Below, in pieces: positions 1-64,000 of a stretch of 64,000 bases of DNA. This DNA comes from Alphaproteobacteria bacterium (GTDB lineage Bacteria > Pseudomonadota > Alphaproteobacteria > Micavibrionales > Micavibrionaceae): NCBI GenBank assembly GCA_002401965.1, contig NVUR01000021.1:1-64000 (forward strand), read 5' to 3'. Within the stretch, counting starts at the first letter, position 1; the number at the start of each line of letters is the position of its first letter. The notes beneath the pieces were generated by a model, which saw only the letters and a list, made by a program, of their open reading frames with translations, searched no databases and was not told the origin of the DNA. The translations under genes and the position numbers were made by a program.

Positions 1-2
1 CG

Positions 3-104
3 GATTTTAACCCCATAGAAAAGACTTTCAGCGCACTCAAAAAACGAAGACAAGGAATGCAAGAAGGAACAACAATTGACCAACTTATTGTGTCTTATTG
101 TTAA
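3..104 (+). mobile_element. IS630-family transposase, C-terminal tail (cut by window start)
   Basis: The first bases read in frame as a transposase tail beginning DFNPIEKTFSALKK and ending at a TAA at 102-104. The NPIE(K)xFS.LK signature is the C-terminal part of the IS630 DDE domain, including its last acidic residue. Only 33 codons are inside the window, so whether the upstream part is intact cannot be judged. The following IS3-type sequence begins within about 15 bases of the stop, so the IS630 element appears to sit against, or to have inserted into, an older IS3 copy. Confidence 0.7.
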
Positions 105-318
105 TGCTAATTACTATAGCTGAAAGCTATTTTCATACGCTCAAAACCGAGCTAACGTATCATCATAAATTTAAGGATAGACAGGAAGCCAAGCATGTAA
201 TATTTACCCAATGGGTACAGGTGAATATATCGAGATTTTTTATAATCGTATCAGAATACATTCGGCTAATAATTACATGTTGCCTGTGGATTTTGAGCAA
301 ATTCAGAAAGTCGCTTAA
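98..318 (+). pseudogene. IS3-family transposase (OrfB) C-terminal remnant, frameshifted
   Basis: From about 119 one frame reads AESYFHTLKTEL and continues to about 220, matching the end of the IS3 OrfB integrase core (normally ESFFxTLKTEL). The homology then moves to another frame at 223-318, reading EYIEIFYNRIRIHS and ending in TAA at 316-318, which is the usual OrfB terminus (YIE.FYNR.R.HS). One indel near 220 therefore separates the halves. The N-terminal integrase region and the catalytic DD pair are missing, so the copy is dead. The ATG at 98 is not a genuine start. Confidence 0.8.
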
Positions 319-368
319 AAGTTTGTCCGTTAAACTGTTGCCAGATCATTACACTTAATGCCCCTATT

Positions 369-1412
369 CTAACCACCGCCGAAAACATTGTTAATCTGTT
401 GGCTAACACGAATAAAGGTTGTTCGCTTTGGCAACTCCTTCAAACGCCTTGCCCCGACATAAGTACAGGCCGAACGTATACCGCCTAAAATATCTTGCAG
501 CGTACCGGAAACATCTCCGCGATATGGGATTTTCACCGTTTTACCTTCACTGGCGCGATATTCCGCAACGCCGCCCTTATGCTTTGTCATGGCGGTGTCA
601 CTGCTCATCCCATAAAACGTCATGAATTTTTCACCATTTTCCTCAACTAAATCAAGCTCCGCCTGGTCGTGACCAGCGAGCATACCGCCCAGCATAATGA
701 AATCTGCGCCCGCGCCGAACGCCTTGGCAATATCACCCGGAACGGTGCAACCACCATCCGCGCAAATTAAACCACCCAAGCCATGCGCCGCATCCGCGCA
801 CTCAATAATTGCGGAAAGCTGTGGATAACCAACGCCTGTCATTTTACGCGTCGTACACACACTGCCTGGTCCAATACCAACTTTCACAACATCAACGCCT
901 GAGAGGATTAGCTCTTCCACCATTTCACCAGTCACAACGTTACCCGCCATAATGGTTATATCAGGCACCATATCACGCGTACGTTTTACAAAATCAAGGA
1001 AATGCTCGCTATAGCCATTGGCAACATCAAGGCATATCTTATCTATCTTGGAAGGACGTAGCTTTATAAATTCATTCAATTTTTCTTGATCTGCTTTGAC
1101 CATACCAATGCTATACCACGCCGAAATCGGATCATTTTCATCAAAGAACTCTATAAGCTGCTCCAATGGGTAATGTTTGTGCAGCGCGACGCTCATCCCG
1201 CTTTGAGAGCGCAAGAAAGACTTCGCCATATCAAACGTACCAACCCCATCCATATTCGCCGCAATAATAGGAACACCATTGTAGGTACGCCCGCTCCACT
1301 TAAACTGGTAATCGCGCGTAATATCAACATCCTTACGACTTGCCAGCGTTGAACGCTTAGGGCGGATCAAAACATCTTTAAAGTCTAGTTTAACATCTTC
1401 TTCTATACGCAT
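369..1412 (-). CDS. guaC: GMP reductase
   Basis: NADPH-dependent reductive deamination of GMP to IMP in purine salvage, in the cytosol. The 347-residue product has the IMPDH/GMPR TIM-barrel without a CBS insert, which separates it from GuaB. The active-site loop GPGSVCTTR places the catalytic cysteine at residue 186, the same position as in E. coli GuaC, and the phosphate-binding stretch [10 protein letters not shown] follows. Length equals the family norm. It lies 20 bases downstream of a DUF1192 gene on the same strand, probably as one transcript. The left neighbour is an IS remnant ending about 50 bases beyond the stop. Identification is secure. Confidence 0.95.
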
Positions 1413-1432
1413 GTTTTTCCTTTATAATTTAA

Positions 1433-1615
1433 TTATTTAAAAAATGAATCTGCGGCGTTTTTAGATTTTTCTTTAACCTTCATATCCTGCCTGACTCTGT
1501 CGATTTCTTCTTCCAATTCAACTATATAATCTTTCAAATCAGTAACCGAAAAAAACTCTATATTACGCGGAAATATCGATTCCGCCTTGGGTTTGGGAAG
1601 ATCATCATTGAACAT
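1433..1615 (-). CDS. DUF1192 family small protein
   Basis: A 60-residue cytosolic protein typical of alphaproteobacteria, function unknown. It shows the family layout: an N-terminal DDLPKPK segment, a central SVTDL motif, an amphipathic helix rich in Glu (VELEEEIDRVRQ) likely to form a coiled coil, and the C-terminal AADSFFK ending. The ATG at 1615 is chosen over an in-frame ATG at 1645 because a GGAG lies about ten bases before it and family members start with similar MxxDDLP sequence. It is followed by guaC after 20 bases. The link to guaC is positional only. Confidence 0.8.
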   Translation of the reverse strand: MFNDDLPKPKAESIFPRNIEFFSVTDLKDYIVELEEEIDRVRQDMKVKEKSKNAADSFFK

Positions 1616-1809
1616 TATGGCATCACTCCGTGGTAGAGGCATCAAGATACATCAATTATATACAATTCTTCGTTAATAAAAAGCTGGCATTTGTGAAAAA
1701 ACTCGCTTATATTCTGCTCGTTCCCTAAACATTTTGTTTAAACACCGCATTGAACCGAGGGACGGGTTTCGATGTTACAATTGTTGAAATATTATTTCAG
1801 GAGAAAAAA

Positions 1810-2502
1810 ATGGCCAAGGCCGTCGCACAAACACCTACACTGCTTATGCCAAAGGCAACATCTGTATGGCTGATCGAGAATACTGCACTTACGTTCAAAC
1901 AGATCGCACTTTTCACAGAGATCACAGAGATCGAAATCGAGGCTCTGGCCAATGAAGAAATCGGCAGAGGTCTTGTTGGGCGCTCCCCTATTGATCATGG
2001 TGAACTTACAAAAACAGAGTTAGAGCGTTGCGAAGCCGATCCAGCAGCACACCTTAAAATCGCAAAAAGAGACCTTCCTGCAGTGAAGGCACGCTCCAAA
2101 GGGCCACGTTATACGCCTGTATCAAAACGCGGTGATAAACCAGATGCTATTGCTTTCCTCGTTAAAAATCACCCTGAAATTTCAGACGCACAGATTTGCA
2201 AACTTGTTGGGACAACAAAGCCAACAATCTTGGCAATTCGTGAGCGCACGCACCCAAGCACACCAAATTTACGTCCGCGCCATCCTGCGGATCTGGGGTT
2301 ATGTTCTTATCAAGAATTTGAAGTTGCCTATCACAAAGGGCTAAAAGCAGCAGGAAAAGATCCTGAGGCCGTTAAAGCCGCATTGGAAGCACAACAAAAA
2401 CAGGAGTTAGAAGAATCTGCACAAAACCAAAGCAATAATTCACCGACAGGTGGGTTTGATTTTTCAAACTTTATGCCTGATACGTCCGACGCATCAGAAT
2501 AA
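1810..2502 (+). CDS. trcR: TrcR-type cell-cycle transcriptional regulator (DUF1013)
   Basis: A 230-residue DNA-binding protein confined to alphaproteobacteria; the family is annotated as cell cycle transcriptional regulator TrcR. It begins in the characteristic way (LLMPKATSVWLIENTALTF), where an HTH-like segment selects on IEIEALANEEIGRGLVG, and a second conserved block follows (FLVKNHPEISDAQICKLVGT, then TILAIRERTH). The C-terminus is a Gln/Asn/Ser-rich tail and probably disordered. The ATG at 1810 has AGGAG six bases upstream; the in-frame ATG at 1750 would add 20 residues without family support. It stands alone between divergent DUF1192 and a convergent DUF924 gene and ends in a strong hairpin. 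Confidence 0.85.
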   Translation: MAKAVAQTPTLLMPKATSVWLIENTALTFKQIALFTEITEIEIEALANEEIGRGLVGRSPIDHGELTKTELERCEADPAAHLKIAKRDLPAVKARSKGPRYTPVSKRGDKPDAIAFLVKNHPEISDAQICKLVGTTKPTILAIRERTHPSTPNLRPRHPADLGLCSYQEFEVAYHKGLKAAGKDPEAVKAALEAQQKQELEESAQNQSNNSPTGGFDFSNFMPDTSDASE

Positions 2503-2526
2503 TAGATACGCGTTTTACGCATTAAG

Positions 2527-2553
2527 AAAGCCGGGGAATGCCTCCGGCTTTTA
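2527..2553. terminator. Bidirectional intrinsic terminator between trcR and DUF924 gene
   Basis: AAAGCCGG at 2527-2534 pairs perfectly with CCGGCTTT at 2544-2551, with a nine-base loop. On the plus strand it is followed by TTATTTT. On the minus strand the stem is followed by a shorter T-rich run, so it may serve both convergent genes. Confidence 0.8.
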
Positions 2554-2602
2554 TTTTGGGATATCATTATTTCAAATCAAAAAGAGAGGTTTTATTGTCC
2601 TT

Positions 2603-3154
2603 TTAAAATCCCGCACCAGGCAAATCAATATAGTCAAGCTCCTCCCCTGAGCTTTCGCGGCCTAGAATTTTGTTTCTATGGGCGAAACGTCCGAACTTCT
2701 CGATAACCTCAAGGTGCTTCAACGCGTAATCATAGCTGAGCGGGTCATCATCTTTCATGGCTTCAAACAACGAAACACTGCGCCTTTGCTCTATAACATT
2801 TTCACTATGCATAAATGGCATATAAACGAATCTACGCTTTACTGGTGACAAAAGTTGGTCAAGCCCCTTATGGAGAGCCTCTTTTACGACAAGCAGAACT
2901 TTATCATCCGTTTCAAACGCCTTGGGCGAATCACGGAACATGTTACGCGGGAATTGGTCCAGTACCAAACAAAGCGCAAGCACCCCTTCCGCATCATTCG
3001 CCCAATCAGCACATAACCCTTTACGCGCCATATCATACGTCACCATAAAGCGTTCTTTGATATCATCATCAAATGGATCACTTTTTTGAAACCATTGCTG
3101 CGGCGAAATTTCTTCAAACCAAAATTTAAGGACTTCCTGCTTTGTATCCCGCAT
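2603..3154 (-). CDS. DUF924 family protein
   Basis: A 183-residue soluble protein of the DUF924 family (TPR-like all-helical fold, function unknown). Family signatures visible are VLKFWFEE at the N-terminus, WFQKSDPFDDDIKERF, the core LCLVLDQFPRNMFR, the MPFMHSEN block and the C-terminal GRFAHRNKILGRES. Length is that of the family. It lies about 80 bases downstream of petC on the same strand but beyond a likely terminator hairpin, so it probably has its own transcript. No functional link to its neighbours can be stated. Confidence 0.9.
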   Translation of the reverse strand: MRDTKQEVLKFWFEEISPQQWFQKSDPFDDDIKERFMVTYDMARKGLCADWANDAEGVLALCLVLDQFPRNMFRDSPKAFETDDKVLLVVKEALHKGLDQLLSPVKRRFVYMPFMHSENVIEQRRSVSLFEAMKDDDPLSYDYALKHLEVIEKFGRFAHRNKILGRESSGEELDYIDLPGAGF

Positions 3155-3174
3155 TTTTTATTCCCCCTAGAATA

Positions 3175-3206
3175 AAATGCGCCCGCATAAACAAACAGAC
3201 GCATTT
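3175..3206 (-). terminator. Probable terminator after petABC
   Basis: AAATGCG at 3175-3181 pairs with CGCATTT at 3200-3206 around an 18-base loop. Read on the minus strand, the second arm runs into TTTTATT. It lies just after the petC stop and before the DUF924 start. The long loop makes it less certain than the other hairpins listed. Confidence 0.5.
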
Positions 3207-3232
3207 CAAAACTTTACTTATTGCGCCTTTAA

Positions 3233-4003
3233 CTAATGCGCATCAGACCAAATTTTACGTTTCACTGACAGCATAACACCAGCAAACATCAATAAGAAAA
3301 TAATCACCTTAAACCCTGTAGATTTACGCTCTTCCATATGCGGATCAGCGCCCCATGTTAAGAACTGGACAACATCTTGTGCATATTGATCCAAAGTTTC
3401 AGGCGTTCCATCTTCGTAGGAGACCTGCCCCTCCATCAAGGGCGGCGCCATGGAAAGCTTATGCCCTGGGAAATATGTGTTCCAATATTGTCCTTCCGCG
3501 ACTTCCTCACCATGCGGTGGATGCTCCTCATACCCCGTAATCAAAGCATGAACATAGTTAGAGCCATTACCACGCGCCTTTGTAATCAAAGACAAATCAG
3601 GTGGCAAAGCCCCGCCATTGGCATATTTCGCAGCATTATCATTCGCAAATGGAGAGATAAAAGCATCACTTGGTAGTGCTGGGCGCTCAAACATCTCGCC
3701 TTCATCATTTGGCTCTTTATTAATAACGGTATATTCTGCCGCAATATTCTTGATTTGCGCTTCGTTATACCCCAAAGCCTCCAAGTTGCGGAAATACACG
3801 CGCTTCATCGCATGACAAGAGGAACAAACTTCACGATATATTTTATAACCGCGCTGCATTGCGGCTTTATCATATGTTCCGAATGCGCCGCTAAAGCTCC
3901 AATCCTGTGAAGGAATGGCAGGACCATCGCCGCCACTGGCAAGAGCCGCAGAAACAGGCGTTAGACCAATAATAAGTGTCGTTAAGACATTACGAATAAA
4001 CAT
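3233..4003 (-). CDS. petC: Cytochrome c1 of the bc1 complex
   Basis: Electron carrier of ubiquinol-cytochrome c reductase: it takes electrons from the Rieske centre and passes them to soluble cytochrome c. The 256-residue precursor has a Sec signal peptide ending near ALASG (residues 1-22), a covalent haem c site CSSCH at 60-64, a distal Met in the KLSMAPPL block, and a single C-terminal membrane anchor (about 230-250) with a basic stop-transfer end. It is the third gene of petA-petB-petC, three bases after the petB stop. All features are those of the family. Confidence 0.96.
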   Translation of the reverse strand: MFIRNVLTTLIIGLTPVSAALASGGDGPAIPSQDWSFSGAFGTYDKAAMQRGYKIYREVCSSCHAMKRVYFRNLEALGYNEAQIKNIAAEYTVINKEPNDEGEMFERPALPSDAFISPFANDNAAKYANGGALPPDLSLITKARGNGSNYVHALITGYEEHPPHGEEVAEGQYWNTYFPGHKLSMAPPLMEGQVSYEDGTPETLDQYAQDVVQFLTWGADPHMEERKSTGFKVIIFLLMFAGVMLSVKRKIWSDAH

Positions 4004-4006
4004 GAA

Positions 4007-5566
4007 CTATGCTCCTGCTTTTTGTTTTTTTGCCAAGACCGCTTCATGAATAGAGGTCGGTAATTCCCGTCCTTTTTCAAATCGGCTGAGAAGTGGCAGA
4101 ATGATGAGGAAGAATGAGAAATACAGCGCCGTGAAAGCTTGCGCAACCATTGTATTATCAAGCGCCAATACCGTAGGTTCATGCCCTGCTTCAATATGAT
4201 CTGCATTACCATGTTCTATGGCTTCACACGCCTGTGCATCACCTAAACATGTTGACAAATAGACTTTGTCTGATGGCTGTGACCCTGCATACCCAAGGAT
4301 AAAAACGGATAATGTAAAGACGAGAACAGCAATACGAAACAATGGGCGGAAACGCGCAGAGCGGATTGGATGGCTATCCAACCATGGCAGAACTACCAGC
4401 AAGCCAATTGATCCAAACATCGCCAGAACGCCGCCGAATTTAGCAGAGATCGGCACGTCAGTTGACGCAGTCATTGGTATCGCCCAAGTCTGATTAAAAT
4501 CAGCCAACAGACCAAACACAGCCAAACCACTGCCCGCGACAAGTAACAATATGCCTTGTGCACCGGAAAGGTATTTAGGCTTGTAACGCCAGATAAACTC
4601 AACCATGAACACAGCCAATAAACCAAGGCCAGCCAGCATGAAGAGGTTAAAGTTAAACGTAATAGCACGCAAAATCGCATAGAATGGCAGGAAGTACCAT
4701 TCCGGTACAATATGCGGCGGTGTAACAAGCGGATTAGCAGGAATATAGTTATCCGGATGTCCTAATGCATCAGGGGCGTAGAACACGAACCATGCATACA
4801 GGATCATAAAGATAATCATGCCAAAGAAATCTTTCATCGTATAATAAGGATGAAACGGCAATGTATCTTGCGGACCTTTTGGCTCAATCCCCAAAGGATT
4901 GTTTGATCCTGTGACATGCAATGCCCAGATGTGCAAGAACACAACGGCAAAAATCACAAACGGCAGCAGATAATGCAGTGCGAAAAATCGGGTCAAAGTC
5001 GCATTATCAATCGAAAAACCACCTAAGAGAAGTGGCATGATATATTGTTCACCAACGAAGGGAATTGCCGAGAACAAATTGGTGATAACAGTCGCGCCCC
5101 AAAGACTCATCTGTCCCCAAGGAAGGACATAGCCAATAAACGCCGTTGCCATCATCAACAAGAAAATAACAACACCCAAAATCCACAACAATTCCCGTGG
5201 CCCTTTGTAGGAGCCATAATATATACCGCGGAACATATGAATATAGACAGCAATAAAGAAGAAGGACGCGCCGTTCATATGTAGATTACGCAATAACCAA
5301 CCACCGTTAACATCACGCGTAATGCGCTCAACACTATCAAAGGCAAGCTTTGTATCGGCCGTATAATGCATTGCCAGAACAATTCCGGTAACAATCATCG
5401 TGATTAGCATGAACATGGCAATCGCACCAAAGTTCCAGAACCAGTTAAAATTACGCGGCGTTGGAAACACCCCATACTCTTTTTGCATCATTGTAAAAAT
5501 AGGTAGACGTGAGTCGACCCATTCTATGATCGGATTATCAAATCCTTCGCGAGGTGCATGTCCCAT
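4007..5566 (-). CDS. petB: Cytochrome b of the bc1 complex, with two internal insertions
   Basis: Membrane core of ubiquinol-cytochrome c reductase carrying haems bL and bH and the quinone sites. Haem ligands are in place as two pairs 14 residues apart (His96/His110 and His198/His212), and the Qo-site PEWY motif is at 288-291. At 519 residues it is longer than the roughly 400-440 usual in alphaproteobacteria. The excess is in two places. Residues about 303-376 lie between ILRAI and the conserved [11 protein letters not shown] and look like two extra hydrophobic helices. Residues about 437-470 form a loop with two Cys and several Glu/His between the last helices. The frame is continuous, so this is not an assembly artefact of a stop or shift. 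Confidence 0.95.
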
Positions 5567-5571
5567 CTCTC

Positions 5572-6132
5572 TTATCCAATCCTGATTGTTGTGTCGTTAA
5601 TAAATTCATAAGGCGGTACGGCCAAATTCTTAGGCGCAGGGCCTTTGCGAATACGACCGGATGTGTCGTAGTGCGATCCATGGCATGGACAGAACCAGCC
5701 ACCGTAATCGCCACGTGTATCTGTCATTTTTTGTCCGACAGGTACACAGCCAAGATGTGTACATACCCCCACAGTCACCAACCATTCCGGACGTTGCACA
5801 CGTTCTTGGTCAGATTGTTTGTCCGTCAAGGATTGTACTTCCACGGCCTCGGCCATTTTAATTTCTTCTTCGGTTCTGTGACGAACAAAGACAGGCTTTC
5901 CCTGCCACATAATTGTTTTTGCTTCGCCCTTTGGGATACCGCTGATATCCACTTCAACCGTGGCCAGTGCCAAGGTATCTTTCGCAGGATTCAGGGAATT
6001 AATAAGCGGCCATGCGGCAAGCGCACCACCGACCACACCAAAGGCGGAGGCCAGCAATTGCATAAAATCGCGACGGGTCTCGCCATTTTCGCTGTGTGAA
6101 TTATCATTTTTTGTTTTTGTATCGGCTGACAT
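5572..6132 (-). CDS. petA: Rieske iron-sulfur subunit of the bc1 complex
   Basis: [2Fe-2S] subunit that takes the first electron from ubiquinol at the Qo site. The 186-residue product has an RRDF twin-arginine-type motif at residues 20-23 ahead of a single N-terminal membrane helix (about 27-45), then the cluster ligands CTHLGC (124-129) and CPCHGSHYD (148-156), which supply two Cys and two His plus the disulfide Cys pair. It is the first gene of petABC; petB starts five bases downstream. The 138 bases upstream, shared with divergent trmL, must hold the operon promoter. Confidence 0.96.
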
Positions 6133-6270
6133 TTTTCGTCTGAACCTCTTTAAATTGTATAGAATCTAATATTGAAACAGTGTTTTAGCCCCCTCTTTAT
6201 AATAGATCAAGCCAAACCTTTCCAGCCCTTAAAAGAAAATTGTAATCTTATGCAATAAAGTTTAATAAAT

Positions 6271-6750
6271 ATGAGCCATATAGCACAGGAGAAGACATTG
6301 AAAATAGCCCTATACCAACCCGACATCCCCCAAAATCTGGGCGCTATGATGCGGCTGTGTGCGTGTATGGGGGCTTCGCTGGATATCATAGAGCCCTGTG
6401 GATTTCTATGGGATGCAAGGAAGATCAGACAATCCGCGATGGATTATTACGACAAAATAACAATAACGCGCCATAATAGTTGGAATGACTTTATTGATCT
6501 GTATCAAGGCAAGCATCGCATAATTTTGATGTCTACAAAGACAGAAACGCCCTACGCCGACTTTAAATTTCAGCAAGATGATATTTTACTGGCTGGCAGA
6601 GAAAGCGCAGGCGTTCCTGAAAATGTGCATGAGAGCGTGAATAACCGTATTTGTATTCCAATGAAGCATGGGCTTCGCTCTTTAAATATAGTAAATGCTA
6701 CATCCATGATACTGGGTGAAGCGATCAGACAAACGGAATGGACGACATGA
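6271..6750 (+). CDS. trmL: tRNA (cytidine/uridine-34-2'-O)-methyltransferase TrmL
   Basis: SPOUT-class methyltransferase that modifies the ribose of the wobble base in tRNA-Leu isoacceptors using SAM. The 159-residue length matches TrmL. Knot motifs are present: PQNLGAMMRL near the N-terminus, AGRESAGVP at about residues 109-117, and the C-terminal IPMKHGLRSLNIVNA with the family's invariant Arg-Ser-Leu-Asn. The gene overlaps hemF by four bases (ATGA), so the two are translationally coupled. It diverges from petA. Confidence 0.92.
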   Translation: MSHIAQEKTLKIALYQPDIPQNLGAMMRLCACMGASLDIIEPCGFLWDARKIRQSAMDYYDKITITRHNSWNDFIDLYQGKHRIILMSTKTETPYADFKFQQDDILLAGRESAGVPENVHESVNNRICIPMKHGLRSLNIVNATSMILGEAIRQTEWTT

Positions 6751-7628
6751 TGGATCAGAAAAAACAAACCGCCGCAGCATGGTTTAAAGACCTGCAAGAT
6801 CAAATTTGCAACGTTTTTGAAGACATAGAGCAAGAGCTGTCAGCGGGATCAAAAGCTGATTTACCCGCCGGAAAGTTTGAAAAAACCGAGTGGGAACGTG
6901 AAGACACGGACGCGCAAAACGAATCAGGCTCTGTTTTAAATGGTGGCGGGCGTATGGCGGTCATGCGGGGGCGTGTTTTTGAAAAGGTTGGTGTGAATTA
7001 TTCATTGGTTCATGGTAAATTCTCCGAAGAGTTTGCAAAACAAATTCCGGGCGCGGAAGAAAGCAATGGCGAGTTTTGGGCATCGGGCGTCTCATTAGTC
7101 GCACACATGCACTCCCCGCTTGTTCCTGCTGTTCATATGAATACACGGATGATCGCAACGTCTAAAAGCTGGTTCGGTGGTGGCGCAGATTTAACGCCAA
7201 TGTTCCCTGATGAGCAAGACACACATGACTTTCACGCCGCGTTCAAGACCTGCTGTGACAAACATGATCCTGAATATTACCCCGAATTTAAAAAATGGTG
7301 TGACCGATATTTCTTCCTCCCCCACAGGAACGAACCGCGCGGTGTAGGTGGCATATTCTTTGATTATCTGGATCGCAAAGATTGGGGTGATAATTTTACC
7401 TTTACGCAAGATGTTGGCACAACCTTCAAAGATATATATGCTACTCTGGTTCGTCGCTCCATGCATAAAGACTGGACCCCAGAACAACGTGAGCATCAGC
7501 TGATAAAGCGCGGACGTTACGTTGAATTTAACCTGCTCTATGATCGCGGTACGCAATTTGGTTTAAAAACTGGTGGGAATACGGATGCAATCCTGATGTC
7601 CATGCCACCAGAAGCAAAATGGCCTTAG
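6747..7628 (+). CDS. hemF: Oxygen-dependent coproporphyrinogen III oxidase
   Basis: Converts coproporphyrinogen III to protoporphyrinogen IX by two oxidative decarboxylations in haem synthesis. Conserved blocks include GGGRMAVMRGRVFEKVGVN, the histidine-rich SLVAHMHSPLVPAVHMNTR, FGGGADLTPM and the C-terminal KRGRYVEFNLLYDRGT. About 293 residues from the ATG at 6747, which overlaps the trmL stop as ATGA and has GGA nine bases upstream; an ATG at 6738 is possible. Aerobic haem synthesis fits with the cytochrome bc1 genes next door. Confidence 0.94.
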   Translation: MMDQKKQTAAAWFKDLQDQICNVFEDIEQELSAGSKADLPAGKFEKTEWEREDTDAQNESGSVLNGGGRMAVMRGRVFEKVGVNYSLVHGKFSEEFAKQIPGAEESNGEFWASGVSLVAHMHSPLVPAVHMNTRMIATSKSWFGGGADLTPMFPDEQDTHDFHAAFKTCCDKHDPEYYPEFKKWCDRYFFLPHRNEPRGVGGIFFDYLDRKDWGDNFTFTQDVGTTFKDIYATLVRRSMHKDWTPEQREHQLIKRGRYVEFNLLYDRGTQFGLKTGGNTDAILMSMPPEAKWP

Positions 7629-7701
7629 ACTAATCAATTTGATTTTCCTCATTTTTATTTGCTATAGTTATATCAAATAATGATGGGGGATATTATTTGC
7701 G

Positions 7702-8493
7702 ATGCTAAATTCTCAAGAAAAACACTTAAGCTCTAATGGAAAGGCGGGCAACACTGCTGATCCATCGACACCCGCTTTGGATGAAAATGTTCTAACTATT
7801 ACATCTATGAACGATATTCCAAACTTCGGTAGCGAACAATATAAAGGTGGGATACAGGAGAATGCATTACCAAAAGAAGTCATCAATGATATTCTAAGCC
7901 TGTCGCCAGAACAAAAATCGCCGCTCATCGGAAAGCCAGTCAACATAGATCCTGAAACAGGACGCGTTGATTTTCCACAAACATTTAGAGATATTTTATC
8001 ATCAGAAACCTTAGAATACATAGACAGTTTTTCGCAAAAATTTAACGCAATTGGGGACTGGTCTGCACAATTCCTTATTCAATCTCATCTTGGCACAAGA
8101 CAAAAAGCCGAGAGCTTTCACCCTGATTCATGGTGCGCCGACGTAGAGCGCCAAATTCGCGCTTTTTCCAGTATATCCGATACTCCAGAAGGACAACAAC
8201 ACGAAACAGAACTTTTAATGACTGACGGACTGGATTTAAAAGAAGTTCAGAACACCTTTCAACATAAGGGATCCTATGAAACATTGCCAGAGCCATACAA
8301 TAATCGCATACTACCTATAAAATCAGGCGACATGGTCTTCATAAAAGGACTCGGCGACGGAAAAAACAGCATATTAAGAGACGCATTTATTCACCGTGCT
8401 CCTCCTCATAAAAATTCATATCCCGAAGAAGGAAAACAAAGAGATACGCTAATATGGCAACGTCAAATCTCATTCGAGCAAGATTTCGGCTAG
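7702..8493 (+). CDS. Hypothetical protein, weakly DUF1826-like
   Basis: A 263-residue soluble protein without signal peptide or membrane helix. The C-terminal half has FHPDSW (about residues 132-137), then SGDMVFIKGLGDG, then FIHRAPPH. An early H-x-D and a late HR(A/S)P around a GD-x-v-x-l-KG strand resemble the DUF1826 / 2-oxoglutarate-oxygenase-like pattern, but I recognise this only weakly. The N-terminal 60 residues are Ser/Asn-rich and low in conservation signals. It follows hemF by about 70 AT-rich bases and converges on the CCA gene. The assignment is tentative. Confidence 0.55.
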   Translation: MLNSQEKHLSSNGKAGNTADPSTPALDENVLTITSMNDIPNFGSEQYKGGIQENALPKEVINDILSLSPEQKSPLIGKPVNIDPETGRVDFPQTFRDILSSETLEYIDSFSQKFNAIGDWSAQFLIQSHLGTRQKAESFHPDSWCADVERQIRAFSSISDTPEGQQHETELLMTDGLDLKEVQNTFQHKGSYETLPEPYNNRILPIKSGDMVFIKGLGDGKNSILRDAFIHRAPPHKNSYPEEGKQRDTLIWQRQISFEQDFG

Positions 8494-8502
8494 ATACCCA
8501 AT

Positions 8503-9714
8503 TTAAGAAAAACCATTATCAACCCACTCATCTTCGAGACGTTTTAATTCTACGCCCATTTCGGGGCCGGCTTTCATGCCACCCGCCATCAAATCATTCC
8601 CCGTTACAGGGAAATCAGGCACATCCCAATTCTGGATAATTTCCAAAGCGTTCGGTGCATAGGCGTTCATGACGCGATCTTGAACCAGTTCAATCATCAA
8701 AGCTTGCGCCGTTGTAGATCGCCCAAACCGATATATACTCTCACGCACAGCATGGTCGCATGATAAGTCAGGTAAATTCAATGCACCTGCGATGGCCTTC
8801 ATGTCCTTTAAGAACACTTTAGGGAACATGATAAACGATTCCATAGATTTTACGTTATCGAAATCCATTGCGGCAAACACGAAAAGCCGTGAGAAAAGTG
8901 CACTTAAGCGATAACGCGCCTGAAAATTGCAGAAATGCTCCAAAAATTCAGGCGTTTCATTCGAAAACATCAATTCCTTGAGAATATCATGCTCAAACAT
9001 CACATTAATCGTCTCATATGGCTTTTCGGACGCTATAATTTTGAAAAATTCTTGGGTTATACGTTCTTTTGACAGGTTCTTGATATTTTCAGCCCCTACC
9101 TTACAAGCGCTCAAGCCTTCCACGTCAAACGCTGCGCCGCCATATTGTGCAGTAAATCTGAAGAACCGTAGAATACGCAAATGATCCTCTTCAATACGAC
9201 GCGCGGCCTCACCAACGAAACGTACACAGCGGGCATCAAGGTCGCTTAGACCATTTTCCAGAGGGTCATAAACATTGCCCTTCAAATCCATCAGCAACGT
9301 ATTCATAGTGAAGTCGCGCCTGCGCGCATCTTCAACCCACGAATCGGTATAAGCAACAACCGCATGGCGACCATCAGTCTCCTTATCATGGCGCAGCGTT
9401 GTAATTTCATAGGCATAATCACCGATAATCGCCGTCACAGTGCCATGATCTATGCCTGTGGGGATCACTCTTATATCTGCAGCCTCTAAAATCTGGGTCA
9501 CTTCCTCAGGAGGAAGCGGCGTTGCGACATCAAAATCATCAACGTCCCTGCCCAGTAAAACATTACGAACACAGCCGCCAACGAACAGAACTTGTGGTTC
9601 ATCTTCGGGCACGCGCCCCTGTAAAGCCTTGAATAACCGTAGTGTTTCCTCGGCCAGCAACCAATTCGGCCGTACAATATGGCGTTTTATTTCTAATATA
9701 TTATTTAGGGACAT
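8503..9714 (-). CDS. cca: CCA-adding tRNA nucleotidyltransferase / poly(A) polymerase family
   Basis: Class II nucleotidyltransferase that builds or repairs the 3' CCA of tRNA. The 403-residue product opens with the head domain: VGGCVRNVLLGRDVDDFDVAT, where DVDDFD holds the metal-binding carboxylates, then IPTGIDHGTVT, RRRDFTMNTLL and the RNA-binding block EDHLRILRFFRF at about residues 155-166. The helical neck and tail that follow match the alphaproteobacterial CCA enzymes. It lacks the HD domain of E. coli Cca. It converges on the 7702 ORF and diverges from moxR. Confidence 0.9.
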   Translation of the reverse strand: MSLNNILEIKRHIVRPNWLLAEETLRLFKALQGRVPEDEPQVLFVGGCVRNVLLGRDVDDFDVATPLPPEEVTQILEAADIRVIPTGIDHGTVTAIIGDYAYEITTLRHDKETDGRHAVVAYTDSWVEDARRRDFTMNTLLMDLKGNVYDPLENGLSDLDARCVRFVGEAARRIEEDHLRILRFFRFTAQYGGAAFDVEGLSACKVGAENIKNLSKERITQEFFKIIASEKPYETINVMFEHDILKELMFSNETPEFLEHFCNFQARYRLSALFSRLFVFAAMDFDNVKSMESFIMFPKVFLKDMKAIAGALNLPDLSCDHAVRESIYRFGRSTTAQALMIELVQDRVMNAYAPNALEIIQNWDVPDFPVTGNDLMAGGMKAGPEMGVELKRLEDEWVDNGFS

Positions 9715-9800
9715 TTTCGATTTTCATTCTAAAAAGCATGCATTTATGCAGATATTTCGTATTATACCTTACGCGAATCTTTTGAGAAGGACTAAATGCT

Positions 9801-10778
9801 ATGAGCGATAAGGCCGTGGATACATTTAAAAATACGCACAAGCACCTAAATGCCGCCAGAGACGAGATAACGAAAGTTATTATCGGGCAGGATGACGTTG
9901 TCGATCAAACGCTGACAACGCTGATTTCGGGCGGTCATGTTTTGCTGGTTGGTGTTCCCGGATTGGCGAAGACATTGTTGGTGGAAACGGTTGCCAAAGT
10001 TTTAGGGCTGCATTCAAGCCGCGTTCAATGTACGCCGGATTTAATGCCTGCGGATATTATCGGCTCCGAAGTTTTGGAGGAAGGGGCAAAGGGCAAACGA
10101 TCCTTCCGCTTTATTGAAGGCCCCATCTTCACGCAATTCTTTATGGCAGATGAGATTAACCGCGCCTCGCCACGTACGCAAAGTGCACTGTTGCAAGCGA
10201 TGCAGGAAAAAGAAATCTCTATCGCCGGCAAAACCAGAGCATTGCCTGCGCCGTTTCATGTTCTGGCAACACAGAACCCGATTGAGCAAGAAGGCACATA
10301 CCCCCTACCTGAGGCGCAACTTGATCGGTTTATGATGCAAATCAATGTTGATTATCCTGATGCAACGGCAGAGCGCGACATAATTCTCAGCACCACAACA
10401 AATAAAACACAGGACACACAGACCATCATGGATGGTAAAGCTTTGCTGGAAATCCAGCACCTTGTGCGTGATATGCCCATCAGTGACGGCGTTGTTGATA
10501 TGGTTCTGACACTTGTACGTAGTTTAAGACCAGGGGAAAGTGCCTCTGATCTGGTTAATGAATATGTGACATGGGCGCCGGGGCCGCGCGGTGCGCAAGG
10601 GCTTATCCTTGCTGTACGTGCCCGCGCCTTGCTGCAGGGACGCGCTTCCCCATTGGAAGAAGATGTGCTGGCCTTGGCCGCGCCCGTTCTGCGTCATCGC
10701 ATGGCGTTGAACTTTAAGGCACGCGCGCAAAACATCACTGTTGATACGCTGATCCTAGAAATCGTACAAAATATATAG
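9801..10778 (+). CDS. MoxR-family AAA+ ATPase
   Basis: A 325-residue AAA+ ATPase of the MoxR family, which usually acts as a chaperone with vWA-domain partners. Walker A is GVPGLAKTLL at about residues 52-61, Walker B is FMADEINRASP near 113-123, and sensor 1 is ATQNPIEQEGTYPLPEAQLDRF. It starts the operon moxR / DUF58 / BatA-DUF4159 / 701-residue membrane protein; gaps are nine bases, an overlap and one base. That gene order recurs in many bacteria and is linked to envelope stress or oxidative tolerance in some, but substrates here are unknown. Confidence 0.92.
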   Translation: MSDKAVDTFKNTHKHLNAARDEITKVIIGQDDVVDQTLTTLISGGHVLLVGVPGLAKTLLVETVAKVLGLHSSRVQCTPDLMPADIIGSEVLEEGAKGKRSFRFIEGPIFTQFFMADEINRASPRTQSALLQAMQEKEISIAGKTRALPAPFHVLATQNPIEQEGTYPLPEAQLDRFMMQINVDYPDATAERDIILSTTTNKTQDTQTIMDGKALLEIQHLVRDMPISDGVVDMVLTLVRSLRPGESASDLVNEYVTWAPGPRGAQGLILAVRARALLQGRASPLEEDVLALAAPVLRHRMALNFKARAQNITVDTLILEIVQNI

Positions 10779-10787
10779 GGGCAGATT

Positions 10788-11681
10788 TTGGGACGATTAT
10801 CCGATATATTGCATTTACGCCGTGAAGCAGAACACCATGTTTCTGACTTGCCCGCCCTTATGATTAAGGCGGAGAAGATTTCGGCCAATATTATGCACGG
10901 CATGCACGCCCAAAGAAAAGCCGGTTCGGGCGAGAAATTCTGGCAATTCCGTGAATATCAGGAAACAGACCGCCCGCAAGATATTGATTGGAGACAATCC
11001 GCAAAAACCGACCAAGTGTTGGTTAAGCAAAGAGAATGGCAAACCACGCAGCGAACCTATCTATGGTGTGCCAGTGGTGCGTCAATGGATTTTGCATCAA
11101 GCTCAAAACATTACACAAAGCAAGATACCGCACATATTATCGCCCTGTCGCTTGCTCTATTACTGCGTCAATCCGAAGAACAAATTGGCCTATTCGGCGA
11201 TCTTAAAACAGGCCATAGCGAAGATAAAATACAAAATATAGGGCAATTATTGCTGCAACAATCCCCAATCAATGCGCCGCTGCCCGATACCACGCATTTT
11301 GCATTGCCCCGCCATGCCTCTTTTATCGGCATAGGAGATTTTCTGTCTCCTATAGAGGACATCACACGCAGCATGGCCAGTGTTTCCACCAATGCAGAAA
11401 ACGGGCTGCTCATCCAGATTCTAGATCTCGCGGAGCTTGAGTTAAGTTATAAGGGGCGCGTACGCTTCCGAGGCATTGAAGATAGTGAATTAGAGCTGGT
11501 CAATAATGTGTCCTCCATTCGCCAAGAGTATAAGCAACGCATAAACCATCATACAAATCAGGTGAAGGCGCTGTGTCACGAGCAGAACTGGTCGTACATC
11601 TTGCATAATACACATGATGACATCGCCGATACTTTGAAAAACATTTGGCAACTCATGGACCGTACGCAGGTGCAACCATGA
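10788..11681 (+). CDS. DUF58 domain protein (MoxR partner)
   Basis: A 297-residue protein with the DUF58 hallmark, here GEKFWQFREYQETDRPQDIDWRQ followed by LVKQREW, at about residues 45-80. DUF58 folds resemble vWA domains. No membrane helix is evident, in contrast to many DUF58 proteins. The frame opens with TTG at 10788, nine bases after the moxR stop, with AGGGG overlapping that stop as a possible ribosome site; no ATG is near. The stop overlaps the next gene's start as ATGA at 11678, indicating translational coupling. Confidence 0.85.
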   Translation: MGRLSDILHLRREAEHHVSDLPALMIKAEKISANIMHGMHAQRKAGSGEKFWQFREYQETDRPQDIDWRQSAKTDQVLVKQREWQTTQRTYLWCASGASMDFASSSKHYTKQDTAHIIALSLALLLRQSEEQIGLFGDLKTGHSEDKIQNIGQLLLQQSPINAPLPDTTHFALPRHASFIGIGDFLSPIEDITRSMASVSTNAENGLLIQILDLAELELSYKGRVRFRGIEDSELELVNNVSSIRQEYKQRINHHTNQVKALCHEQNWSYILHNTHDDIADTLKNIWQLMDRTQVQP

Positions 11682-14440
11682 TCGCGTTCTTCTCACAAAT
11701 CATATTTATGCAGCCAGTCATCCTTTCTGCGTTATTGGCTTTGCCTGTGCTGTGGTATTTGTTGCGTATCACTCCGCCTGCACCAAAAACCATTATTTTC
11801 CCTGCGACGCGTTTTTTGGCCGGGCTTATCGCCGATGAACAGACACCCAGCAAAACACCATGGTGGATTTTCCTGCTGCGCTTATTAATGGTGACGTTAA
11901 TTATCATCGCTTTGGCGCGCCCTGTTATTAACCCATCACAAAGCTTGCCGGGGCAAGGGGCGTTGCGCTTGGTTATTGATAATGGCTGGGCCAGCGCGCA
12001 GAACTGGGACATGCAGATAACCGCAGCCGAGGAAGCCATCACCCAAGCAGGACGAGAAAGCCGCGAAATATATATTCTGCCCACGACCATAAATACCGGA
12101 CAGGCAATGTTGGAGCAATTCGGGCCGTTATCATCGAGGACTGCGCTGTCTATCCTGCGCGGTCTGCGTCCTAACCCGTGGCCTGCGGATTATAAAGCTC
12201 TGGCGCAGTATCTGGATGACACTAAGGAGAGAAAATCCATTCACAGTCTCTGGCTTTCTCATGGTTTGGATGAAGGACAAATTTACAAAGTCATAAGCAC
12301 GTTACAAAATCACGGCGGGCTTAGCTTTGTCTCACCTGCGCCGGAAAAATTACCCTTACTTCTACGCCCCAGCAAAAAGCTAACGCAGAAAAAAGATAAA
12401 GAACTGCGCGGTAATATCAGAATTAATATCGATGCACCGGATACTATCACCACCGCCCTGCCCGTCATGGTGCAGGCCTTGGCACAGGGTGAAAACATCA
12501 TCGATATACAAACAACAATGTTGAATAATGCAGAGTTGCCTAAAACAATCTCGTTCGACATGCCTCAATCCATGGAAAGTAAAATCACAAAGTTTCGCCT
12601 AAGCGGACGTAAAGGCGCAGGCAGCATCTTCCTGTTAGACGATCAGTTCAAAAAACGTAAAGTCGGTATCGCCGCCCCCGCGCAAGCAGAACTATCCGCT
12701 CCACTTATCGAAGCTAGCTATTTCATTAAACGCGCGTTAGAGCCCTATGCCGATATCACTGCGGGGGAAATTACAACGCTGATCGAGGCCGGAGTCTCTG
12801 TCATCGTTCTACCCGATATTGCCGCCATGCCGGCAGAAACCCTCAATGCATTGGAAGAATGGGTCAGCGAAGGCGGTTTGCTCTTGCGCTTTTCAGGTCC
12901 CAATATGGCTGAATTACAGGGTGAACAATTCCTTTTACCTGTGACATTACGGGCGGGCGGGCGATCTTTGTCAGGGGCGTTATCATGGGATGAACCGCAA
13001 ACCATCAAACCTTTCACCGAAATCAGCCCCTTTTACGGTTTAGAAATCCCCGATGATGTCACCATAAAACAACAAGTTCTGGCCGACCCTGCGCAAGATA
13101 TGGAGCATAAAATATGGGCGCGATTGAATGACGGCACGCCGCTTATCACCGCCAACACCGAGGGCAAAGGGTTAATCGTGCTGGTCCATACCAGTGCAAA
13201 TACGCAATGGTCTGACTTTGCTTTATCGGGGCTGTACGTCTCTGTCTTAAAACGCATTATCAGGTTATCTGGTTTAACGAACTTGTCTGTAGAGCGTTCT
13301 TATACCGCACTTGACCCGCTGCTGATTATGGATGGATTTGGCTCTTTGGTGTCTCCATCTGCCTCTGTTTTGCCTATTCCTGTTGCAAACCTGGAGAAAC
13401 TTGTGCCAAGCAGGATGCATCCCCCCGGCCTTTATGGACGTGGAAAAACGCAATATGCGCTGAATATCGGCACGAATTTGCCTGCACTTACGCCTGTTAA
13501 AAACTTGCCGTTAAGTGTTGCACACAGCTATTACGAGAAAGATTACGAAATCGATATTATGCCTTATATTCTATACAGTGCTTTGATTTTATTTTGTCTG
13601 GACTGGTTGATTATGGTGATGATCGCGGGCAGCGGCTTTATACATCTACGCAAGCAAGCCCTCAGCCTGTTGATCTTATGGGCCTTCATCATCATCCCCC
13701 ATAACACGCAAGCCTCTGACGCGCAGGATTTACATTTTTCCAAAGGGCTATATCTCGCCTATATTAAAACAGGGAATGCAGACCTTGATGCGCTCAGCCA
13801 GCGCGGGCTGGAGACCCTATCCGATACGTTAAAACGCAGAACATCAGTTGAACCTGTCGGCGTTGTCGGCCTTAACCCCGAGAGCGATCCGCTGGCCTTT
13901 TTCCCGTTTATTTATTGGCCGATCAGCGAAAATCAAAACCGTTATTCCAGTAAAGCCATTCAGAATATCCAATTCTACCTCGACCATGGTGGAACAATTT
14001 TGTTTGATACCCGCGATCAGAACCGTTCAACAGGCGGTGTGGCAAACACGGCAAATGCACAAGCCTTGCGCGCGATTACTGCTTCACTCAATATACCGCC
14101 GATTATCCCTATCCCGAATGACCATGTCTTGGGGCGTTCCTTTTACCTTCTAAAAGACTATCCAGGGCAGTTTTCAGCAGGCACATTATGGGTGGAGCAA
14201 CAAAGCACCAGCGGGCGTGACAACGTCTCCTCTGTTCTGATTGGCAGTAATAACTGGATCGATGCGTGGGCAAGTGCATCAAATAATCAATCCTATGATC
14301 GCTATCGAAATGATTATGATTCCAAGCGACAGGAAATGTCTCTGCGTTTTGGTGTAAACCTTATGATGTATGTCCTGACTGGTAATTACAAAGCCGATCA
14401 GGTGCATATTCCTCATATTTTAAAACGGTTAGGGGAATAA
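11678..14440 (+). CDS. BatA-type N-terminal plus DUF4159 membrane protein
   Basis: About 920 residues from the ATG at 11678; the longer frame from 11645 lies inside the DUF58 gene. The N-terminus has two helices with the BatA-like block between them (VLWYLLRITPPAPK, FPATRFL, then LRLLMVTLIIIALARPV). A long extracytoplasmic region of vWA-like and glutamine-amidotransferase-like sheets follows, then two more helices at about 625-665. The last 230 residues form a DUF4159 domain (YLAYIKTGNADLDALSQRGLETL, then FPFIYWP and ILFDTRD). This composite architecture is common in alphaproteobacterial MoxR operons. Function unknown; presumably an envelope complex handled by the MoxR ATPase. Confidence 0.85.
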   Translation: MIAFFSQIIFMQPVILSALLALPVLWYLLRITPPAPKTIIFPATRFLAGLIADEQTPSKTPWWIFLLRLLMVTLIIIALARPVINPSQSLPGQGALRLVIDNGWASAQNWDMQITAAEEAITQAGRESREIYILPTTINTGQAMLEQFGPLSSRTALSILRGLRPNPWPADYKALAQYLDDTKERKSIHSLWLSHGLDEGQIYKVISTLQNHGGLSFVSPAPEKLPLLLRPSKKLTQKKDKELRGNIRINIDAPDTITTALPVMVQALAQGENIIDIQTTMLNNAELPKTISFDMPQSMESKITKFRLSGRKGAGSIFLLDDQFKKRKVGIAAPAQAELSAPLIEASYFIKRALEPYADITAGEITTLIEAGVSVIVLPDIAAMPAETLNALEEWVSEGGLLLRFSGPNMAELQGEQFLLPVTLRAGGRSLSGALSWDEPQTIKPFTEISPFYGLEIPDDVTIKQQVLADPAQDMEHKIWARLNDGTPLITANTEGKGLIVLVHTSANTQWSDFALSGLYVSVLKRIIRLSGLTNLSVERSYTALDPLLIMDGFGSLVSPSASVLPIPVANLEKLVPSRMHPPGLYGRGKTQYALNIGTNLPALTPVKNLPLSVAHSYYEKDYEIDIMPYILYSALILFCLDWLIMVMIAGSGFIHLRKQALSLLILWAFIIIPHNTQASDAQDLHFSKGLYLAYIKTGNADLDALSQRGLETLSDTLKRRTSVEPVGVVGLNPESDPLAFFPFIYWPISENQNRYSSKAIQNIQFYLDHGGTILFDTRDQNRSTGGVANTANAQALRAITASLNIPPIIPIPNDHVLGRSFYLLKDYPGQFSAGTLWVEQQSTSGRDNVSSVLIGSNNWIDAWASASNNQSYDRYRNDYDSKRQEMSLRFGVNLMMYVLTGNYKADQVHIPHILKRLGE

Positions 14441-14441
14441 T

Positions 14442-16547
14442 ATGAGCGCACAATCCAGCCTTTCAACCACACTACATTTCACCCCGATTTTAGAACCGCA
14501 CTATCTATGGGCTATTGCGATTTTTGGGGGCTTATTGCTGGCTCTGTCTATTTTCTATTATCGGCGCGGCATAATTGTGCGCGGTTTGACCTTTGCGGCG
14601 TTCATGCTCGCCCTGCTCAATCCATCTATTTTGAAGGAGGAGCGCAGCTATGTTAAGGATGTCGCCGTTATTGTTGTCGACCAAAGCCCCAGCCAAAAAA
14701 TAGAAAAGCGTGAGGAACGCACCAATATCGCTCTGAAATCCATCACCAAACAAATCGAAGATATGGGGATGTTTGATTTACGTATCATCCGCGCACCAAC
14801 CGACAACACATTAACAAACCGCACAGATCTATTTGAAATACTGGATCAAAATTTAAGCGATGTGCCACAGAGACGCCGCGCAGGAGTGATTTTCCTGACT
14901 GATGGGCAAATCCATGATGTGCCGCAAAATGAAGATACGTTCAATATTTATGGTCCCGTTCATAATCTGCTCAGCGGACACAGACACGAAAAAGACAGGC
15001 AAATTATCGTAACCCATGCGCCTGCCTATGGCCTGGTTGGGAAGAATGTCACAATCAAATACCGCGTCGAAGATACCAAAAACATAAAACAGCCTTATGC
15101 CTCTGTCACCCTAACGCAGCACGATGGTATACAACGTACATTTAATGTTCCAGTTAATCAAGAACAGGAAATCACCCTGCCCCTTGAACATCCTTCACAG
15201 AATATTTTTTCACTGGAAACCCAAGGCATTAAAGATGAAATCACGCTGGCCAATAACAAAAGCGCGATCATTATTAATGGCGTACGCGATCGTTTAAAAG
15301 TCCTGCTAGTTTCTGGTATTCCGCATGCGGGGGAGCGTACATGGCGCGATTTGCTGACCTCTGACCCTGGTGTGGACTTGGTTCATTTTACAATTTTAAG
15401 AGAGCCGAAAAAATTCGACTACACCCCGAAAAAAGAGATGTCCCTGATTGCCTTCCCGTTTCAGGAGTTATTCGAGGTTAAGCTATATGACTTTGATTTA
15501 ATTATTTTTGATCGTTACCGCGTGAACCAAATTCTGCCACGGCATTATTTCGCAAATATCGCACGTTATGTGCGCGAAGGTGGTGCTTTTTTAGAGGCCA
15601 GCGGCCCTGCTTTTGCGACGAGACGTTCTATCGGTAATACTGCGCTTGGTGATATTTTACCGGGCAAAGCAACGGGGCGGATTTTAGAGGAATCCTTCAC
15701 GCCACAAGTCACAGAGCAAGGACACGCACACCCAGTTACAAAAAGTCTCGTCTGGAACAATACGATGGCCGAACAAGGAAAAACACCGCCTTGGGGGCCT
15801 TGGTTACGCACTGTTATCGTTGATCCCGTTCGCGGCGATACCTTGATGACCAGCACAAATGACTGGCCGCTTTTATTGCTGGATCGTGTAGGAAAAGGGC
15901 GTGTTGCACAAATTTCCAGTGACCATATCTGGTTGTGGGCGCGTGGCTATAAAAATGGCGGGCCACATACGGAGCTGTTACGTCGTATTGTCCATTGGCT
16001 GATGAAAGAGCCGGAGCTGGATGAACGTGCATTAAACATCATCATACATAAAGATGACATCACGGTTCGCAAACAAAACCATATGAAAATAACAGAAGAG
16101 ACCATCGCTGTTACCCTGCCCAATGGAGATCATATAGCCGCTGATCTGCATGATAATGGTCAAGGGTTTCTGGAATATAAACACCATGCCGAACAGCTCG
16201 GTATTTATGCCTTTGAGGATGTAAACGGCGCACGGAAATTTGCGATTATAGGCGATCTTAATCCACCGGAGCTGCGCGGCGTTAAAACAACGCAAGAAAA
16301 ACTATCCCCCCTTGTCACCACATCACATGGCACAACAATATGGCTGGACAAAACACCAATGCCAAAGGTAAATGTGTCTAAAAATGCACGCCGTTTTGGC
16401 GGCTCTAACTGGCTGGCCTTAAAAAGAAACAATGACCACACAGTAACCAGCGTTAAAGATATTCCTATTCTACCTGAATGGATGGTTCTGGTTTCTTTGC
16501 TTGCAGCTCTATTATTATTGTGGCGTAAAGAGGGAAAGAATGGCTAA
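14442..16547 (+). CDS. Large membrane protein of the MoxR operon (glutamine amidotransferase-like)
   Basis: A 701-residue protein with two N-terminal helices (about 23-62), a vWA-like segment beginning VKDVAVIVVDQSPSQ (a partial DxSxS metal site) with LTDGQIHDV, a central segment of the class I glutamine amidotransferase-like fold (YVREGGAFLEASGP, about residues 380-393), and a C-terminal helix (about 675-693) with a basic end. It starts one base after the DUF4159 gene stop. The operon's fourth and last gene; the next gene is convergent. Catalytic residues of a true amidotransferase are not apparent, so a structural role is more likely. Confidence 0.8.
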   Translation: MSAQSSLSTTLHFTPILEPHYLWAIAIFGGLLLALSIFYYRRGIIVRGLTFAAFMLALLNPSILKEERSYVKDVAVIVVDQSPSQKIEKREERTNIALKSITKQIEDMGMFDLRIIRAPTDNTLTNRTDLFEILDQNLSDVPQRRRAGVIFLTDGQIHDVPQNEDTFNIYGPVHNLLSGHRHEKDRQIIVTHAPAYGLVGKNVTIKYRVEDTKNIKQPYASVTLTQHDGIQRTFNVPVNQEQEITLPLEHPSQNIFSLETQGIKDEITLANNKSAIIINGVRDRLKVLLVSGIPHAGERTWRDLLTSDPGVDLVHFTILREPKKFDYTPKKEMSLIAFPFQELFEVKLYDFDLIIFDRYRVNQILPRHYFANIARYVREGGAFLEASGPAFATRRSIGNTALGDILPGKATGRILEESFTPQVTEQGHAHPVTKSLVWNNTMAEQGKTPPWGPWLRTVIVDPVRGDTLMTSTNDWPLLLLDRVGKGRVAQISSDHIWLWARGYKNGGPHTELLRRIVHWLMKEPELDERALNIIIHKDDITVRKQNHMKITEETIAVTLPNGDHIAADLHDNGQGFLEYKHHAEQLGIYAFEDVNGARKFAIIGDLNPPELRGVKTTQEKLSPLVTTSHGTTIWLDKTPMPKVNVSKNARRFGGSNWLALKRNNDHTVTSVKDIPILPEWMVLVSLLAALLLLWRKEGKNG

Positions 16548-16568
16548 TAAATATTAAGCCATTTTATA

Positions 16569-18875
16569 TTAAGCCGTAGTACTCTCCAAAATATTTCCAA
16601 TATTTTCTTCAAGAACCGAACTAGAGACAGGCTTATGAAGGACAGCTTTAATCGCTGTATGCCCCCTGATAATTTCTGCCAATTTCTCTTCGCTATAGCC
16701 TGACAATAAGATAAAAGGAAGATCAGGGAAATCCATATGGACTTGCTGTACCATTTCAAGACCTGTCATTTTCGGCATATTATGGTCTGTTAACACTAAA
16801 TCATACAATGTTGGGTTTTCACGAATTATATCCAACCCTTCCATCCCCGATTCAACCGAAGAAACCTCATACCCAATACGGTTTAGCATCTCAACAATCA
16901 TACCACGGACACTTTCCTGATCTTCTACCAAAAGAATATGCTTTGCTTTCTTTTCTGAAGGCTTATTGGTCGCGGCAACGATTTCCTCATTGCTAATGTT
17001 TAAATCTTCATCATCTGATAATGGAAAATATAAAGAAAAACATGTGCCTTTCCCCAAAGTACTGTCAATAACCATAAAACCTTGATGAATAGCCACAATA
17101 CCCAATACAGTTGCCAAGCCCAATCCCGTTCCCTTATCAACGGCTTTGGTTGTAAAGAATGGCTCGAATATATGTTCCATAATGACGCGGCTCATACCGC
17201 TGCCTGTGTCTTGCACGCTCAATTTTATATAGATAGTCCCCTTTGCAAGATGTCCCAAAATTAATCTTGAATGCCCTGCGTCTAAATCAATAATGCGATA
17301 AGTCGGAGTTTCTTGGGGTAGAGGTAAATGGTCTTGTAATACATTAGAAAAGCCAATCTCCTCTGCATTTTGCTGTTCGATTTTAATATCAAGGCATCCA
17401 TGCTCATCCTCCATAGCATCTTGAGCATTAACACATAAATTCATAACCAACTGAGACATCTGTGTTGCATTACCAACAATCCACGCGTCGGATACCGAAA
17501 AGTTATCACGCAACTCAATCGTTTTAGATAAGGTGGCACGCAACATAGAAACAGTTTCCGAAACAGAATCCACCAAATTCAATGGCTCTAAACGACCATC
17601 ACTATGTCTGGAGAATGCCAACATTTGGTCAACTAAGCTACGTGCCTGTAGGCCTGCTTGTAATATTTTATGTGCAAAGTCCTGTTGCTCTGGCATATCG
17701 CCCAAATCATCAATCAGAAATTCGGTATATCCATTCATTGCCGCCAAAATATTGTTAAAATCATGGGCAATACCACCAGCAAGACGCCCTATCGCTTCCA
17801 TTTTCTGAGCTTGGTAAAACTGCTCTTCCAACATTTTTTTCTCATCTTCGTGTTTCTGCTGCTCGGAAATGTCCTGTATTGTTCCTATCACGCCACCATC
17901 CGGAAGTTTCGTGAATGAAATATCCGTATAAATCACAGAATTATCAGACCTGTATAATGAAAAGTCCCCCTTCCAATATCCTGCTTCAATAAGGTCAGGT
18001 AATATATCCTCTTTAATCGCTGCCCGATCGGAATCTGAAAAAATATTGAGCCAATTGCTCCCTACAAATAAATTCCTCTTCTCAATATCTATTCCATTGA
18101 TATGACATAGCGATTTATTCATATAAGAAAGCAGACCTACATTATCAACAATCAAGATACCATCTTTGGCCATATCCAAAGCAGACAGCCGATTACTTAA
18201 GGTATTCATTGCCAGAGCTTTTTCCTTATTGACACGCTGCAACTCTCCCAGTTTATCAGAATTAAGAACGATTAGGATAAACCCTGAAAGCCCCATCGCA
18301 AGAACCGACCAATAGAGCCATTTTTCTTTTGTCTCTATATCATCGGAAAAAACTCTTCTTTTAAAACTTGTGGAAATAAGGCGGTGCAGCCCATCCACGG
18401 CGTTATCCATAGCCCTTATATCACTATCTAAAGAGGTGTTTTGGGTTCTTGGAACAACATTTCCTTCATACAAAGCCAAAACATCAGATATCCTTTTAAT
18501 GTCCTGTGGAATTTCATATTTAAAACGTTTGTACTGTTCTTGTTTTTGTTTATTTTTTTCCAACGAGATATAATTATATTGTTGTATCGCAATGAAGCTA
18601 TCATTAATTGCGTTAAGGTGCTTCTTAACACTCGTAATATCATGCCCCGCTATGCCTTCTGCGAACATAAGATAAGAAAGCTCAAACGCATCCACATTAT
18701 CTTGAAGAGCTATAATATCCTGACTATAGCGATTATACATCACATTCAGATCTTCACGCGCCTGTATTAATAGCAAAGAAAAATATAGTGCGAGCATACC
18801 AAAAACTAAAATAATCACCCCAGGTAAATGATTTAAAACTCTGGAATAATCTTCACGCTCAACCGTCACACACAT
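16569..18875 (-). CDS. Membrane hybrid histidine kinase with PAS and receiver domains
   Basis: A 768-residue sensor kinase. Order: membrane helix (about 17-37), a periplasmic all-helical segment of about 150 residues, a second helix (about 187-205), a PAS domain (about 230-340), HisKA with phospho-acceptor His371 in GGIAHDFNN, HATPase with NLCVNAQDAM, DTGSGM and GTGLGLATV, then a receiver domain with Asp697 in LTDHNM. The layout resembles CckA, but the large periplasmic sensor region and single PAS set it apart; the true CckA is at 24.6-27.1 kb. It lies 36 bases downstream of a NarL-type regulator on the same strand, so the pair is probably one operon. The signal sensed is unknown. Confidence 0.9.
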   Translation of the reverse strand: MCVTVEREDYSRVLNHLPGVIILVFGMLALYFSLLLIQAREDLNVMYNRYSQDIIALQDNVDAFELSYLMFAEGIAGHDITSVKKHLNAINDSFIAIQQYNYISLEKNKQKQEQYKRFKYEIPQDIKRISDVLALYEGNVVPRTQNTSLDSDIRAMDNAVDGLHRLISTSFKRRVFSDDIETKEKWLYWSVLAMGLSGFILIVLNSDKLGELQRVNKEKALAMNTLSNRLSALDMAKDGILIVDNVGLLSYMNKSLCHINGIDIEKRNLFVGSNWLNIFSDSDRAAIKEDILPDLIEAGYWKGDFSLYRSDNSVIYTDISFTKLPDGGVIGTIQDISEQQKHEDEKKMLEEQFYQAQKMEAIGRLAGGIAHDFNNILAAMNGYTEFLIDDLGDMPEQQDFAHKILQAGLQARSLVDQMLAFSRHSDGRLEPLNLVDSVSETVSMLRATLSKTIELRDNFSVSDAWIVGNATQMSQLVMNLCVNAQDAMEDEHGCLDIKIEQQNAEEIGFSNVLQDHLPLPQETPTYRIIDLDAGHSRLILGHLAKGTIYIKLSVQDTGSGMSRVIMEHIFEPFFTTKAVDKGTGLGLATVLGIVAIHQGFMVIDSTLGKGTCFSLYFPLSDDEDLNISNEEIVAATNKPSEKKAKHILLVEDQESVRGMIVEMLNRIGYEVSSVESGMEGLDIIRENPTLYDLVLTDHNMPKMTGLEMVQQVHMDFPDLPFILLSGYSEEKLAEIIRGHTAIKAVLHKPVSSSVLEENIGNILESTTA

Positions 18876-18911
18876 TACCTTTTTCTTAAATAAAGAACTA
18901 AAAACCTCAGT

Positions 18912-19607
18912 TTAATGAACCCTTGAAACTGGTTTAACGCCCATCTCTCGTCCGATTAAAGCAGCCTGTGTTCTATTTTTTGCAATCATTTTACGACAGA
19001 TGCCACGAACATGTAATTTTACTGTTACAACCTGTAAATCCAGAGAACGCGCAATATCCTTATTTGATGCGCCCTCAACCAAAAAAGATAAAACTTCACA
19101 TTCACGGGGTGTTAAATGCAGGCTTTCCAAAGACGGCACATCACGATCGCCATTGCTGTTCCCTTCGCCACTATCTGCCTTCACATCAGCGTAATAAGAG
19201 GGCATAAATTTTTCACTGCCTTTTCCCTCAGGCACAAATATTTTACCAGATATAACGTGCTGAATGGCGCTTAGTAATGCCTTTCCCGACATTGTTTTCG
19301 GAAAATAACCCACAGCGCCAAGTAAAAGAGCTTCTTCAACATCTGCCGGTTCAGCAAGCCCTGACATTAAGGCCACTGGAACATCTGGAAAACGCTCCTT
19401 CATCACCTTGAACCCGTTCAACCCATCCATTCCCGGCATTCTCAAATCAAGAACAACCAAGTTTTGATGTGGGTTTTGCTCCAACATATCTAATGCTTGA
19501 TGAAAATCTTTTGCTAAGGTAACGGACGACATAGGATCCGCCCGCTCTATATATTGGACAAGTGCATCGCGAAACAACGCATGGTCATCTGCTATTAACA
19601 GTTTCAT
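18912..19607 (-). CDS. NarL/FixJ-type response regulator
   Basis: A 231-residue two-domain regulator. The receiver begins MKLLIADDHALFRDAL, with phospho-acceptor Asp54 in VVLDLRMPGMDG and a conserved Lys in GYFPKTMSG. A variable linker of about 25 residues is followed by a LuxR-type helix-turn-helix (LTPRECEVLSFLVEGASNKD then VVTVKLHVRGI). It precedes the hybrid kinase gene on the same strand. Since that kinase already has its own receiver, phosphorylation may pass directly or through another protein. An inverted repeat in its promoter region suggests autoregulation. Confidence 0.9.
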   Translation of the reverse strand: MKLLIADDHALFRDALVQYIERADPMSSVTLAKDFHQALDMLEQNPHQNLVVLDLRMPGMDGLNGFKVMKERFPDVPVALMSGLAEPADVEEALLLGAVGYFPKTMSGKALLSAIQHVISGKIFVPEGKGSEKFMPSYYADVKADSGEGNSNGDRDVPSLESLHLTPRECEVLSFLVEGASNKDIARSLDLQVVTVKLHVRGICRKMIAKNRTQAALIGREMGVKPVSRVH

Positions 19608-19631
19608 TTAAATATCTCCACACACAATACA

Positions 19632-19695
19632 TGTAACACTCAACATTGCACGTTACACATACTTTAGTATATAATAAAACCCTAATGAATTACAA
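19632..19695 (-). promoter_or_regulatory. Candidate promoter and operator of the NarL-type regulator
   Basis: On the minus strand a -10-like TATACT (19671-19666) stands 18 bases from a -35-like TTGTAA (19695-19690). Just downstream, about where transcription would begin, TGTAAC (19632-19637) and GTTACA (19652-19657) form an inverted repeat with 14 bases between arms. Both elements are pattern matches only. Confidence 0.35.
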
Positions 19696-19725
19696 TGGGA
19701 AAAGGACTCTAGGAAGAAAATATTG

Positions 19726-21825
19726 CTACTTTTTAGTGTGAATGGCAACATGAAGTTCTTCTTCTGGTTGCTTTTGTATGTTATCCAGCCTTAATCTATA
19801 GATATAGACATTCTCCATGACCCGCTGTACATAATTTCTTGTTTCATAAATCGGGATTAATTCAATCCAATCAACGGAATCAATTTTATTCGTCCGTGGA
19901 TCACCATAAATTTTCAACCAAGAGTTAACGCGTCCTGGCCCTGCATTATACGCAGCCACAGCAAGCGGATAATTCCCGTCATAACGTTTTACCAATTCCC
20001 CAATATAGGACGAGCCAAGCAAAATATTATACTTTGGCTTAGAGGTCAGCCAACCTTTTCTATAAGTCAAATTCAGCTTTCCTGATACCTCGCGCGCCGT
20101 TGCAGGCATAAGCTGCATTAACCCCCGCGCGCCCGCCGGACTTTTGGCCTCATAATCAAACATGCTTTCCTGTCTAATCAATGCATGAACCAAGGCCCAT
20201 TCAGCCGTATGAACATCTTTTAATTGCTTTGTAATCGTCGGATAGGATTGCTTTGTCAGGAATAATCCCTTACGCGTTGCTTTTTTTGCAATCCTAATCG
20301 CGCCGTAAGAATTACCACCGCTGGCGACCAATTCGGCAGCAAATCGATAAGATTTCGGCGTTTCATCATCATTTAGAAAGGCATAAAGGAAATCAGTCGC
20401 ACGTTTTTCCATTCCCGCCGCTTTAAATAAACTCGACACCTGAACCAACTCATTTTTATGATACTCGCGACGTTCGGATCGCGATATCTGCGGCAAGTCG
20501 CTTTTGGGTAACTGATTGCCCCGTGAAAGCGCAGCACCCGCAAGCTGTCCATAAAATACAGTCTGAAACTCGGCGGCCTTTTTATACCAACGTTGTGCCA
20601 GATCTTTTTGCTTCATTCCGTGCGCTGCACGCCCTGCCCAATAAGCCGCGCGCGCCCTGCTAACAGGTGTTTTCACCTTTTGGTAAAGTGCGGTGAAACG
20701 CTCATAGGCCTCCGTTGGTTTATGCATAAAACGCAATGCCAACCACCCTGTCAGCCATTCTGCCTGCGCGTATGAAAAACCCGTCTTTTGTACATGCTCC
20801 CGCGCCAAAGCATACGCCTTCTTATATTGCCTCTTACCAAGAAGGTGACGAATCATTATGTGACGCTCAACCCACCATTTCTTTGGATTTGATATTTTCG
20901 AAGCATTAGGCGTATTCGCCAATATTTCCAGCGCACCATCATCCAGTCCCTTTTTCCGTCGCCAGTGTAAACGCTCATACAGTAAGCCAGGGTCATCTTG
21001 CAAATAGCTTGGCACTTTAGCAATCAAAGAACCTAATCCACTATTTTTCTTTTTCATCAAAGCGATGCGCGCATTCGCAAGAGCAGGATATCCCTGTCCC
21101 AAAACCGCAGCAATCGCCCGCGCGCTGTCGTAATATCCTCTATGAAGCAGTATATCAAAGCGCTTTTTATGTGCGTCCAGCGTCAAAAACCTGCCGTATT
21201 TTTTAAAAATTTTCTTTTGTTGCTTACGCGACGTCAGGGTACTTGCCCACCAATCAACAAGGAATAAACGTGCTTGATCCCTCTTCCCCTCGATAATCAG
21301 AGAATCCATATACCGCCCCATTCCATAAGGGGTCTTGGGCGGAAAGTCATTATACCACGCCAAAACTTCTGCATTAGACAATGATTCAGGCATTACCCCT
21401 TCGGCGTGTACTTTCATTTTCGAAATTTCAGGCCACTCGGGATTACGACGGATAAAATGCGACAAACGGATAAACATCTGATTCGTCCAATCCGCCTTTT
21501 TTGTATTCACCAACAGCAGCCAATGATACAGTTTCGTCGCCAAAGGATCTTTACTTTGGGCAATTTTATCACGTGCAGCCTCCCAATCTCCATTCTCTAT
21601 ATCCTGCAATGCCTGTGTTGTGAGTGCCTTTGCATGGGCGCTTTGCAAACGATTGACCGGATTCGCCTTCGCAAGACAAGAAAACGGGGTAAATAACGCG
21701 CCAAAGCCAATAAAAAGCAGCGTCACAGCAATAAAATCACGAGCATTCTTGCCAAAAGGCTTGGTACGCGATAGATTGGCATCCGTTTTCGAAAAAGAGA
21801 AAAAGAAAGATACGTTATGTTTCAC
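19726..21825 (-). CDS. slt: Soluble-type lytic murein transglycosylase
   Basis: Cleaves peptidoglycan glycan strands to 1,6-anhydromuropeptides in the periplasm. The product has a hydrophobic export segment (VTLLFIGFGALFTPFSCLAKA), a long superhelical U-domain of TPR-like helices, and a C-terminal SLT domain with catalytic Glu in ALIRQESMFDYEAKSPAGA, then GLMQLMPATA and AYNAGPGRV. The start is uncertain. The open frame has an ATG at 21924 far inside divergent dapA, a GTG at 21825 (used here, 699 residues) that still overlaps the dapA start by nine bases, and a GTG at 21726 that would leave a signal peptide lacking basic residues. In flagellated alphaproteobacteria such enzymes can also open the wall for the rod; this is inference. 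Confidence 0.88.
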   Translation of the reverse strand: MKHNVSFFFSFSKTDANLSRTKPFGKNARDFIAVTLLFIGFGALFTPFSCLAKANPVNRLQSAHAKALTTQALQDIENGDWEAARDKIAQSKDPLATKLYHWLLLVNTKKADWTNQMFIRLSHFIRRNPEWPEISKMKVHAEGVMPESLSNAEVLAWYNDFPPKTPYGMGRYMDSLIIEGKRDQARLFLVDWWASTLTSRKQQKKIFKKYGRFLTLDAHKKRFDILLHRGYYDSARAIAAVLGQGYPALANARIALMKKKNSGLGSLIAKVPSYLQDDPGLLYERLHWRRKKGLDDGALEILANTPNASKISNPKKWWVERHIMIRHLLGKRQYKKAYALAREHVQKTGFSYAQAEWLTGWLALRFMHKPTEAYERFTALYQKVKTPVSRARAAYWAGRAAHGMKQKDLAQRWYKKAAEFQTVFYGQLAGAALSRGNQLPKSDLPQISRSERREYHKNELVQVSSLFKAAGMEKRATDFLYAFLNDDETPKSYRFAAELVASGGNSYGAIRIAKKATRKGLFLTKQSYPTITKQLKDVHTAEWALVHALIRQESMFDYEAKSPAGARGLMQLMPATAREVSGKLNLTYRKGWLTSKPKYNILLGSSYIGELVKRYDGNYPLAVAAYNAGPGRVNSWLKIYGDPRTNKIDSVDWIELIPIYETRNYVQRVMENVYIYRLRLDNIQKQPEEELHVAIHTKK

Positions 21826-22695
21826 GGCTCTATTACTGCGCTTATCACGCCATTTAAAGATGGTGACGTCGATTGGTCTGCATTTGATAATTTGGTAGAA
21901 TGGCAAATTGAAAAAGGCACGCATGCATTAGTTCCCTGTGGCACAACGGGGGAATCCCCAACGTTATCTCATGATGAGCATATGGCCATTGTTAAGCGTT
22001 GTGTCGATGTGGTCAAGGGAAGAATTCCAATTATTGCGGGAACGGGATCTAATTCCACAAGAGAAGCAATTTACCTGACATCCCACGCGAAAGAGGCAGG
22101 CGCAGATGCCGCGCTGGTTGTAACGCCATATTATAATAAACCAACCCAAGCTGGGTTATATGAGCATTTTCGCGCCATCCATGATGACGTAGAAATGCCG
22201 ATTGTAATTTACAATATCCCAGGCAGAAGCATCGTGGATATGGATTTAGAAACAATGACCCGCCTTGCTAAATTACCCAATATTGTTGGTGTAAAAGATG
22301 CGACCAGTGATTTATCACGCCCCATTCAAACGCGCCAAGCCATTGGCGATGATTTCTGTCAACTGACTGGCGATGATGCAACCGTTGCAGCATTTTTGGC
22401 ACAGGGCGGTGTTGGCAGTATTTCTGTGCTTTCCAATATTGCGCCTGAGGAATGCGCGAAAATGCATAATGCTTGGGCGGATAATGATCGCGAAACTTTT
22501 GAAGCATTGCGTGACAGGCTTGATCCATTATCACATGACCTTTTTTGCGAGAGCAGCCCAGCCCCCGTAAAATACGCGGCGAAAGTTTTAGGTATTTGTG
22601 AAGAAGATGTGCGCAGACCAATATTGCCTGCTTCTGAAACTGCGCGCGAAAAAGTTGATGCAGCGATTAAATTTGCGGGTCTTAAGGCGCGGTAA
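21817..22695 (+). CDS. dapA: 4-hydroxy-tetrahydrodipicolinate synthase
   Basis: Condenses pyruvate with aspartate semialdehyde, the first committed step to diaminopimelate and lysine. The 292-residue TIM-barrel has the pyruvate-binding GTTGE motif (42-46), the catalytic Tyr132 in IYNIPGRS and the Schiff-base Lys160 in VGVKDATSD, all at expected positions. The start MFHGSITALITPFKDG matches the family exactly, so the ATG at 21817 is firm. smpB follows 24 bases later, an arrangement common in alphaproteobacteria. Confidence 0.97.
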   Translation: MFHGSITALITPFKDGDVDWSAFDNLVEWQIEKGTHALVPCGTTGESPTLSHDEHMAIVKRCVDVVKGRIPIIAGTGSNSTREAIYLTSHAKEAGADAALVVTPYYNKPTQAGLYEHFRAIHDDVEMPIVIYNIPGRSIVDMDLETMTRLAKLPNIVGVKDATSDLSRPIQTRQAIGDDFCQLTGDDATVAAFLAQGGVGSISVLSNIAPEECAKMHNAWADNDRETFEALRDRLDPLSHDLFCESSPAPVKYAAKVLGICEEDVRRPILPASETAREKVDAAIKFAGLKAR

Positions 22696-22719
22696 TAAAT
22701 AGATTGAGGATGATTTATT

Positions 22720-23214
22720 GTGGCTAAAAAAAAGAAAGTAAAATCAGGTCTGATTTCGACAAGCCAAACCGTTGCCGAGAATAAAAAAGCACGCTTTGAT
22801 TATGAAATCCTTGATACGTTCGAAGCAGGAATTATGCTGAAAGGCACGGAGGTTAAATCCTTGCGCCTTAGTCAATGCAGCATCAAAGAATCCTATGTTG
22901 GCCCGAAAGATGGTGAAATCTGGATTTTTAACGCCAATATTTCTGAATATTCGCAAGCTGGTCCACATTTACAACACAACACAACGCGTCCGCGTAAATT
23001 ACTGTTACATAAACGCGAAATTGATAAAATCATGGGCGCGGTTGTGCGCCAAGGCATGACCATTGTTGCAACAAAAATTTACTTTAATGAACATGGTAAA
23101 GTAAAACTTGAAATCGCACTGGCGAAGGGTAAGAAGCAACATGATAAACGCCAGAGTGAAAAGCAACGCGACTGGAGCAAACAGAAACAACGACTTCTAA
23201 AGACCCAACACTAA
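22720..23214 (+). CDS. smpB: SsrA (tmRNA)-binding protein
   Basis: Binds tmRNA and brings it to stalled ribosomes for trans-translation. The 164-residue product has the OB-fold blocks [29 protein letters not shown] and the C-terminal basic helix [16 protein letters not shown] that occupies the mRNA channel. It starts with GTG at 22720, with GAGGA nine bases upstream and MAKKKK as the expected N-terminus. It lies 24 bases behind dapA, likely in one transcript. The tmRNA gene itself is not in this window. Confidence 0.95.
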
Positions 23215-23299
23215 AATAATAATGAGCAAAGTTTAATAGTTTGTTTGTAGATTTTTTTTCACAAACCCACGTTAAACCATTGAATAAAAACAATTCTCT

Positions 23300-24376
23300 T
23301 TAATCGTTTGCGACATCTTCAGCCGCGCTGTCCGCCGCCTTTTTCGCGTCACCAGAACCGGTAAGCATATCATCAACAATAAGCCCAGCATTCACACGAA
23401 TTTGCTGCTCCAGCTTATCCGCCATTTCAGGGTGTTCTTTGAAGAATTTTTTAACATTTTCGCGTCCCTGCCCGATGCGCTGTCCATCATAGGAGAACCA
23501 TGACCCTGCTTTTTCAACCAATTCGGCCTTCACGCCTAAATCAATCAATTCACCAAGTTTTGATATACCCTCACCATACATAATGTCGAATTCAATTTGA
23601 CGGAAGGGTGGCGCCATTTTATTCTTTACGACTTTAACACGAGTTTGGTTTCCGACGATTTCATCCTTGTTCTTAATCGCACCAATACGGCGAATATCAA
23701 GGCGAACCGAAGCGTAGAATTTCAGTGCATTCCCGCCTGTTGTTGTTTCGGGCGAGCCAAACATCACACCAATTTTCATCCGCAATTGGTTAATAAAAAT
23801 AACGATTGTACGAGAACGAGAAATAGAACCGGTTAGCTTACGCAAAGCCTGAGACATCAAACGTGCTTGCAAGCCCATATGGCTATCCCCCATTTCACCT
23901 TCCAATTCCGCACGCGGCACAAGCGCCGCCACAGAATCAATCACCAAAACATCAATCGCACCGGAACGCACCAACGTATCAACGATTTCAAGAGCTTGTT
24001 CCCCCGCATCAGGCTGTGAGATTAGAAGGTTATCAACATCAACGCCCAGCTTTTTCGCATAGGCCGGATCAAGGGCATGCTCCGCGTCCACAATTGCACA
24101 TATTCCGCCCGTTTTTTGTGCCTCGGCAATAACGTGCAACGCAAGTGTTGTTTTACCGGAACTTTCAGGTCCGTAAATTTCAACAACACGACCACGTGGT
24201 AATCCACCAATCCCAAGACCGATATCAAGGCCAAGCGAACCAGTTGAAACAGATTCGACCTCCATCGGGTTTGCGCCGTCATTCAGCTTCATAATAGAGC
24301 CTTTACCAAAGGCGCGCTCAATCTGCGACAAAGCAGCATCTAATGCTTTTTGCTTCTCAGTATTATTCTGAGCCAT
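23300..24376 (-). CDS. recA: RecA recombinase
   Basis: ATP-dependent strand-exchange protein and co-protease for LexA cleavage in the SOS response. The 358-residue product has Walker [10 protein letters not shown] at 69-77, the [15 protein letters not shown] block, the L1 and L2 DNA-binding loops ([20 protein letters not shown] and [21 protein letters not shown]), and an acidic C-terminal tail. The ATG at 24376 has AGGA eight bases upstream and gives the standard N-terminus; in-frame starts at 24415 or 24457 would add a basic leader not seen in the family. Its upstream region holds a LexA-type operator. Confidence 0.96.
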
Positions 24377-24493
24377 ATTATTATCCTTTTTCTTACGTAA
24401 CGGCGTAACACTCATATCTTTATATCCCTTTGTCGCATAGTTCATAGTTATGTGCAATTGATTAGAGGGGGCAAAACCACCTTATCTACACAC

Positions 24494-24544
24494 ATCATGT
24501 TCCTGTTTTATTCTCACGTCAAGTAAAAAGAACAAAAAAAGAAC
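24494..24544 (-). promoter_or_regulatory. SOS-regulated recA promoter with alphaproteobacterial LexA box
   Basis: GAAC at 24530-24533 and GAAC at 24541-24544 are separated by exactly seven bases, all A. Read toward recA this is GTTC-N7-GTTC, the direct-repeat LexA operator known in alphaproteobacteria. Immediately downstream on the minus strand are TTGACG (24522-24517) and CATGAT (24499-24494) with 17 bases between, a good sigma70-like pair. A repressor bound to the box would sit against the -35 element. Confidence 0.75.
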
Positions 24545-24590
24545 AGTTGTGCGATCAAGCACAGAAAAAACGTATCAACAAAGTGATGCA

Positions 24591-27095
24591 TTACCCCTGT
24601 AAAACCTCCTTCACCTTGGCGGCGAGGATTTTTAGGGTAAAGGGTTTGGGTAAGAAATAGGTGTTCTCGCCCATATAATCTTTGAGTTTATCTTCCGTGT
24701 AACCAGACATAAATATGATCTTTAAGTCGGGGCTGTGTTGGCGAATGCGTTGTGCCAGAGTTGGCCCGTCCATCCCCGGCATCACGACATCAGTAATAAG
24801 GAGATCTATATGCTTTTGGCCATCCATTTCATAGAGTTCGAGTGCCGCCTCGCCATGCTCCGCAGAGATAACGTCATAGCCCTTATTCGCCAATGCGCGT
24901 TGTGAGAATGTCCGCACGGCGTCTTCATCTTCGACCAGCATAATGCATTCTGTTCCCGTTAAGTCTTTGGCCACGATCAGCTCAACAACGGGTTCGTCCT
25001 CTTCAACATCAATCTCGTTAGCTTTGGGCAAGTAAATCAGGAAGGTTGTGCCGTTGCCGACTTTACTGTCAATATCAAGAAACCCGCCACTTTGACGTAT
25101 AATACCATAGACAGTAGCCAGCCCAAGCCCCGTCCCCTCGCCCACGTCTTTGGTGGTGAAAAACGGCTCTAAAATGCGCTCCATATTTTTGGCAGGAATA
25201 CCGCATCCCGTATCCGTCACCTTAATCAACACCCAATGCCCCGGCGGCATTTTTTCCTGCATCATTTTTTGAGTTTTGCGATTCGTATAGTTTTCTGTGG
25301 TAATGGTCAGCTTGCCACCACCATCCATCGCATCACGCGCATTAACGGCCAGATTAATCAAGACTTGCTCCATCTGTCCTTCATCAACCTTAACCAGCCC
25401 AAGGTCACTGCCATGAACCATGACCAGCTCTATATTCGCGCCAATCAAGCGGCGCATAAGATGGGAAAGTTCGGTTAGGATATCGGTGATGTCATGGACA
25501 CGTTGGCGCAAAGTTTGCTGGCGAGAAAAGGCGAGAAGTTGGCGCACCAAATTCGCGGCGCGGTTGGAGTTTTGCTGGATCTGCATGATATCACCAAAAG
25601 ACGGATCACCAGCCTTATGGCGCAGCAGCAACAGATCACAAAACCCGATAATCGCCGTCAGCAGATTGTTAAAATCATGCGCGATACCGCCCGCGAGTTG
25701 CCCCACCGCTTGCATTTTTTGCGACTGAACAAACTGTTCTTCCAGAGATTTTTTCTCTGTCATATCAATGAAGTGAAGGACGACGCCCTCGCCCTCCACC
25801 GTGCTGCGTGCGTGAAGTTGCGCGGTTTTCACCTCTTCATTATCGCCATGCAAAGCAACCTCAATAGAATCGAGCATAGCCTCGCCTTTTTCTATTTTGG
25901 CGATAATGACAGAAACAGCATCCCTGTCTTCATCATCAATCAATAGCTTGAAATGCTTTGTGACAAGATCTTTGGTTTTCCGCCCCATAAGCTGTGCGAA
26001 TTGGGCGTTACAATCCTCAATCAAGCCATCTTTATTCACCAGAACAATCCCCAGCGGCGCGTCCTCATAGAAGCGTTTAAAACGATCTTCGGAAGCCTTC
26101 AAGGCACGGTGCATTTCCTGTTCGGAGGTTAAGTCATGCACAACCGCGCGCGTGCGGACGCTGCCATCTTCTCTGTGAACAATGCTTTGGTTAATCGAGG
26201 CGCGAAAGGTTTTCCCTGCTGCGCCCTTCATCTCCAACTCGACAATCTGTTTTTCGCCGCCATGATCCATCAAATCATAAGGCTTCGCATTGGCGGGAGG
26301 GTTTACAAAATAAGTGTGCAAGGGTGTCTTCTCTAATAATAAACCCAGATCAACCCCAAGCCAACGGGCAAAAGTTGCATTTGCGAACACAAAGCCCCCT
26401 TGCTCATCTACGGAAAAGAACCCTACAGGCGCGTTATCGGTGAAATCGACCAGCTTCTCCCGTTCTTCCCTGATGGCGCGGTCGGCGGTGTATTTCTCTG
26501 TCACATTATCCAAACGCCAGTGAATAATGCCAGCATGGCCAGAAACGGGTTGCGCCGTGACATAGTACCAGCCCTCATAATCCCGCTTTTCACAATACAA
26601 CTCTATCGAGTCGGTGAGCCCGCGATGCGCCTGATCTGACAGGGCGTTAAACAAGGACGCTGCCTTATCATTATCAGAAAACATCTGGATCAATTGCGTA
26701 TAGGTAATATCTTCATCCGAATCACTACAACATAGTTCCACAAAGCGTTGATTATAATAGAGAGTATTATCGGCACTGTCGGTAATCAAGCGTCCGCCGC
26801 GACTGCCCTCCAACACCTCTTTAAGCAGGATCAGTTCCTTTTCTTGCTTGGCTTGCAAATATTGCGCCCGCTTTGCGGCAAAAGCCACAAGTGTCGCAGT
26901 CAGGAAAACCAGAACAGAAATAACAATTGTGGCTTGATCGGCGCGTGCCATGTGAACCACAAAAACCATCAGCACAAAGTAAAGCGACATAATGGACGCA
27001 ATCACCGCGATACTCAGGGTTTTGCTTTTCCCATGAACGGCGACCTTCCTATTATGGTGGCGATTTATAAATTCAGAATGGTCAATTTTGCTCAT
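24591..27095 (-). CDS. cckA: Cell-cycle hybrid histidine kinase CckA
   Basis: Master kinase/phosphatase that sends phosphate through ChpT to CtrA and CpdR in alphaproteobacteria. Two close membrane helices (about 28-49 and 54-74) lead to PAS-like domains covering roughly 85-445. HisKA follows with phospho-acceptor His473 (numbered from this start) in GGIAHDFNN and the CckA signature GFCDLLLLRH..GDPSFGDIMQI, then HATPase and a C-terminal receiver with Asp in LLITDVVMPGMDG. The start is unsure: ATG at 27095 is used, with ATG 27113 and GTG 27140 also in frame and none with a strong ribosome site. The flagellin CtrA box in this window is a likely downstream target. Confidence 0.9.
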   Translation of the reverse strand: MSKIDHSEFINRHHNRKVAVHGKSKTLSIAVIASIMSLYFVLMVFVVHMARADQATIVISVLVFLTATLVAFAAKRAQYLQAKQEKELILLKEVLEGSRGGRLITDSADNTLYYNQRFVELCCSDSDEDITYTQLIQMFSDNDKAASLFNALSDQAHRGLTDSIELYCEKRDYEGWYYVTAQPVSGHAGIIHWRLDNVTEKYTADRAIREEREKLVDFTDNAPVGFFSVDEQGGFVFANATFARWLGVDLGLLLEKTPLHTYFVNPPANAKPYDLMDHGGEKQIVELEMKGAAGKTFRASINQSIVHREDGSVRTRAVVHDLTSEQEMHRALKASEDRFKRFYEDAPLGIVLVNKDGLIEDCNAQFAQLMGRKTKDLVTKHFKLLIDDEDRDAVSVIIAKIEKGEAMLDSIEVALHGDNEEVKTAQLHARSTVEGEGVVLHFIDMTEKKSLEEQFVQSQKMQAVGQLAGGIAHDFNNLLTAIIGFCDLLLLRHKAGDPSFGDIMQIQQNSNRAANLVRQLLAFSRQQTLRQRVHDITDILTELSHLMRRLIGANIELVMVHGSDLGLVKVDEGQMEQVLINLAVNARDAMDGGGKLTITTENYTNRKTQKMMQEKMPPGHWVLIKVTDTGCGIPAKNMERILEPFFTTKDVGEGTGLGLATVYGIIRQSGGFLDIDSKVGNGTTFLIYLPKANEIDVEEDEPVVELIVAKDLTGTECIMLVEDEDAVRTFSQRALANKGYDVISAEHGEAALELYEMDGQKHIDLLITDVVMPGMDGPTLAQRIRQHSPDLKIIFMSGYTEDKLKDYMGENTYFLPKPFTLKILAAKVKEVLQG

Positions 27096-27185
27096 AACGC
27101 ATGATGCTCGCATGCTAAACCACTTAAGACAAGGAAACACATGACGTAGAGGTCCATTTATACACTGAAGTTAATGTATAGGAAA

Positions 27186-28877
27186 TTAAAGACCAGAAAC
27201 GTTTTCACCCTTTGGCCATGTGACTTTCCAACCCAACATGACTTTAGACTTTTCCTGCGGTTTTAAGGTCTGCGTCCAGCGCGTCACGCCTTTCACATTA
27301 TGCAAATCAGCCTCATAGCCTTGCGTGGTTTTATCCTTCAGAATTTCTACACGCAGCCTTTTATCCTTGGACACAGGAACGGTTTCCAACACAGCGATAT
27401 CGATAGGCTCTTTATGCAGGTTTTGGATCTCTGTCACATAGTGACGCTCAAGCACACTTTCTTTGGTAATCATGCCCGCGACACTGCGCTGGTTCTTAAG
27501 TGTGTTACGTTTAACCCTGACGTTATCATCAATGCCAAAGGCCAATTCCTCAACATCATTGGGGCGCAGCATCGGCAGATATGTTTTACCGATAAACGCA
27601 CCATCACGGAACAAATTAACCTGCCCCGGTAGTATTGGCGCATCACCCTTTAGTTTGGTTTTTATAACCAAATAGGCATCTGTGCCGTATTGCGGTTTAA
27701 TCTGCACTTGCTTCCATGTCTCGGTTTTAAAGCTACCGACAAGCAATTTAGAGTGCGTCCCATCAGATTTAACAGTTGCAGGGCCTGTGATTTTATATTC
27801 ACCAACAAAGCCTTCTGTATTTATTTGCGCGGCTTTAAAAGATACGGCGCGTTCTGCTCTTGCTTCGTCATGCATTACCATATCTTCTTCCATAGATGCC
27901 ATCTCCATAACCGCCATGGGCGCAGCACTACCACTTATAGCCGATATAGAACTAAAATTATTACCGCCACGGGATTTCATTTTTCTGGCGTGATTAATAA
28001 TAGATATCCAGTTTGGGTGCAAATCAGGCAAGCCTGTGCCGCGGCTTGGCTGTGCGGTGGAAAGGGTGAGTTCGATATCGTTCCAATCCTCGCCTGTACG
28101 TTGCCAGACAGAGCCATATTGTACCAGCTCCAACTTTCCTGATTTAACATCCAGACGTGCATCATAAATCGGCTGCCAGCTTACACTTGGCAATTGGTAG
28201 CTAAGATCAATAGTCAGTGTTGTCGCCTTATCGGCCTCAAAAGGCACTGTGACACTGTAGGTTTGTTTTTGCCCTGTACGTAAGCCACGCAATTCATTCT
28301 TAATTTTATTGATTTTGGCATTGGTATCACGGATTTTAATATCCAGCGCAAGCGCGCCCTTCATATTTTCCAGCATCTTTGTTGAAAGGCTATCCGCCGC
28401 ATCAGACCAGCTCTGTGAATTCAGCTCAATTTTAGCGATATCCTCATTCGTGCGTAGAGCGGCTTGTTTCCCGATATTCTCAAGGAATTTCTGCCCCGCC
28501 TTTAAAGCCTGCTTTTCAACATTAGAGAGTCTGTTTTGATCTTGTAGAACCACAAGCTGCGCGTTCAGCTCTTTTTCCTTTGGTACAACGTAATCTTCAT
28601 GACTTTCGCGTTTATGGGTTAATGCGCCAAAAGTTACATTGGCTCTGGCATGCCCCTCTGTACGTAAGGAATCAGCGAATAGACTTACAGGCAAGCCTGT
28701 AAACACCAAATTATGCGCCCCTGCAGGAATTTCGACTTTCACATTACGCGTTAATGTTGCGCGGTCGCTGTAGACTGTGGCAGCGCGGATAGAACTTTCC
28801 ACCGGAATATCCTTTGCCCACGCGGATATGGGGGATAAAGCAGTAAAAACCATAAGGGCGAAAAAAGGCTGGCGCAT
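27186..28877 (-). CDS. DUF4139/DUF4140 secreted protein (MuiA-like)
   Basis: A 563-residue exported protein of the mucoidy-inhibitor-A-like family. Signal peptide at residues 1-21 ending SAWA. Then the DUF4140 N-terminal domain (AATVYSDRATLTRNVKVEIPAG), a coiled-coil segment (about 95-200), and the DUF4139 beta-rich domain from about 205, with LSYQLPSVSWQPIYDARLD and the typical LTLSTAQPSRGTGLPDL. AGGAG just upstream supports the ATG at 28877. Molecular function is unknown. It stands alone between cckA and a small divergent gene. Confidence 0.88.
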   Translation of the reverse strand: MRQPFFALMVFTALSPISAWAKDIPVESSIRAATVYSDRATLTRNVKVEIPAGAHNLVFTGLPVSLFADSLRTEGHARANVTFGALTHKRESHEDYVVPKEKELNAQLVVLQDQNRLSNVEKQALKAGQKFLENIGKQAALRTNEDIAKIELNSQSWSDAADSLSTKMLENMKGALALDIKIRDTNAKINKIKNELRGLRTGQKQTYSVTVPFEADKATTLTIDLSYQLPSVSWQPIYDARLDVKSGKLELVQYGSVWQRTGEDWNDIELTLSTAQPSRGTGLPDLHPNWISIINHARKMKSRGGNNFSSISAISGSAAPMAVMEMASMEEDMVMHDEARAERAVSFKAAQINTEGFVGEYKITGPATVKSDGTHSKLLVGSFKTETWKQVQIKPQYGTDAYLVIKTKLKGDAPILPGQVNLFRDGAFIGKTYLPMLRPNDVEELAFGIDDNVRVKRNTLKNQRSVAGMITKESVLERHYVTEIQNLHKEPIDIAVLETVPVSKDKRLRVEILKDKTTQGYEADLHNVKGVTRWTQTLKPQEKSKVMLGWKVTWPKGENVSGL

Positions 28878-28965
28878 GAAAAATTCTCCTAGTTATTTCA
28901 AATGTCGAAAATATACGCTATGGTTATAGCATGTAATTTCAAATGGATTCAAAAGGATTTAAATC

Positions 28966-29235
28966 ATGACGCATTGTAAGAAGACCAACTGCATTTTCTA
29001 TTGCATTACTATATTGGCAAATCTTATCATGATTATTGTGACATTATTTATTGTTGCAAATGCCTATGGCGGAGAAGCACGTATGGCTTTGATCCTTCTG
29101 ATCCCGCCTATCTTATCCATTATTGCCCTGCGTAAGGGCGGTGATAAGGAAGAGCGTGCATTAAAATCACGTATCCGCAAAGCCAATTTACGCAAAGAAC
29201 TGGACGATCTAAAAACATTCGACAAAACAGAGTAA
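28966..29235 (+). CDS. Small two-helix membrane protein, unknown function
   Basis: An 89-residue protein with a Cys-containing N-terminus (HCKKTNCIFYC), two hydrophobic stretches (about 10-34 and 39-57) and a charged C-terminal helix (RKANLRKELDDLKTF). No family recognised. It sits alone, divergent from the DUF4139 gene and convergent with flhB, with only six bases between its stop and that of flhB. Codon content looks like its neighbours. The call rests on length, a sensible membrane topology and the lack of a competing frame. Confidence 0.55.
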   Translation: MTHCKKTNCIFYCITILANLIMIIVTLFIVANAYGGEARMALILLIPPILSIIALRKGGDKEERALKSRIRKANLRKELDDLKTFDKTE

Positions 29236-29241
29236 TATCAG

Positions 29242-30315
29242 CTAGTTCAGCCTGCCTTTTAATTTAAAAACATAAGATATTATCTCCGCCACAGCCTTAA
29301 AATGTTCCATCGGGATCATTTCGTCTATCACGGCGACATCATATAATGCGCGGGCAAGTGGCTTGTTCTCATACAGGATAATATCATGCTCTTTCGCGAC
29401 TTCACGAATACGCAATGCGGTTTCATCCATCCCCATCGCAATAACAATCGGCGCAGGCATTTCATCAGGATCATATTTCAGCGCGATAGAATAATGCGTC
29501 GGGTTTGTGATAATCACATCCGCACTTGGTACGGCCTGCATCATGCGTTGCTGCGCTTTTTGTGCGCGTAACTGGCGCAGCTTTGCCTTCACATGCGGGT
29601 CACCCTCGGATTGCTTATACTCGTCCTTGATTTCCTGACGGCTCATCCGCATTTTCTTATTATATTCATAACGTTGATACAATAAATCCATCATGGCAAT
29701 GACCATCAAGACAATCAGAACACCGACCATCATTTTAATCACCAAAGCGCGCAGCTCTATCATCACCGCGCCGATAGAGATATTCACGAAATGTTCAAAC
29801 CCATAGAAGTACGGATAGATGATAATCGTCGCAATCATGCCGATCACGCCGATTTTAACAACGCCTTTCAGCAGCTCCACAACCGAGCGCATTGAGAAAA
29901 GACGACCCAAGCCCTTTTTGATTGAGACCTTGCTCCAATCCGGTTTTATAACTTCAGGCGCGAAAAGCGGGCCAATTTGCAAAAACGGCGCAGCAAAAGC
30001 GGCGAACATAAACAGCAAAAGCGGCAGCAATAAAATGCCCATGACCTTTTTAACGCCCTCCCCCAAAACAACGCCAAGACCACCCGGCAGCGCAGGTAAA
30101 GCATGGGAAAATTCAATATAAACACGCAACATACTCGCCAATTGGCTCATCATCGGGCCGACAAGTGCCACAATAAAGATCGTTCCAGCGAATAACATTA
30201 CCCAGTTATTAACCTCACGCGACATCGCAATTTGCCCGCGCTTTCTGGATTCCTCCAGCTTTTTCGGGGTGGGGTCTTCGGTTTTCTGGGAATCGTCGGT
30301 TTGATCTTCTGCCAT
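29242..30315 (-). CDS. flhB: Flagellar export gate switch protein FlhB
   Basis: Membrane component of the flagellar type III export apparatus that switches substrate from rod/hook to filament. The 357-residue product has the N-terminal EDPTPKKLEESRKRGQI signature, four membrane helices and a cytoplasmic domain with the self-cleavage site NPTH at 271-274. The ATG at 30315 is chosen: the 64 residues in front in the open frame overlap fliR. Last gene of the minus-strand run flgB-flgC-fliE-fliQ-fliR-flhB. A second protein resembling only its cytoplasmic domain is encoded at 32803-33174. Confidence 0.96.
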   Translation of the reverse strand: MAEDQTDDSQKTEDPTPKKLEESRKRGQIAMSREVNNWVMLFAGTIFIVALVGPMMSQLASMLRVYIEFSHALPALPGGLGVVLGEGVKKVMGILLLPLLLFMFAAFAAPFLQIGPLFAPEVIKPDWSKVSIKKGLGRLFSMRSVVELLKGVVKIGVIGMIATIIIYPYFYGFEHFVNISIGAVMIELRALVIKMMVGVLIVLMVIAMMDLLYQRYEYNKKMRMSRQEIKDEYKQSEGDPHVKAKLRQLRAQKAQQRMMQAVPSADVIITNPTHYSIALKYDPDEMPAPIVIAMGMDETALRIREVAKEHDIILYENKPLARALYDVAVIDEMIPMEHFKAVAEIISYVFKLKGRLN

Positions 30316-30328
30316 AACGTTATATACC

Positions 30329-31105
30329 CTATCCACCGCCAGAAAGGAAAAACAGCATGCTGGCCTCGAACTCACCGACCCAATAGGAAAATATTGCGGT
30401 AGAGGCAAGGAAAAACAGCATAATGGAGAGTAATATTTGCAGCGGTAGCGCCACCATAAACACCTGAATTTGTGGCATAAGGCGTGAGAGAACCCCCATC
30501 CCGACATAGATCAATAATGTCATCACGATAAACGGCGTTGCCAGCTTTACCCCGACTAAAAAGCTGGAGGCAACGGCTTGTGACACAAATTCGGCCATAT
30601 CGCCTGTATCGGGAATATAGCCTAAGGGGAACAGCTCATAACTCTCGACCACGCCGATAATAAGCAAGTGATGTAAATTCAAGGTAAACAACAGCAAAAC
30701 CCCTGTCATCGACAAGAATGCCCCCATGATAGAGCCTTGCGTAGCCAAAGACGGGTTAAAGACCTGCGCGTTGGATAGGCCTGATTGCATCGAAATAATC
30801 ATCCCCGCGGTATCCAGAGCAATCATGAAAATTCGCGCCACTGTGCCAAATAAAACGCCAATTACCAGTTCCATCATAATTAATGTGACAAGGGCAAAGG
30901 TCGGCGGTATGGGGGACGGCATATAGGGCAAGACGACAGGAAACAAAACGAAGCTGATCCCCAATGCCATGTGCAGGCGCACACGTTGGGAAACGAATGA
31001 ATCCCCCAACCCCGGCATAATCATCATGGCTGTGCCGATGCGGGTAAAGGTCAATAGGAATGCCAAAACACCACTGGCGAGAAACGTTTCAAGAGCGCCT
31101 TGCAT
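30329..31105 (-). CDS. fliR: Flagellar export protein FliR
   Basis: Integral membrane part of the FliPQR export gate core. The 258-residue product is almost wholly hydrophobic with about six helices; FliR landmarks are FTRIGTAMMIMPGLGDSFVSQRVR, the GxxxS region ISMQSGLSNAQVFNPS, and the C-terminal LPLQILLSIMLFF. The ATG at 31105 follows the fliQ stop by ten bases; a frame start at 31150 would overlap fliQ. flhB follows 13 bases later. Confidence 0.94.
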   Translation of the reverse strand: MQGALETFLASGVLAFLLTFTRIGTAMMIMPGLGDSFVSQRVRLHMALGISFVLFPVVLPYMPSPIPPTFALVTLIMMELVIGVLFGTVARIFMIALDTAGMIISMQSGLSNAQVFNPSLATQGSIMGAFLSMTGVLLLFTLNLHHLLIIGVVESYELFPLGYIPDTGDMAEFVSQAVASSFLVGVKLATPFIVMTLLIYVGMGVLSRLMPQIQVFMVALPLQILLSIMLFFLASTAIFSYWVGEFEASMLFFLSGGG

Positions 31106-31115
31106 ACGCTTATAC

Positions 31116-31388
31116 TTACCCTCCGCCGCCGCTAATAATTCGGTCGGCAATCGCCTCCATAAACACGACCAGCGTATTCATCATCCACGGCAGGAAGAAA
31201 AACATTGAGAAGAAAATAGCCATAATCTTTGGCACAAACACAAGCGTCATTTCCTGCACTTGCGTCAAGGCCTGTAACAGCGCAATCGCAACACCAACAA
31301 CCAGCCCGACAATTAATATCGGCGCGCTAATTTCCATGGTAATAAGCAAGGCTTGGCGGGCGACTTCTATGATTTCTGTATCATTCAT
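31116..31388 (-). CDS. fliQ: Flagellar export protein FliQ
   Basis: Small export gate subunit. The 90-residue, two-helix protein has the family pattern: VARQALLITMEISAPILIVGLVVG, then ALTQVQEMTLVFVPKI and the second helix ending in WMMNTLVVFME. Spacing of ten bases to fliR indicates a shared transcript. A gap of about 110 bases separates it from fliE upstream; I see no clear terminator in that gap, so the run may be one operon from flgB. Confidence 0.95.
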   Translation of the reverse strand: MNDTEIIEVARQALLITMEISAPILIVGLVVGVAIALLQALTQVQEMTLVFVPKIMAIFFSMFFFLPWMMNTLVVFMEAIADRIISGGGG

Positions 31389-31499
31389 GACACAAGCCTA
31401 ACAGATCAGCCCCCTGTGAAGAATACCGATCAACCACGTTTTTAAAGTAAACCACATGAAATATTGTCGTGCGAAGAATAGATGTTCAAAAACGCGCCC

Positions 31500-31850
31500 C
31501 TAAATCGGCATCCGCATAATTTCCTGATACGCACCGATCATCTTATCACGCACGGCCACCACAGTTTGCAATGTTAGTTCCGCTGATGTTGCCGCCTGTA
31601 CTACGTCAATCGCGGAAGCCTCACCTGTTATGGCTTTGGCGGACATTTCTTCGCCGGATTTCAAGGTATCAACGGCTTGGGAAATATTTTGTTTCATGAA
31701 ATCGGCAAAAGACTCTCCGCCGTTATCTGCGCCCTGCCCTAATCCTTTAATCTCGGAACCAAGCTCGGTAATTTGTCCTGCGCCTGTGATCTTTTGAGAG
31801 TTAGAATACGCGCTTGCCGCTGCGTTTGGGTTTATGCCGTTGATTGCCAT
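31500..31850 (-). CDS. fliE: Flagellar basal-body MS ring-rod junction protein FliE
   Basis: Links the MS ring to the proximal rod and is the first rod-type export substrate. At 116 residues it has the FliE layout: a low-complexity Ala/Ser/Gly N-terminal half, then ESFADFMKQNISQAVDTLKSGEEMSAKAITG and the C-terminal helix VVQAATSAELTLQTVVAVRDKMI.AYQEIMRMPI. It follows flgC by 38 bases in the flgB-flgC-fliE set. Confidence 0.95.
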   Translation of the reverse strand: MAINGINPNAAASAYSNSQKITGAGQITELGSEIKGLGQGADNGGESFADFMKQNISQAVDTLKSGEEMSAKAITGEASAIDVVQAATSAELTLQTVVAVRDKMIGAYQEIMRMPI

Positions 31851-31888
31851 GATTTGTACCTTTTCCTGTTACTCAGTCTAAACCTGTT

Positions 31889-32308
31889 TTAGTTGCGAAG
31901 CAAATCGATTGTCCGTGAAATCATTGCGCGGGATTGTTCAATCATCCCTAAGTTTGCTTCATAAGAACGCTGTGCCTCTTTTGCATCCATCATTTCCAAC
32001 ATCGTATTCACATTCGGCATTTTAACATAGCCATCCGCATTTGCCGCAGGGTGATCGGGGCTGTATTGCAATGTAAACGGAGCGTCCGAATCAACTCCAA
32101 TTTTATCAACCCCAACAAGGTTAATCCCCATTTCACGATCCAGCTCATTCTTAAAGCTGATGGTTTGACGTGCATAAGGATCAGATCCTGGGGTTAAACC
32201 CGTTGTATCCGCATTTGCGATATTTTCTGAAATCACACGAATACGCGCACCTTGCGCCCGCATCCCATTGGCAGAAATCATTAAAGCATTTGCAATATCA
32301 CCACTCAT
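31889..32308 (-). CDS. flgC: Flagellar proximal rod protein FlgC
   Basis: Rod subunit exported by the type III system. The 139-residue product carries the rod/hook family N-terminal motif (ALMISANGMRAQGARIRVISENIANADTTG), the central PDHPAANADGYVKMPNVN block and the C-terminal coiled-coil-forming EANLGMIEQSRAMISRTIDLLRN. Order and spacing (38 bases on each side) place it in one transcript with flgB and fliE. Confidence 0.96.
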   Translation of the reverse strand: MSGDIANALMISANGMRAQGARIRVISENIANADTTGLTPGSDPYARQTISFKNELDREMGINLVGVDKIGVDSDAPFTLQYSPDHPAANADGYVKMPNVNTMLEMMDAKEAQRSYEANLGMIEQSRAMISRTIDLLRN

Positions 32309-32346
32309 AATCTTAAGTCCTTATCTATACATTCTTAATCTATAAC

Positions 32347-32754
32347 TTATCTGCCTAAAGCCATCCGCATCATGCCGACTTGCTTTTGGTATACGTTCAG
32401 CATCAAATTATAATCCATGTTATTTTGTCCAGCCTTCATAAGCTGCTCTTCCATGATGACTGCATTGCCACTTGGCGCAACTTCGTACGTATCTTTTTGC
32501 TTTTTCGCATTTACATTGACCTGACTATTCGCATTTGGGAGATGACCTTCATTTGTTGTCGCAACAGCAACTGTTTTAGTGCCCCCCATTTGCGCCTTTA
32601 ACATGGAGGAAAAATCCACCTCAACCAAGTCTTTGGGACGATATCCAGGGGTATCCGCATTCGCAACATTTTGCGCGAGAATGCTTTGGCGCTGGTTCAA
32701 ATAGCCCATTTTCGCCGATAATGCCTGAAAGAGTCCTATATCTTGTATCGTCAT
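32347..32754 (-). CDS. flgB: Flagellar proximal rod protein FlgB
   Basis: Innermost rod subunit. The 135-residue product has the family signature LNQRQSILAQNVANADTPGYRPKD near the N-terminus and the C-terminal NMDYNLMLNVYQKQVGMMRMALGR. First gene of the minus-strand flgB-flgC-fliE-fliQ-fliR-flhB series. The ATG at 32754 has AAGG about ten bases upstream. A sigma54-like element begins about 40 bases before the start and overlaps the start codon of the divergent flhB-like gene. Confidence 0.95.
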   Translation of the reverse strand: MTIQDIGLFQALSAKMGYLNQRQSILAQNVANADTPGYRPKDLVEVDFSSMLKAQMGGTKTVAVATTNEGHLPNANSQVNVNAKKQKDTYEVAPSGNAVIMEEQLMKAGQNNMDYNLMLNVYQKQVGMMRMALGR

Positions 32755-32792
32755 GCTTTATAACCTTGTATAATCAGTTCCGATAAGAACAA

Positions 32793-32808
32793 TGCAGGAA
32801 ACATGCCA
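32793..32808 (-). promoter_or_regulatory. Candidate sigma54 promoter of the flgB operon
   Basis: On the minus strand the sequence reads TGGCATGTTTCCTGCA: GG at 32807-32806, ten bases, then GC at 32795-32794. This is the GG-N10-GC core of -24/-12 promoters with a near-consensus -24 half. Predicted start about 32782, giving a leader of about 28 bases to flgB. Confidence 0.55.
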
Positions 32809-33174
32809 ATGAGCGACGGTTTTGATGATCGGTATAGAGGCAGCAAGGAAAAAGACCTAACGCCCTCAAATACAACAGTAATCCCGAAGAAAAAGACCGC
32901 TGTTGCCTTAAAAGATTCAGAAGGTGGGAAAAAAGTTCCTCGTATTGCCGCTGCTGGACGGGGCAAAGTTGCCGATAGAATATTAGAATTAGCCTTTGAA
33001 AATGGCATAAAAGTCCGTGAAGACAGCGATTTGGCGGAGCTTTTAACCTCCATAGAACTAGAAAGCCCCATCCCATCCGAAGCCTTCATGGCGGTGGGTG
33101 AGATATTATCCTATGTTTATAAAGCCAACGGCAAAGAAGATCCTTTCAATACCAAGATAGAGCATGATACATAA
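32803..33174 (+). CDS. FlhB cytoplasmic-domain homologue (FlhX/YlqH-like)
   Basis: A 123-residue soluble protein matching only the C-terminal cytoplasmic domain of FlhB: TAVALK, VPRIAAAGRGKVADRILELAFENGIKV, DSDLAELLTSIELESPIPSEAFMAVGEILSYVYK. It has no membrane helices and lacks the NPTH cleavage site present in the full FlhB here. Such stand-alone proteins (FlhX, YlqH) can replace or assist the cleaved FlhB C-fragment in some species. The first 40 residues are polar and likely disordered. AGGA lies upstream of the ATG at 32803; ATG 32809 is possible. Its stop overlaps the fliO start (TAATG). Confidence 0.85.
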   Translation: MPMSDGFDDRYRGSKEKDLTPSNTTVIPKKKTAVALKDSEGGKKVPRIAAAGRGKVADRILELAFENGIKVREDSDLAELLTSIELESPIPSEAFMAVGEILSYVYKANGKEDPFNTKIEHDT

Positions 33175-33497
33175 TGGCTATGGATGTTGCTCTATCACCA
33201 GAATTACCACAGGCTTTACGGCTTATCATTGCGCTTTGTATTGTCTTTCTTATTATGGGCGGGCTGGCATTTGCCTTAAAAAAGCTGGGTCTTGCGACAA
33301 GTAGTACTATAAAAAGCGGCGATAAGAAACGCCTGAAAATTGTAGAGTCTACGCCCCTTGATGCACGCAGACGGCTGGTTATTCTTAAATGTGATGATAA
33401 AGAGCATCTCGTTATTCTTGGCGCGAACAGTGAACTTATTGTCGATAGAGACATTCCTTCTGTGGATGGTTCGGGTAATTCCGTTTCTGGGGCTTAA
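33174..33497 (+). CDS. fliO: Flagellar export assembly protein FliO
   Basis: Scaffold for building the FliP ring of the export gate. The 107-residue protein has one N-terminal membrane helix (about 14-36) and a small basic cytoplasmic domain with the FliO pattern RLKIVESTPLDARRRLVILKCDDKEHLVILG. It overlaps the flhB-like gene at the start codon and precedes fliP by 31 bases, the usual FliO-FliP order. FliO is poorly conserved, so context contributes to the call. Confidence 0.85.
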   Translation: MAMDVALSPELPQALRLIIALCIVFLIMGGLAFALKKLGLATSSTIKSGDKKRLKIVESTPLDARRRLVILKCDDKEHLVILGANSELIVDRDIPSVDGSGNSVSGA

Positions 33498-33528
33498 GCT
33501 CTGCCCCGCTCCTGCGCTATGATAAAAT

Positions 33529-34299
33529 ATGCGTGACAAAATATTCAGTACATTATCATTAAGCCTTGCAACCGTTTTTCTGGTTGCTTTATTCGCGCAT
33601 CCTGCAATGGCACAAAATATCTCCATCGACCTTGGCGCGGGCAGTGACGGCACAGTAACGGGACGCATCGTGCAAATGGTCGCCCTTATGACCGTCCTGT
33701 CATTGGCACCATCCATCTTAATCATGATGACGTCTTTTACACGAATCGTTGTGGTTTTATCATTCTTGCGTACCGCCATCGGAATACAGCAAACCCCGCC
33801 CAACACGGTTATGATCTCACTCGCGTTATTCCTGACATTCTTTATTATGGCACCAACACTGCAATCTGCCTATGATGAGGGTATTGTACCGCTGGTCAAT
33901 GAAGAAATAGATGAAATGCAAGCCTTTGAGCGTACGACCACGCCCTTTAAACGCTTTATGCTTTTACATGTGCGTGATGATGATCTTGAACTGTTTGTGG
34001 AAATGAGCAATACAGGAAGCTATGACGAGGCGATGGATATTCCGCTGCAAATTGTTATACCATCCTTTATGATATCGGAGCTGCGCCGTGCCTTTGAAAT
34101 CGGCTTTATGCTGTTCTTGCCGTTTTTGATTATCGATCTGGTCACCGCGTCCATCCTGATGTCGATGGGTATGATGATGTTGCCCCCTGTCACCGTATCG
34201 CTGCCGTTCAAGATCATGTTCTTTGTGCTGGTCGATGGCTGGCACTTAATCTCTGGCTCTCTCATTCAGAGCTTCACCACGGTCAGTGGCAGCGGGTAA
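33529..34299 (+). CDS. fliP: Flagellar export protein FliP
   Basis: Main subunit of the FliPQR export gate. The 256-residue precursor has a signal peptide ending AHPAMAQ (about residue 26), then the family blocks MTVLSLAPSILIMMTSFTRIVVVLSFLR, TPPNTVMISLALFLTFFIM, YDEGIVPLVNEEI and the C-terminal PFKIMFFVLVDGWHLI.GSL. Length and topology are standard. Downstream are about 140 bases without a gene, then a convergent TPR gene. Confidence 0.96.
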   Translation: MRDKIFSTLSLSLATVFLVALFAHPAMAQNISIDLGAGSDGTVTGRIVQMVALMTVLSLAPSILIMMTSFTRIVVVLSFLRTAIGIQQTPPNTVMISLALFLTFFIMAPTLQSAYDEGIVPLVNEEIDEMQAFERTTTPFKRFMLLHVRDDDLELFVEMSNTGSYDEAMDIPLQIVIPSFMISELRRAFEIGFMLFLPFLIIDLVTASILMSMGMMMLPPVTVSLPFKIMFFVLVDGWHLISGSLIQSFTTVSGSG

Positions 34300-34437
34300 A
34301 GTTACAAACTCTCCCTTCCTAAGCGACTAGGGATCTTACACCTCCACCACAAAAACAGATCTTTCCACTTCAAGCTGCTTTCACACGGGAATAACCCCGT
34401 TCAGTGGCAACAGGCAATCTTCAACACCTTATGAAGA

Positions 34438-37400
34438 CTATGGGCGGGGAGATGCGGCGCGATAGCTGTCTAGGAAATCCTTAAACAGATCAACTTCGGA
34501 CACGATGGAGAGCAAAGTTTCCCGATCCGCCAGCGCGCTGTTTTGGCGGGGACGTGTGATAACCTCAAACTGACGTGCTTTATGGGTTTGCAACATCAAA
34601 TCACTGTATTTCGCGCGCATATTCCCCAAGGCAATTCGATCATTAGAAAGGCTGAGCGCGATAGCGCGATTAAGGATTAAATCCGATTGCTCTTTTGATA
34701 AAGGGCGGGTCAAAGAGATATTTTCATCCAACAAAACAGCATCCAGAGATTCTGCGGCCTGATCCCAATAGCCAGCTTGCCATGCAATATCCGCCTTTAA
34801 ACGATTAACAACCTCATTTTTTTCAACTTTCTTTAGCAAAGACAAAGCCTTATCAAATTGTTTGTTTTGCGAATAGGCTCTGATTTTCAGTAAAGCGATC
34901 TCCCCTTTATGCTTTTCCTTTTCCGGCGTTTCCGATAAAAAATGTAATATATCCGTCGCCTTACCAAGTGCATTCATCGCCTGTTGCGGGTCTTTATTTA
35001 TCAACTCAATCGCGGCCAACCGGATAGCCACACGCAATTTTTCTTTCCCCTCAAGCCTATGATCTACCTGATGGCGTAATAATTTTGTCGCACGCCCCAA
35101 AAGATCGGCGCGCACCAAATGCTCTGCCAAATTCTGGACAAGTTTATCCCCGCGCGCACCAATGGGGGTTAGCTCACTGAATGTTTCGTAGAGGGACACC
35201 GCGTCCACCGCAGATATTTTTTTCAGATCCTCTCCCAAAAATAAATCGGCAAACGTATTCCCCATATAAGACGCAATACGTTGCCCCAGAGCCGTATCCC
35301 CCGCGATGCTTGCCGCATCACGCATAATAGACAGCCCCTTAATAAATTTCTTATCTTTAAAGTAGGCATCACCCAGCCAGTAATGTACTTGTGCTTCCAA
35401 TTCATCACCGCGCCATGCATACCGAAGACGTTCCAACCGATCTATCGCTTCGCCATTTGTAATTTTGCCGTCATTTGCCAATAAAATCGTCAGCGCAAGC
35501 CCCGCCTTGGTGCGATATAAATCATCTTTATCCTGTGCCAGCTCCGCCCATATTGTCTTGGTTTTATCCTTTTGCTTTTTCTGACGATATGCCTCACCGC
35601 GCAGATATTTCAAAGACGCCTTCATTGGGGGGAGCAGCTCGGACTTATGTTGTTCAACCAGAGCCATCAGCTCCTCTGCGGCTTTAACGTTTCCGTCACG
35701 TAAATTCACTTCCGTTAAAACCAAAGCCAGACGATGCCCGATATTATGCGGATAATCATGCAATGGCCGATAATGATTGGGCAATGTCTTTGCCGCTTGT
35801 TGCCAGTCCCCAAGGTCAGCCAACACAAAGGACTTCCAGTATTTTACTTCATCTTCATCCGAAAGCGCGGCATGAAGAAAATCTTCCAACGCGGCGTCAC
35901 TCTTCCAATCCAACGCCTTGGCCACGCCACGCAAAGCGATAAATTCGGGGCTTTCATGTAAGCCCTGCAATTCATCACCAGCATACTCGAAATACCCTAA
36001 AGCCTCTGCCCCAAGGCCATGAGAGAGATACATTTTACCAAGTGCCAATAAATCTTCTATCCTTCTGGACTCCGATTTACCTTTCATCCCTGAGAGTAGA
36101 ATATTTTCATTACGGCCAAGATCGGATGCTTCGCCCAGTCGCCATTCATCAAAACGAAAAAAGTTCTTTTTATGCGCTTTTTTTCCATGATTTTTATCAC
36201 TATGAGAGGCGGTTTGCGCCTTGCTGCGCTCCGCAAACATACGGGCTTCATCCCTATCCTTGGGGGAGGCAAGTTTCAGTCCTGACGCCCGATATACTTC
36301 AACCCCGCCATCCGTTTTTTTCACCTGAAGGTCATCAACTTTCGGGCGAATAACCATACCGATTGGTGATCTCAACACGTCAAAATCCACATAAGAGCGT
36401 GCAGCCCCTGTAAATTGTGCGGCATCCTCAACCAAGATCACTTTTAAGATTTGCCCCGTTACAGGATCAGAAAAATCAATAATATCAGCGACATATTTCA
36501 AAGGCCAAATAATTTTTTCCCCATGGAAATTCGGAGAATTTTCCGAATAACGTTTTGGTCGGACGGGCTTGGCTTCCTTCACTTTCTCACCCATGATAAA
36601 ATCCCAGATCAACCCACCGCCCTTGGCTTTCATACGCAAAGATGTCTCGGGTAACGTCATATGATGCGCCACAGCCCGATCCAAAGTCATCATTTGAAAC
36701 GATGAAAACGCATCTGGCGTTGGGCTGCTGAACCCTGGCGTAATATAGGTCCCTCCCCCCATCACCATCCATAATTCGCCATAATTTTCAAACACAGCAA
36801 TATCCACGCTTTTTGTGGAGCGTACAGAAATAACATGGTGCTGATTTTGCACCGCCTTTGATAATTTTTTCTGTGCAACAGATGTCGGTTTACGCGCCAT
36901 TACAGCAGGTTTTTTATGCGGCTTATCTTTTACCTTTATTTCAGGTAAATGCTCTGGCACTAAAACAAAGGCGGGCGGTGTCGCATTATGTTTCACAATT
37001 TTTTCTGTTTTAGAGACAGTTTTTGTCTGTTTTTCAGAAACCACCTTCTTAAAAGATTGCTTAGCCTTGGGGGCGCTCGGATCGTAAACATCCAGAATAA
37101 TACGTTTCCCGATTTTAAAGGCTCTGACCTTACTGCTCTCTGGTACGCTCAACGATAATGTCAATGGATCAGTAGACAGTACTTTCAGCGCGGAGATATT
37201 ATCCAATACAGAAAAATCCGCCTGCGAGGGATCAATTTTGGCCGCACGATCAAATGTCACAACCAGAACACCCTCCCCCGTTTCATCCAGAGAATATGTG
37301 ACTTTTTCTGTCCACCCTAATGTTACACGCGAATAGCCATCGCGCGCACCTGTGCGTAAAGGAACATTATCCTGAGCATAAAGCGGAGCGGCGATTATAG

Positions 37401-37440
37401 AACACAGACATAAAGACGTTAGAAAGAGATATCTTTTCAT
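34438..37440 (-). CDS. Secreted 1000-residue TPR protein in the stator cluster
   Basis: A periplasmic protein with signal peptide (MKRYLFLTSLCLCSIIAAPLYA). Residues about 25-135 are beta-rich and AMIN-like (YSRVTLGW, AFKIGKRIILDVYDP), followed by a basic Lys/Pro-rich linker, a second beta region to about 400, then some 550 residues of helical TPR-type repeats (for example LALGKMYLSHGLGAEALGYFEYA, VHYWLGDAYFKDKKFIKGLS). The ATG at 37440 is chosen; the longer frame from 37527 overlaps the MotB-like gene. It follows that gene on the same strand, the position held by motC in rhizobia, so a stator-associated periplasmic role is plausible. No catalytic motif seen. Confidence 0.75.
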   Translation of the reverse strand: MKRYLFLTSLCLCSIIAAPLYAQDNVPLRTGARDGYSRVTLGWTEKVTYSLDETGEGVLVVTFDRAAKIDPSQADFSVLDNISALKVLSTDPLTLSLSVPESSKVRAFKIGKRIILDVYDPSAPKAKQSFKKVVSEKQTKTVSKTEKIVKHNATPPAFVLVPEHLPEIKVKDKPHKKPAVMARKPTSVAQKKLSKAVQNQHHVISVRSTKSVDIAVFENYGELWMVMGGGTYITPGFSSPTPDAFSSFQMMTLDRAVAHHMTLPETSLRMKAKGGGLIWDFIMGEKVKEAKPVRPKRYSENSPNFHGEKIIWPLKYVADIIDFSDPVTGQILKVILVEDAAQFTGAARSYVDFDVLRSPIGMVIRPKVDDLQVKKTDGGVEVYRASGLKLASPKDRDEARMFAERSKAQTASHSDKNHGKKAHKKNFFRFDEWRLGEASDLGRNENILLSGMKGKSESRRIEDLLALGKMYLSHGLGAEALGYFEYAGDELQGLHESPEFIALRGVAKALDWKSDAALEDFLHAALSDEDEVKYWKSFVLADLGDWQQAAKTLPNHYRPLHDYPHNIGHRLALVLTEVNLRDGNVKAAEELMALVEQHKSELLPPMKASLKYLRGEAYRQKKQKDKTKTIWAELAQDKDDLYRTKAGLALTILLANDGKITNGEAIDRLERLRYAWRGDELEAQVHYWLGDAYFKDKKFIKGLSIMRDAASIAGDTALGQRIASYMGNTFADLFLGEDLKKISAVDAVSLYETFSELTPIGARGDKLVQNLAEHLVRADLLGRATKLLRHQVDHRLEGKEKLRVAIRLAAIELINKDPQQAMNALGKATDILHFLSETPEKEKHKGEIALLKIRAYSQNKQFDKALSLLKKVEKNEVVNRLKADIAWQAGYWDQAAESLDAVLLDENISLTRPLSKEQSDLILNRAIALSLSNDRIALGNMRAKYSDLMLQTHKARQFEVITRPRQNSALADRETLLSIVSEVDLFKDFLDSYRAASPRP

Positions 37441-37486
37441 TCTTTTAGAATGCCATAGCCAAAACGATAAGTCACGTGTTCCGGCG

Positions 37487-38329
37487 CTATTGTAAACCAT
37501 AAAATTTTGTACGTAGGCCATCATCATTCATCAGAATAATATCAACGCGTCTGGAAAGGCTATAACGGTCTTTTTCTGGAAATTCTTCGGACATTTCATC
37601 AAAACGCGCACTGGACAACCCACGAAGTGTAATATCACGGGAATACCCCACATCCTTAAGGATCACAGCGACGGCAGCACTGCGCGCCAAAGATAGCTCC
37701 CAATTCGTATGATATAGCCCCTTGGTGCCTGTTATGGGTCTGGGGTCTGTATGTCCAGCAATTTCGATGCGGTTTTTCACACGCGAAAGCGCGCCCCCTA
37801 ATGCAAACAAGATTTTTTTGCCTTTCAGGTTAATCTGGGCATTCCCACTTTCAAACAACAGCTCCGAAGGCAAAGATATAATCAAACGTTTGTCATTTTC
37901 AAAAACAATCACATTATCAATGCTCTTTGCCTTCAATAAATTATTAACCAATGTTTTTAAATATGCCAAAGACAAGGCACGCGATGTATCAATTTTATCT
38001 ATGCTAATAACATCTTGCGATCCGGCATTATGCGGTCTGGACTCAGTCTTGTTAAATTTACTACTCAGAGAATCAGAAATTTCTTGCCATTTTTCCTCCA
38101 CAGGCACTGACATAGAATACAGCAAAACAAAAAAGGTCAACATTAACGCCATAACATCAGTAAAAGTAATCAGCCACAGCGGTACGGCTTGCGCCGAATC
38201 TTTTTGTTGTCGAATAATTGAACCATAATTTTGCTCTATTTCAATATTAACAGCGGGCAAATATTCACCACTGTCTGATTCGTCCTCAGGGTTTTCAGAA
38301 TTATCTGCACCACGATCATCTACCATCAC
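37487..38329 (-). CDS. motB: MotB-like stator protein with OmpA domain
   Basis: A 280-residue protein with a polar N-terminus, one membrane helix (about 48-70) reading PLWLITFTDVMALMLTFFVLLY, where the Asp corresponds to the proton-carrying Asp of MotB, and a C-terminal OmpA/MotB peptidoglycan-binding domain (FESGNAQINLKGKKILF, then IEIAGHTDPRPI and LSLARSAAVAVIL). It overlaps the preceding MotB-like gene by four bases. No motA lies in the window, so the partner must be elsewhere. Confidence 0.85.
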   Translation of the reverse strand: MMVDDRGADNSENPEDESDSGEYLPAVNIEIEQNYGSIIRQQKDSAQAVPLWLITFTDVMALMLTFFVLLYSMSVPVEEKWQEISDSLSSKFNKTESRPHNAGSQDVISIDKIDTSRALSLAYLKTLVNNLLKAKSIDNVIVFENDKRLIISLPSELLFESGNAQINLKGKKILFALGGALSRVKNRIEIAGHTDPRPITGTKGLYHTNWELSLARSAAVAVILKDVGYSRDITLRGLSSARFDEMSEEFPEKDRYSLSRRVDIILMNDDGLRTKFYGLQ

Positions 38330-39012
38330 AATGCCCCCTTTTTACGCTTTTCACTGTTAATCTCTAACAACATATCAAAGGGTTTATAGCGGTAAAAATA
38401 TAAATCAATAAAGCCTGTATCCCCTTGCGCGACCCCTGCACTCAACATTTTCTTGGGCAAACCTGCGCGCTCTAAAATTGTTGCAAAACCGCTAACACGT
38501 TTTAAACTTTGCAAGAATGCCTCAGGAGAGTCTTTTTGAAAAACAGCAGGGTCATCAGGAAGATTTAAAATCATATCCACACGATATGCTTGCCCCTTTT
38601 CCGCCGAGCGTAAAATCGTAATCATCGAAAGAACGAAAGACCCGCGCCCCCCCACAGGCACATCATCATAGCCAATGCCCGATATATCAATTGCATTTTC
38701 AAATGCGCCGACATCTGTACGGACATGCATCACAGTGCCTAAACGATTGCGCGTTGCCTGAAACCCTGAAATATGCGCGTTAAACAGCCCCTCTAAGGCC
38801 TCTAATGTGTCGCCTTCCCCCTGTGCGACGCGCGGTGTTTTTTCATTCACCGGATCTTCTGATTTTTCGGGCGTATGGTTGGAAAATGCAAGAGATAAAG
38901 AGCTGATGACTGGTTTAGCCTTAGAATCATCAAAGCCAGATACTGCATTCATGACAATAAAGAATGACAGCAACATAAGAAACAACGCTAAAGAAAGGAA
39001 CTGATTTGCCAT
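38326..39012 (-). CDS. MotB-related membrane protein lacking the proton Asp
   Basis: A 228-residue protein with a single N-terminal helix, NQFLSLALFLMLLSFFIVMNAVS, which aligns in character with the MotB helix but has no acidic residue inside. The rest is predicted periplasmic and contains no recognisable OmpA domain (the usual NPxxL/TDxxG motifs are absent). It overlaps the MotB-like gene downstream by four bases (ATGA type), so the two are co-translated and probably interact. It may be a non-conducting stator or assembly partner; this is inference from position. Confidence 0.65.
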   Translation of the reverse strand: MANQFLSLALFLMLLSFFIVMNAVSGFDDSKAKPVISSLSLAFSNHTPEKSEDPVNEKTPRVAQGEGDTLEALEGLFNAHISGFQATRNRLGTVMHVRTDVGAFENAIDISGIGYDDVPVGGRGSFVLSMITILRSAEKGQAYRVDMILNLPDDPAVFQKDSPEAFLQSLKRVSGFATILERAGLPKKMLSAGVAQGDTGFIDLYFYRYKPFDMLLEINSEKRKKGAL

Positions 39013-39116
39013 ATCACCAAAATATCCTATTTCAATGTGGTTATTCTACTCCAAAAGCAAACAAAAAGCGATAGGCCACCCTACCGCTTTCGGAAACGAC
39101 ATTACATGAGACATTC

Positions 39117-39728
39117 CTACTCAGAAACACCATCAAGCTCGGCCAATAATTTATCAATATCATCTTGTGATATACCCTGACCAGACAATTGTGGACCATT
39201 CATCAGTGCCTCATCAGCACCCCTTGAATCCTCAGGAAGGATATCGGATGTTTTAACGCCAAGCACGTTAACAAGTTTATCAATTTTCTCTTCTATATCT
39301 CTGAAGGTTTTAACAACCTTCGAAACACGTTGACCAGTGATATCCTGAAAGGAGCATGCCTCAAATATCTTCATGACCTCTGCGGTAATTGCATCACCAT
39401 TTTCACCACCAACGCCACCAGCTTTTTCCTGAATGACATCACAGCAATCCATAATCGTCCCAGTTGCCTCGGACGTTGATTCTATAATAGCATCCAGTTC
39501 ATCCGTTGCACCGGGGATATGCTCCCCCGTGATAGCCGTTGGCCGAACCATACCAAGGTCTTGACGTGTTTCTTCAATAACAATCAAAAGATCCCTAAGC
39601 TCTGTCATAATCGCGGCTAAAGACACTTTATCATCATGACCGACCTTATTAACAACGGATGATATTATCGCAACAATACGATCTTTTTTACCATCACTCA
39701 CTTTTTCTTCTGCTAATCTTTCTGGCAT
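39117..39728 (-). CDS. cheZ: Chemotaxis phosphatase CheZ
   Basis: Dephosphorylates CheY-P. The 203-residue helical protein has the CheZ core: ELDAIIESTSEATGTIMDCCDVIQ, then ACSFQDITGQRVSKVVKTFRDIEEKI, whose SFQD holds the catalytic Gln, and a C-terminal CheY-docking peptide SQDDIDKLLAELDGVSE joined by a flexible linker. The ATG at 39728 has AGGGGA five bases upstream and is preferred to an in-frame GTG at 39743. It follows cheY by 41 bases on the same strand, giving a cheY-cheZ pair. Confidence 0.9.
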   Translation of the reverse strand: MPERLAEEKVSDGKKDRIVAIISSVVNKVGHDDKVSLAAIMTELRDLLIVIEETRQDLGMVRPTAITGEHIPGATDELDAIIESTSEATGTIMDCCDVIQEKAGGVGGENGDAITAEVMKIFEACSFQDITGQRVSKVVKTFRDIEEKIDKLVNVLGVKTSDILPEDSRGADEALMNGPQLSGQGISQDDIDKLLAELDGVSE

Positions 39729-39769
39729 TATATCCCCTTTCACACATACACATCACATTAATATTATTA

Positions 39770-40159
39770 CTAAAAATCACCAAGAACCGAGGTAATTTTA
39801 CCCTTCAACGTTTCAGCATTGAATGGCTTCACAATATAGTTATTAACACCAGCTTTCTTTGCCGCAATAACGTTTTCAGTCTTACTTTCCGCCGTAATCA
39901 TAATAAACGGTACGGTTTTATATTTCTCCTCAGAAGCACGAATCTTTTTCAAGAACTCAAAACCGCTCATCGGTTCCATATTCCAATCAGAGATAACAAG
40001 CCCATAATTCTTTATTCTAACCTTTTCCAAAGCCATCGTGCCATCAGTTGCCTCATCAATATTATTAAAGCCAAGCTGCTTTAGCAGGTTTTTAATAATC
40101 CTCAACATTGTTGTATAGTCATCGACAATCAAGACATTCATATTCATATCTACAGCCAC
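39770..40159 (-). CDS. cheY: Chemotaxis response regulator CheY
   Basis: Single-domain receiver that binds FliM and changes motor rotation. At 129 residues it has the acidic pocket VLIVDDYTTM, phospho-acceptor Asp in VISDWNMEPMSG, the Thr of MITAES and the Lys of YIVKPFNAETL. NMEP following the Asp is typical of motor-binding CheY. It starts with GTG at 40159, with GGAG six bases upstream. The adjoining cheZ and the nearby fliM support the CheY call over other single receivers. Confidence 0.93.
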   Translation of the reverse strand: MAVDMNMNVLIVDDYTTMLRIIKNLLKQLGFNNIDEATDGTMALEKVRIKNYGLVISDWNMEPMSGFEFLKKIRASEEKYKTVPFIMITAESKTENVIAAKKAGVNNYIVKPFNAETLKGKITSVLGDF

Positions 40160-40428
40160 GTTGTTCTCCTTATCATTCTCACGAACATGTTATTTAATTA
40201 TAAAACTCAGAAACAAGCACCAGAGGCAGTAAACCCCTTTGCACAAGAAAGCATTATGTACACAAATAGTTAAGACATCGTAACCAAGATATAAAAACTA
40301 TAATACAACTCCCTGCGCTATATTATACGAACCCATGACAAAGAAAAGAGGAAAGACTTTCTATTGTCACTTTTCATTTAAAACAGCAGGAAAACATACA
40401 CAAGCACACCAGCATAATAACAAAAACC
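40160..40428. other. 269-base AT-rich gap between motE and cheY
   Basis: No credible ORF. It must contain the cheY-cheZ promoter and the end of the fliL-motE transcript. A TATAAT-like hexamer lies on the minus strand at about 40202-40197 but no good -35 partner is evident. No GG-N10-GC element and no TTAA-N7-TTAA box was found on the minus strand. Confidence 0.4.
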
Positions 40429-41121
40429 CTATCTTAACGTTGGTAATTGTTTTTGCTCTACCAACATAATGGTAACCGTGCGAACACGCTCTGGGTTCAT
40501 TGCCGCCAAAACGGGGGATACTTTACGCTCTGACATTCTTGAGACAACAGCAAGAAGCACATCAATATCCAGAGTATTAAAAATACGCGCCGCATCTTTT
40601 GGCTTCATCCCCTCATAGATTTTAACAAGGCTTGCCACGCGCTTTTCCTCTTCATCCGATTGATTATCAAGTAATCCTTCGATTTCCTTACGAAGTTTTG
40701 TGAGTTCCTGATATTTACGATCCAGCTCTTGCTCTGTTGCTTTTAAGAGAGCCTCCCTCATATGGAGGTTTTTTTCGTACTTATCCAAATCATCACGACG
40801 CTTTGACAGATCCTCAAATAATTCCATTTTCACACTGCTGACATCAAAGTCAGAATCACTAGCATCGCGCCATTTAGGTTCTTTTGCGTGTGTATTATCA
40901 GCATCAGCAACAACGACATCGTCGCCATGCTCATCCTTTTTGTTATCCGCGTCATCATGTGTTTTATCCATTTGATGATCGTCTGAAGCATCATCTTTAC
41001 TTTTGGCAAAGGCCACCCCTGACAAGTTGGATAGACCAGTGAAGACCTCTGTCAAACGCACGGAAAATGACAATACAGAGACAATCAAAAGCACTGGCAA
41101 TAATTTAAAAGAGCCCTTCAT
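40429..41121 (-). CDS. motE: MotE-like flagellar protein
   Basis: A 230-residue exported or membrane-anchored protein: N-terminal helix (about 8-28), an Asp/His/Lys-rich stretch (about 42-85), a coiled coil (about 100-160) and a C-terminal MgtE-N-like helical domain (LVKIYEGMKPKDAARIFNTLDIDVLLAVVSRM, then VSPVLAAMNPERVRTVT). This is the pattern of alphaproteobacterial MotE, described in Sinorhizobium as a periplasmic chaperone for MotC. Here it could serve the large TPR protein; that is inference. It abuts the DUF6468 gene directly. Confidence 0.75.
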   Translation of the reverse strand: MKGSFKLLPVLLIVSVLSFSVRLTEVFTGLSNLSGVAFAKSKDDASDDHQMDKTHDDADNKKDEHGDDVVVADADNTHAKEPKWRDASDSDFDVSSVKMELFEDLSKRRDDLDKYEKNLHMREALLKATEQELDRKYQELTKLRKEIEGLLDNQSDEEEKRVASLVKIYEGMKPKDAARIFNTLDIDVLLAVVSRMSERKVSPVLAAMNPERVRTVTIMLVEQKQLPTLR

Positions 41122-41826
41122 TTACGATCGCCCCCGCCGTGAAATATTACGTTTACTGGCGCGCAAAGCGTCAAACAGCTCTCTTTCTGCTTGGCTTTGT
41201 AATTCATCAGGCATTGCCTCATCATGATGCTCATCACCATCAAAAGCATCATTACTGACCGAAGAATCGAGATGGCTTTCTAATGTATCTAAATCTGCAA
41301 TATCGCGATCTTGTATCATGAAAGAGGGCATATCCATATCATCATCAGGTTTTTCAACATTCTTCAATGTAGCGGTATAATCCAATGTAGTTCTGTCTGG
41401 CGTGCGTTCCTCTGGGATTTTATTTACCGAAGGGCGCGATCGCGATATCGGTTTACCGAATGATTGTGCCGGTGGACGCAACATTTGCACTGCGACTCTA
41501 TTTTCCTCGGCAAGTTTTTCAAGGCGTTTTGCCATCCCCTCGCCCGCTTCATTTATTATTTTAAGCTCTTCCGACATGGCCTTAGATTGCAGGATAAGAG
41601 CTTCCAATTCCCCTGCCTCTTGTGTACTGACCTGTTTCAAGGTCTGGACGGAACGCTCCGCCTGATCGATGCTGGACAATAAACTGGTAATCACATTATC
41701 AAATTCACGGCGATGCGCTTTAAAGGCAGTCAAGTTTTTAGACAGGCGCATCACATAAAATATGGTTGCCCCTAAAAACACCAAAACAATAATATCCAAA
41801 CTCAACGCAACTAAATCACTACTCAT
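41122..41826 (-). CDS. DUF6468 membrane-anchored coiled-coil protein
   Basis: A 234-residue protein with one N-terminal helix (about 5-27) and a long coiled coil (about 30-115), followed by a polar, probably disordered C-terminus. The N-terminal half, with VMRLSKNLTAFKAHRREFDNVI and ERSVQTLK, matches the DUF6468 family found next to fliM/fliL in alphaproteobacteria. It overlaps fliM by four bases upstream and touches motE downstream, so it is made with switch and stator proteins. Exact role unknown. Confidence 0.75.
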   Translation of the reverse strand: MSSDLVALSLDIIVLVFLGATIFYVMRLSKNLTAFKAHRREFDNVITSLLSSIDQAERSVQTLKQVSTQEAGELEALILQSKAMSEELKIINEAGEGMAKRLEKLAEENRVAVQMLRPPAQSFGKPISRSRPSVNKIPEERTPDRTTLDYTATLKNVEKPDDDMDMPSFMIQDRDIADLDTLESHLDSSVSNDAFDGDEHHDEAMPDELQSQAERELFDALRASKRNISRRGRS

Positions 41827-42959
41827 TGATTCATACCATCCCCATCAGGCTCTATATATTCTTCAATACGTACGGCAATATGCCCCTGACGCTGACCAAC
41901 AGGACCTTTAAACATCGGAAATTGACCACAGCGCAACTCAATATCCTCATTTGTATGCCTATTGAGCATAATCTGATCACCGACCTTCCAGTTTAACATC
42001 TCCCCCAGCGGCACAGCCATTTCCCCTAACACAGCCTGCAACTGAACATCGGTCTTATGTAGCTCTTCAGTCAAATGAGTTTCCCAAATCGAGTCACGAC
42101 CAAATTTTTCCCCCATAAACATCTGCAAGAGCAATTCACGAATTGGCTCTAACGTTGCATAAGGGATTAAAATCTCCATACGACCACCACGATCACCCAT
42201 ATCAACACGTAAACGCGTCAATACACAGGCATTACCGCTTTGTGTAATTGTGGCAAAGCGCGGATTTGTTTCAACACGATCCAGATTAAAACTGACAGGA
42301 GACAACGGATCAAAGGCAGATGATAAGTCCGTCAAGGTCACATGGATCATCTTCTCGACCAGCTTACTTTCAATCGTGGTATAGGGACGCCCCTCCACCC
42401 GAATAGAAGACTCACCCTTACGACCACCTAACAACACATCAACGATTGAATAAATCAGCGCACTATCTGTCACCATCAGACCGTTATTGTCCCACTCTTC
42501 CGCCTTAAATACGGACAGCATCGCAGGCAACGGGATTGAGTTAATATAATCACCAAAGCGCACCGTTGAAACCTGATCGAGGCTGACCTCAACATTATCA
42601 CTGGTTAAATTACGCAAAGAGGTCGACATAAGGCGCACAAGACGGTCAAACACGATATCGAGCATCGGCAAACGCTCGTAATTAACCATCGCTGAGTTAA
42701 TAAGTGCCATAACGCCGGAATTTTCACTGCCGTCATCGCTATCATCATCAAAACCAAGAAGACTGTCAATTTCATCCTGATTCAGAATACGGGCATTATC
42801 CCCGTCATCTTCACCATCGTCTTCGTCCTCAGCGTCCGCACTGACAGCATCAGCATCACCGCCGCCATCGCCATCTTCGTCACCAGCCATCTCAGCCCAC
42901 TCATCCATCATGGCCTGTTCTTCTGCGCTCATTGCTTCTTTTTCGTCGGTGTCGCTCAT
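41823..42959 (-). CDS. fliM: Flagellar motor switch protein FliM
   Basis: C-ring protein that binds CheY-P and FliG. The 378-residue product has the CheY-binding peptide LNQDEIDSLLGF, the CheC-like middle domain (LPMLDIVFDRLVRLMSTSLRNLT, then VFKAEEWDNNGLMV) and the C-terminal SpoA/FliN-like domain (VGDQIMLNRH..EDIELRCGQFPMFKGPVGQRQG). The CheY peptide is unusually internal, starting near residue 59, behind a very acidic Asp/Glu-rich leader. Second gene of fliL-fliM-DUF6468-motE. Confidence 0.95.
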   Translation of the reverse strand: MSDTDEKEAMSAEEQAMMDEWAEMAGDEDGDGGGDADAVSADAEDEDDGEDDGDNARILNQDEIDSLLGFDDDSDDGSENSGVMALINSAMVNYERLPMLDIVFDRLVRLMSTSLRNLTSDNVEVSLDQVSTVRFGDYINSIPLPAMLSVFKAEEWDNNGLMVTDSALIYSIVDVLLGGRKGESSIRVEGRPYTTIESKLVEKMIHVTLTDLSSAFDPLSPVSFNLDRVETNPRFATITQSGNACVLTRLRVDMGDRGGRMEILIPYATLEPIRELLLQMFMGEKFGRDSIWETHLTEELHKTDVQLQAVLGEMAVPLGEMLNWKVGDQIMLNRHTNEDIELRCGQFPMFKGPVGQRQGHIAVRIEEYIEPDGDGMNQ

Positions 42960-43065
42960 CTCAATCGTTTAAATTTACCTTATTATTTCTGTCATGCATT
43001 TATATCTTAATAACTCTATAAGCAAGATACGTGCCGTTTAATTCTGGTTTAGGTCAAAGAATGTC

Positions 43066-43746
43066 TTATTGTATAAGAATTTCTTGAAATAAAACATCTT
43101 TTATTTCTACAGGATCAGAGGCTTGGTTAACCCGCCACAACAATTCCATCTGCAAACGATAGATCCCCGCAGAGCCCCTTAAATCGCGCACGCGCAGCTC
43201 TCTTAAATAGGTTTGGAACTGATCGATAACACGCGGGATAATCGCCTCAACCTCTGCCTTTTCACTTGGGTCTTCCAATTCCAATTGGACGGTTAAGCGT
43301 AAATAGCGCGGCGTTCCATCCTCTGTGTTTAAATTCACAATCATTGTTGGAATTGCCAAAAAAGCCGTTTCACCGCCCTCTTCTCCATCACCTTCGCCAT
43401 GATCTCCCGATTTTTTAGCACCCTTTTTTTCATGACCACCCTCTTCCTCGCCATGGTCACCTTCTTCCTCTTCGCAATCCTCGGGAACTTCGCCCTCTTC
43501 TGCCTCATCGCCATGCTCGTCACCGCTTTCCTCATGCTCACCGTCTTCATCGGTGACACATCCCTTTTCAATGCCCAGAACAGAATCAAGCATACCTGTA
43601 AAATAAGCACCAGCGCCACCGCCACCAATCAACAATATAGGCACAAGAATCATCAACAGCTTTTTCTTACCGCCTTTGCCCTCTTCCTCTTCACCACCTT
43701 CTGTAGTTTCCGCACCGTCTTCTACTTGATTTCCTTCGTCTGCCAT
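43066..43746 (-). CDS. fliL: Flagellar basal-body protein FliL, with a His/Glu-rich periplasmic insert
   Basis: FliL rings surround and support the stator. The 226-residue product has an acidic cytoplasmic N-terminus, a membrane helix (about 29-53) and a C-terminal stomatin-like domain (AIPTMIVNLNTEDGTPRYLRLTVQLEL, then RVIDQFQTYLRELRVRDLRGSAG). Between them, residues about 58-125 form a low-complexity stretch of Glu, Asp, Gly, Lys with five His and two Cys, which most FliL proteins lack. First gene of the fliL-fliM operon, about 106 bases ahead of fliM. Confidence 0.92.
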   Translation of the reverse strand: MADEGNQVEDGAETTEGGEEEEGKGGKKKLLMILVPILLIGGGGAGAYFTGMLDSVLGIEKGCVTDEDGEHEESGDEHGDEAEEGEVPEDCEEEEGDHGEEEGGHEKKGAKKSGDHGEGDGEEGGETAFLAIPTMIVNLNTEDGTPRYLRLTVQLELEDPSEKAEVEAIIPRVIDQFQTYLRELRVRDLRGSAGIYRLQMELLWRVNQASDPVEIKDVLFQEILIQ

Positions 43747-44031
43747 TATTTTTCCGTATCATTTAGAGGAATTTCACCGATTATAAAACAAAGTAAGCCC
43801 CACGTCTAATCAGGAACGAGAACTATCAACACCATAGTTATGTTTCAAGCAAAAGCGAATACGGAAAATTTTTCCCTTATCGCCATAATAAAGCACTTAC
43901 CCACAGGACAAAACAGCCAGAGCAGAAAAAACGCCACACACCAAAACCACGATAAACACTTGAAAAATAACAATTTTACATTCTGGCATGGTCTTCGCAT
44001 TGTACAGATCGGAAGAATAGGAAAATATATA
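43747..44031. other. 285-base divergent region between fliL and flgF
   Basis: No coding evidence on either strand; an open frame from 43840 runs into flgF but the family N-terminus begins at 44032. It holds the flgF sigma54-like element listed separately. No matching element was found pointing toward fliL. Confidence 0.5.
43984..43999 (+). promoter_or_regulatory. Candidate sigma54 promoter of flgF
   Basis: TGGCATGGTCTTCGCA: GG at 43985-43986, ten bases, GC at 43997-43998. Predicted start about 44010, leaving a leader of about 22 bases that includes AGGAAA before the flgF ATG at 44032. The TTCGCA half is shared with the fliX and flgI elements. Confidence 0.6.
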
Positions 44032-44751
44032 ATGGAAAATAGTATTTATCTCGGACTATCCCGACAGATGGTTTTGAAAAACAATATGGATATTGTGGCC
44101 AATAATATTGCCAACATGAACACCAGTGGTTTTCGCGGACAAAACCCAGTGTTTGAGGAATACCTATCTGACCCGCGCTATGGCGATGATGAATTATCAT
44201 TTGTCCATGATTATGGTCAGTATCAAATGACCAGCCCTGGATCAATGAAACAAACCGAGAATCCGTTAAATGTCGCGCTAAGCGGTCCTGGATTTATGGG
44301 GGTTCAAATGCCCGGCGGTGAAATCGGCTACACACGCGATGGTAATTTCCAAAAAACGGCCGATGGCACTTTGGTTAATTCATCGGGATGGCCGATTATG
44401 GGACAAGGGGGCGCGATTACTATTCCAGCCAGCTCCACCGAGATATCAATTGATGAGCGCGGCATGATTTCCGACCAGAACGGCACAATCGGGCAATTAC
44501 AGATTGTTGAGTTCGATAACGTACAAGAACTGGAAGCCAGAGGGAATAACCTCTACACAACAGACGGCGCATTTACCACCGCAACAAAGACCACAGCGCA
44601 GCAAGGGTTTTTAGAAGGATCAAACGTCAATTCAGTGGTTGAAATGACCCGCATGATCGAGATTCTCCGCGACTTTCAAACCACACAGAAATTACTGGAC
44701 AGCGAGCATGACCGCCTGCGTTCAGCCATACAGAAATTAACCCGCGTTTAG
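44032..44751 (+). CDS. flgF: Flagellar proximal rod protein FlgF
   Basis: Rod subunit. The 239-residue product begins MENSIYLGLSRQMVLKNNMDIVANNIANMNTSGFR, the FlgF form of the rod/hook N-terminal motif, and ends with the C-terminal EGSNVNSVVEMTRMIEILRDFQTTQKLL. The ATG at 44032 is preceded by AGGAAA; a longer frame from 43840 is unsupported. First gene of flgF-flgG-flgA-flgH on the plus strand, with flgG 37 bases downstream. Confidence 0.95.
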   Translation: MENSIYLGLSRQMVLKNNMDIVANNIANMNTSGFRGQNPVFEEYLSDPRYGDDELSFVHDYGQYQMTSPGSMKQTENPLNVALSGPGFMGVQMPGGEIGYTRDGNFQKTADGTLVNSSGWPIMGQGGAITIPASSTEISIDERGMISDQNGTIGQLQIVEFDNVQELEARGNNLYTTDGAFTTATKTTAQQGFLEGSNVNSVVEMTRMIEILRDFQTTQKLLDSEHDRLRSAIQKLTRV

Positions 44752-44788
44752 GGCATAAAATAAAATTTAAGAGTAAGGACATAAAATC

Positions 44789-45574
44789 ATGAGGTCACTT
44801 GATATCGGCGCAACAGGCATGATGGCACAGCAACTTAATGTTGATGTTATCTCCAACAACATCGCCAACATGACAACCACTGGATATAAAAGGCAACGCG
44901 CCGCGTTTCAGGATTTGATCTATCAGAACCTTAAACGCCCCGGCTCTACATCCTCGGACTCTGGCACAACGGTTCCCTCAGGTCTACAAATCGGGCTTGG
45001 TGTTAAAACTGGCGCAGTGTATCGCATGCATTCACAAGGGCCTATCCAAGTCACAGAAAACGAACTGGATTTAGCCATATTGGGACGCGGATTTTTTCAA
45101 ATTGACCTGCCTGACGGTACGACGGCCTATACGCGTGACGGTACATTCCAAATTAACGAAAATGGTGAAATTGTCACCGTACAAGGTTACACAGTTGTAC
45201 CATCCATTACAGTTCCTGATAATGCCACAGGTATAGACATCAATGCCGAAGGGGAAATCCTCGCCACTATTCAGGGGCAAATCGCGGTTCAGAATTTAGG
45301 GCAACTACAAATGGCAGATTTCGTAAACCCAACAGGATTAGAAGCCATCGGCAATAACTTCCTGCTTGAAACAGCCGCATCAGGATCACCCGTTACCGGT
45401 ATTGCAAATCAAGGGCAATTTGGCGGCATAGAACAAGGTGCGCTGGAACGATCAAACGTCAATGTTGTGTCAGAGATCACCTCTCTTATCGCCGCGCAAC
45501 GTGCCTATGAAATGAATTCGAATGTTATATCGACAAGTGATGAGATGCTCCGCACGGTGGCACAGCTTCGCTAA
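44789..45574 (+). CDS. flgG: Flagellar distal rod protein FlgG
   Basis: Forms the distal rod, the drive shaft through the P and L rings. At 261 residues it matches FlgG closely: MRSLDIGATGMMAQQLNVDVISNNIANMTTTGYKR at the start, the GLQIGLGVKTGAVYRMHSQG block, LAILGRGFFQIDLPDG, and the C-terminal ERSNVNVVSEITSLIAAQRAYEMNSNVI. It lies between flgF and flgA in the order typical of alphaproteobacteria. Confidence 0.97.
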   Translation: MRSLDIGATGMMAQQLNVDVISNNIANMTTTGYKRQRAAFQDLIYQNLKRPGSTSSDSGTTVPSGLQIGLGVKTGAVYRMHSQGPIQVTENELDLAILGRGFFQIDLPDGTTAYTRDGTFQINENGEIVTVQGYTVVPSITVPDNATGIDINAEGEILATIQGQIAVQNLGQLQMADFVNPTGLEAIGNNFLLETAASGSPVTGIANQGQFGGIEQGALERSNVNVVSEITSLIAAQRAYEMNSNVISTSDEMLRTVAQLR

Positions 45575-45605
45575 TGGAAACGCTTTAAGAACAGGATAAG
45601 AAAAC

Positions 45606-46556
45606 ATGACACATACAGCAAAAAGAACAGGGCAATATTTCATCCTCGCATCTCTTGCATGCGCCGTTATGTTTTCCGCTTCTTCCGCGCAAGCGATTGG
45701 CTTAAAGGAACACAGCGTTTTAACGGGTGACACCATCACATTAGGGGACATATTCTATGACCTGCCGCGGGATGAGGAACGTGTATTGGGTTCTGCCCCG
45801 CGTCCAGGTAAGGATATGATTTTAAATGCCAGAACCCTTTTACGTATTGCCATCGCTCTTGACCTGCCATGGAGACCATCCAGCGCGGCAGATAATGTCA
45901 CTCTGCGCCGTGATGCAACAATTATCGAATATGAGCAAATTAAAGAGGCTCTTTATACCGCCCTCTATGATGAAGATGTTTATGGCGATTACGAACTCAG
46001 CATTCCCGCGCAATATCACAAAATTATCCTGCCGCACGATCAACCAGCCAATATGGTGATTACGCGCTTTACCACAGATGCCAACAACAAAACCTTTGAG
46101 GCAACAATTGCCGCCCCCTCTGCCGAAAACCCGATCCAGCATTTTCAAATCAAAGGACACATGAACGCCGTTATTACTGTTCCCGTTCTGATAGGCAACC
46201 TACAATCAGGGCATATCATTACCCAGCAAGACATCAAATATATCAAAATCAAAGATCGTGAATTTACGCGCGATACCATCGCCGATGCCTCTATCTTAAT
46301 TGGCATGACGGCGCGACGTGTTATCCTTGCAGGACGTCCAATCAAAACATCTCAAATGATTGCCCCCAGATTAATAGAGCGCGGCGAGATTGTCACATTA
46401 TCTTTAAACATCGGCACAATGGCCTTAACCACACAGGCCAAAGCCCTGCAAGATGGTGCAAAAGGCGATATCATTCGCGTTGTGAATACGGCCAGTAACA
46501 AAACATTGCAAGCCGTAATAACCGGCACAAATCGGGTCTCTATCCTGCAACATTAG
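45606..46556 (+). CDS. flgA: Flagellar P-ring assembly chaperone FlgA
   Basis: Periplasmic chaperone for FlgI. The 316-residue precursor has a signal peptide ending SSAQA (about residue 30), an N-terminal region containing DTITLGDIFYDLP, and the C-terminal SAF-like domain (VPVLIGNLQSGHIITQQDIKYIKI, then GMTARRVILAGRPI and DIIRVVNTASNKTLQAVI). It is longer than enterobacterial FlgA, as in other alphaproteobacteria. flgH follows by 28 bases. Confidence 0.92.
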   Translation: MTHTAKRTGQYFILASLACAVMFSASSAQAIGLKEHSVLTGDTITLGDIFYDLPRDEERVLGSAPRPGKDMILNARTLLRIAIALDLPWRPSSAADNVTLRRDATIIEYEQIKEALYTALYDEDVYGDYELSIPAQYHKIILPHDQPANMVITRFTTDANNKTFEATIAAPSAENPIQHFQIKGHMNAVITVPVLIGNLQSGHIITQQDIKYIKIKDREFTRDTIADASILIGMTARRVILAGRPIKTSQMIAPRLIERGEIVTLSLNIGTMALTTQAKALQDGAKGDIIRVVNTASNKTLQAVITGTNRVSILQH

Positions 46557-46584
46557 AACATTTAAACCATACGAGGTTCATATT

Positions 46585-47343
46585 ATGCGTAACGTTAAAA
46601 TCAATATAAAATCAACTGGCTTGGCTTTGATGGCGTGCAGTATGCTCAGTGCTTGCTCCACCGCGGACAGGATATCAAACATTGGTAAAGCCCCCGAAAT
46701 GGCAACAATTGCAAATCCAATGACAGACCCCGCCTATCAGCCCGTCAGCCTGCCAATGCCCGCCCCCAGAAAAATCGTAAAACAGCATAATTCCCTATGG
46801 CAAAGCAATCGCGTCACCTTCTTTGAGGATCAACGCGCAAATGACGTGGGTGATATCATTACCGTTACCATTGATATCAAAGACGAAGCCACAATAGAAA
46901 ATGAATCATCACGCACCCGCGCCAGCAATGAAGACGCAGGACTGGATAACTTCTTAGGGTACGAAACCGCCCTGAACCGCATATTGCCGCAAGATGTTGA
47001 TAATACGAACCTAACGGGCTTTGATTCCAATTCATCCCATACTGGGTCAGGCAGTATAGAGCGCGAAGACGAAATTAAGGTTCGAATGGCCGCCCTTATC
47101 ACGCAAATGCTGCCCAACGGGAATATGGTCATTCACGGAAAACAAGAAGTTATGGTGAATTTTGAGAAACGGATTTTGCAAGTTGACGGTGTTATTCGCC
47201 CAGAAGATATCTCGGTCAACAACACAATATCTTACGACCAAATCGCCGAAGCACGCATTATCTATGGCGGCGAAGGTCAGATATCGGATATGCAACAACC
47301 AAGATACGGTCAGCAGCTCTATGATATTCTCTTCCCGTTTTAA
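46585..47343 (+). CDS. flgH: Flagellar L-ring lipoprotein FlgH
   Basis: Outer-membrane ring around the rod. The 252-residue precursor has a lipobox LSAC (Cys at about residue 24), the FlgH core NSLWQSNRVTFFEDQRANDVGDIITVTIDI, the Ser/Thr-Gly-rich middle, and the C-terminal GNMVIHGKQEVMVNFEKRILQVDGVIRPEDIS followed by ADARI-like AEARIIYGGEGQ. Last gene of the flgFGAH set; its partner FlgI is encoded 3.4 kb away in another operon. Confidence 0.96.
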   Translation: MRNVKINIKSTGLALMACSMLSACSTADRISNIGKAPEMATIANPMTDPAYQPVSLPMPAPRKIVKQHNSLWQSNRVTFFEDQRANDVGDIITVTIDIKDEATIENESSRTRASNEDAGLDNFLGYETALNRILPQDVDNTNLTGFDSNSSHTGSGSIEREDEIKVRMAALITQMLPNGNMVIHGKQEVMVNFEKRILQVDGVIRPEDISVNNTISYDQIAEARIIYGGEGQISDMQQPRYGQQLYDILFPF

Positions 47344-47407
47344 GAGTAGAGACCAAGCAACCTTCTTGTGTTCACCCCCCTAAAAGTTATAGTGATAACG
47401 TAAATAT

Positions 47408-48430
47408 ATGGGCAACACTGAAAACTGCTGTAAGATGAACATTTGGCATATAATAAAATCTATTACTCCAGGGATAATGGCTTGCCTGATGATATCCTTG
47501 GTGGCGACCTCTGTTGCACAATATTATAATGTGCCTGCAATGCTTCTTTGCTTATTATTTGGCATCGCCCTTAACTTTATATCCCGAAGAAACATAACCA
47601 AAGAAGGCGTTAATTTTACTGCTAAAACTATATTAAGGGCAGGAGTCGTCTTAATTGGCGCGCGCATCATGTTCTCCGATTTTATGGCTCTTGGCGGGGA
47701 AATTCTTGCCTTAGTGATTTTATCAACCGCAAGCGTGGTTATCGTTGGTCTGGTATTGGCCAAACGCTTAGGCTTACAGACAGAGCAAGGCATCTTGATA
47801 GGCGGAGCGACGGCAATATGTGGGGCGTCTGCGGCTCTTGCAATTTCCGCAATGCTACCTCAAACCAAGACATTGGAGCAAAATACACTCATCGCGGTTA
47901 TTGGCGTGACCTTAATGGGAACACTAGCCATGATTATGTACCCTGCCCTGATTGTTTTATTAGGGTTCAATGATTACCAAGCCGGTATTTTCATCGGCGG
48001 CACAATACATGATGTATCGCAGGTCGTTGGCGCAGGGTACAGCATCTCCGAAGAGACTGGGGATACGGCAATATTAATAAAATTAATGCGCGTATTCCTA
48101 CTTGTTCCTCTATTGCTTTTATTTATCTTTGGGTTCGGTAAGCAAAAACATGAAGAAAACCCGAAACGTGTTGCTTTTCCTGTTTTCCTGTTAGGGTTCT
48201 TGTGCCTGATGACCTTAAACTCATTCCACCTCATTCCCGCAGACATCACCGCCATTCTGAAAAATACAAGCCAATGGTTTTTACTTATGGCCATTTCAGC
48301 CGTCGGTATAAAAACATCCCCCAAGGCACTTCTATCCCTTGGTTATAAGCCCATTATCCTCATTGGTTGTGAAGCAGGCTTTATCCTGACACTTTACCTT
48401 GTCTTTCTTTTTATACATCCCAATATTTAA
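47408..48430 (+). CDS. YeiH/UPF0324-type membrane transporter
   Basis: A 340-residue integral membrane protein with about ten helices, of the family annotated as putative sulfate exporter (UPF0324, PF03601). Signatures seen are NFISRRNITKEGVNF, KTILRAGVVLIGARI, GGATAICGASAALAISA, GGTIHDVSQVVGAG and the C-terminal KTSPKALLSLGYKP. The transported substrate is not established. The start may be 47408 or ATG 47435; neither has a clear ribosome site. It is an isolated non-flagellar gene between flgH and tRNA-Met. Confidence 0.88.
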   Translation: MGNTENCCKMNIWHIIKSITPGIMACLMISLVATSVAQYYNVPAMLLCLLFGIALNFISRRNITKEGVNFTAKTILRAGVVLIGARIMFSDFMALGGEILALVILSTASVVIVGLVLAKRLGLQTEQGILIGGATAICGASAALAISAMLPQTKTLEQNTLIAVIGVTLMGTLAMIMYPALIVLLGFNDYQAGIFIGGTIHDVSQVVGAGYSISEETGDTAILIKLMRVFLLVPLLLLFIFGFGKQKHEENPKRVAFPVFLLGFLCLMTLNSFHLIPADITAILKNTSQWFLLMAISAVGIKTSPKALLSLGYKPIILIGCEAGFILTLYLVFLFIHPNI

Positions 48431-48481
48431 TTTTACTGAACCATAAAAAATTTCCAACCATAAAAAGGTTGTTATAAGCAC

Positions 48482-48511
48482 TTGACAAAAACCATGAAAA
48501 CTAGGCATAAA
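48482..48511 (+). promoter_or_regulatory. Promoter of tRNA-Met
   Basis: A perfect TTGACA at 48482-48487 and CATAAA at 48506-48511 with 18 bases between. The transcript would start about 30-35 bases before the mature tRNA end. A small hairpin (AACC...GGTT) lies just upstream, near the end of the transporter gene. Confidence 0.6.
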
Positions 48512-48551
48512 GCTCCTTCGACTAGGTAAGTCGACCCCATTTTTTCTTCGT

Positions 48552-48627
48552 GGCGGAGTAGCTCAGGGGTTAGAGCAGCGGAATCATAATCCGAAGGTCG
48601 GCAGTTCAATTCTGCCCTCCGCTACCA
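48552..48627 (+). tRNA. tRNA-Met (CAT), elongator type
   Basis: A complete 76-base cloverleaf: acceptor GGCGGAG with CTCCGCT (terminal G-U), D-stem GCTC/GAGC, anticodon stem GCGGA/TCCGA with loop ATCATAA (anticodon CAT), T-stem GGCAG/CTGCC with TTCAATT, and encoded ACCA 3' end. The paired first base and D-arm exclude an initiator tRNA. The sequence resembles alphaproteobacterial elongator tRNA-Met; a lysidine-modified tRNA-Ile2 is less likely. Confidence 0.95.
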
Positions 48628-48696
48628 TTATTTTCTTTGATGCTTGGATAATTAATTTAACTAGCTCAAATACCCAAAAAAACATAATATAGCACC

Positions 48697-48862
48697 ATGA
48701 AACTATTCTTAAACGTTATAATAGCAATCTGCCTTTTGTCCTGCACATATGCATCAGACAAAGGCATCGCCTTAGCCAAAAATGCATGCCCAAACCGCAA
48801 TAGATGTTGAAATAATGAACGAAGCATTTTGGAAACGTATGGAAGAAGACAATGCAAAATAA
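48697..48862 (+). pseudogene. Frameshifted small lipoprotein-like gene
   Basis: The ATG at 48697 opens a lipoprotein-type leader MKLFLNVIIAICLLSC, but the frame stops after 37 codons. A different frame from the AAAAATG at about 48778 continues as HAQTAIDVEIMNEAFWKRMEED to TAA at 48860-48862. Joining them needs one indel in or near an A-run and gives a sensible secreted peptide of about 55 residues. No family recognised. It could be two unrelated chance frames. Confidence 0.35.
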
Positions 48863-48930
48863 GAGCTTAAACCTTATTCATTGTAATTCGGACAATTTAA
48901 GCGCAGCTCTTCTTCAAGATTTTGTGCCTC

Positions 48931-49248
48931 TCAATGTGCCTCTGTAATTTGAGTATTCAGCCATTTAAGCCTGTTCTGCAATTGATTTATTTTAGTTTCC
49001 AGTACATTGATCTGTTTATTCAGTGCTGATTTTTTTTGCATTTTCCGCCCTGTAATAACAACCTCAACAGCAAGACCAGGAACACCAAACTTGCCTTTTG
49101 ACTTACGTGGGTCAATAAAATCAAGCACACCAATATTACCGATCTCTTCATTGAGGGATTCTATCTCTTGCTCTTTCCCATCAATATCCGCTTCATCTGC
49201 ACGCCTGTGCTAAGGGGCACTTCGAAATGTACTGAAAATGCTGGGCAT
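48931..49248 (-). pseudogene. Coiled-coil protein gene interrupted by an in-frame TAG
   Basis: Reading from ATG 49248, with AAGGAG nine bases upstream, the frame encodes 12 residues (MPSIFSTFRSAP), then TAG at 49212-49210, then stays open for 93 more codons to TGA at 48931. The downstream part has an acidic segment (ADEADIDGKEQEIESLNEEI), the block LDFIDPRKSKGKFGVPG and a C-terminal coiled coil (LNKQINVLETKINQLQNRLKWLN). A GTG at 49128 could start a 65-residue product. The good ribosome site on the far side of the stop suggests a gene broken by a nonsense mutation. No family recognised; a phage-type origin is a guess. Confidence 0.5.
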
Positions 49249-49283
49249 TTTATTATTCTCCTTATTATAAAATGGGGTAAAGC

Positions 49284-49369
49284 ACAAAAAAAGCCCTGAA
49301 GGGCTTTTGGTGCAGACGGAACCGCTGTGTCTATGGGTGTATATTCCTATTTATATCAACCTATGTCAA
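49284..49369 (-). ncRNA. Candidate small RNA or leader: promoter followed by terminator
   Basis: On the minus strand TTGACA (49369-49364) and AATATA (49345-49340) are 18 bases apart. About 25 bases beyond the predicted start, AAAAGCCC (pairing 49308-49301 with 49296-49289 around a TTCA loop) ends in a run of seven T. Any transcript would be about 50 bases. The broken coiled-coil gene begins 40 bases further on, so this may be its attenuated leader or an independent small RNA. Confidence 0.4.
49285..49308 (-). terminator. Strong intrinsic terminator (second after dksA)
   Basis: An eight-pair stem, AAAAGCCC at 49289-49296 with GGGCTTTT at 49301-49308 and a four-base loop; on the minus strand it is followed by TTTTTTT. 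It lies about 150 bases beyond the dksA stop, after a first terminator. Confidence 0.75.
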
Positions 49370-49401
49370 AATATTTTAAACTTGGTCGATCACATCGCAC
49401 A

Positions 49402-49434
49402 AAAAAAAGAGGGTCTAAGCGCCCTCTTTTCTTA
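49402..49434 (-). terminator. dksA terminator
   Basis: Immediately after the dksA stop on the minus strand: AAAGAGGGC pairs with GACCCTCTTT-type sequence around a short loop (forward arms AAGAGGG near 49408-49414 and CCCTCTT near 49422-49428), followed on the minus strand by eight T. Stem is G/C-rich at the base and clear by eye. Confidence 0.75.
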
Positions 49435-49458
49435 ATTCATTTACTAAAACATATGGAA

Positions 49459-49887
49459 TTATGCCTGTGTTTTTTCCATGCGTTCGTGATGCTCTTGCGC
49501 TTCCAGACCCAAGGTAGCGATAGGACGGGCTTTCAAACGACCAATCCCAATCGGCTCACCCGTTTCATCGCAATACCCATATTCATCTGCATCCAACTTA
49601 CGGATCGTTGAATTAATCTTGGAGATCAACTTACGCTCTCTGTCACGGGTGCGCAGTTCCAGCGCGTGATCGGTTTCCGCCGATGCGCGATCTGCCATAT
49701 CCGGCTTTTGCAATTCTGTGCTTTGCAGAGTGTCTTGAATTGTCGCCTCGGACTCTTTTAATAAGTCTTCGCGCCATGCGATGAGTTGCTGACGGAAATA
49801 TTCCTTCATCACCGGATTCATAAATTCCCCTTCATCCTTCTCAGGATCATAATCAGGGGGTAGAGTTACGCTACTTGATGTTGTCAT
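49459..49887 (-). CDS. dksA: RNA polymerase-binding regulator DksA
   Basis: Works with ppGpp at the RNA polymerase secondary channel. The 142-residue product has the family's coiled coil with the tip motif DMADRA (Asp63 and Asp66), and the globular part EYGYCDETGEPIGIGRLKARPIATLGLEAQEHHE. Of the four zinc Cys of E. coli DksA only the first (Cys106) is kept; the others are Thr, Gly and Ala. Such Cys-poor DksA proteins are usual in alphaproteobacteria and can be functional. It is followed by two terminators and preceded by fliX on the same strand, about 130 bases away. Confidence 0.93.
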   Translation of the reverse strand: MTTSSSVTLPPDYDPEKDEGEFMNPVMKEYFRQQLIAWREDLLKESEATIQDTLQSTELQKPDMADRASAETDHALELRTRDRERKLISKINSTIRKLDADEYGYCDETGEPIGIGRLKARPIATLGLEAQEHHERMEKTQA

Positions 49888-50019
49888 TTTTTGTGTCCTT
49901 TTTACTCTTAATAGAGCCTATAAACTGAACATACTCTCTTAAAGATCAGAAAATATACGTGTGTTATCCCTTAAAAACAAGAAAATTGATTATTTTTCGG
50001 CTAAATGTCTGTTTTTCAA

Positions 50020-50460
50020 CTACTCCTGATCCATCGCATAACGCATTTTGGCAAGCTCAACTTGCGCGCGTAGATCAATTTCATCCATGATCGCAGTTAA
50101 GGCCGGATCATCAATTTTATCACGATGGGATGCCACCACATCGGCAACATCAATCATATGACCAACAGTTAAATCACCGCCCAACATTTTCAAACGGATA
50201 TCATCCAGCTTTTCCAAAATATTATCCGCCCGCACCTGAACGCGCCTTTTCGCCGCACCGTGTGTAGGATCTTCTACTTCCTGCACCGCCAATAGAGCAT
50301 CTAACTGTGCAATATTCTGTGTTGCAGAGGTGCTGGCAGCTTCACTCACGCCCCCAGTTATATATTGAGAGAAATCTACGTTACTGTCCCCACCGGCAGA
50401 AGAGGATGATTTCTGCGTACCGGATGTTGATTTAGGGCCTTTAGAACCACCGACTTTCAT
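50020..50460 (-). CDS. fliX: Flagellar assembly regulator FliX
   Basis: In Caulobacter FliX couples completion of the early basal body to activity of the sigma54 activator FlbD. The 146-residue product fits: N-terminal MKVGGSKGPKSTSG, a Ser-rich linker, ITGGVSEAASTSATQNIAQLDALLAVQEVEDP, then LEKLDDIRLKMLGGDLT and a C-terminal LRAQVELAKMRYA. It is divergent from flgI, as in Caulobacter. A sigma54-like element lies close upstream. FlbD itself is not in the window. Confidence 0.9.
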   Translation of the reverse strand: MKVGGSKGPKSTSGTQKSSSSAGGDSNVDFSQYITGGVSEAASTSATQNIAQLDALLAVQEVEDPTHGAAKRRVQVRADNILEKLDDIRLKMLGGDLTVGHMIDVADVVASHRDKIDDPALTAIMDEIDLRAQVELAKMRYAMDQE

Positions 50461-50484
50461 GACATACGCCTTTCTTTATCTATG

Positions 50485-50500
50485 TGCGAATCCATAGCCA
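50485..50500 (-). promoter_or_regulatory. Candidate sigma54 promoter of fliX
   Basis: Minus strand TGGCTATGGATTCGCA: GG at 50499-50498, ten bases, GC at 50487-50486. The predicted start is about 50474, only some 14 bases before the ATG, but an AAAGG ribosome site still fits in between. Confidence 0.5.
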
Positions 50501-50655
50501 TAACTATACGCCCTATCAAACAAGACGATCAAGTCGGTAAGAATTGCCTAGCCCAATCCCGCAGCAGACAAAAACTTCCTATCATTCGGGGGACTGGCGC
50601 AATGTTACCTCCTCACGAAACGCCACAATGCCTGCAAATACAAGGTTTTTAAAAC

Positions 50656-50671
50656 TGGCACAGCTTTCGCA
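50656..50671 (+). promoter_or_regulatory. Candidate sigma54 promoter of the flgI operon
   Basis: TGGCACAGCTTTCGCA: GG at 50657-50658, ten bases, GC at 50669-50670. The -24 half TGGCAC is exact consensus; the -12 half is TCGC instead of TTGC. Predicted start about 50682, leaving a leader of about 70 bases that contains the AAAGTAGA repeats. Confidence 0.65.
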
Positions 50672-50752
50672 ACGTATGTTTCGAGAGATCAACAAAGATT
50701 TCCTTCAAAAGCGTAAAAGTAGAGAAAAGTAGAGTTAAAGTAGAAAGTAAGA

Positions 50753-51928
50753 ATGTTTAGTTTTGGACAAACATATAAAGCGAACACTTCGGTGGTATTC
50801 CGGTCGTCATTCCTAAAGAATTTAGGGGTTGTAGTGACGGCCGGAGCATTACTGCTTCAGCCATTATCACCTGCTTTTGCCAAAACTTCACGTATTAAAG
50901 ATATAGTCGCCATAGAGGGTGTCCGCGAAAACCAATTGGTTGGGTACGGCCTTATCGTTGGTTTGAACGGCACGGGTGACGGTCTTAATAACTCACCCTT
51001 CACAAAACAAAGCCTGATTGCGATGTTGGAGCGTTTAAACGTCAACATCCGCGGCGAGAATGTGAATACAGGTAACGTTGCCGCCGTGATGGTGACAGCC
51101 TCCCTGCCCCCATTTGCCAATCAAGGTTCAAAGATTGATGTGAATGTCTCCGCGCTTGGCGATGCCAGCTCCCTGCAAGGCGGTACATTATTAGTAACAC
51201 CTCTTATTGCCGCAGATGGCGAAGTTTACGCGGTTGCACAAGGTGGGGTCAATATTGCCGGGTTCTCGGTTGAGGGAGACGCCGCCTCTATCACGCAAAA
51301 TATTCCAACCGCAGGACGCATTCCTAATGGCGGGATTGTTGAACGCGAAATTGATTTCCAGCTTGAAGATTTACAGCAAATCCGTCTAGCCTTAAGAAAC
51401 CCCGACTTCACGACGGCGCGCCGCATTGCACAAGCCATTAACGGCTTCACCAATTCTACGCTGGCCAAAGCAGAAAATTCCGCCAGCGTTGTCTTGCGCC
51501 GCCCCAGCAATTATGACGGCACGATTGTTGACCTTATTACAGATATAGAGCAACTGCCCATTCAGCCTGACCAACCTGCAAAAGTTATCATCAGTGAGCG
51601 TTCAGGCATTGTCGTAATGGGCGCAGATGTACGGGTCAGCAGTGTTGCGATTGCACAAGGCAACCTGACATTAAAAATTAACGAGACTCCGCAGGTGTCC
51701 CAAGCCAACCCCTTCGCAGATCAGGGCGAGACCGTAATTGTGCCGCGCACCGATGTTTCCGCCAATGTTGGTGAAGATGTGAAACTGACGGTTCTTCAAT
51801 CAGGTGTGACCTTACAAGAACTTGTAACAGGATTAAATCAACTGGGCGTTAAACCCCGCGACGTTATCACTATTCTACAAGCCATAAAAGCAGCCGGCGC
51901 GTTGCAAGCAGAAATAGAGGTGATGTAA
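50753..51928 (+). CDS. flgI: Flagellar P-ring protein FlgI
   Basis: Periplasmic ring around the rod in the peptidoglycan layer. The 391-residue precursor has a signal peptide ending SPAFA (about residue 43), then the FlgI hallmark RIKDIVAIEGVRENQLVGYGLIVGLNGTGD, VNTGNVAAVMVTASLPPFA, and the C-terminal LQELVTGLNQLGVKPRDVITILQAIKAAGALQAEIEVM. The last base of its TAA stop is the A of the next ATG. Head of flgI-flgJ-flgN-like x2-fliK-flgD-flgE. Confidence 0.97.
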   Translation: MFSFGQTYKANTSVVFRSSFLKNLGVVVTAGALLLQPLSPAFAKTSRIKDIVAIEGVRENQLVGYGLIVGLNGTGDGLNNSPFTKQSLIAMLERLNVNIRGENVNTGNVAAVMVTASLPPFANQGSKIDVNVSALGDASSLQGGTLLVTPLIAADGEVYAVAQGGVNIAGFSVEGDAASITQNIPTAGRIPNGGIVEREIDFQLEDLQQIRLALRNPDFTTARRIAQAINGFTNSTLAKAENSASVVLRRPSNYDGTIVDLITDIEQLPIQPDQPAKVIISERSGIVVMGADVRVSSVAIAQGNLTLKINETPQVSQANPFADQGETVIVPRTDVSANVGEDVKLTVLQSGVTLQELVTGLNQLGVKPRDVITILQAIKAAGALQAEIEVM

Positions 51929-52335
51929 TGGATACCTCCCCCTTAACCGCAGAAACTTCCCTCGCTTTGATGCAGGAGGCACAATTAAATCAACAAACCG
52001 CAGACATGGTAAGAAACCGTGAACGCGTTGAAGAAAGCGCGCGCGATTTCGAGGCGGTCTTCATTACCGAAATGATGAAACCGATGTTTGACGGCATTGA
52101 AACCGACGGCCCATTTGGCGGCGGCAAGGGTGAAGAAATCTTCCGCGGCATCATGTTGGATGAATATGGCAAGAATGTTGCATCACTCAATACGATCGGC
52201 ATCCAAACGCAAGTCGCCAACAAATTGATCGAAATGCAATCCGCTAGAACAGCAGAAGCCACCCAAAAAAATCAGAGTAATGCCAATACAGAAGTAGACG
52301 CAAAAATAATTGATTTAAAACTTATAGAAAAATAG
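51928..52335 (+). CDS. flgJ: Rod-binding protein FlgJ (no muramidase domain)
   Basis: Rod cap/chaperone. The 135-residue product equals the N-terminal domain of enterobacterial FlgJ (RDFEAVFITEMMKPMFDGIETDGPFGGGKGEEIFRGIMLDEYGK) and lacks the muramidase half. Alphaproteobacteria usually pair this short form with a separate lytic transglycosylase. It overlaps flgI (TAATG) and precedes the first FlgN-like gene by 12 bases. Confidence 0.92.
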   Translation: MDTSPLTAETSLALMQEAQLNQQTADMVRNRERVEESARDFEAVFITEMMKPMFDGIETDGPFGGGKGEEIFRGIMLDEYGKNVASLNTIGIQTQVANKLIEMQSARTAEATQKNQSNANTEVDAKIIDLKLIEK

Positions 52336-52347
52336 AGGCACAACAAG

Positions 52348-52803
52348 ATGAACAAACAAACGCAAAGACAAAGCACAAACGTTCTTGGGCAAGATGTTAA
52401 TCAAGCCCTGCGTGAGCTTGTGCGCCTCAACAAAAAACTTATCGAATTTGCCGATCAGGAAACACAAAGTCTGGTCACCAGCGATCACATGCGCTTTGCA
52501 TTTACCCAACAGGACAAGGAGAGTCTGGCGCGCCAGTATATGCAAGCCTCGGAAGAATTCCGAACCCGCCTTGATGATTTCCGTCATGCCGATAAAAGCA
52601 TCTTGATGCAGCTTGAGAAGCTACAGGTTGAGTTAAAGGAAAAAACGCAAAATAATAACGTGTTAATCAACCAAATTAAGACCCGTGCTGCGGCGAACAC
52701 GCAATCAACATTGTTCACAGTGCAGGAATTGGGGCAACGCGTTAGCTTCCCTGACAATGCTGCCCAAAAAGGCACAAATAAAGAAGAAAGGGTCGCATCA
52801 TGA
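52348..52803 (+). CDS. FlgN-like flagellar chaperone, copy 1
   Basis: A 151-residue helical protein with long heptad patterns (LVRLNKKLIEFADQETQSLVTSD, LARQYMQASEEFRTRLDDF), as in FlgN, the export chaperone of hook-associated proteins. Location between flgJ and fliK is where alphaproteobacterial flgN-like genes occur. It shares an N-terminal pattern (L..D.N.ALRE, ET..L...D, Q..K..LA..Y) with the next gene, suggesting a tandem duplication. The stop overlaps the next start (ATGA). Confidence 0.6.
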   Translation: MNKQTQRQSTNVLGQDVNQALRELVRLNKKLIEFADQETQSLVTSDHMRFAFTQQDKESLARQYMQASEEFRTRLDDFRHADKSILMQLEKLQVELKEKTQNNNVLINQIKTRAAANTQSTLFTVQELGQRVSFPDNAAQKGTNKEERVAS

Positions 52804-53321
52804 ATTATAACCGACAACAGCCCCCTGCACCGGAAAAACCCGCGCAACCACAGCAAATAATACAATTCAGAACGCTGTCAAAAGATACAAATACGGCGTT
52901 ACGTGAAGTTGCCTCCACAATCAATAAAATGAGCAAAGTTTTTGTTGAGGAAACCGACGCACTAAACAAAACGGACAGGAATGCATTTATTGCGCTGCAA
53001 GAACAGAAACTCTTAACCGCGCAGGAATATCAAAGCGACATGGGACAAATGATTGGACGCAAAAACGAGCTGACAAGTGCCGACCCTGCGATGAAGGAAA
53101 GACTAAAGAAGATGCAAGCCGACTTCGCAGAAATATCCAGCAAAAATCTGGAGGCTCTTTCACGCATGCAGCGCTGCACCGAGAAACTAGGCAACACGAT
53201 AAGAAACGCCGCCATTCACGCCGCGCAAAAGCAAAATGGCTATAGCTATGGTGAAAATGGCGCAATATCAAACGCCGCAAAAAGAAAGGCCATTTCATCT
53301 GGTCTTAGTGAAACCGTATAA
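52800..53321 (+). CDS. FlgN-like flagellar chaperone, copy 2
   Basis: A 173-residue helical protein overlapping copy 1 by four bases. After a Pro/Gln-rich leader it reads LSKDTNTALREVASTINKMSKVFVEETDALNKTD and continues in coiled-coil helices, ending in a basic tail with NGYSYGENG, a Tyr-Gly motif common at the end of alphaproteobacterial FlgN proteins. Of the two copies this one looks closer to FlgN. Client proteins (FlgK, FlgL) are not in the window. Confidence 0.6.
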   Translation: MNYNRQQPPAPEKPAQPQQIIQFRTLSKDTNTALREVASTINKMSKVFVEETDALNKTDRNAFIALQEQKLLTAQEYQSDMGQMIGRKNELTSADPAMKERLKKMQADFAEISSKNLEALSRMQRCTEKLGNTIRNAAIHAAQKQNGYSYGENGAISNAAKRKAISSGLSETV

Positions 53322-53369
53322 AGTGAAACCGTATAAAACAGGGCATTCTATAATTAAGGTATATAAACT

Positions 53370-54953
53370 ATGACGTTAAATTTTTTCACATCAGAGAACG
53401 GATTTCAAAAATCCCTTATTGATCCATCCGTCACGGTTGGAACAAAAAAGGATTATACGACATCCCTAAAACGTGAAGAATTCAGCACCTCCCGTTCCAA
53501 AGATAACGACATGACACAATCCGAGCAAAATGAAAAATTTGCCACGATGATGAATGATCTGAAAAATAAGACTGGCAATCACGATCAAAAAGAAACAACC
53601 ACACCTACCGAAGCGCGCGCGGATATTACGGTCGAAAATGTTAAAATGGGCTTATTCAAAACCGAAGAAGCCGCCGCACCTACGACATTGAATATAGTGG
53701 ACGCAAATGCAGAGTCTTTAAACACAGACATAAACCTTGCCAATATTGCGGCTTTAAACGCAGAAATCCAGCGATTGATAGAAGATCAAGCGCACGCTAA
53801 CCAAGCCAAAGGCGACACCATTGTCACAACAAAACCTGAAACCGAGGAAGTAGAAAGCATTTTCGCCCTACTCGCCTCTTTCCTAAGCCAAGGTGAAAAA
53901 GGTGACAAAGAGGGTGAAACTGAGGTCACATTGATTTCTGTCTTGGAAAAAATCCAAGATCTGGCACAGTCTGAAGGGGCAGAGGCGATTACCAGTGGCT
54001 TAACGCCCGAACAACTCACCGCGCTGCAAGATCATATACAGGACTATATGAGTGATGCCTTAGCGCAGCGTGACCAAGAGTCCTTAGAAGCCTTAGCCGC
54101 ACAATGGGTATCCCTAAACCCTCCTATCAAAGAGAGCGCAAAAAGCACTGCAAAGACCGATGTCCAAACGATTTCAGCAACAGCAGATACGCCAACCCAA
54201 AAAGATCAGAAAATACAAACGCGTTTCGATACACGTTATAATGCGCGCTATGACGGCAACAGCGAAACAACACGCGCAGGCACAAACCAGACAGAAACAA
54301 CAGATTTCAAAGCCGCGCTCAAAGATGCTGGTGCAAATTCAGACGGAAAAGCCACAGCCCCAGCGCAAAATAATAATGCACAAAATACAGGACAACGCTT
54401 TTTACAAACGGCGGGTTTAACCGCACAAAGTCAGGCGGCACTAAGCGATCCAACCGCAACAACGGTGCAATCCCCTCTGCAAAGCAGCTTAACCAACGTG
54501 ATAACCCAATCACAAAGCGCAACACAGGCACACCCAGCAACACAAATGGTATCCGCAACCATTCAAAAAGCGGTAAAAGCGGGTGAAGATACGACGATAA
54601 AGCTGAAACTCGACCCACCTGAATTAGGACGCGTTGAGGTGAAGATGAGTATTGATAAGGACAACACAACGAAAATCGTCCTAACGGCTGAAAAACCCGA
54701 GACCTATATGATGCTAAAGCAAGATGCGGAAATGCTGGAACGCGCGCTTAATGATGCGGGCTTAGACACCAAAGGCGATCTAAGTTTTGAACTGGCGAGC
54801 GAAGACCATGATTTTGGCAAAGATAGAAAACAAGGGCACAGCAGCAAACAAAACAATTCAAACGACATACCAGATGAAGACATTATCGAGACTTCAATGG
54901 ATTGGCAAGTCGACCAACACACAGGCCAAATGCACTATAACGTGTTGGTTTAA
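53370..54953 (+). CDS. fliK: Flagellar hook-length control protein FliK
   Basis: Secreted ruler that triggers FlhB switching when the hook is complete. The 527-residue product has a long low-complexity Ala/Thr/Gln/Asn-rich N-terminal region (typical of the ruler part) and a C-terminal Flg_hook domain at about 400-490: TTIKLKLDPPELGRVEVKMSI then KIVLTAEKPETYMMLKQDAEMLERALNDAGL. It sits between the FlgN-like genes and flgD, the standard place. Confidence 0.93.
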   Translation: MTLNFFTSENGFQKSLIDPSVTVGTKKDYTTSLKREEFSTSRSKDNDMTQSEQNEKFATMMNDLKNKTGNHDQKETTTPTEARADITVENVKMGLFKTEEAAAPTTLNIVDANAESLNTDINLANIAALNAEIQRLIEDQAHANQAKGDTIVTTKPETEEVESIFALLASFLSQGEKGDKEGETEVTLISVLEKIQDLAQSEGAEAITSGLTPEQLTALQDHIQDYMSDALAQRDQESLEALAAQWVSLNPPIKESAKSTAKTDVQTISATADTPTQKDQKIQTRFDTRYNARYDGNSETTRAGTNQTETTDFKAALKDAGANSDGKATAPAQNNNAQNTGQRFLQTAGLTAQSQAALSDPTATTVQSPLQSSLTNVITQSQSATQAHPATQMVSATIQKAVKAGEDTTIKLKLDPPELGRVEVKMSIDKDNTTKIVLTAEKPETYMMLKQDAEMLERALNDAGLDTKGDLSFELASEDHDFGKDRKQGHSSKQNNSNDIPDEDIIETSMDWQVDQHTGQMHYNVLV

Positions 54954-54974
54954 CGAGGTATTAGGAGAGAAAAG

Positions 54975-55703
54975 ATGGCAAGCGATGTAACGATAAGTAA
55001 TGCATTAAACTTTGCAGAAAATACGGCAAATTCATCTGCCACATTGTCGCAGGACTTTGATGATTTCTTGGTTCTTCTGACCACGCAGTTGCAAAACCAA
55101 GACCCGTTAGACCCCGCAGATTCATCAGAATTTACCAGCCAATTGGTTCAGTTTGCTGGGGTTGAACAATCCATTAACACCAACCAGAAACTGGATGCGC
55201 TTGTATCACTTAATATTGGCTCGTCCTTTTCCTCTGCACTGAATTATGTCGGAAAAGACATCAGCTATATCAGTGCCGAAGGGCATTTCAATGGCACTAA
55301 TCCCGTGAAAATTGCATATGCGATTAACGGCGATTCTGTCGATACAACCATTAATGTTTTTGATGAAGACGGCACATTAATCTTCTCCGAAGGTGTATCA
55401 GGCGGCGCAACAGAATTCACGTGGGACGGTAAAGATGAAAACGGCATTGTTCAACCAAGCGGAACATATGAGATCAGAGTGGACGCATTAGACGGGCAAA
55501 ATGCTTCATTAAGCGTCACAACCGTTGTTACAGGGCATGTCAGCGGTATCGAAACACAAAATGGCACAACATTCCTGCTGGTTGGATCACGCGCTGTATC
55601 CCTTGGAAATATCATTAATGTTGTTGAACCGACAACCACATCAACGGCTGATACCTCAACTGACACCTCCGACGATAATTCCGACAACGGCGGCACAACA
55701 TAA
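54975..55703 (+). CDS. flgD: Flagellar hook scaffold (cap) protein FlgD
   Basis: Caps the growing hook. The 242-residue product has the N-terminal LSQDFDDFLVLLTTQLQNQDPLDPADSSEFTSQLVQFAGVEQ signature, then the FlgD Ig-like/tudor domain (VFDEDGTLIFSEGVSGGATEFTWDGKDENG) and a Thr/Asp-rich tail. An AGGAGA sequence precedes the ATG. flgE follows after 61 bases. Confidence 0.95.
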   Translation: MASDVTISNALNFAENTANSSATLSQDFDDFLVLLTTQLQNQDPLDPADSSEFTSQLVQFAGVEQSINTNQKLDALVSLNIGSSFSSALNYVGKDISYISAEGHFNGTNPVKIAYAINGDSVDTTINVFDEDGTLIFSEGVSGGATEFTWDGKDENGIVQPSGTYEIRVDALDGQNASLSVTTVVTGHVSGIETQNGTTFLLVGSRAVSLGNIINVVEPTTTSTADTSTDTSDDNSDNGGTT

Positions 55704-55764
55704 CTATACGAATAAATAAACATACTTAATTTAACATTGAATGCGTAATAAAAGGAGAAAGACT

Positions 55765-57507
55765 ATGGGACTATTTGGAGCATTATTTACAGGGGTTTCC
55801 GCCCTTTCCGCCCAATCGCAGAATGTCGCGATCATCGCGAATAACATCGCCAATATCAATACAACTGGGTTTAAAAGATCAGAGGCTTCGTTCTTCTCTC
55901 TGGTTACAACAAGTGGTAATACCAGCCGTTATTCCCCTGGTACAGTCACCGCAAATAGAATCCAGCGTGTTGACCAACAAGGGCCAATCACACAATCCGT
56001 ATCAGGAACGGATGCTTCCGTATCGGGTAAAGGGTTTTTCGCCGTCAAACGAGATCCTGACGATTCCGCTCTAACAGAATATTTATACACCCGAAATGGC
56101 CAGTTTAGTGAGGACTCACAAGGGTTCTTAAGAAATTCTGCAGGGTTCTACCTTTATGGCTGGGCGGTTGACCAATCAGGAAACTTGCCCTCTAACCAAG
56201 GGGATCTGACATCTCTGGTTCCTATTGATGTGGCGTTCTTAGGTGGTTTAACACGCCCGACAAATACCGCCGAACTTTCAATCAACCTAGACTCAGCAGA
56301 ATCAGACTCACTCTTTTCCGCAGCCCCCACCTCAAATGCAAACTTCACACGTGGCTTAACCGTTTACGACTCACTTGGTAATCCACAACCAATATCATTT
56401 GAGTTTGTGAAAACCTATGGTCCACAAGCCGCAAGCGCAACAACACGAACAACGCTGACCTCTACGGATGAAATGGTAAATGATCTGGGCTTGAGCGACG
56501 GAGACCAATTCACAATCGATGTTGATGGTGGCGCACCCAGAACATACCAAATCAGTGCCCTAGACGGCGCAGCCCTACCCGGAGGTGTTGATGCTATGAT
56601 CTTTGATATTGGTGATCTCATTGATGATATCAATACAAATGTCACAAACCTATCTGCGTTTTTAGGAAATGACGGTGAAGTTGTTTTGCAGCATGATGAT
56701 TTTGTCTTAGGCACGGAAAACTTTACCCTTGTTGACTCTGCGGGAACGGCACTGGCCTCGCTTGGCTTTGCACCTGCGACATACACCTCTGATGATATTT
56801 CTGGTGCTACGTTTTCGAACGGCCTTCCTGGAGACACCCCCCCATACAGCTCAGGAGATTTTCCAACCATACAGTTTCTACCAGGAGACCCTGGCTATAA
56901 CTCACGCGGTTGGTGGACAATGACGGTGACTGACCCGAACAATAACCAATTATCGAGTGGACTCATCAATTTTAAGGGCGATGGTACAATGAATGCGCTA
57001 TCAGATGCCGATGGTAATATTGATGTCGAACTCAGCCAAATTGACTGGAATAACGGATCAGAACTGCAAAATATTAATGTCGATATTTCAAGATTTTCAC
57101 AATTCTCAAGTGATTACAGTGTTTTGTTCTCCGATCAGGACGGTGCGGAACTTGGTCTTAGAACAGGTATACAAATTGACCGTGAAGGCTTCGTCATCGC
57201 GCAGTTCTCCAACGGTGCCAGTTCGATTCTCTATAAATTACCGCTCGTCACCTTCGCCAATGCCAACGGCCTTGCAGAGGTTTCAGGCACCGCCTACACC
57301 GAAACCGAAAATTCAGGTGAGGAAAACTTACGCGAAGCTGGTACAGGTGGCGCGGGCTTTATCGAACCCTCCACACTGGAAAATTCAAACGTCGATCTAG
57401 CCGATGAATTTGCCCTGCTGATTGTTTCACAACGCGCCTATTCCGCGGGTACGAAAGTCATCAACACAGTTGACCAAATGACACAGGAGTTATTGCAACT
57501 CAGATAA
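55765..57507 (+). CDS. flgE: Flagellar hook protein FlgE
   Basis: Hook subunit. The 580-residue product begins MGLFGALFTGVSALSAQSQNVAIIANNIANINTTGFKRSE and ends ENSNVDLADEFALLIVSQRAYSAGTKVINTVDQMTQELLQL, the two coiled-coil termini of the hook family, with GKGFFAVKRDP and TRNGQFSEDSQGFLRN inside. The ATG at 55765 has AAGGAG upstream; the in-frame ATG at 55741 precedes that site. It is larger than the about 400 residues of E. coli FlgE, as often in alphaproteobacteria. Last gene of the flgI operon. Confidence 0.96.
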   Translation: MGLFGALFTGVSALSAQSQNVAIIANNIANINTTGFKRSEASFFSLVTTSGNTSRYSPGTVTANRIQRVDQQGPITQSVSGTDASVSGKGFFAVKRDPDDSALTEYLYTRNGQFSEDSQGFLRNSAGFYLYGWAVDQSGNLPSNQGDLTSLVPIDVAFLGGLTRPTNTAELSINLDSAESDSLFSAAPTSNANFTRGLTVYDSLGNPQPISFEFVKTYGPQAASATTRTTLTSTDEMVNDLGLSDGDQFTIDVDGGAPRTYQISALDGAALPGGVDAMIFDIGDLIDDINTNVTNLSAFLGNDGEVVLQHDDFVLGTENFTLVDSAGTALASLGFAPATYTSDDISGATFSNGLPGDTPPYSSGDFPTIQFLPGDPGYNSRGWWTMTVTDPNNNQLSSGLINFKGDGTMNALSDADGNIDVELSQIDWNNGSELQNINVDISRFSQFSSDYSVLFSDQDGAELGLRTGIQIDREGFVIAQFSNGASSILYKLPLVTFANANGLAEVSGTAYTETENSGEENLREAGTGGAGFIEPSTLENSNVDLADEFALLIVSQRAYSAGTKVINTVDQMTQELLQLR

Positions 57508-57669
57508 GAACATAGTTTAAGGACTTAATCCCCCTCAGGGGATAAGAACAAAGACTATTCAGGATATTGAGTTTTAGGACAATGCTACCCTGCATCCCTA
57601 ACCCCTAAAGCCCAGTATCCGGATCGCTGCAATGTAAACCATACAGAAGTATGATCGGCATTACAGTTC

Positions 57670-57714
57670 GGGCGTATCAGGAAGAATTGGTAGAACACCA
57701 TACCTGATACGCCC
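57670..57714. repeat. Perfect 12-base inverted repeat upstream of flagellin
   Basis: GGGCGTATCAGG at 57670-57681 and CCTGATACGCCC at 57703-57714, with a 21-base spacer that contains a further TGGT/ACCA pairing. It is followed by CTCTTTTG on the plus strand. It could end the flgE transcript, but the T-run is short for a terminator. Confidence 0.75.
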
Positions 57715-57821
57715 CTCTTTTGAGGAATAATTATCAACAGCAGACACACACCGCAACCAAGGCACTGAGCGGTCTTTCCAACAAATAATGCACAATGTTT
57801 TCAACCGAATAAAAAATAAAT

Positions 57822-57851
57822 TTAACGATTTATTAAACCTTGTGCTATTAT
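57822..57851 (+). promoter_or_regulatory. CtrA-box promoter of the flagellin gene
   Basis: TTAA at 57822-57825, seven bases (CGATTTA), TTAA at 57833-57836: an exact CtrA site, with the preferred C after the first half. A -10-like TATTAT follows at 57846-57851, so the box covers the -35 position, as in CtrA-activated promoters. Predicted leader about 55 bases. Confidence 0.65.
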
Positions 57852-57911
57852 CATGGAGTATCAAGCTGGAATAGGATATTTCAGTAATACAACCTAGGAA
57901 AGGAATATACA

Positions 57912-59582
57912 ATGTCTTCAGATGTCGTATTAACAGCAGCCCTCAGAAACAACCTTCTGTCACTGCAATCAACGCAAAATCTTATCGATACAACGCAACT
58001 TCGCCTTGCAACAGGCTTGAAAGTTAACTCTGCACTCGATAGTCCCTCTAACTTCTTCGCCGCACAATCACTTGATAACCGTGCATCAGACCTGACCCGC
58101 CTACTTGATGGCGTTGGTCAATCAATTCGTACGATTGAGGCCGCCGATAACGGTATCACCGCATTAACCAATTTGGTTGAACAAGCACAATCAATCACAT
58201 CATCTGCACGTGATGAATTGGCCGCCTCCGAAGGTGAAGCACGTGTAACAGGAACTGTAGACCTTAGTGACGTCTCTGACTTAACGACTATCGGTCTTCA
58301 GGCAACTGAAATACTTAGAATCACCACAACTGATGATTCTGGTAACCAGATCACTGAGAACATTACTATCGGCTCAGGATCAGCTGAGGGATTAGCCGCA
58401 ACAATCACAAATAATTTTGCTGATAACCGCGCAGGTGAAATCACAGCGTCCTTAAATGACGAAGGTTTTCTTTCTATCGAAAGTTCCGATGGACGAAGTT
58501 TCACAATAACAACAGACCCGACAACTGGTGGTACCACAGACATTCAAGCAGCAGGTTTTGCTGGACTGGGTCTTGGTGATATCGTTGAAGTTATAGATAA
58601 CGGTACCGGTGCTGGTACGGCTGTTGCATCTGCAACTGTTATTGCAGGTAACACCTTGGCCTCCATTTCAATTTTCGAAGGTACTGGCGGGAATGTTGCT
58701 GAGGCAGGCGACGCTGTTAACGGCAGTTTTGTAGATAATGATGGTAACACAATCATAACAGGTGTTGATGACACAATTGACATTTCCGTAAACAACGGTA
58801 CTGCAGTCTCTTTTGATGCTAGCACTGGCGGAACATTTCAAGATCTTGTCGATACAATTAATCAAGACACATCTGTGAATGAGCTTATCGAAGCCAACTT
58901 TGACAGCGCAACTGGTCAGCTTAGCATCATCTCACTTAGTGATGACGTTGATAATGTTCAGTTACGTGTTACTGGTACTGCTGGTTCAACATTTAACATT
59001 GGTCTTGGCGATACATCAGGTAATTTAAACCCGCTAACAACAACAGGCGCAAACACCGTTGACCAAACATTCACGTTCAACAGTTCTACTGCTGGACTAG
59101 ATTCACTTGCGAACGACTACAACAACATTCGTACGCAGATCGATAGCTTGGTTTCTGATGCCAGTTACCGTGGTGTGAACTTGCTGAATGGTGATGACCT
59201 CACAACATTCTTCAATGAAAACAACTCAAGCCAACTAACAACGGAGGGAGCCACCTTTACAGCAAACGGTCTTGGTCTGAACGAAGCATCATTTAGATCA
59301 TCTGCTGCAATCGAACTCACTTCAACACAATCGCGTGAAGCACTATCTTCAGTGCGTAGCTTCGGATCATCATTGGCGAATAATCTGTCAATCATTCAGA
59401 CACGTGAAGATTTCACAAAGTCTACGATCAACACGCTAAAAGCCGGCGCAGATGACTTGACCGTTGCGGATCAAAACGAAGAGGGTGCAAACCTACTCGC
59501 TTTGCAAACACGTCAAACATTGGGTGTTACATCCCTATCATTGGCGTCGCAATCACAACAAGCGGTTCTACGACTATTCTAA
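57912..59582 (+). CDS. Flagellin
   Basis: Filament subunit. The 556-residue product has the conserved D0/D1 ends: N-terminal LRNNLLSLQSTQNLIDTTQLRLATGLKVNSALDSPSNFFAAQ and C-terminal SLANNLSIIQTREDFTKSTINTLKAGADDLTVADQNEEGANLLALQTRQTLGVTSLSLASQSQQAVLRLF. The variable middle (about 100-400) is Thr/Gly/Asp-rich, beta-type and Cys-free. GGAAAGGA lies upstream of the ATG. It is the only flagellin gene here and is followed by its regulators flbT and flaF. Output probably depends on CtrA and on FlbT acting at the mRNA leader. Confidence 0.96.
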   Translation: MSSDVVLTAALRNNLLSLQSTQNLIDTTQLRLATGLKVNSALDSPSNFFAAQSLDNRASDLTRLLDGVGQSIRTIEAADNGITALTNLVEQAQSITSSARDELAASEGEARVTGTVDLSDVSDLTTIGLQATEILRITTTDDSGNQITENITIGSGSAEGLAATITNNFADNRAGEITASLNDEGFLSIESSDGRSFTITTDPTTGGTTDIQAAGFAGLGLGDIVEVIDNGTGAGTAVASATVIAGNTLASISIFEGTGGNVAEAGDAVNGSFVDNDGNTIITGVDDTIDISVNNGTAVSFDASTGGTFQDLVDTINQDTSVNELIEANFDSATGQLSIISLSDDVDNVQLRVTGTAGSTFNIGLGDTSGNLNPLTTTGANTVDQTFTFNSSTAGLDSLANDYNNIRTQIDSLVSDASYRGVNLLNGDDLTTFFNENNSSQLTTEGATFTANGLGLNEASFRSSAAIELTSTQSREALSSVRSFGSSLANNLSIIQTREDFTKSTINTLKAGADDLTVADQNEEGANLLALQTRQTLGVTSLSLASQSQQAVLRLF

Positions 59583-59657
59583 CTCTGAAGAAAAACAGAG
59601 TTACTTACATTATTTTGATTTATGGCGGGGGCAGAAATTCCTCGCCATTTTTCTTTT
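59581..59657 (+). terminator. Flagellin terminator
   Basis: Two hairpins follow the stop. The first is AACTCT (59581-59586) with AGAGTT (59597-59602), overlapping the stop codon. The second is ATGGCG (59622-59627) with CGCCAT (59643-59648), followed by TTTTTCTTTTT, a typical intrinsic terminator. Confidence 0.75.
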
Positions 59658-59774
59658 TCGCCCCCACCCTATTCACCCAAGAATATTTCTCCTTCCTTTT
59701 ACAAACACATCTATGATATAATTACGTTAGAGTATTCGCAGAACGCGATGTCATAAGCAGAAAGGAAGAAATCC

Positions 59775-60161
59775 ATGGCTCTTGTAATCGACTTAAAACC
59801 TCAAGAAAAAATTCTAATCGGGGAGGCTGTTATAACCAACAGCTCACAACGCACACGCCTTCATATTGCGGGCGATGCGCCGATCATCCGTCAAAAAGAT
59901 ATAATGCAGGAAGAAGATGCAGACACCCCATGCAAAAATATCTACTTCATTATCCAGTGCATGTACATTTCCCGCGAGCCTAAAGAGTATCATGACCGCT
60001 ATTTTCTGGCCGTCAACGAAGTACAAACAGCCTCACCAACCAGCTCCATTTTCTTTATGCAAATTAATGAAAAAATAATGGATGGTGCCTATTACAAAGC
60101 CATGAAACTTACAAAACAGTTAATTGAGCATGAGCGGGAGTTACTTGAAAATGTCGTATAA
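59775..60161 (+). CDS. flbT: Flagellin synthesis repressor FlbT
   Basis: In Caulobacter FlbT binds the flagellin mRNA 5' leader and promotes its decay until the hook is built. The 128-residue product has the family pattern MALVIDLKPQEKILIGEAVITNSSQRTRLHIAGDAPIIRQKDIM and ALYVAVQ-type middle block NIYFIIQCMYISREPKEYHDRYF. GGAAGA precedes the ATG. flaF overlaps its last codons. It is read behind the flagellin terminator, probably from its own promoter; a TATAAT-like sequence lies near 59714. Confidence 0.92.
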   Translation: MALVIDLKPQEKILIGEAVITNSSQRTRLHIAGDAPIIRQKDIMQEEDADTPCKNIYFIIQCMYISREPKEYHDRYFLAVNEVQTASPTSSIFFMQINEKIMDGAYYKAMKLTKQLIEHERELLENVV

Positions 60162-60624
60162 TAATAAGAACCCCTACGCCAAGGCAACCAATGCCTATGA
60201 CACAAACGCGCAGGCACACACAACAAGTCAAAGAGAGCTAGAAGCACGCATCCTCTTAAAATCCAACCGCATGATGCAGGCATTGATTGATAATTGGGAT
60301 GAACGCCCGCAAGATGCACTTGGCGACGCCCTGACCTATAATCGGCAAATTTGGGTTTTGTTCTATGATACCGCATTGGAAAACAAAGATAGCGGCAGAC
60401 CAAACGACCTACGCAGTAACATCGTTAATCTCGCTAATTTTATATTCAAACGGGAAATTGATATTTTGGCAAAACCAGAAAAAGTAAAGCTCAATATCCT
60501 CATTAATATTAATAAGGAAATTTCAGCAGGTCTAATGACAAATCAGGAAAGCAACATACCCCACCCCCCCGCTGCACCTGCGGATCAAAGACCAACGGGG
60601 TCAAGAACCGATATTTCAGGATAA
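60151..60624 (+). CDS. flaF: Flagellin synthesis regulator FlaF
   Basis: Needed for flagellin translation and secretion in Caulobacter, opposing FlbT. The 157-residue product starts MSYNNKNPYAKATNAYDTNAQ, followed by the family blocks SQRELEARILLKSNRMM, ALTYNRQIWVLFYDTALE, LRSNIVNLANFIFKREIDIL and a Pro-rich tail. The ATG at 60151 overlaps flbT by 11 bases; an earlier in-frame ATG at 60124 is not supported by the family N-terminus. The flbT-flaF order is the reverse of, or the same as, that in various alphaproteobacteria. Confidence 0.92.
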   Translation: MSYNNKNPYAKATNAYDTNAQAHTTSQRELEARILLKSNRMMQALIDNWDERPQDALGDALTYNRQIWVLFYDTALENKDSGRPNDLRSNIVNLANFIFKREIDILAKPEKVKLNILININKEISAGLMTNQESNIPHPPAAPADQRPTGSRTDISG

Positions 60625-60646
60625 AAAAATGCAGCTCCTCGCTGCA
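60623..60646 (-). terminator. Terminator of the FlaG-like gene
   Basis: TGCAGC (60630-60635) and GCTGCA (60641-60646) with a five-base loop; on the minus strand the stem is followed by seven T. It lies 32 bases beyond the FlaG-like stop and abuts the end of flaF. Confidence 0.75.
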
Positions 60647-60677
60647 CATATAGACCAACTAAATTAATGACTAGGCA

Positions 60678-61175
60678 CTAAGCAAGGACACTGACCCCTG
60701 TTGATGCTGTACTTGGTTGTGCGGATTGTGCGCCCGCAGATAACGCGGCGGCGGCAACTTGTGGTGAGGGCAATGATATATTTGCCGAGGCAGAGGACGT
60801 TATATCCTGCACCGTAATAATATCCGCCGCCTGCACATTAGGTACAGGAGCAGAAACAGTGGTTTCTTGCCGTTGCTGCGGAGCGTCCGGTATATCCGCA
60901 TCGCGAATAATTTGTCTTTGCTCCAGCTTCGCTTGCGCCTGACTAATCTGCGCCAAACGACTCTCCGTGGGGAATTGCTGCTGAACATCACCAGTTTCAC
61001 TATCCCGAATTTGCAAAACAGCTTTATTATGCGCCACATCAATAGAGATATGAGGGCTGATATAAGGTGCCTTCGGCGCTTCCCGCACCACTGCCGGTGG
61101 AGAAGTATTTGCACCCCCTACACTACCGCGTAGAAGTTGCGCACTAACCAATGATGAGCTCACCGCTTCAATCAT
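60678..61175 (-). CDS. FlaG-like flagellar protein
   Basis: A 165-residue protein. Residues about 36-72 read PYISPHISIDVAHNKAVLQIRDSETGDVQQQFPTES, which resembles the FlaG pattern (a hydrophobic strand, then V.D.ETGEV..Q.P). The rest is Ala/Gln/Ser/Pro-rich and likely disordered; a charged AQISQAQAKLEQRQ helix follows the domain. It is transcribed against its flagellar neighbours between flaF and fliF, a position seen in related alphaproteobacteria. FlaG is linked to filament length in other bacteria; the role here is inferred. Confidence 0.65.
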   Translation of the reverse strand: MIEAVSSSLVSAQLLRGSVGGANTSPPAVVREAPKAPYISPHISIDVAHNKAVLQIRDSETGDVQQQFPTESRLAQISQAQAKLEQRQIIRDADIPDAPQQRQETTVSAPVPNVQAADIITVQDITSSASANISLPSPQVAAAALSAGAQSAQPSTASTGVSVLA

Positions 61176-61543
61176 GGTGAATCCCTAACCTTTCTTATTA
61201 AAACCTTGTCTAAAAATTCAAACAAGATAAACTACCCTACTATCACTGTAGTATGTTTTTATGCAAAAGTCAAGGAAATACATAAAATGGCGGTGGATAA
61301 GCAACAACATTCCCTCCGCTATTAACGGTTCATAAAGCTAAGAACCGAAATCAAAATACAGCGTATCTACAAACATTGCCGTTTGCCAGAACATATAAAC
61401 TACAGTAGTTTATTTATAGATATATACTTCAAAGACGAATCACCCCCTCGTCTTGTGGGATATATCTGTGCTATAGTATTGCTACCCCTATCCTCTTTGG
61501 GGTTCTAGCGTATTTATTAGATGTATAATAAAAGGTATATAAC
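61176..61543. other. 368-base upstream region of fliF
   Basis: No credible gene. It contains a 19-base palindrome (61395-61413, separate entry) and a stem CTACCCC/GGGGTTCTAG near 61481-61508 close to the fliF start. A weak GG-N10-GC match (TGGCGG...AAGCA at about 61288-61303) and a one-mismatch CtrA box (TTAA-N7-TAAA near 61322) were seen but are not convincing. Confidence 0.45.
61395..61413. promoter_or_regulatory. 19-base palindrome upstream of fliF
   Basis: ATAAACTACAGTAGTTTAT: nine-base arms around one central A, perfectly symmetric, about 130 bases before the fliF start. The size and odd symmetry fit a dimeric regulator site. A related CACTGTAGTATG lies about 150 bases upstream at about 61243. 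The binding factor is unknown. Confidence 0.5.
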
Positions 61544-63223
61544 GTGAATAGCTTTGTCGCGACATTACAACAACTAGGCCCTGCCCGTTTAGGGGTAATG
61601 GGGGCAATACTTCTTGGGCTTCTTATGTTCTTTGTGTTCATATCCATGCGTATTACAACGCAGGAAATGAAATTACTATATACTGACCTCTCCTCCATCG
61701 ATTCAGGTGCCGTCGCCGCCAAGCTGGAGGAAAGCCAAATCCCGTACGAGATTTCATCAGATGGATCACGCATATTGGTTCCAGGCGATGAAGTTGGGCG
61801 GGCGCGGATGCTGCTTGCCGCAGAAGGTCTGCCAAATGGTGGTTCTATTGGCTATGAACTATTCGATAAACAATCCGGTTTTGGCACAACAAACTTCGTG
61901 CAAAATATCAACCAAGTCCGCGCATTAGAGGGCGAACTGGCACGCACCATCAGCTCACTTAATAATATTCGCAGCGCACGCGTCCATATCGTCTTACCAC
62001 AAAGACAAAAATTCAGCCGCAAAACCCGCGCACCATCGGCAAGCGTCGTCCTTGGCGTCAATTCAGGATCAGTGGTGGATCGTCAACAAATTGTATCTGT
62101 TCAATCTCTTATCGCCTCTGCCGTTCCATCCCTAAAATCAAGAAATGTCTCCGTTATTGATAGCAATGGTAACTTATTGGCCAAAGGTGGTAGTGAGGAT
62201 AATGAGCTATTATCCATGAAAGCTGATGATCTACGTAAAAATCACGAAACGCGCCTACAAAATAAAATAGAAGAACAAGTTGGTCGTATCGTTGGCTACA
62301 ACAAAGTAACTGCCATTGTAACAGTAGACATGAACTTTGACCGCATAAACACAAGCGAGGAGCTATACAATCCCGAAGGTCAGGTTTTAAGATCAACCCA
62401 ATCCACCCAAGAAAGCAGCACCGAGAGAGAACCTATCGGCAGCGATGTTTCAATCGGCAATAACTTACCTGGCATCGGCGGTGACTTGCTTGCCGATCAA
62501 AGCCCTTCTGCGGAAAGCACGCGCAACGAAGATGTTGCAAATTATGAAATCAGCAAAACAATTAAAAATACTGTTTTCCAATCTGGGCGCGTTGAAAAAT
62601 TGCATGTCGCTGTCCTTGTTGATGGGCGCTATGTCACAGATGAAGAAGGCGTTAAAACTTACGAAGAACGCACCGCCGTGGAAATGGAAAAAATATCTGC
62701 ATTGATCCGCACTGCAATCGGTATTGATGAAGATCGCGGAGATGCGTTAGAGGTAACAAACCTGCAATTTGCCGTCTTGGATGCCGCAGGCGACATCGCC
62801 GATGAACGTATGCTCTTTGGTTTTGAAAAAAGTGACCTGATTGACGCCGCCGAAATTATGGTTGTGGCAATCATGGTTATCCTTGTTGTCCTTCTTGTTT
62901 TACAGCCAATGGTCACAAAACTGATGAGTGTTGATTTATCACCCAATACCGGTCTGGATGATATGCTGCAACATGATTTATTGGCGGCATCATCGGCCAA
63001 CCCTGCCCTTGCTCCACCACCGACAGGCGCGGTACAAATTGGTGCCGATGGGCAACCCATAACCAATAATATAGAAGAAGATGATGAAGATGACCTGATT
63101 AATATACAAGGCATTGAAGGGCGCGTAAAAGCCTCAACAGTCAAAAAGGTTGAAGAAATCGTAGAAAATTATCCGGATGAGACTGTCTCAGTTATTAGAA
63201 GCTGGATGACGCAGGAGAGCTAA
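61544..63223 (+). CDS. fliF: Flagellar MS-ring protein FliF
   Basis: Membrane ring on which rod, switch and export gate assemble. The 559-residue product has an N-terminal helix (about 18-38), YscJ-like ring domains ([54 protein letters not shown]), a long middle region with FNFD-type [16 protein letters not shown], a second helix (about 440-462) and a cytoplasmic FliG-binding tail ([27 protein letters not shown]). It starts with GTG at 61544 behind AAAGG. fliG follows four bases later. Confidence 0.96.
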
Positions 63224-63227
63224 CCCA

Positions 63228-64000
63228 ATGAATATGCGTGTCAGAGATGATTACAGAACCCTTACTGGCCCCGAAAAAGCCGCGGTTTTCCTCCTCTCAC
63301 TTAGCGAGGCACACACCGCACAGCTCTTTGAAATGATGGATGATGAAGAAATCTTAGAATTATCACAAATCATGTCCAGCCTTGGTAAAATCGGCCCCTC
63401 CATCGTAGAACATCTCTTCGTTGATTTCTCGGAACAGATGAGTTCAACAAACACGTTAGTCGGGTCACAAGATAGTACCGAGCGCATGCTGTCAAAATCC
63501 GGTCTCTCCCAAGAAAAAATCGATAACATCATGGAAGAAATCCGCGGCCCTGCTGGACGTACCATGTGGGAAAAACTAGGCAACGTGAACGAGGAAATCC
63601 TAGCCTCTTTCCTGCAAAAGGAATACCCACAAACCGTGGCTGTTGTATTATCCAAAATCAATTCGGATCATGCCGCACGCGTTTTAGCCATATTACCTGA
63701 CGGCTTCGCATTAGAGGTCATCAATCGTATGCTGAAAATGGAAACCGTACAAAAAGACATTCTGGAAGAGGTCGAAAAAACCCTGCGAAAAGAATTCATG
63801 ACCAACCTTTCACGTACACAGCGGCGCGATAGTCATGAGTTAATGGCCGAAATCTTCAATAATATGGAGCGTGCTGTCGAAAGCAGATTCATGGAAGATC
63901 TTGAAAAAGGCGCACCCGAAGCCGCAGAGAGAATCCGCAGCCTTATGTTCACCTTCGATGATTTATCAACCCTTGATGCGGCGTCAATTCAAACCGTAAT
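63228..64000 (+). CDS. fliG: Flagellar motor switch protein FliG (cut by window end)
   Basis: Rotor protein that contacts the stator. 257 codons lie in the window, covering the N-terminal FliF-binding domain ([31 protein letters not shown]), the middle domain ([32 protein letters not shown]) and the beginning of the C-terminal torque domain ([18 protein letters not shown]). The usual EHPQ motif of the middle domain reads EYPQ here. The ATG at 63228 has AGGAG about ten bases upstream; ATG 63234 is also possible. No stop occurs before the window ends. Confidence 0.95.

Follow-up and report, generated by a model that had tools for sequence, protein, structure and literature searches.

A conserved palindrome between fliX and flgI as a probable FlbD operator beside a single conserved sigma54 promoter

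The region between the divergent genes fliX and flgI raises the question of how a modulator of the activator FlbD and a P-ring gene might be controlled from one small stretch of DNA. A sequence-only reading had placed two back-to-back sigma54 promoters there, one for each gene. We analysed this region in a stretch of 64,000 nucleotides (the window), which sits on contig 7 of a 2.09 Mb assembly that is 86% complete, and compared it with the corresponding DNA of relatives. Two genes flank the region.

50020 to 50460, minus strand: fliX, 146 aa, modulator of FlbD; ATG at 50460; PF10768 FliX, E=6e-36
50753 to 51928, plus strand: flgI, 391 aa, P-ring protein; ATG at 50753; PF02119, E=1e-137

Five NCBIfam FliX models also match the 146-aa fliX product (best E 2e-34), all of them below their own cut-offs. 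Located 3' of flgI on the same strand are, by Pfam, a gene for a rod-binding protein, then two ORFs, a fliK-type gene, flgD and a flgE-type gene. We infer that flgI and these downstream genes of the same direction form an operon. The ORFs at 52348-52803 and 52800-53321, between flgI and the fliK-type gene, have no Pfam matches. On the other side, fliX is followed on its own strand, after 132 nt, by a dksA-type gene (49459-49887) that may be on a common transcript with it. By FlgI, the closest named relative is an unclassified alphaproteobacterial assembly (97% identity), and Micavibrio sp. is the label of several that come after it.

The sequence-only reading had suggested a search for rpoN and flbD, and the genome has both rpoN and a gene for an FlbD-type activator. 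A search with the RpoN DNA-binding domain returned one gene (rpoN), and three sigma54-activator genes were identified with E below 1e-68. The FlbD-type activator is encoded about 15 kb beyond flgI, within the same flagellar cluster. Its best model is NF050807 (FlbD; E=4e-212), with a score of 705 bits against a cut-off of 750 bits and about twice that of the next family. AAA+ and Fis-type HTH domains were identified in this protein; the receiver domain falls below the Pfam cut-off. The receiver domain of FlbD is reported to be divergent (PMC3096577).

Both 16-mers on which the two-promoter proposal was built are present between the genes, and both have the GG-N10-GC spacing and the TTCGCA that had been claimed for them.

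50656 to 50671, plus strand: sigma54 promoter of flgI, TGGCACAGCTTTCGCA; start expected near 50682
50485 to 50500, minus strand: fliX-directed sigma54-like match, TGGCTATGGATTCGCA; taken to be either a look-alike or a site gained very recently

A third exact copy of TGGC-N6-TTCGCA occurs at 43984-43999 (plus strand), 48 nt before flgF. The pattern TGGC-N6-TTSGCA has three matches in the window against 0.43 expected, a number reached by 2 of 100 shuffles. With one mismatch allowed, TGGC-N6-TTCGCA has six matches against 6.4 expected, which is the level of chance. Only comparison with relatives separates the two 16-mers, and in that comparison only the flgI site holds up.

Two surveys were used. 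Within the Micavibrio order, flgI was found in 54 of 58 genomes and 50 were examined (G023, G052, G053 and G056 were left out). Class-wide, FliX was found in 80 of 142 genomes, our own included, and 69 of the other 79 were examined; 13 of these have no divergent flgI in the DNA covered, leaving 56 loci. The class sample is mostly one genome per family, and the families are not fully independent. First-order Markov simulation served as the control for counts of flgI sites, fliX matches and palindromes.

The flgI site combines the GG-N10-GC core with a TGGCAC-like -24 element. Sigma54-type sites directed at flgI were identified in 46 of the 50 order loci and in 50 of the 56 class-wide loci with divergent flgI, a recurrence that bears out the promoter proposed for this gene. 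Among the 46 order regions with both genes, 42 have a site of the flgI type (simulated mean 0.55). Named loci from Hyphomicrobiales and other groups show the same type of site at flgI, with a few misses. At the level of sequence comparison, this conservation is strong evidence that the flgI sigma54 promoter is real and old.

The region also contains a palindrome that is close to fliX.

50536 to 50548, no strand: palindrome GGTAAGAATTGCC, putative FlbD operator/enhancer (ftr-like), common to flgI and fliX

The palindrome precedes the -24 element of flgI by 120 bp, and 3 bp separate it from the putative -35 element of fliX. In an alignment of the genus with two near relatives, the block that reads CAAGTCGGTAAGAATTGCCTAG in the window is kept and much of the rest has drifted. 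The comparisons show both the palindrome and its positions to be recurrent. The core GG(T/C/A)AA-N3-(T/A/C)TGCC is present in 35 of 50 order loci, four of them at odd positions; the odd palindromes (G012, G014, G028 and G054) stayed in the matrix training set, and those of G012 and G054 are downstream of the flgI site. Palindromes of at least 12 bits, at most 250 bp upstream of the flgI site, were found in 35 of 43 order loci (the matrix training set; simulated mean 0.40) and in 37 of 50 class loci, all at 64-144 bp (simulated mean 0.37). A palindrome of 12 bits is absent at 8 of the 43 order sites and at 13 of the 50 class sites. In the named outgroup (L092-L151), where positions are rough, 48 of 60 loci were usable and 46 of these have a palindrome of at least 12 bits. 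In several outgroup loci (among L095-L149, with many Devosia) a pair of palindromes precedes flgI, spaced by about 43 bp (at 142 and 99 bp, for instance); the second of the pair often scores close to 12 bits or less. Elsewhere in the window, a 17.9-bit match occurs at 47698, inside the coding sequence 47408-48430; 0.38 matches of at least 17 bits are expected by chance per window.

In the class sample the distances between palindrome and promoter show a periodicity of about 11 bp (R=0.59, n=37), a strength reached by none of 3000 jittered sets; for the 25 distinct distances, p=0.0017. This suggests that the operator must face the promoter. For the Micavibrio order alone, from which three loci with short upstream DNA were dropped, the signal does not reach significance (p=0.10, and p=0.36 for a period of 10.5 bp), and helical phasing within the order was rejected. 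At 10.5 bp, distinct distances are not significantly periodic either, whether in the named outgroup (p=0.09) or with order and outgroup pooled (p=0.19). IHF-like matches with at most one mismatch are present in 16 of 36 spacers between palindrome and promoter, against 4.8 expected.

Sequences resembling a sigma70-type promoter were identified on the fliX side of the palindrome.

50527 to 50532, minus strand: putative fliX -35 element, TTGATC, 3 bp from the palindrome
50503 to 50508, minus strand: putative fliX -10 element, TATAGT, after an 18-bp spacer; start expected near 50496

In the nearest relative the -10 element is TATAAT. TTG occurs at the window's offset from the palindrome, on the fliX side, in 21 of 39 order loci (shuffle mean 1.5), and TTG followed after 16-19 nt by TATAAT with at most one mismatch in 13 of the 39 (shuffle mean 0.2, largest 3). 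Single-base shuffles were the control for these sigma70-type tests, in order and class, and also for the IHF matches. Thus, we infer that fliX is driven by a sigma70-type promoter, TTGATC-18-TATAGT. The same layout across the class was rejected, as a -35 element abutting the palindrome was found in 4 of 37 loci against a null of 1.25. Judged by these counts, the abutting -35 element is a feature of the Micavibrio order and not of the class.

Palindromes of this type also accompany other genes, including flgF in the window.

43863 to 43875, no strand: palindrome GGAAAATTTTTCC, 121 bp upstream of the flgF sigma54 site; 16.0 bits
43984 to 43999, plus strand: sigma54 site of the flgF operon, TGGCATGGTCTTCGCA, 48 nt before flgF
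44032 to 44751, plus strand: flgF, with rod-protein domains (Pfam); named from its place before flgG

The matrix that scores GGAAAATTTTTCC was built from fliX-flgI sites only, and the flgF, GGDEF and flgK sites are outside its training set. Of 43 genomes, 30 loci were examined at flgF. In five of these, our own included, there is a TCGC site, and each is preceded at 110-121 bp by a palindrome, which scores 15.7-18.3 bits in four and 11.0 bits in one. A conserved sigma54 site at flgF was rejected, as the pattern occurs in 6 of 30 loci, one of them with TTGC and no palindrome.

Several genes for short GGDEF proteins are preceded by a TCGC sigma54-type site (L255, L242, L243, L245, L246, L247, L251 and L252). 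The example in our own genome (L255, C51:85734) has a palindrome of 12.5 bits 84 bp upstream of the gene. For the eight GGDEF genes with TCGC sites, the palindrome scores 12.0-18.4 bits in five and 8.4-10.4 bits in three. The 11 second TCGC sites from relatives were picked by eye among the matches listed, and the GGDEF counts are not an even sample; one of the 11 has no gene found behind it, and another, at flgB in a relative, has no palindrome (1.7 bits). A short diguanylate cyclase may be an FlbD target in this family.

At flgK the palindrome is inside the gene. It falls in the codons for Arg-Lys-Ile-Leu-Pro (RKILP) in 15 of 21 loci read and, in our own genome (L286, C1:54096 onward), lies 109 nt after the ATG. 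These palindromes are downstream of a TTGC-type sigma54 site (L286 in our own genome and L287-L315). The arginine codons that they use, CGG and AGG, make up 9% of arginine codons in 14 genes of the window. The survey covered 30 loci of 40 genomes with a match, of which four had no start, eight no site and 18 a site; 21 were readable at the palindrome codons. A further TTGC sigma54-like site in our own genome (L236, C34:17670) is 35 nt before a gene whose 220-aa product matches no Pfam family, and there is no palindrome near it.

The palindrome goes with flagellar sigma54 promoters, those of flgI, flgF and flgK. It is most simply read as the FlbD operator, because FlbD of Caulobacter acts at upstream ftr sites and, reportedly, at downstream elements as well. 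A flagellar promoter of Caulobacter reportedly has a 3' enhancer, and downstream elements ftr2 and ftr3 are also reported; the gene with the 3' enhancer is reportedly flgK. The palindrome inside flgK, downstream of its promoter, resembles that arrangement. We conclude that the shared palindrome is probably an FlbD operator and, by its behaviour, a putative equivalent of the ftr sites of Caulobacter.

The -12 elements of these sites are mainly of two forms. At flgI, TCGC is found at 43 of 46 order sites (TTGC at two, TGGC at one) and at 43 of 50 class sites (TTGC at five, TGGC at two), and the flgF and GGDEF sites here are also TCGC. This differs from the RpoN motif of Caulobacter, given in PMC4287350 as GGCNC-N4-CTTGC. 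The flgK sites of the order have TTGC in 18 of 18 cases, one of them (G001) doubtful with a misplaced gene start. In the 58 genomes, TGGCAY-N5-TTGCW occurs 441 times against 135 for a reversed-pattern control, and the TCGCW form 284 times against 128. We reject TCGC as the lineage-wide -12 form, because flgK sites use TTGC and because TTGCW exceeds its control by more than TCGCW does. The earlier suggestion that TCGC is the form preferred by the lineage thus describes what is usual at flgI and fails at flgK. In our own genome, 11 of 12 TTGC matches are inside some ORF of at least 70 aa; the criterion is a mechanical one, and the flgK site is among those it flags. Many of the genome-wide matches of the TGGCAY type may be due to chance.

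Taken together, we consider an asymmetric divergent control region, in which FlbD on the conserved palindrome activates flgI and represses fliX, to have a probability of about two in three. FlbD would bind the palindrome near the fliX end of the region. For flgI the palindrome would serve as an upstream enhancer, from which FlbD, about 120 bp away, would activate RpoN polymerase at TGGCAC-N5-TCGCA, and IHF probably bends the DNA between palindrome and promoter. For fliX, FlbD on the same palindrome would repress the sigma70-type promoter, as it does fliF in Caulobacter. Acting through FlbD, FliX would thereby hold down its own production at the time when flgI is turned on. Repression is the least certain step of this scheme and is argued by analogy and position: the palindrome abuts the fliX -35 element, so FlbD bound there most likely represses. 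The synthesis of FliX is thus probably linked to the P-ring operon by one small region, as had been proposed; the part of that proposal that finds no support is a link through a sigma54 promoter of fliX.

That promoter is central to one competing explanation, in which two functional sigma54 promoters stand back to back, FlbD activates both fliX and flgI, and FliX favours its own production. In its favour, the fliX-directed match has the GG-N10-GC spacing and shares TTCGCA with the flgI and flgF sites of this genome, and transcription from about 50474 would give a leader of 14 nt that includes a GAAAGG ribosome site. The exact match has an expectation of 0.01 over 46 regions, for a pattern chosen after the match was seen. 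The nearest relative (FlgI 97%, FliX 93%) reads AGGCTATGGATTCGCA and keeps the GG-N10-GC core; only the first T is an A. Against this explanation, the comparisons show that the match is not conserved. The exact form is present in one of 46 order regions, that of the window itself, and the loose form in two against 0.85 expected, a number reached by 21.5% of simulations; across the class it is found in 2 of 56 loci. None of the other 10 genus loci with both genes has a TGGC-type match directed at fliX, and the looser match of G009 is far from fliX. The geometry is also unfavourable. The fliX-directed -24 element is only 48 bp from the shared palindrome, and the smallest distance elsewhere, counted upstream at 12 bits or more, is 53 bp among 36 order distances and 64 bp among 37 class distances. 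In addition, the 16-mer overlaps the predicted start of the sigma70-type transcript of fliX. On grounds of conservation and geometry we reject fliX as having a second sigma54 promoter; its 16-mer is probably a look-alike, and the explanation built on it is improbable.

Other explanations accept the flgI promoter and assign the palindrome or fliX differently. FlbD might activate the sigma70-type promoter of fliX from the palindrome, giving positive feedback, and a centre near -46 of the predicted start would suit an activator beside the -35 element. This is unlikely, given that in Caulobacter the promoters activated by FlbD are of the sigma54 type, and early genes, of which fliX is one there, are repressed by it (PMC3930126). 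Slightly less likely is that the palindrome belongs to a different regulator, such as another of the sigma54 activators, for which the genome offers three genes with E below 1e-68. Its occurrence with the flagellar sigma54 promoters of flgI, flgF and flgK speaks against this, as does the situation in Caulobacter, where the rod, ring and hook genes, taken as a class, have FlbD as their activator (PMC3096577 and PMC3930126). Finally, CtrA might drive fliX as in Caulobacter, where it activates early genes, fliX among them (PMC3930126), and full TTAA-N7-TTAA sites are present in 9 of 56 class regions. In a search for full sites only, however, such a site was found in 1 of 46 order regions and was absent from the fliX-flgI region here. 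We therefore reject CtrA at fliX in this organism and regard the idea as very improbable.

The preferred reading, activation of flgI and repression of fliX from one operator, is close to the class III flagellar system of Caulobacter crescentus, with FliX, an FlbD-type activator, RpoN, GG-N10-GC sites, a remote palindrome and IHF-like sites. There, FlbD acts at ftr sites as an activator of middle genes and a repressor of the early gene fliF (PMC3930126), and results with fliF-lacZ and fliK-lacZ and a requirement for IHF are reported (PMC3096577). An FlbD site upstream of an early gene, as proposed here, is known from fliF with ftr4 (PMC3930126). Unlike ftr4, the site here would also serve a sigma54 promoter that points the other way, and fliX takes the place of fliF as the early gene. 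Also unlike Caulobacter, there is no full CtrA site at fliX here, and the flgI sites here and in the class sample are mostly TCGC where the RpoN motif has TTGC (PMC4287350). Among the open-licence literature matches listed, no title or opening of an abstract concerns the fliX-flgI region; older Caulobacter work may well describe it.

A more speculative possibility, which we put forward tentatively and consider doubtful, is that the -12 forms make up a positional code at FlbD promoters of Alphaproteobacteria. Middle genes with an upstream operator (flgI, flgF and the short diguanylate cyclase) would have C at -14, and flgK, with its internal operator, T. From the fliX-flgI operator, kept on one helical face with respect to the promoter, FlbD would turn on the P-ring operon and repress the gene of its modulator, and the -14 base would tune how strictly RpoN polymerase waits for FlbD, helping to set the order of assembly. 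The use of TCGC at flgI would, in such a code, be class-wide.

In summary, a guess of two promoters becomes a testable circuit with one operator. The palindrome motif is a possible probe for FlbD targets. The proposed circuit would carry a scheme described chiefly in Caulobacter over to genomes with FliX sampled across the class, and the split between TCGC and TTGC, together with the palindrome in the codons of flgK, opens the order of flagellar expression in these bacteria to direct test.
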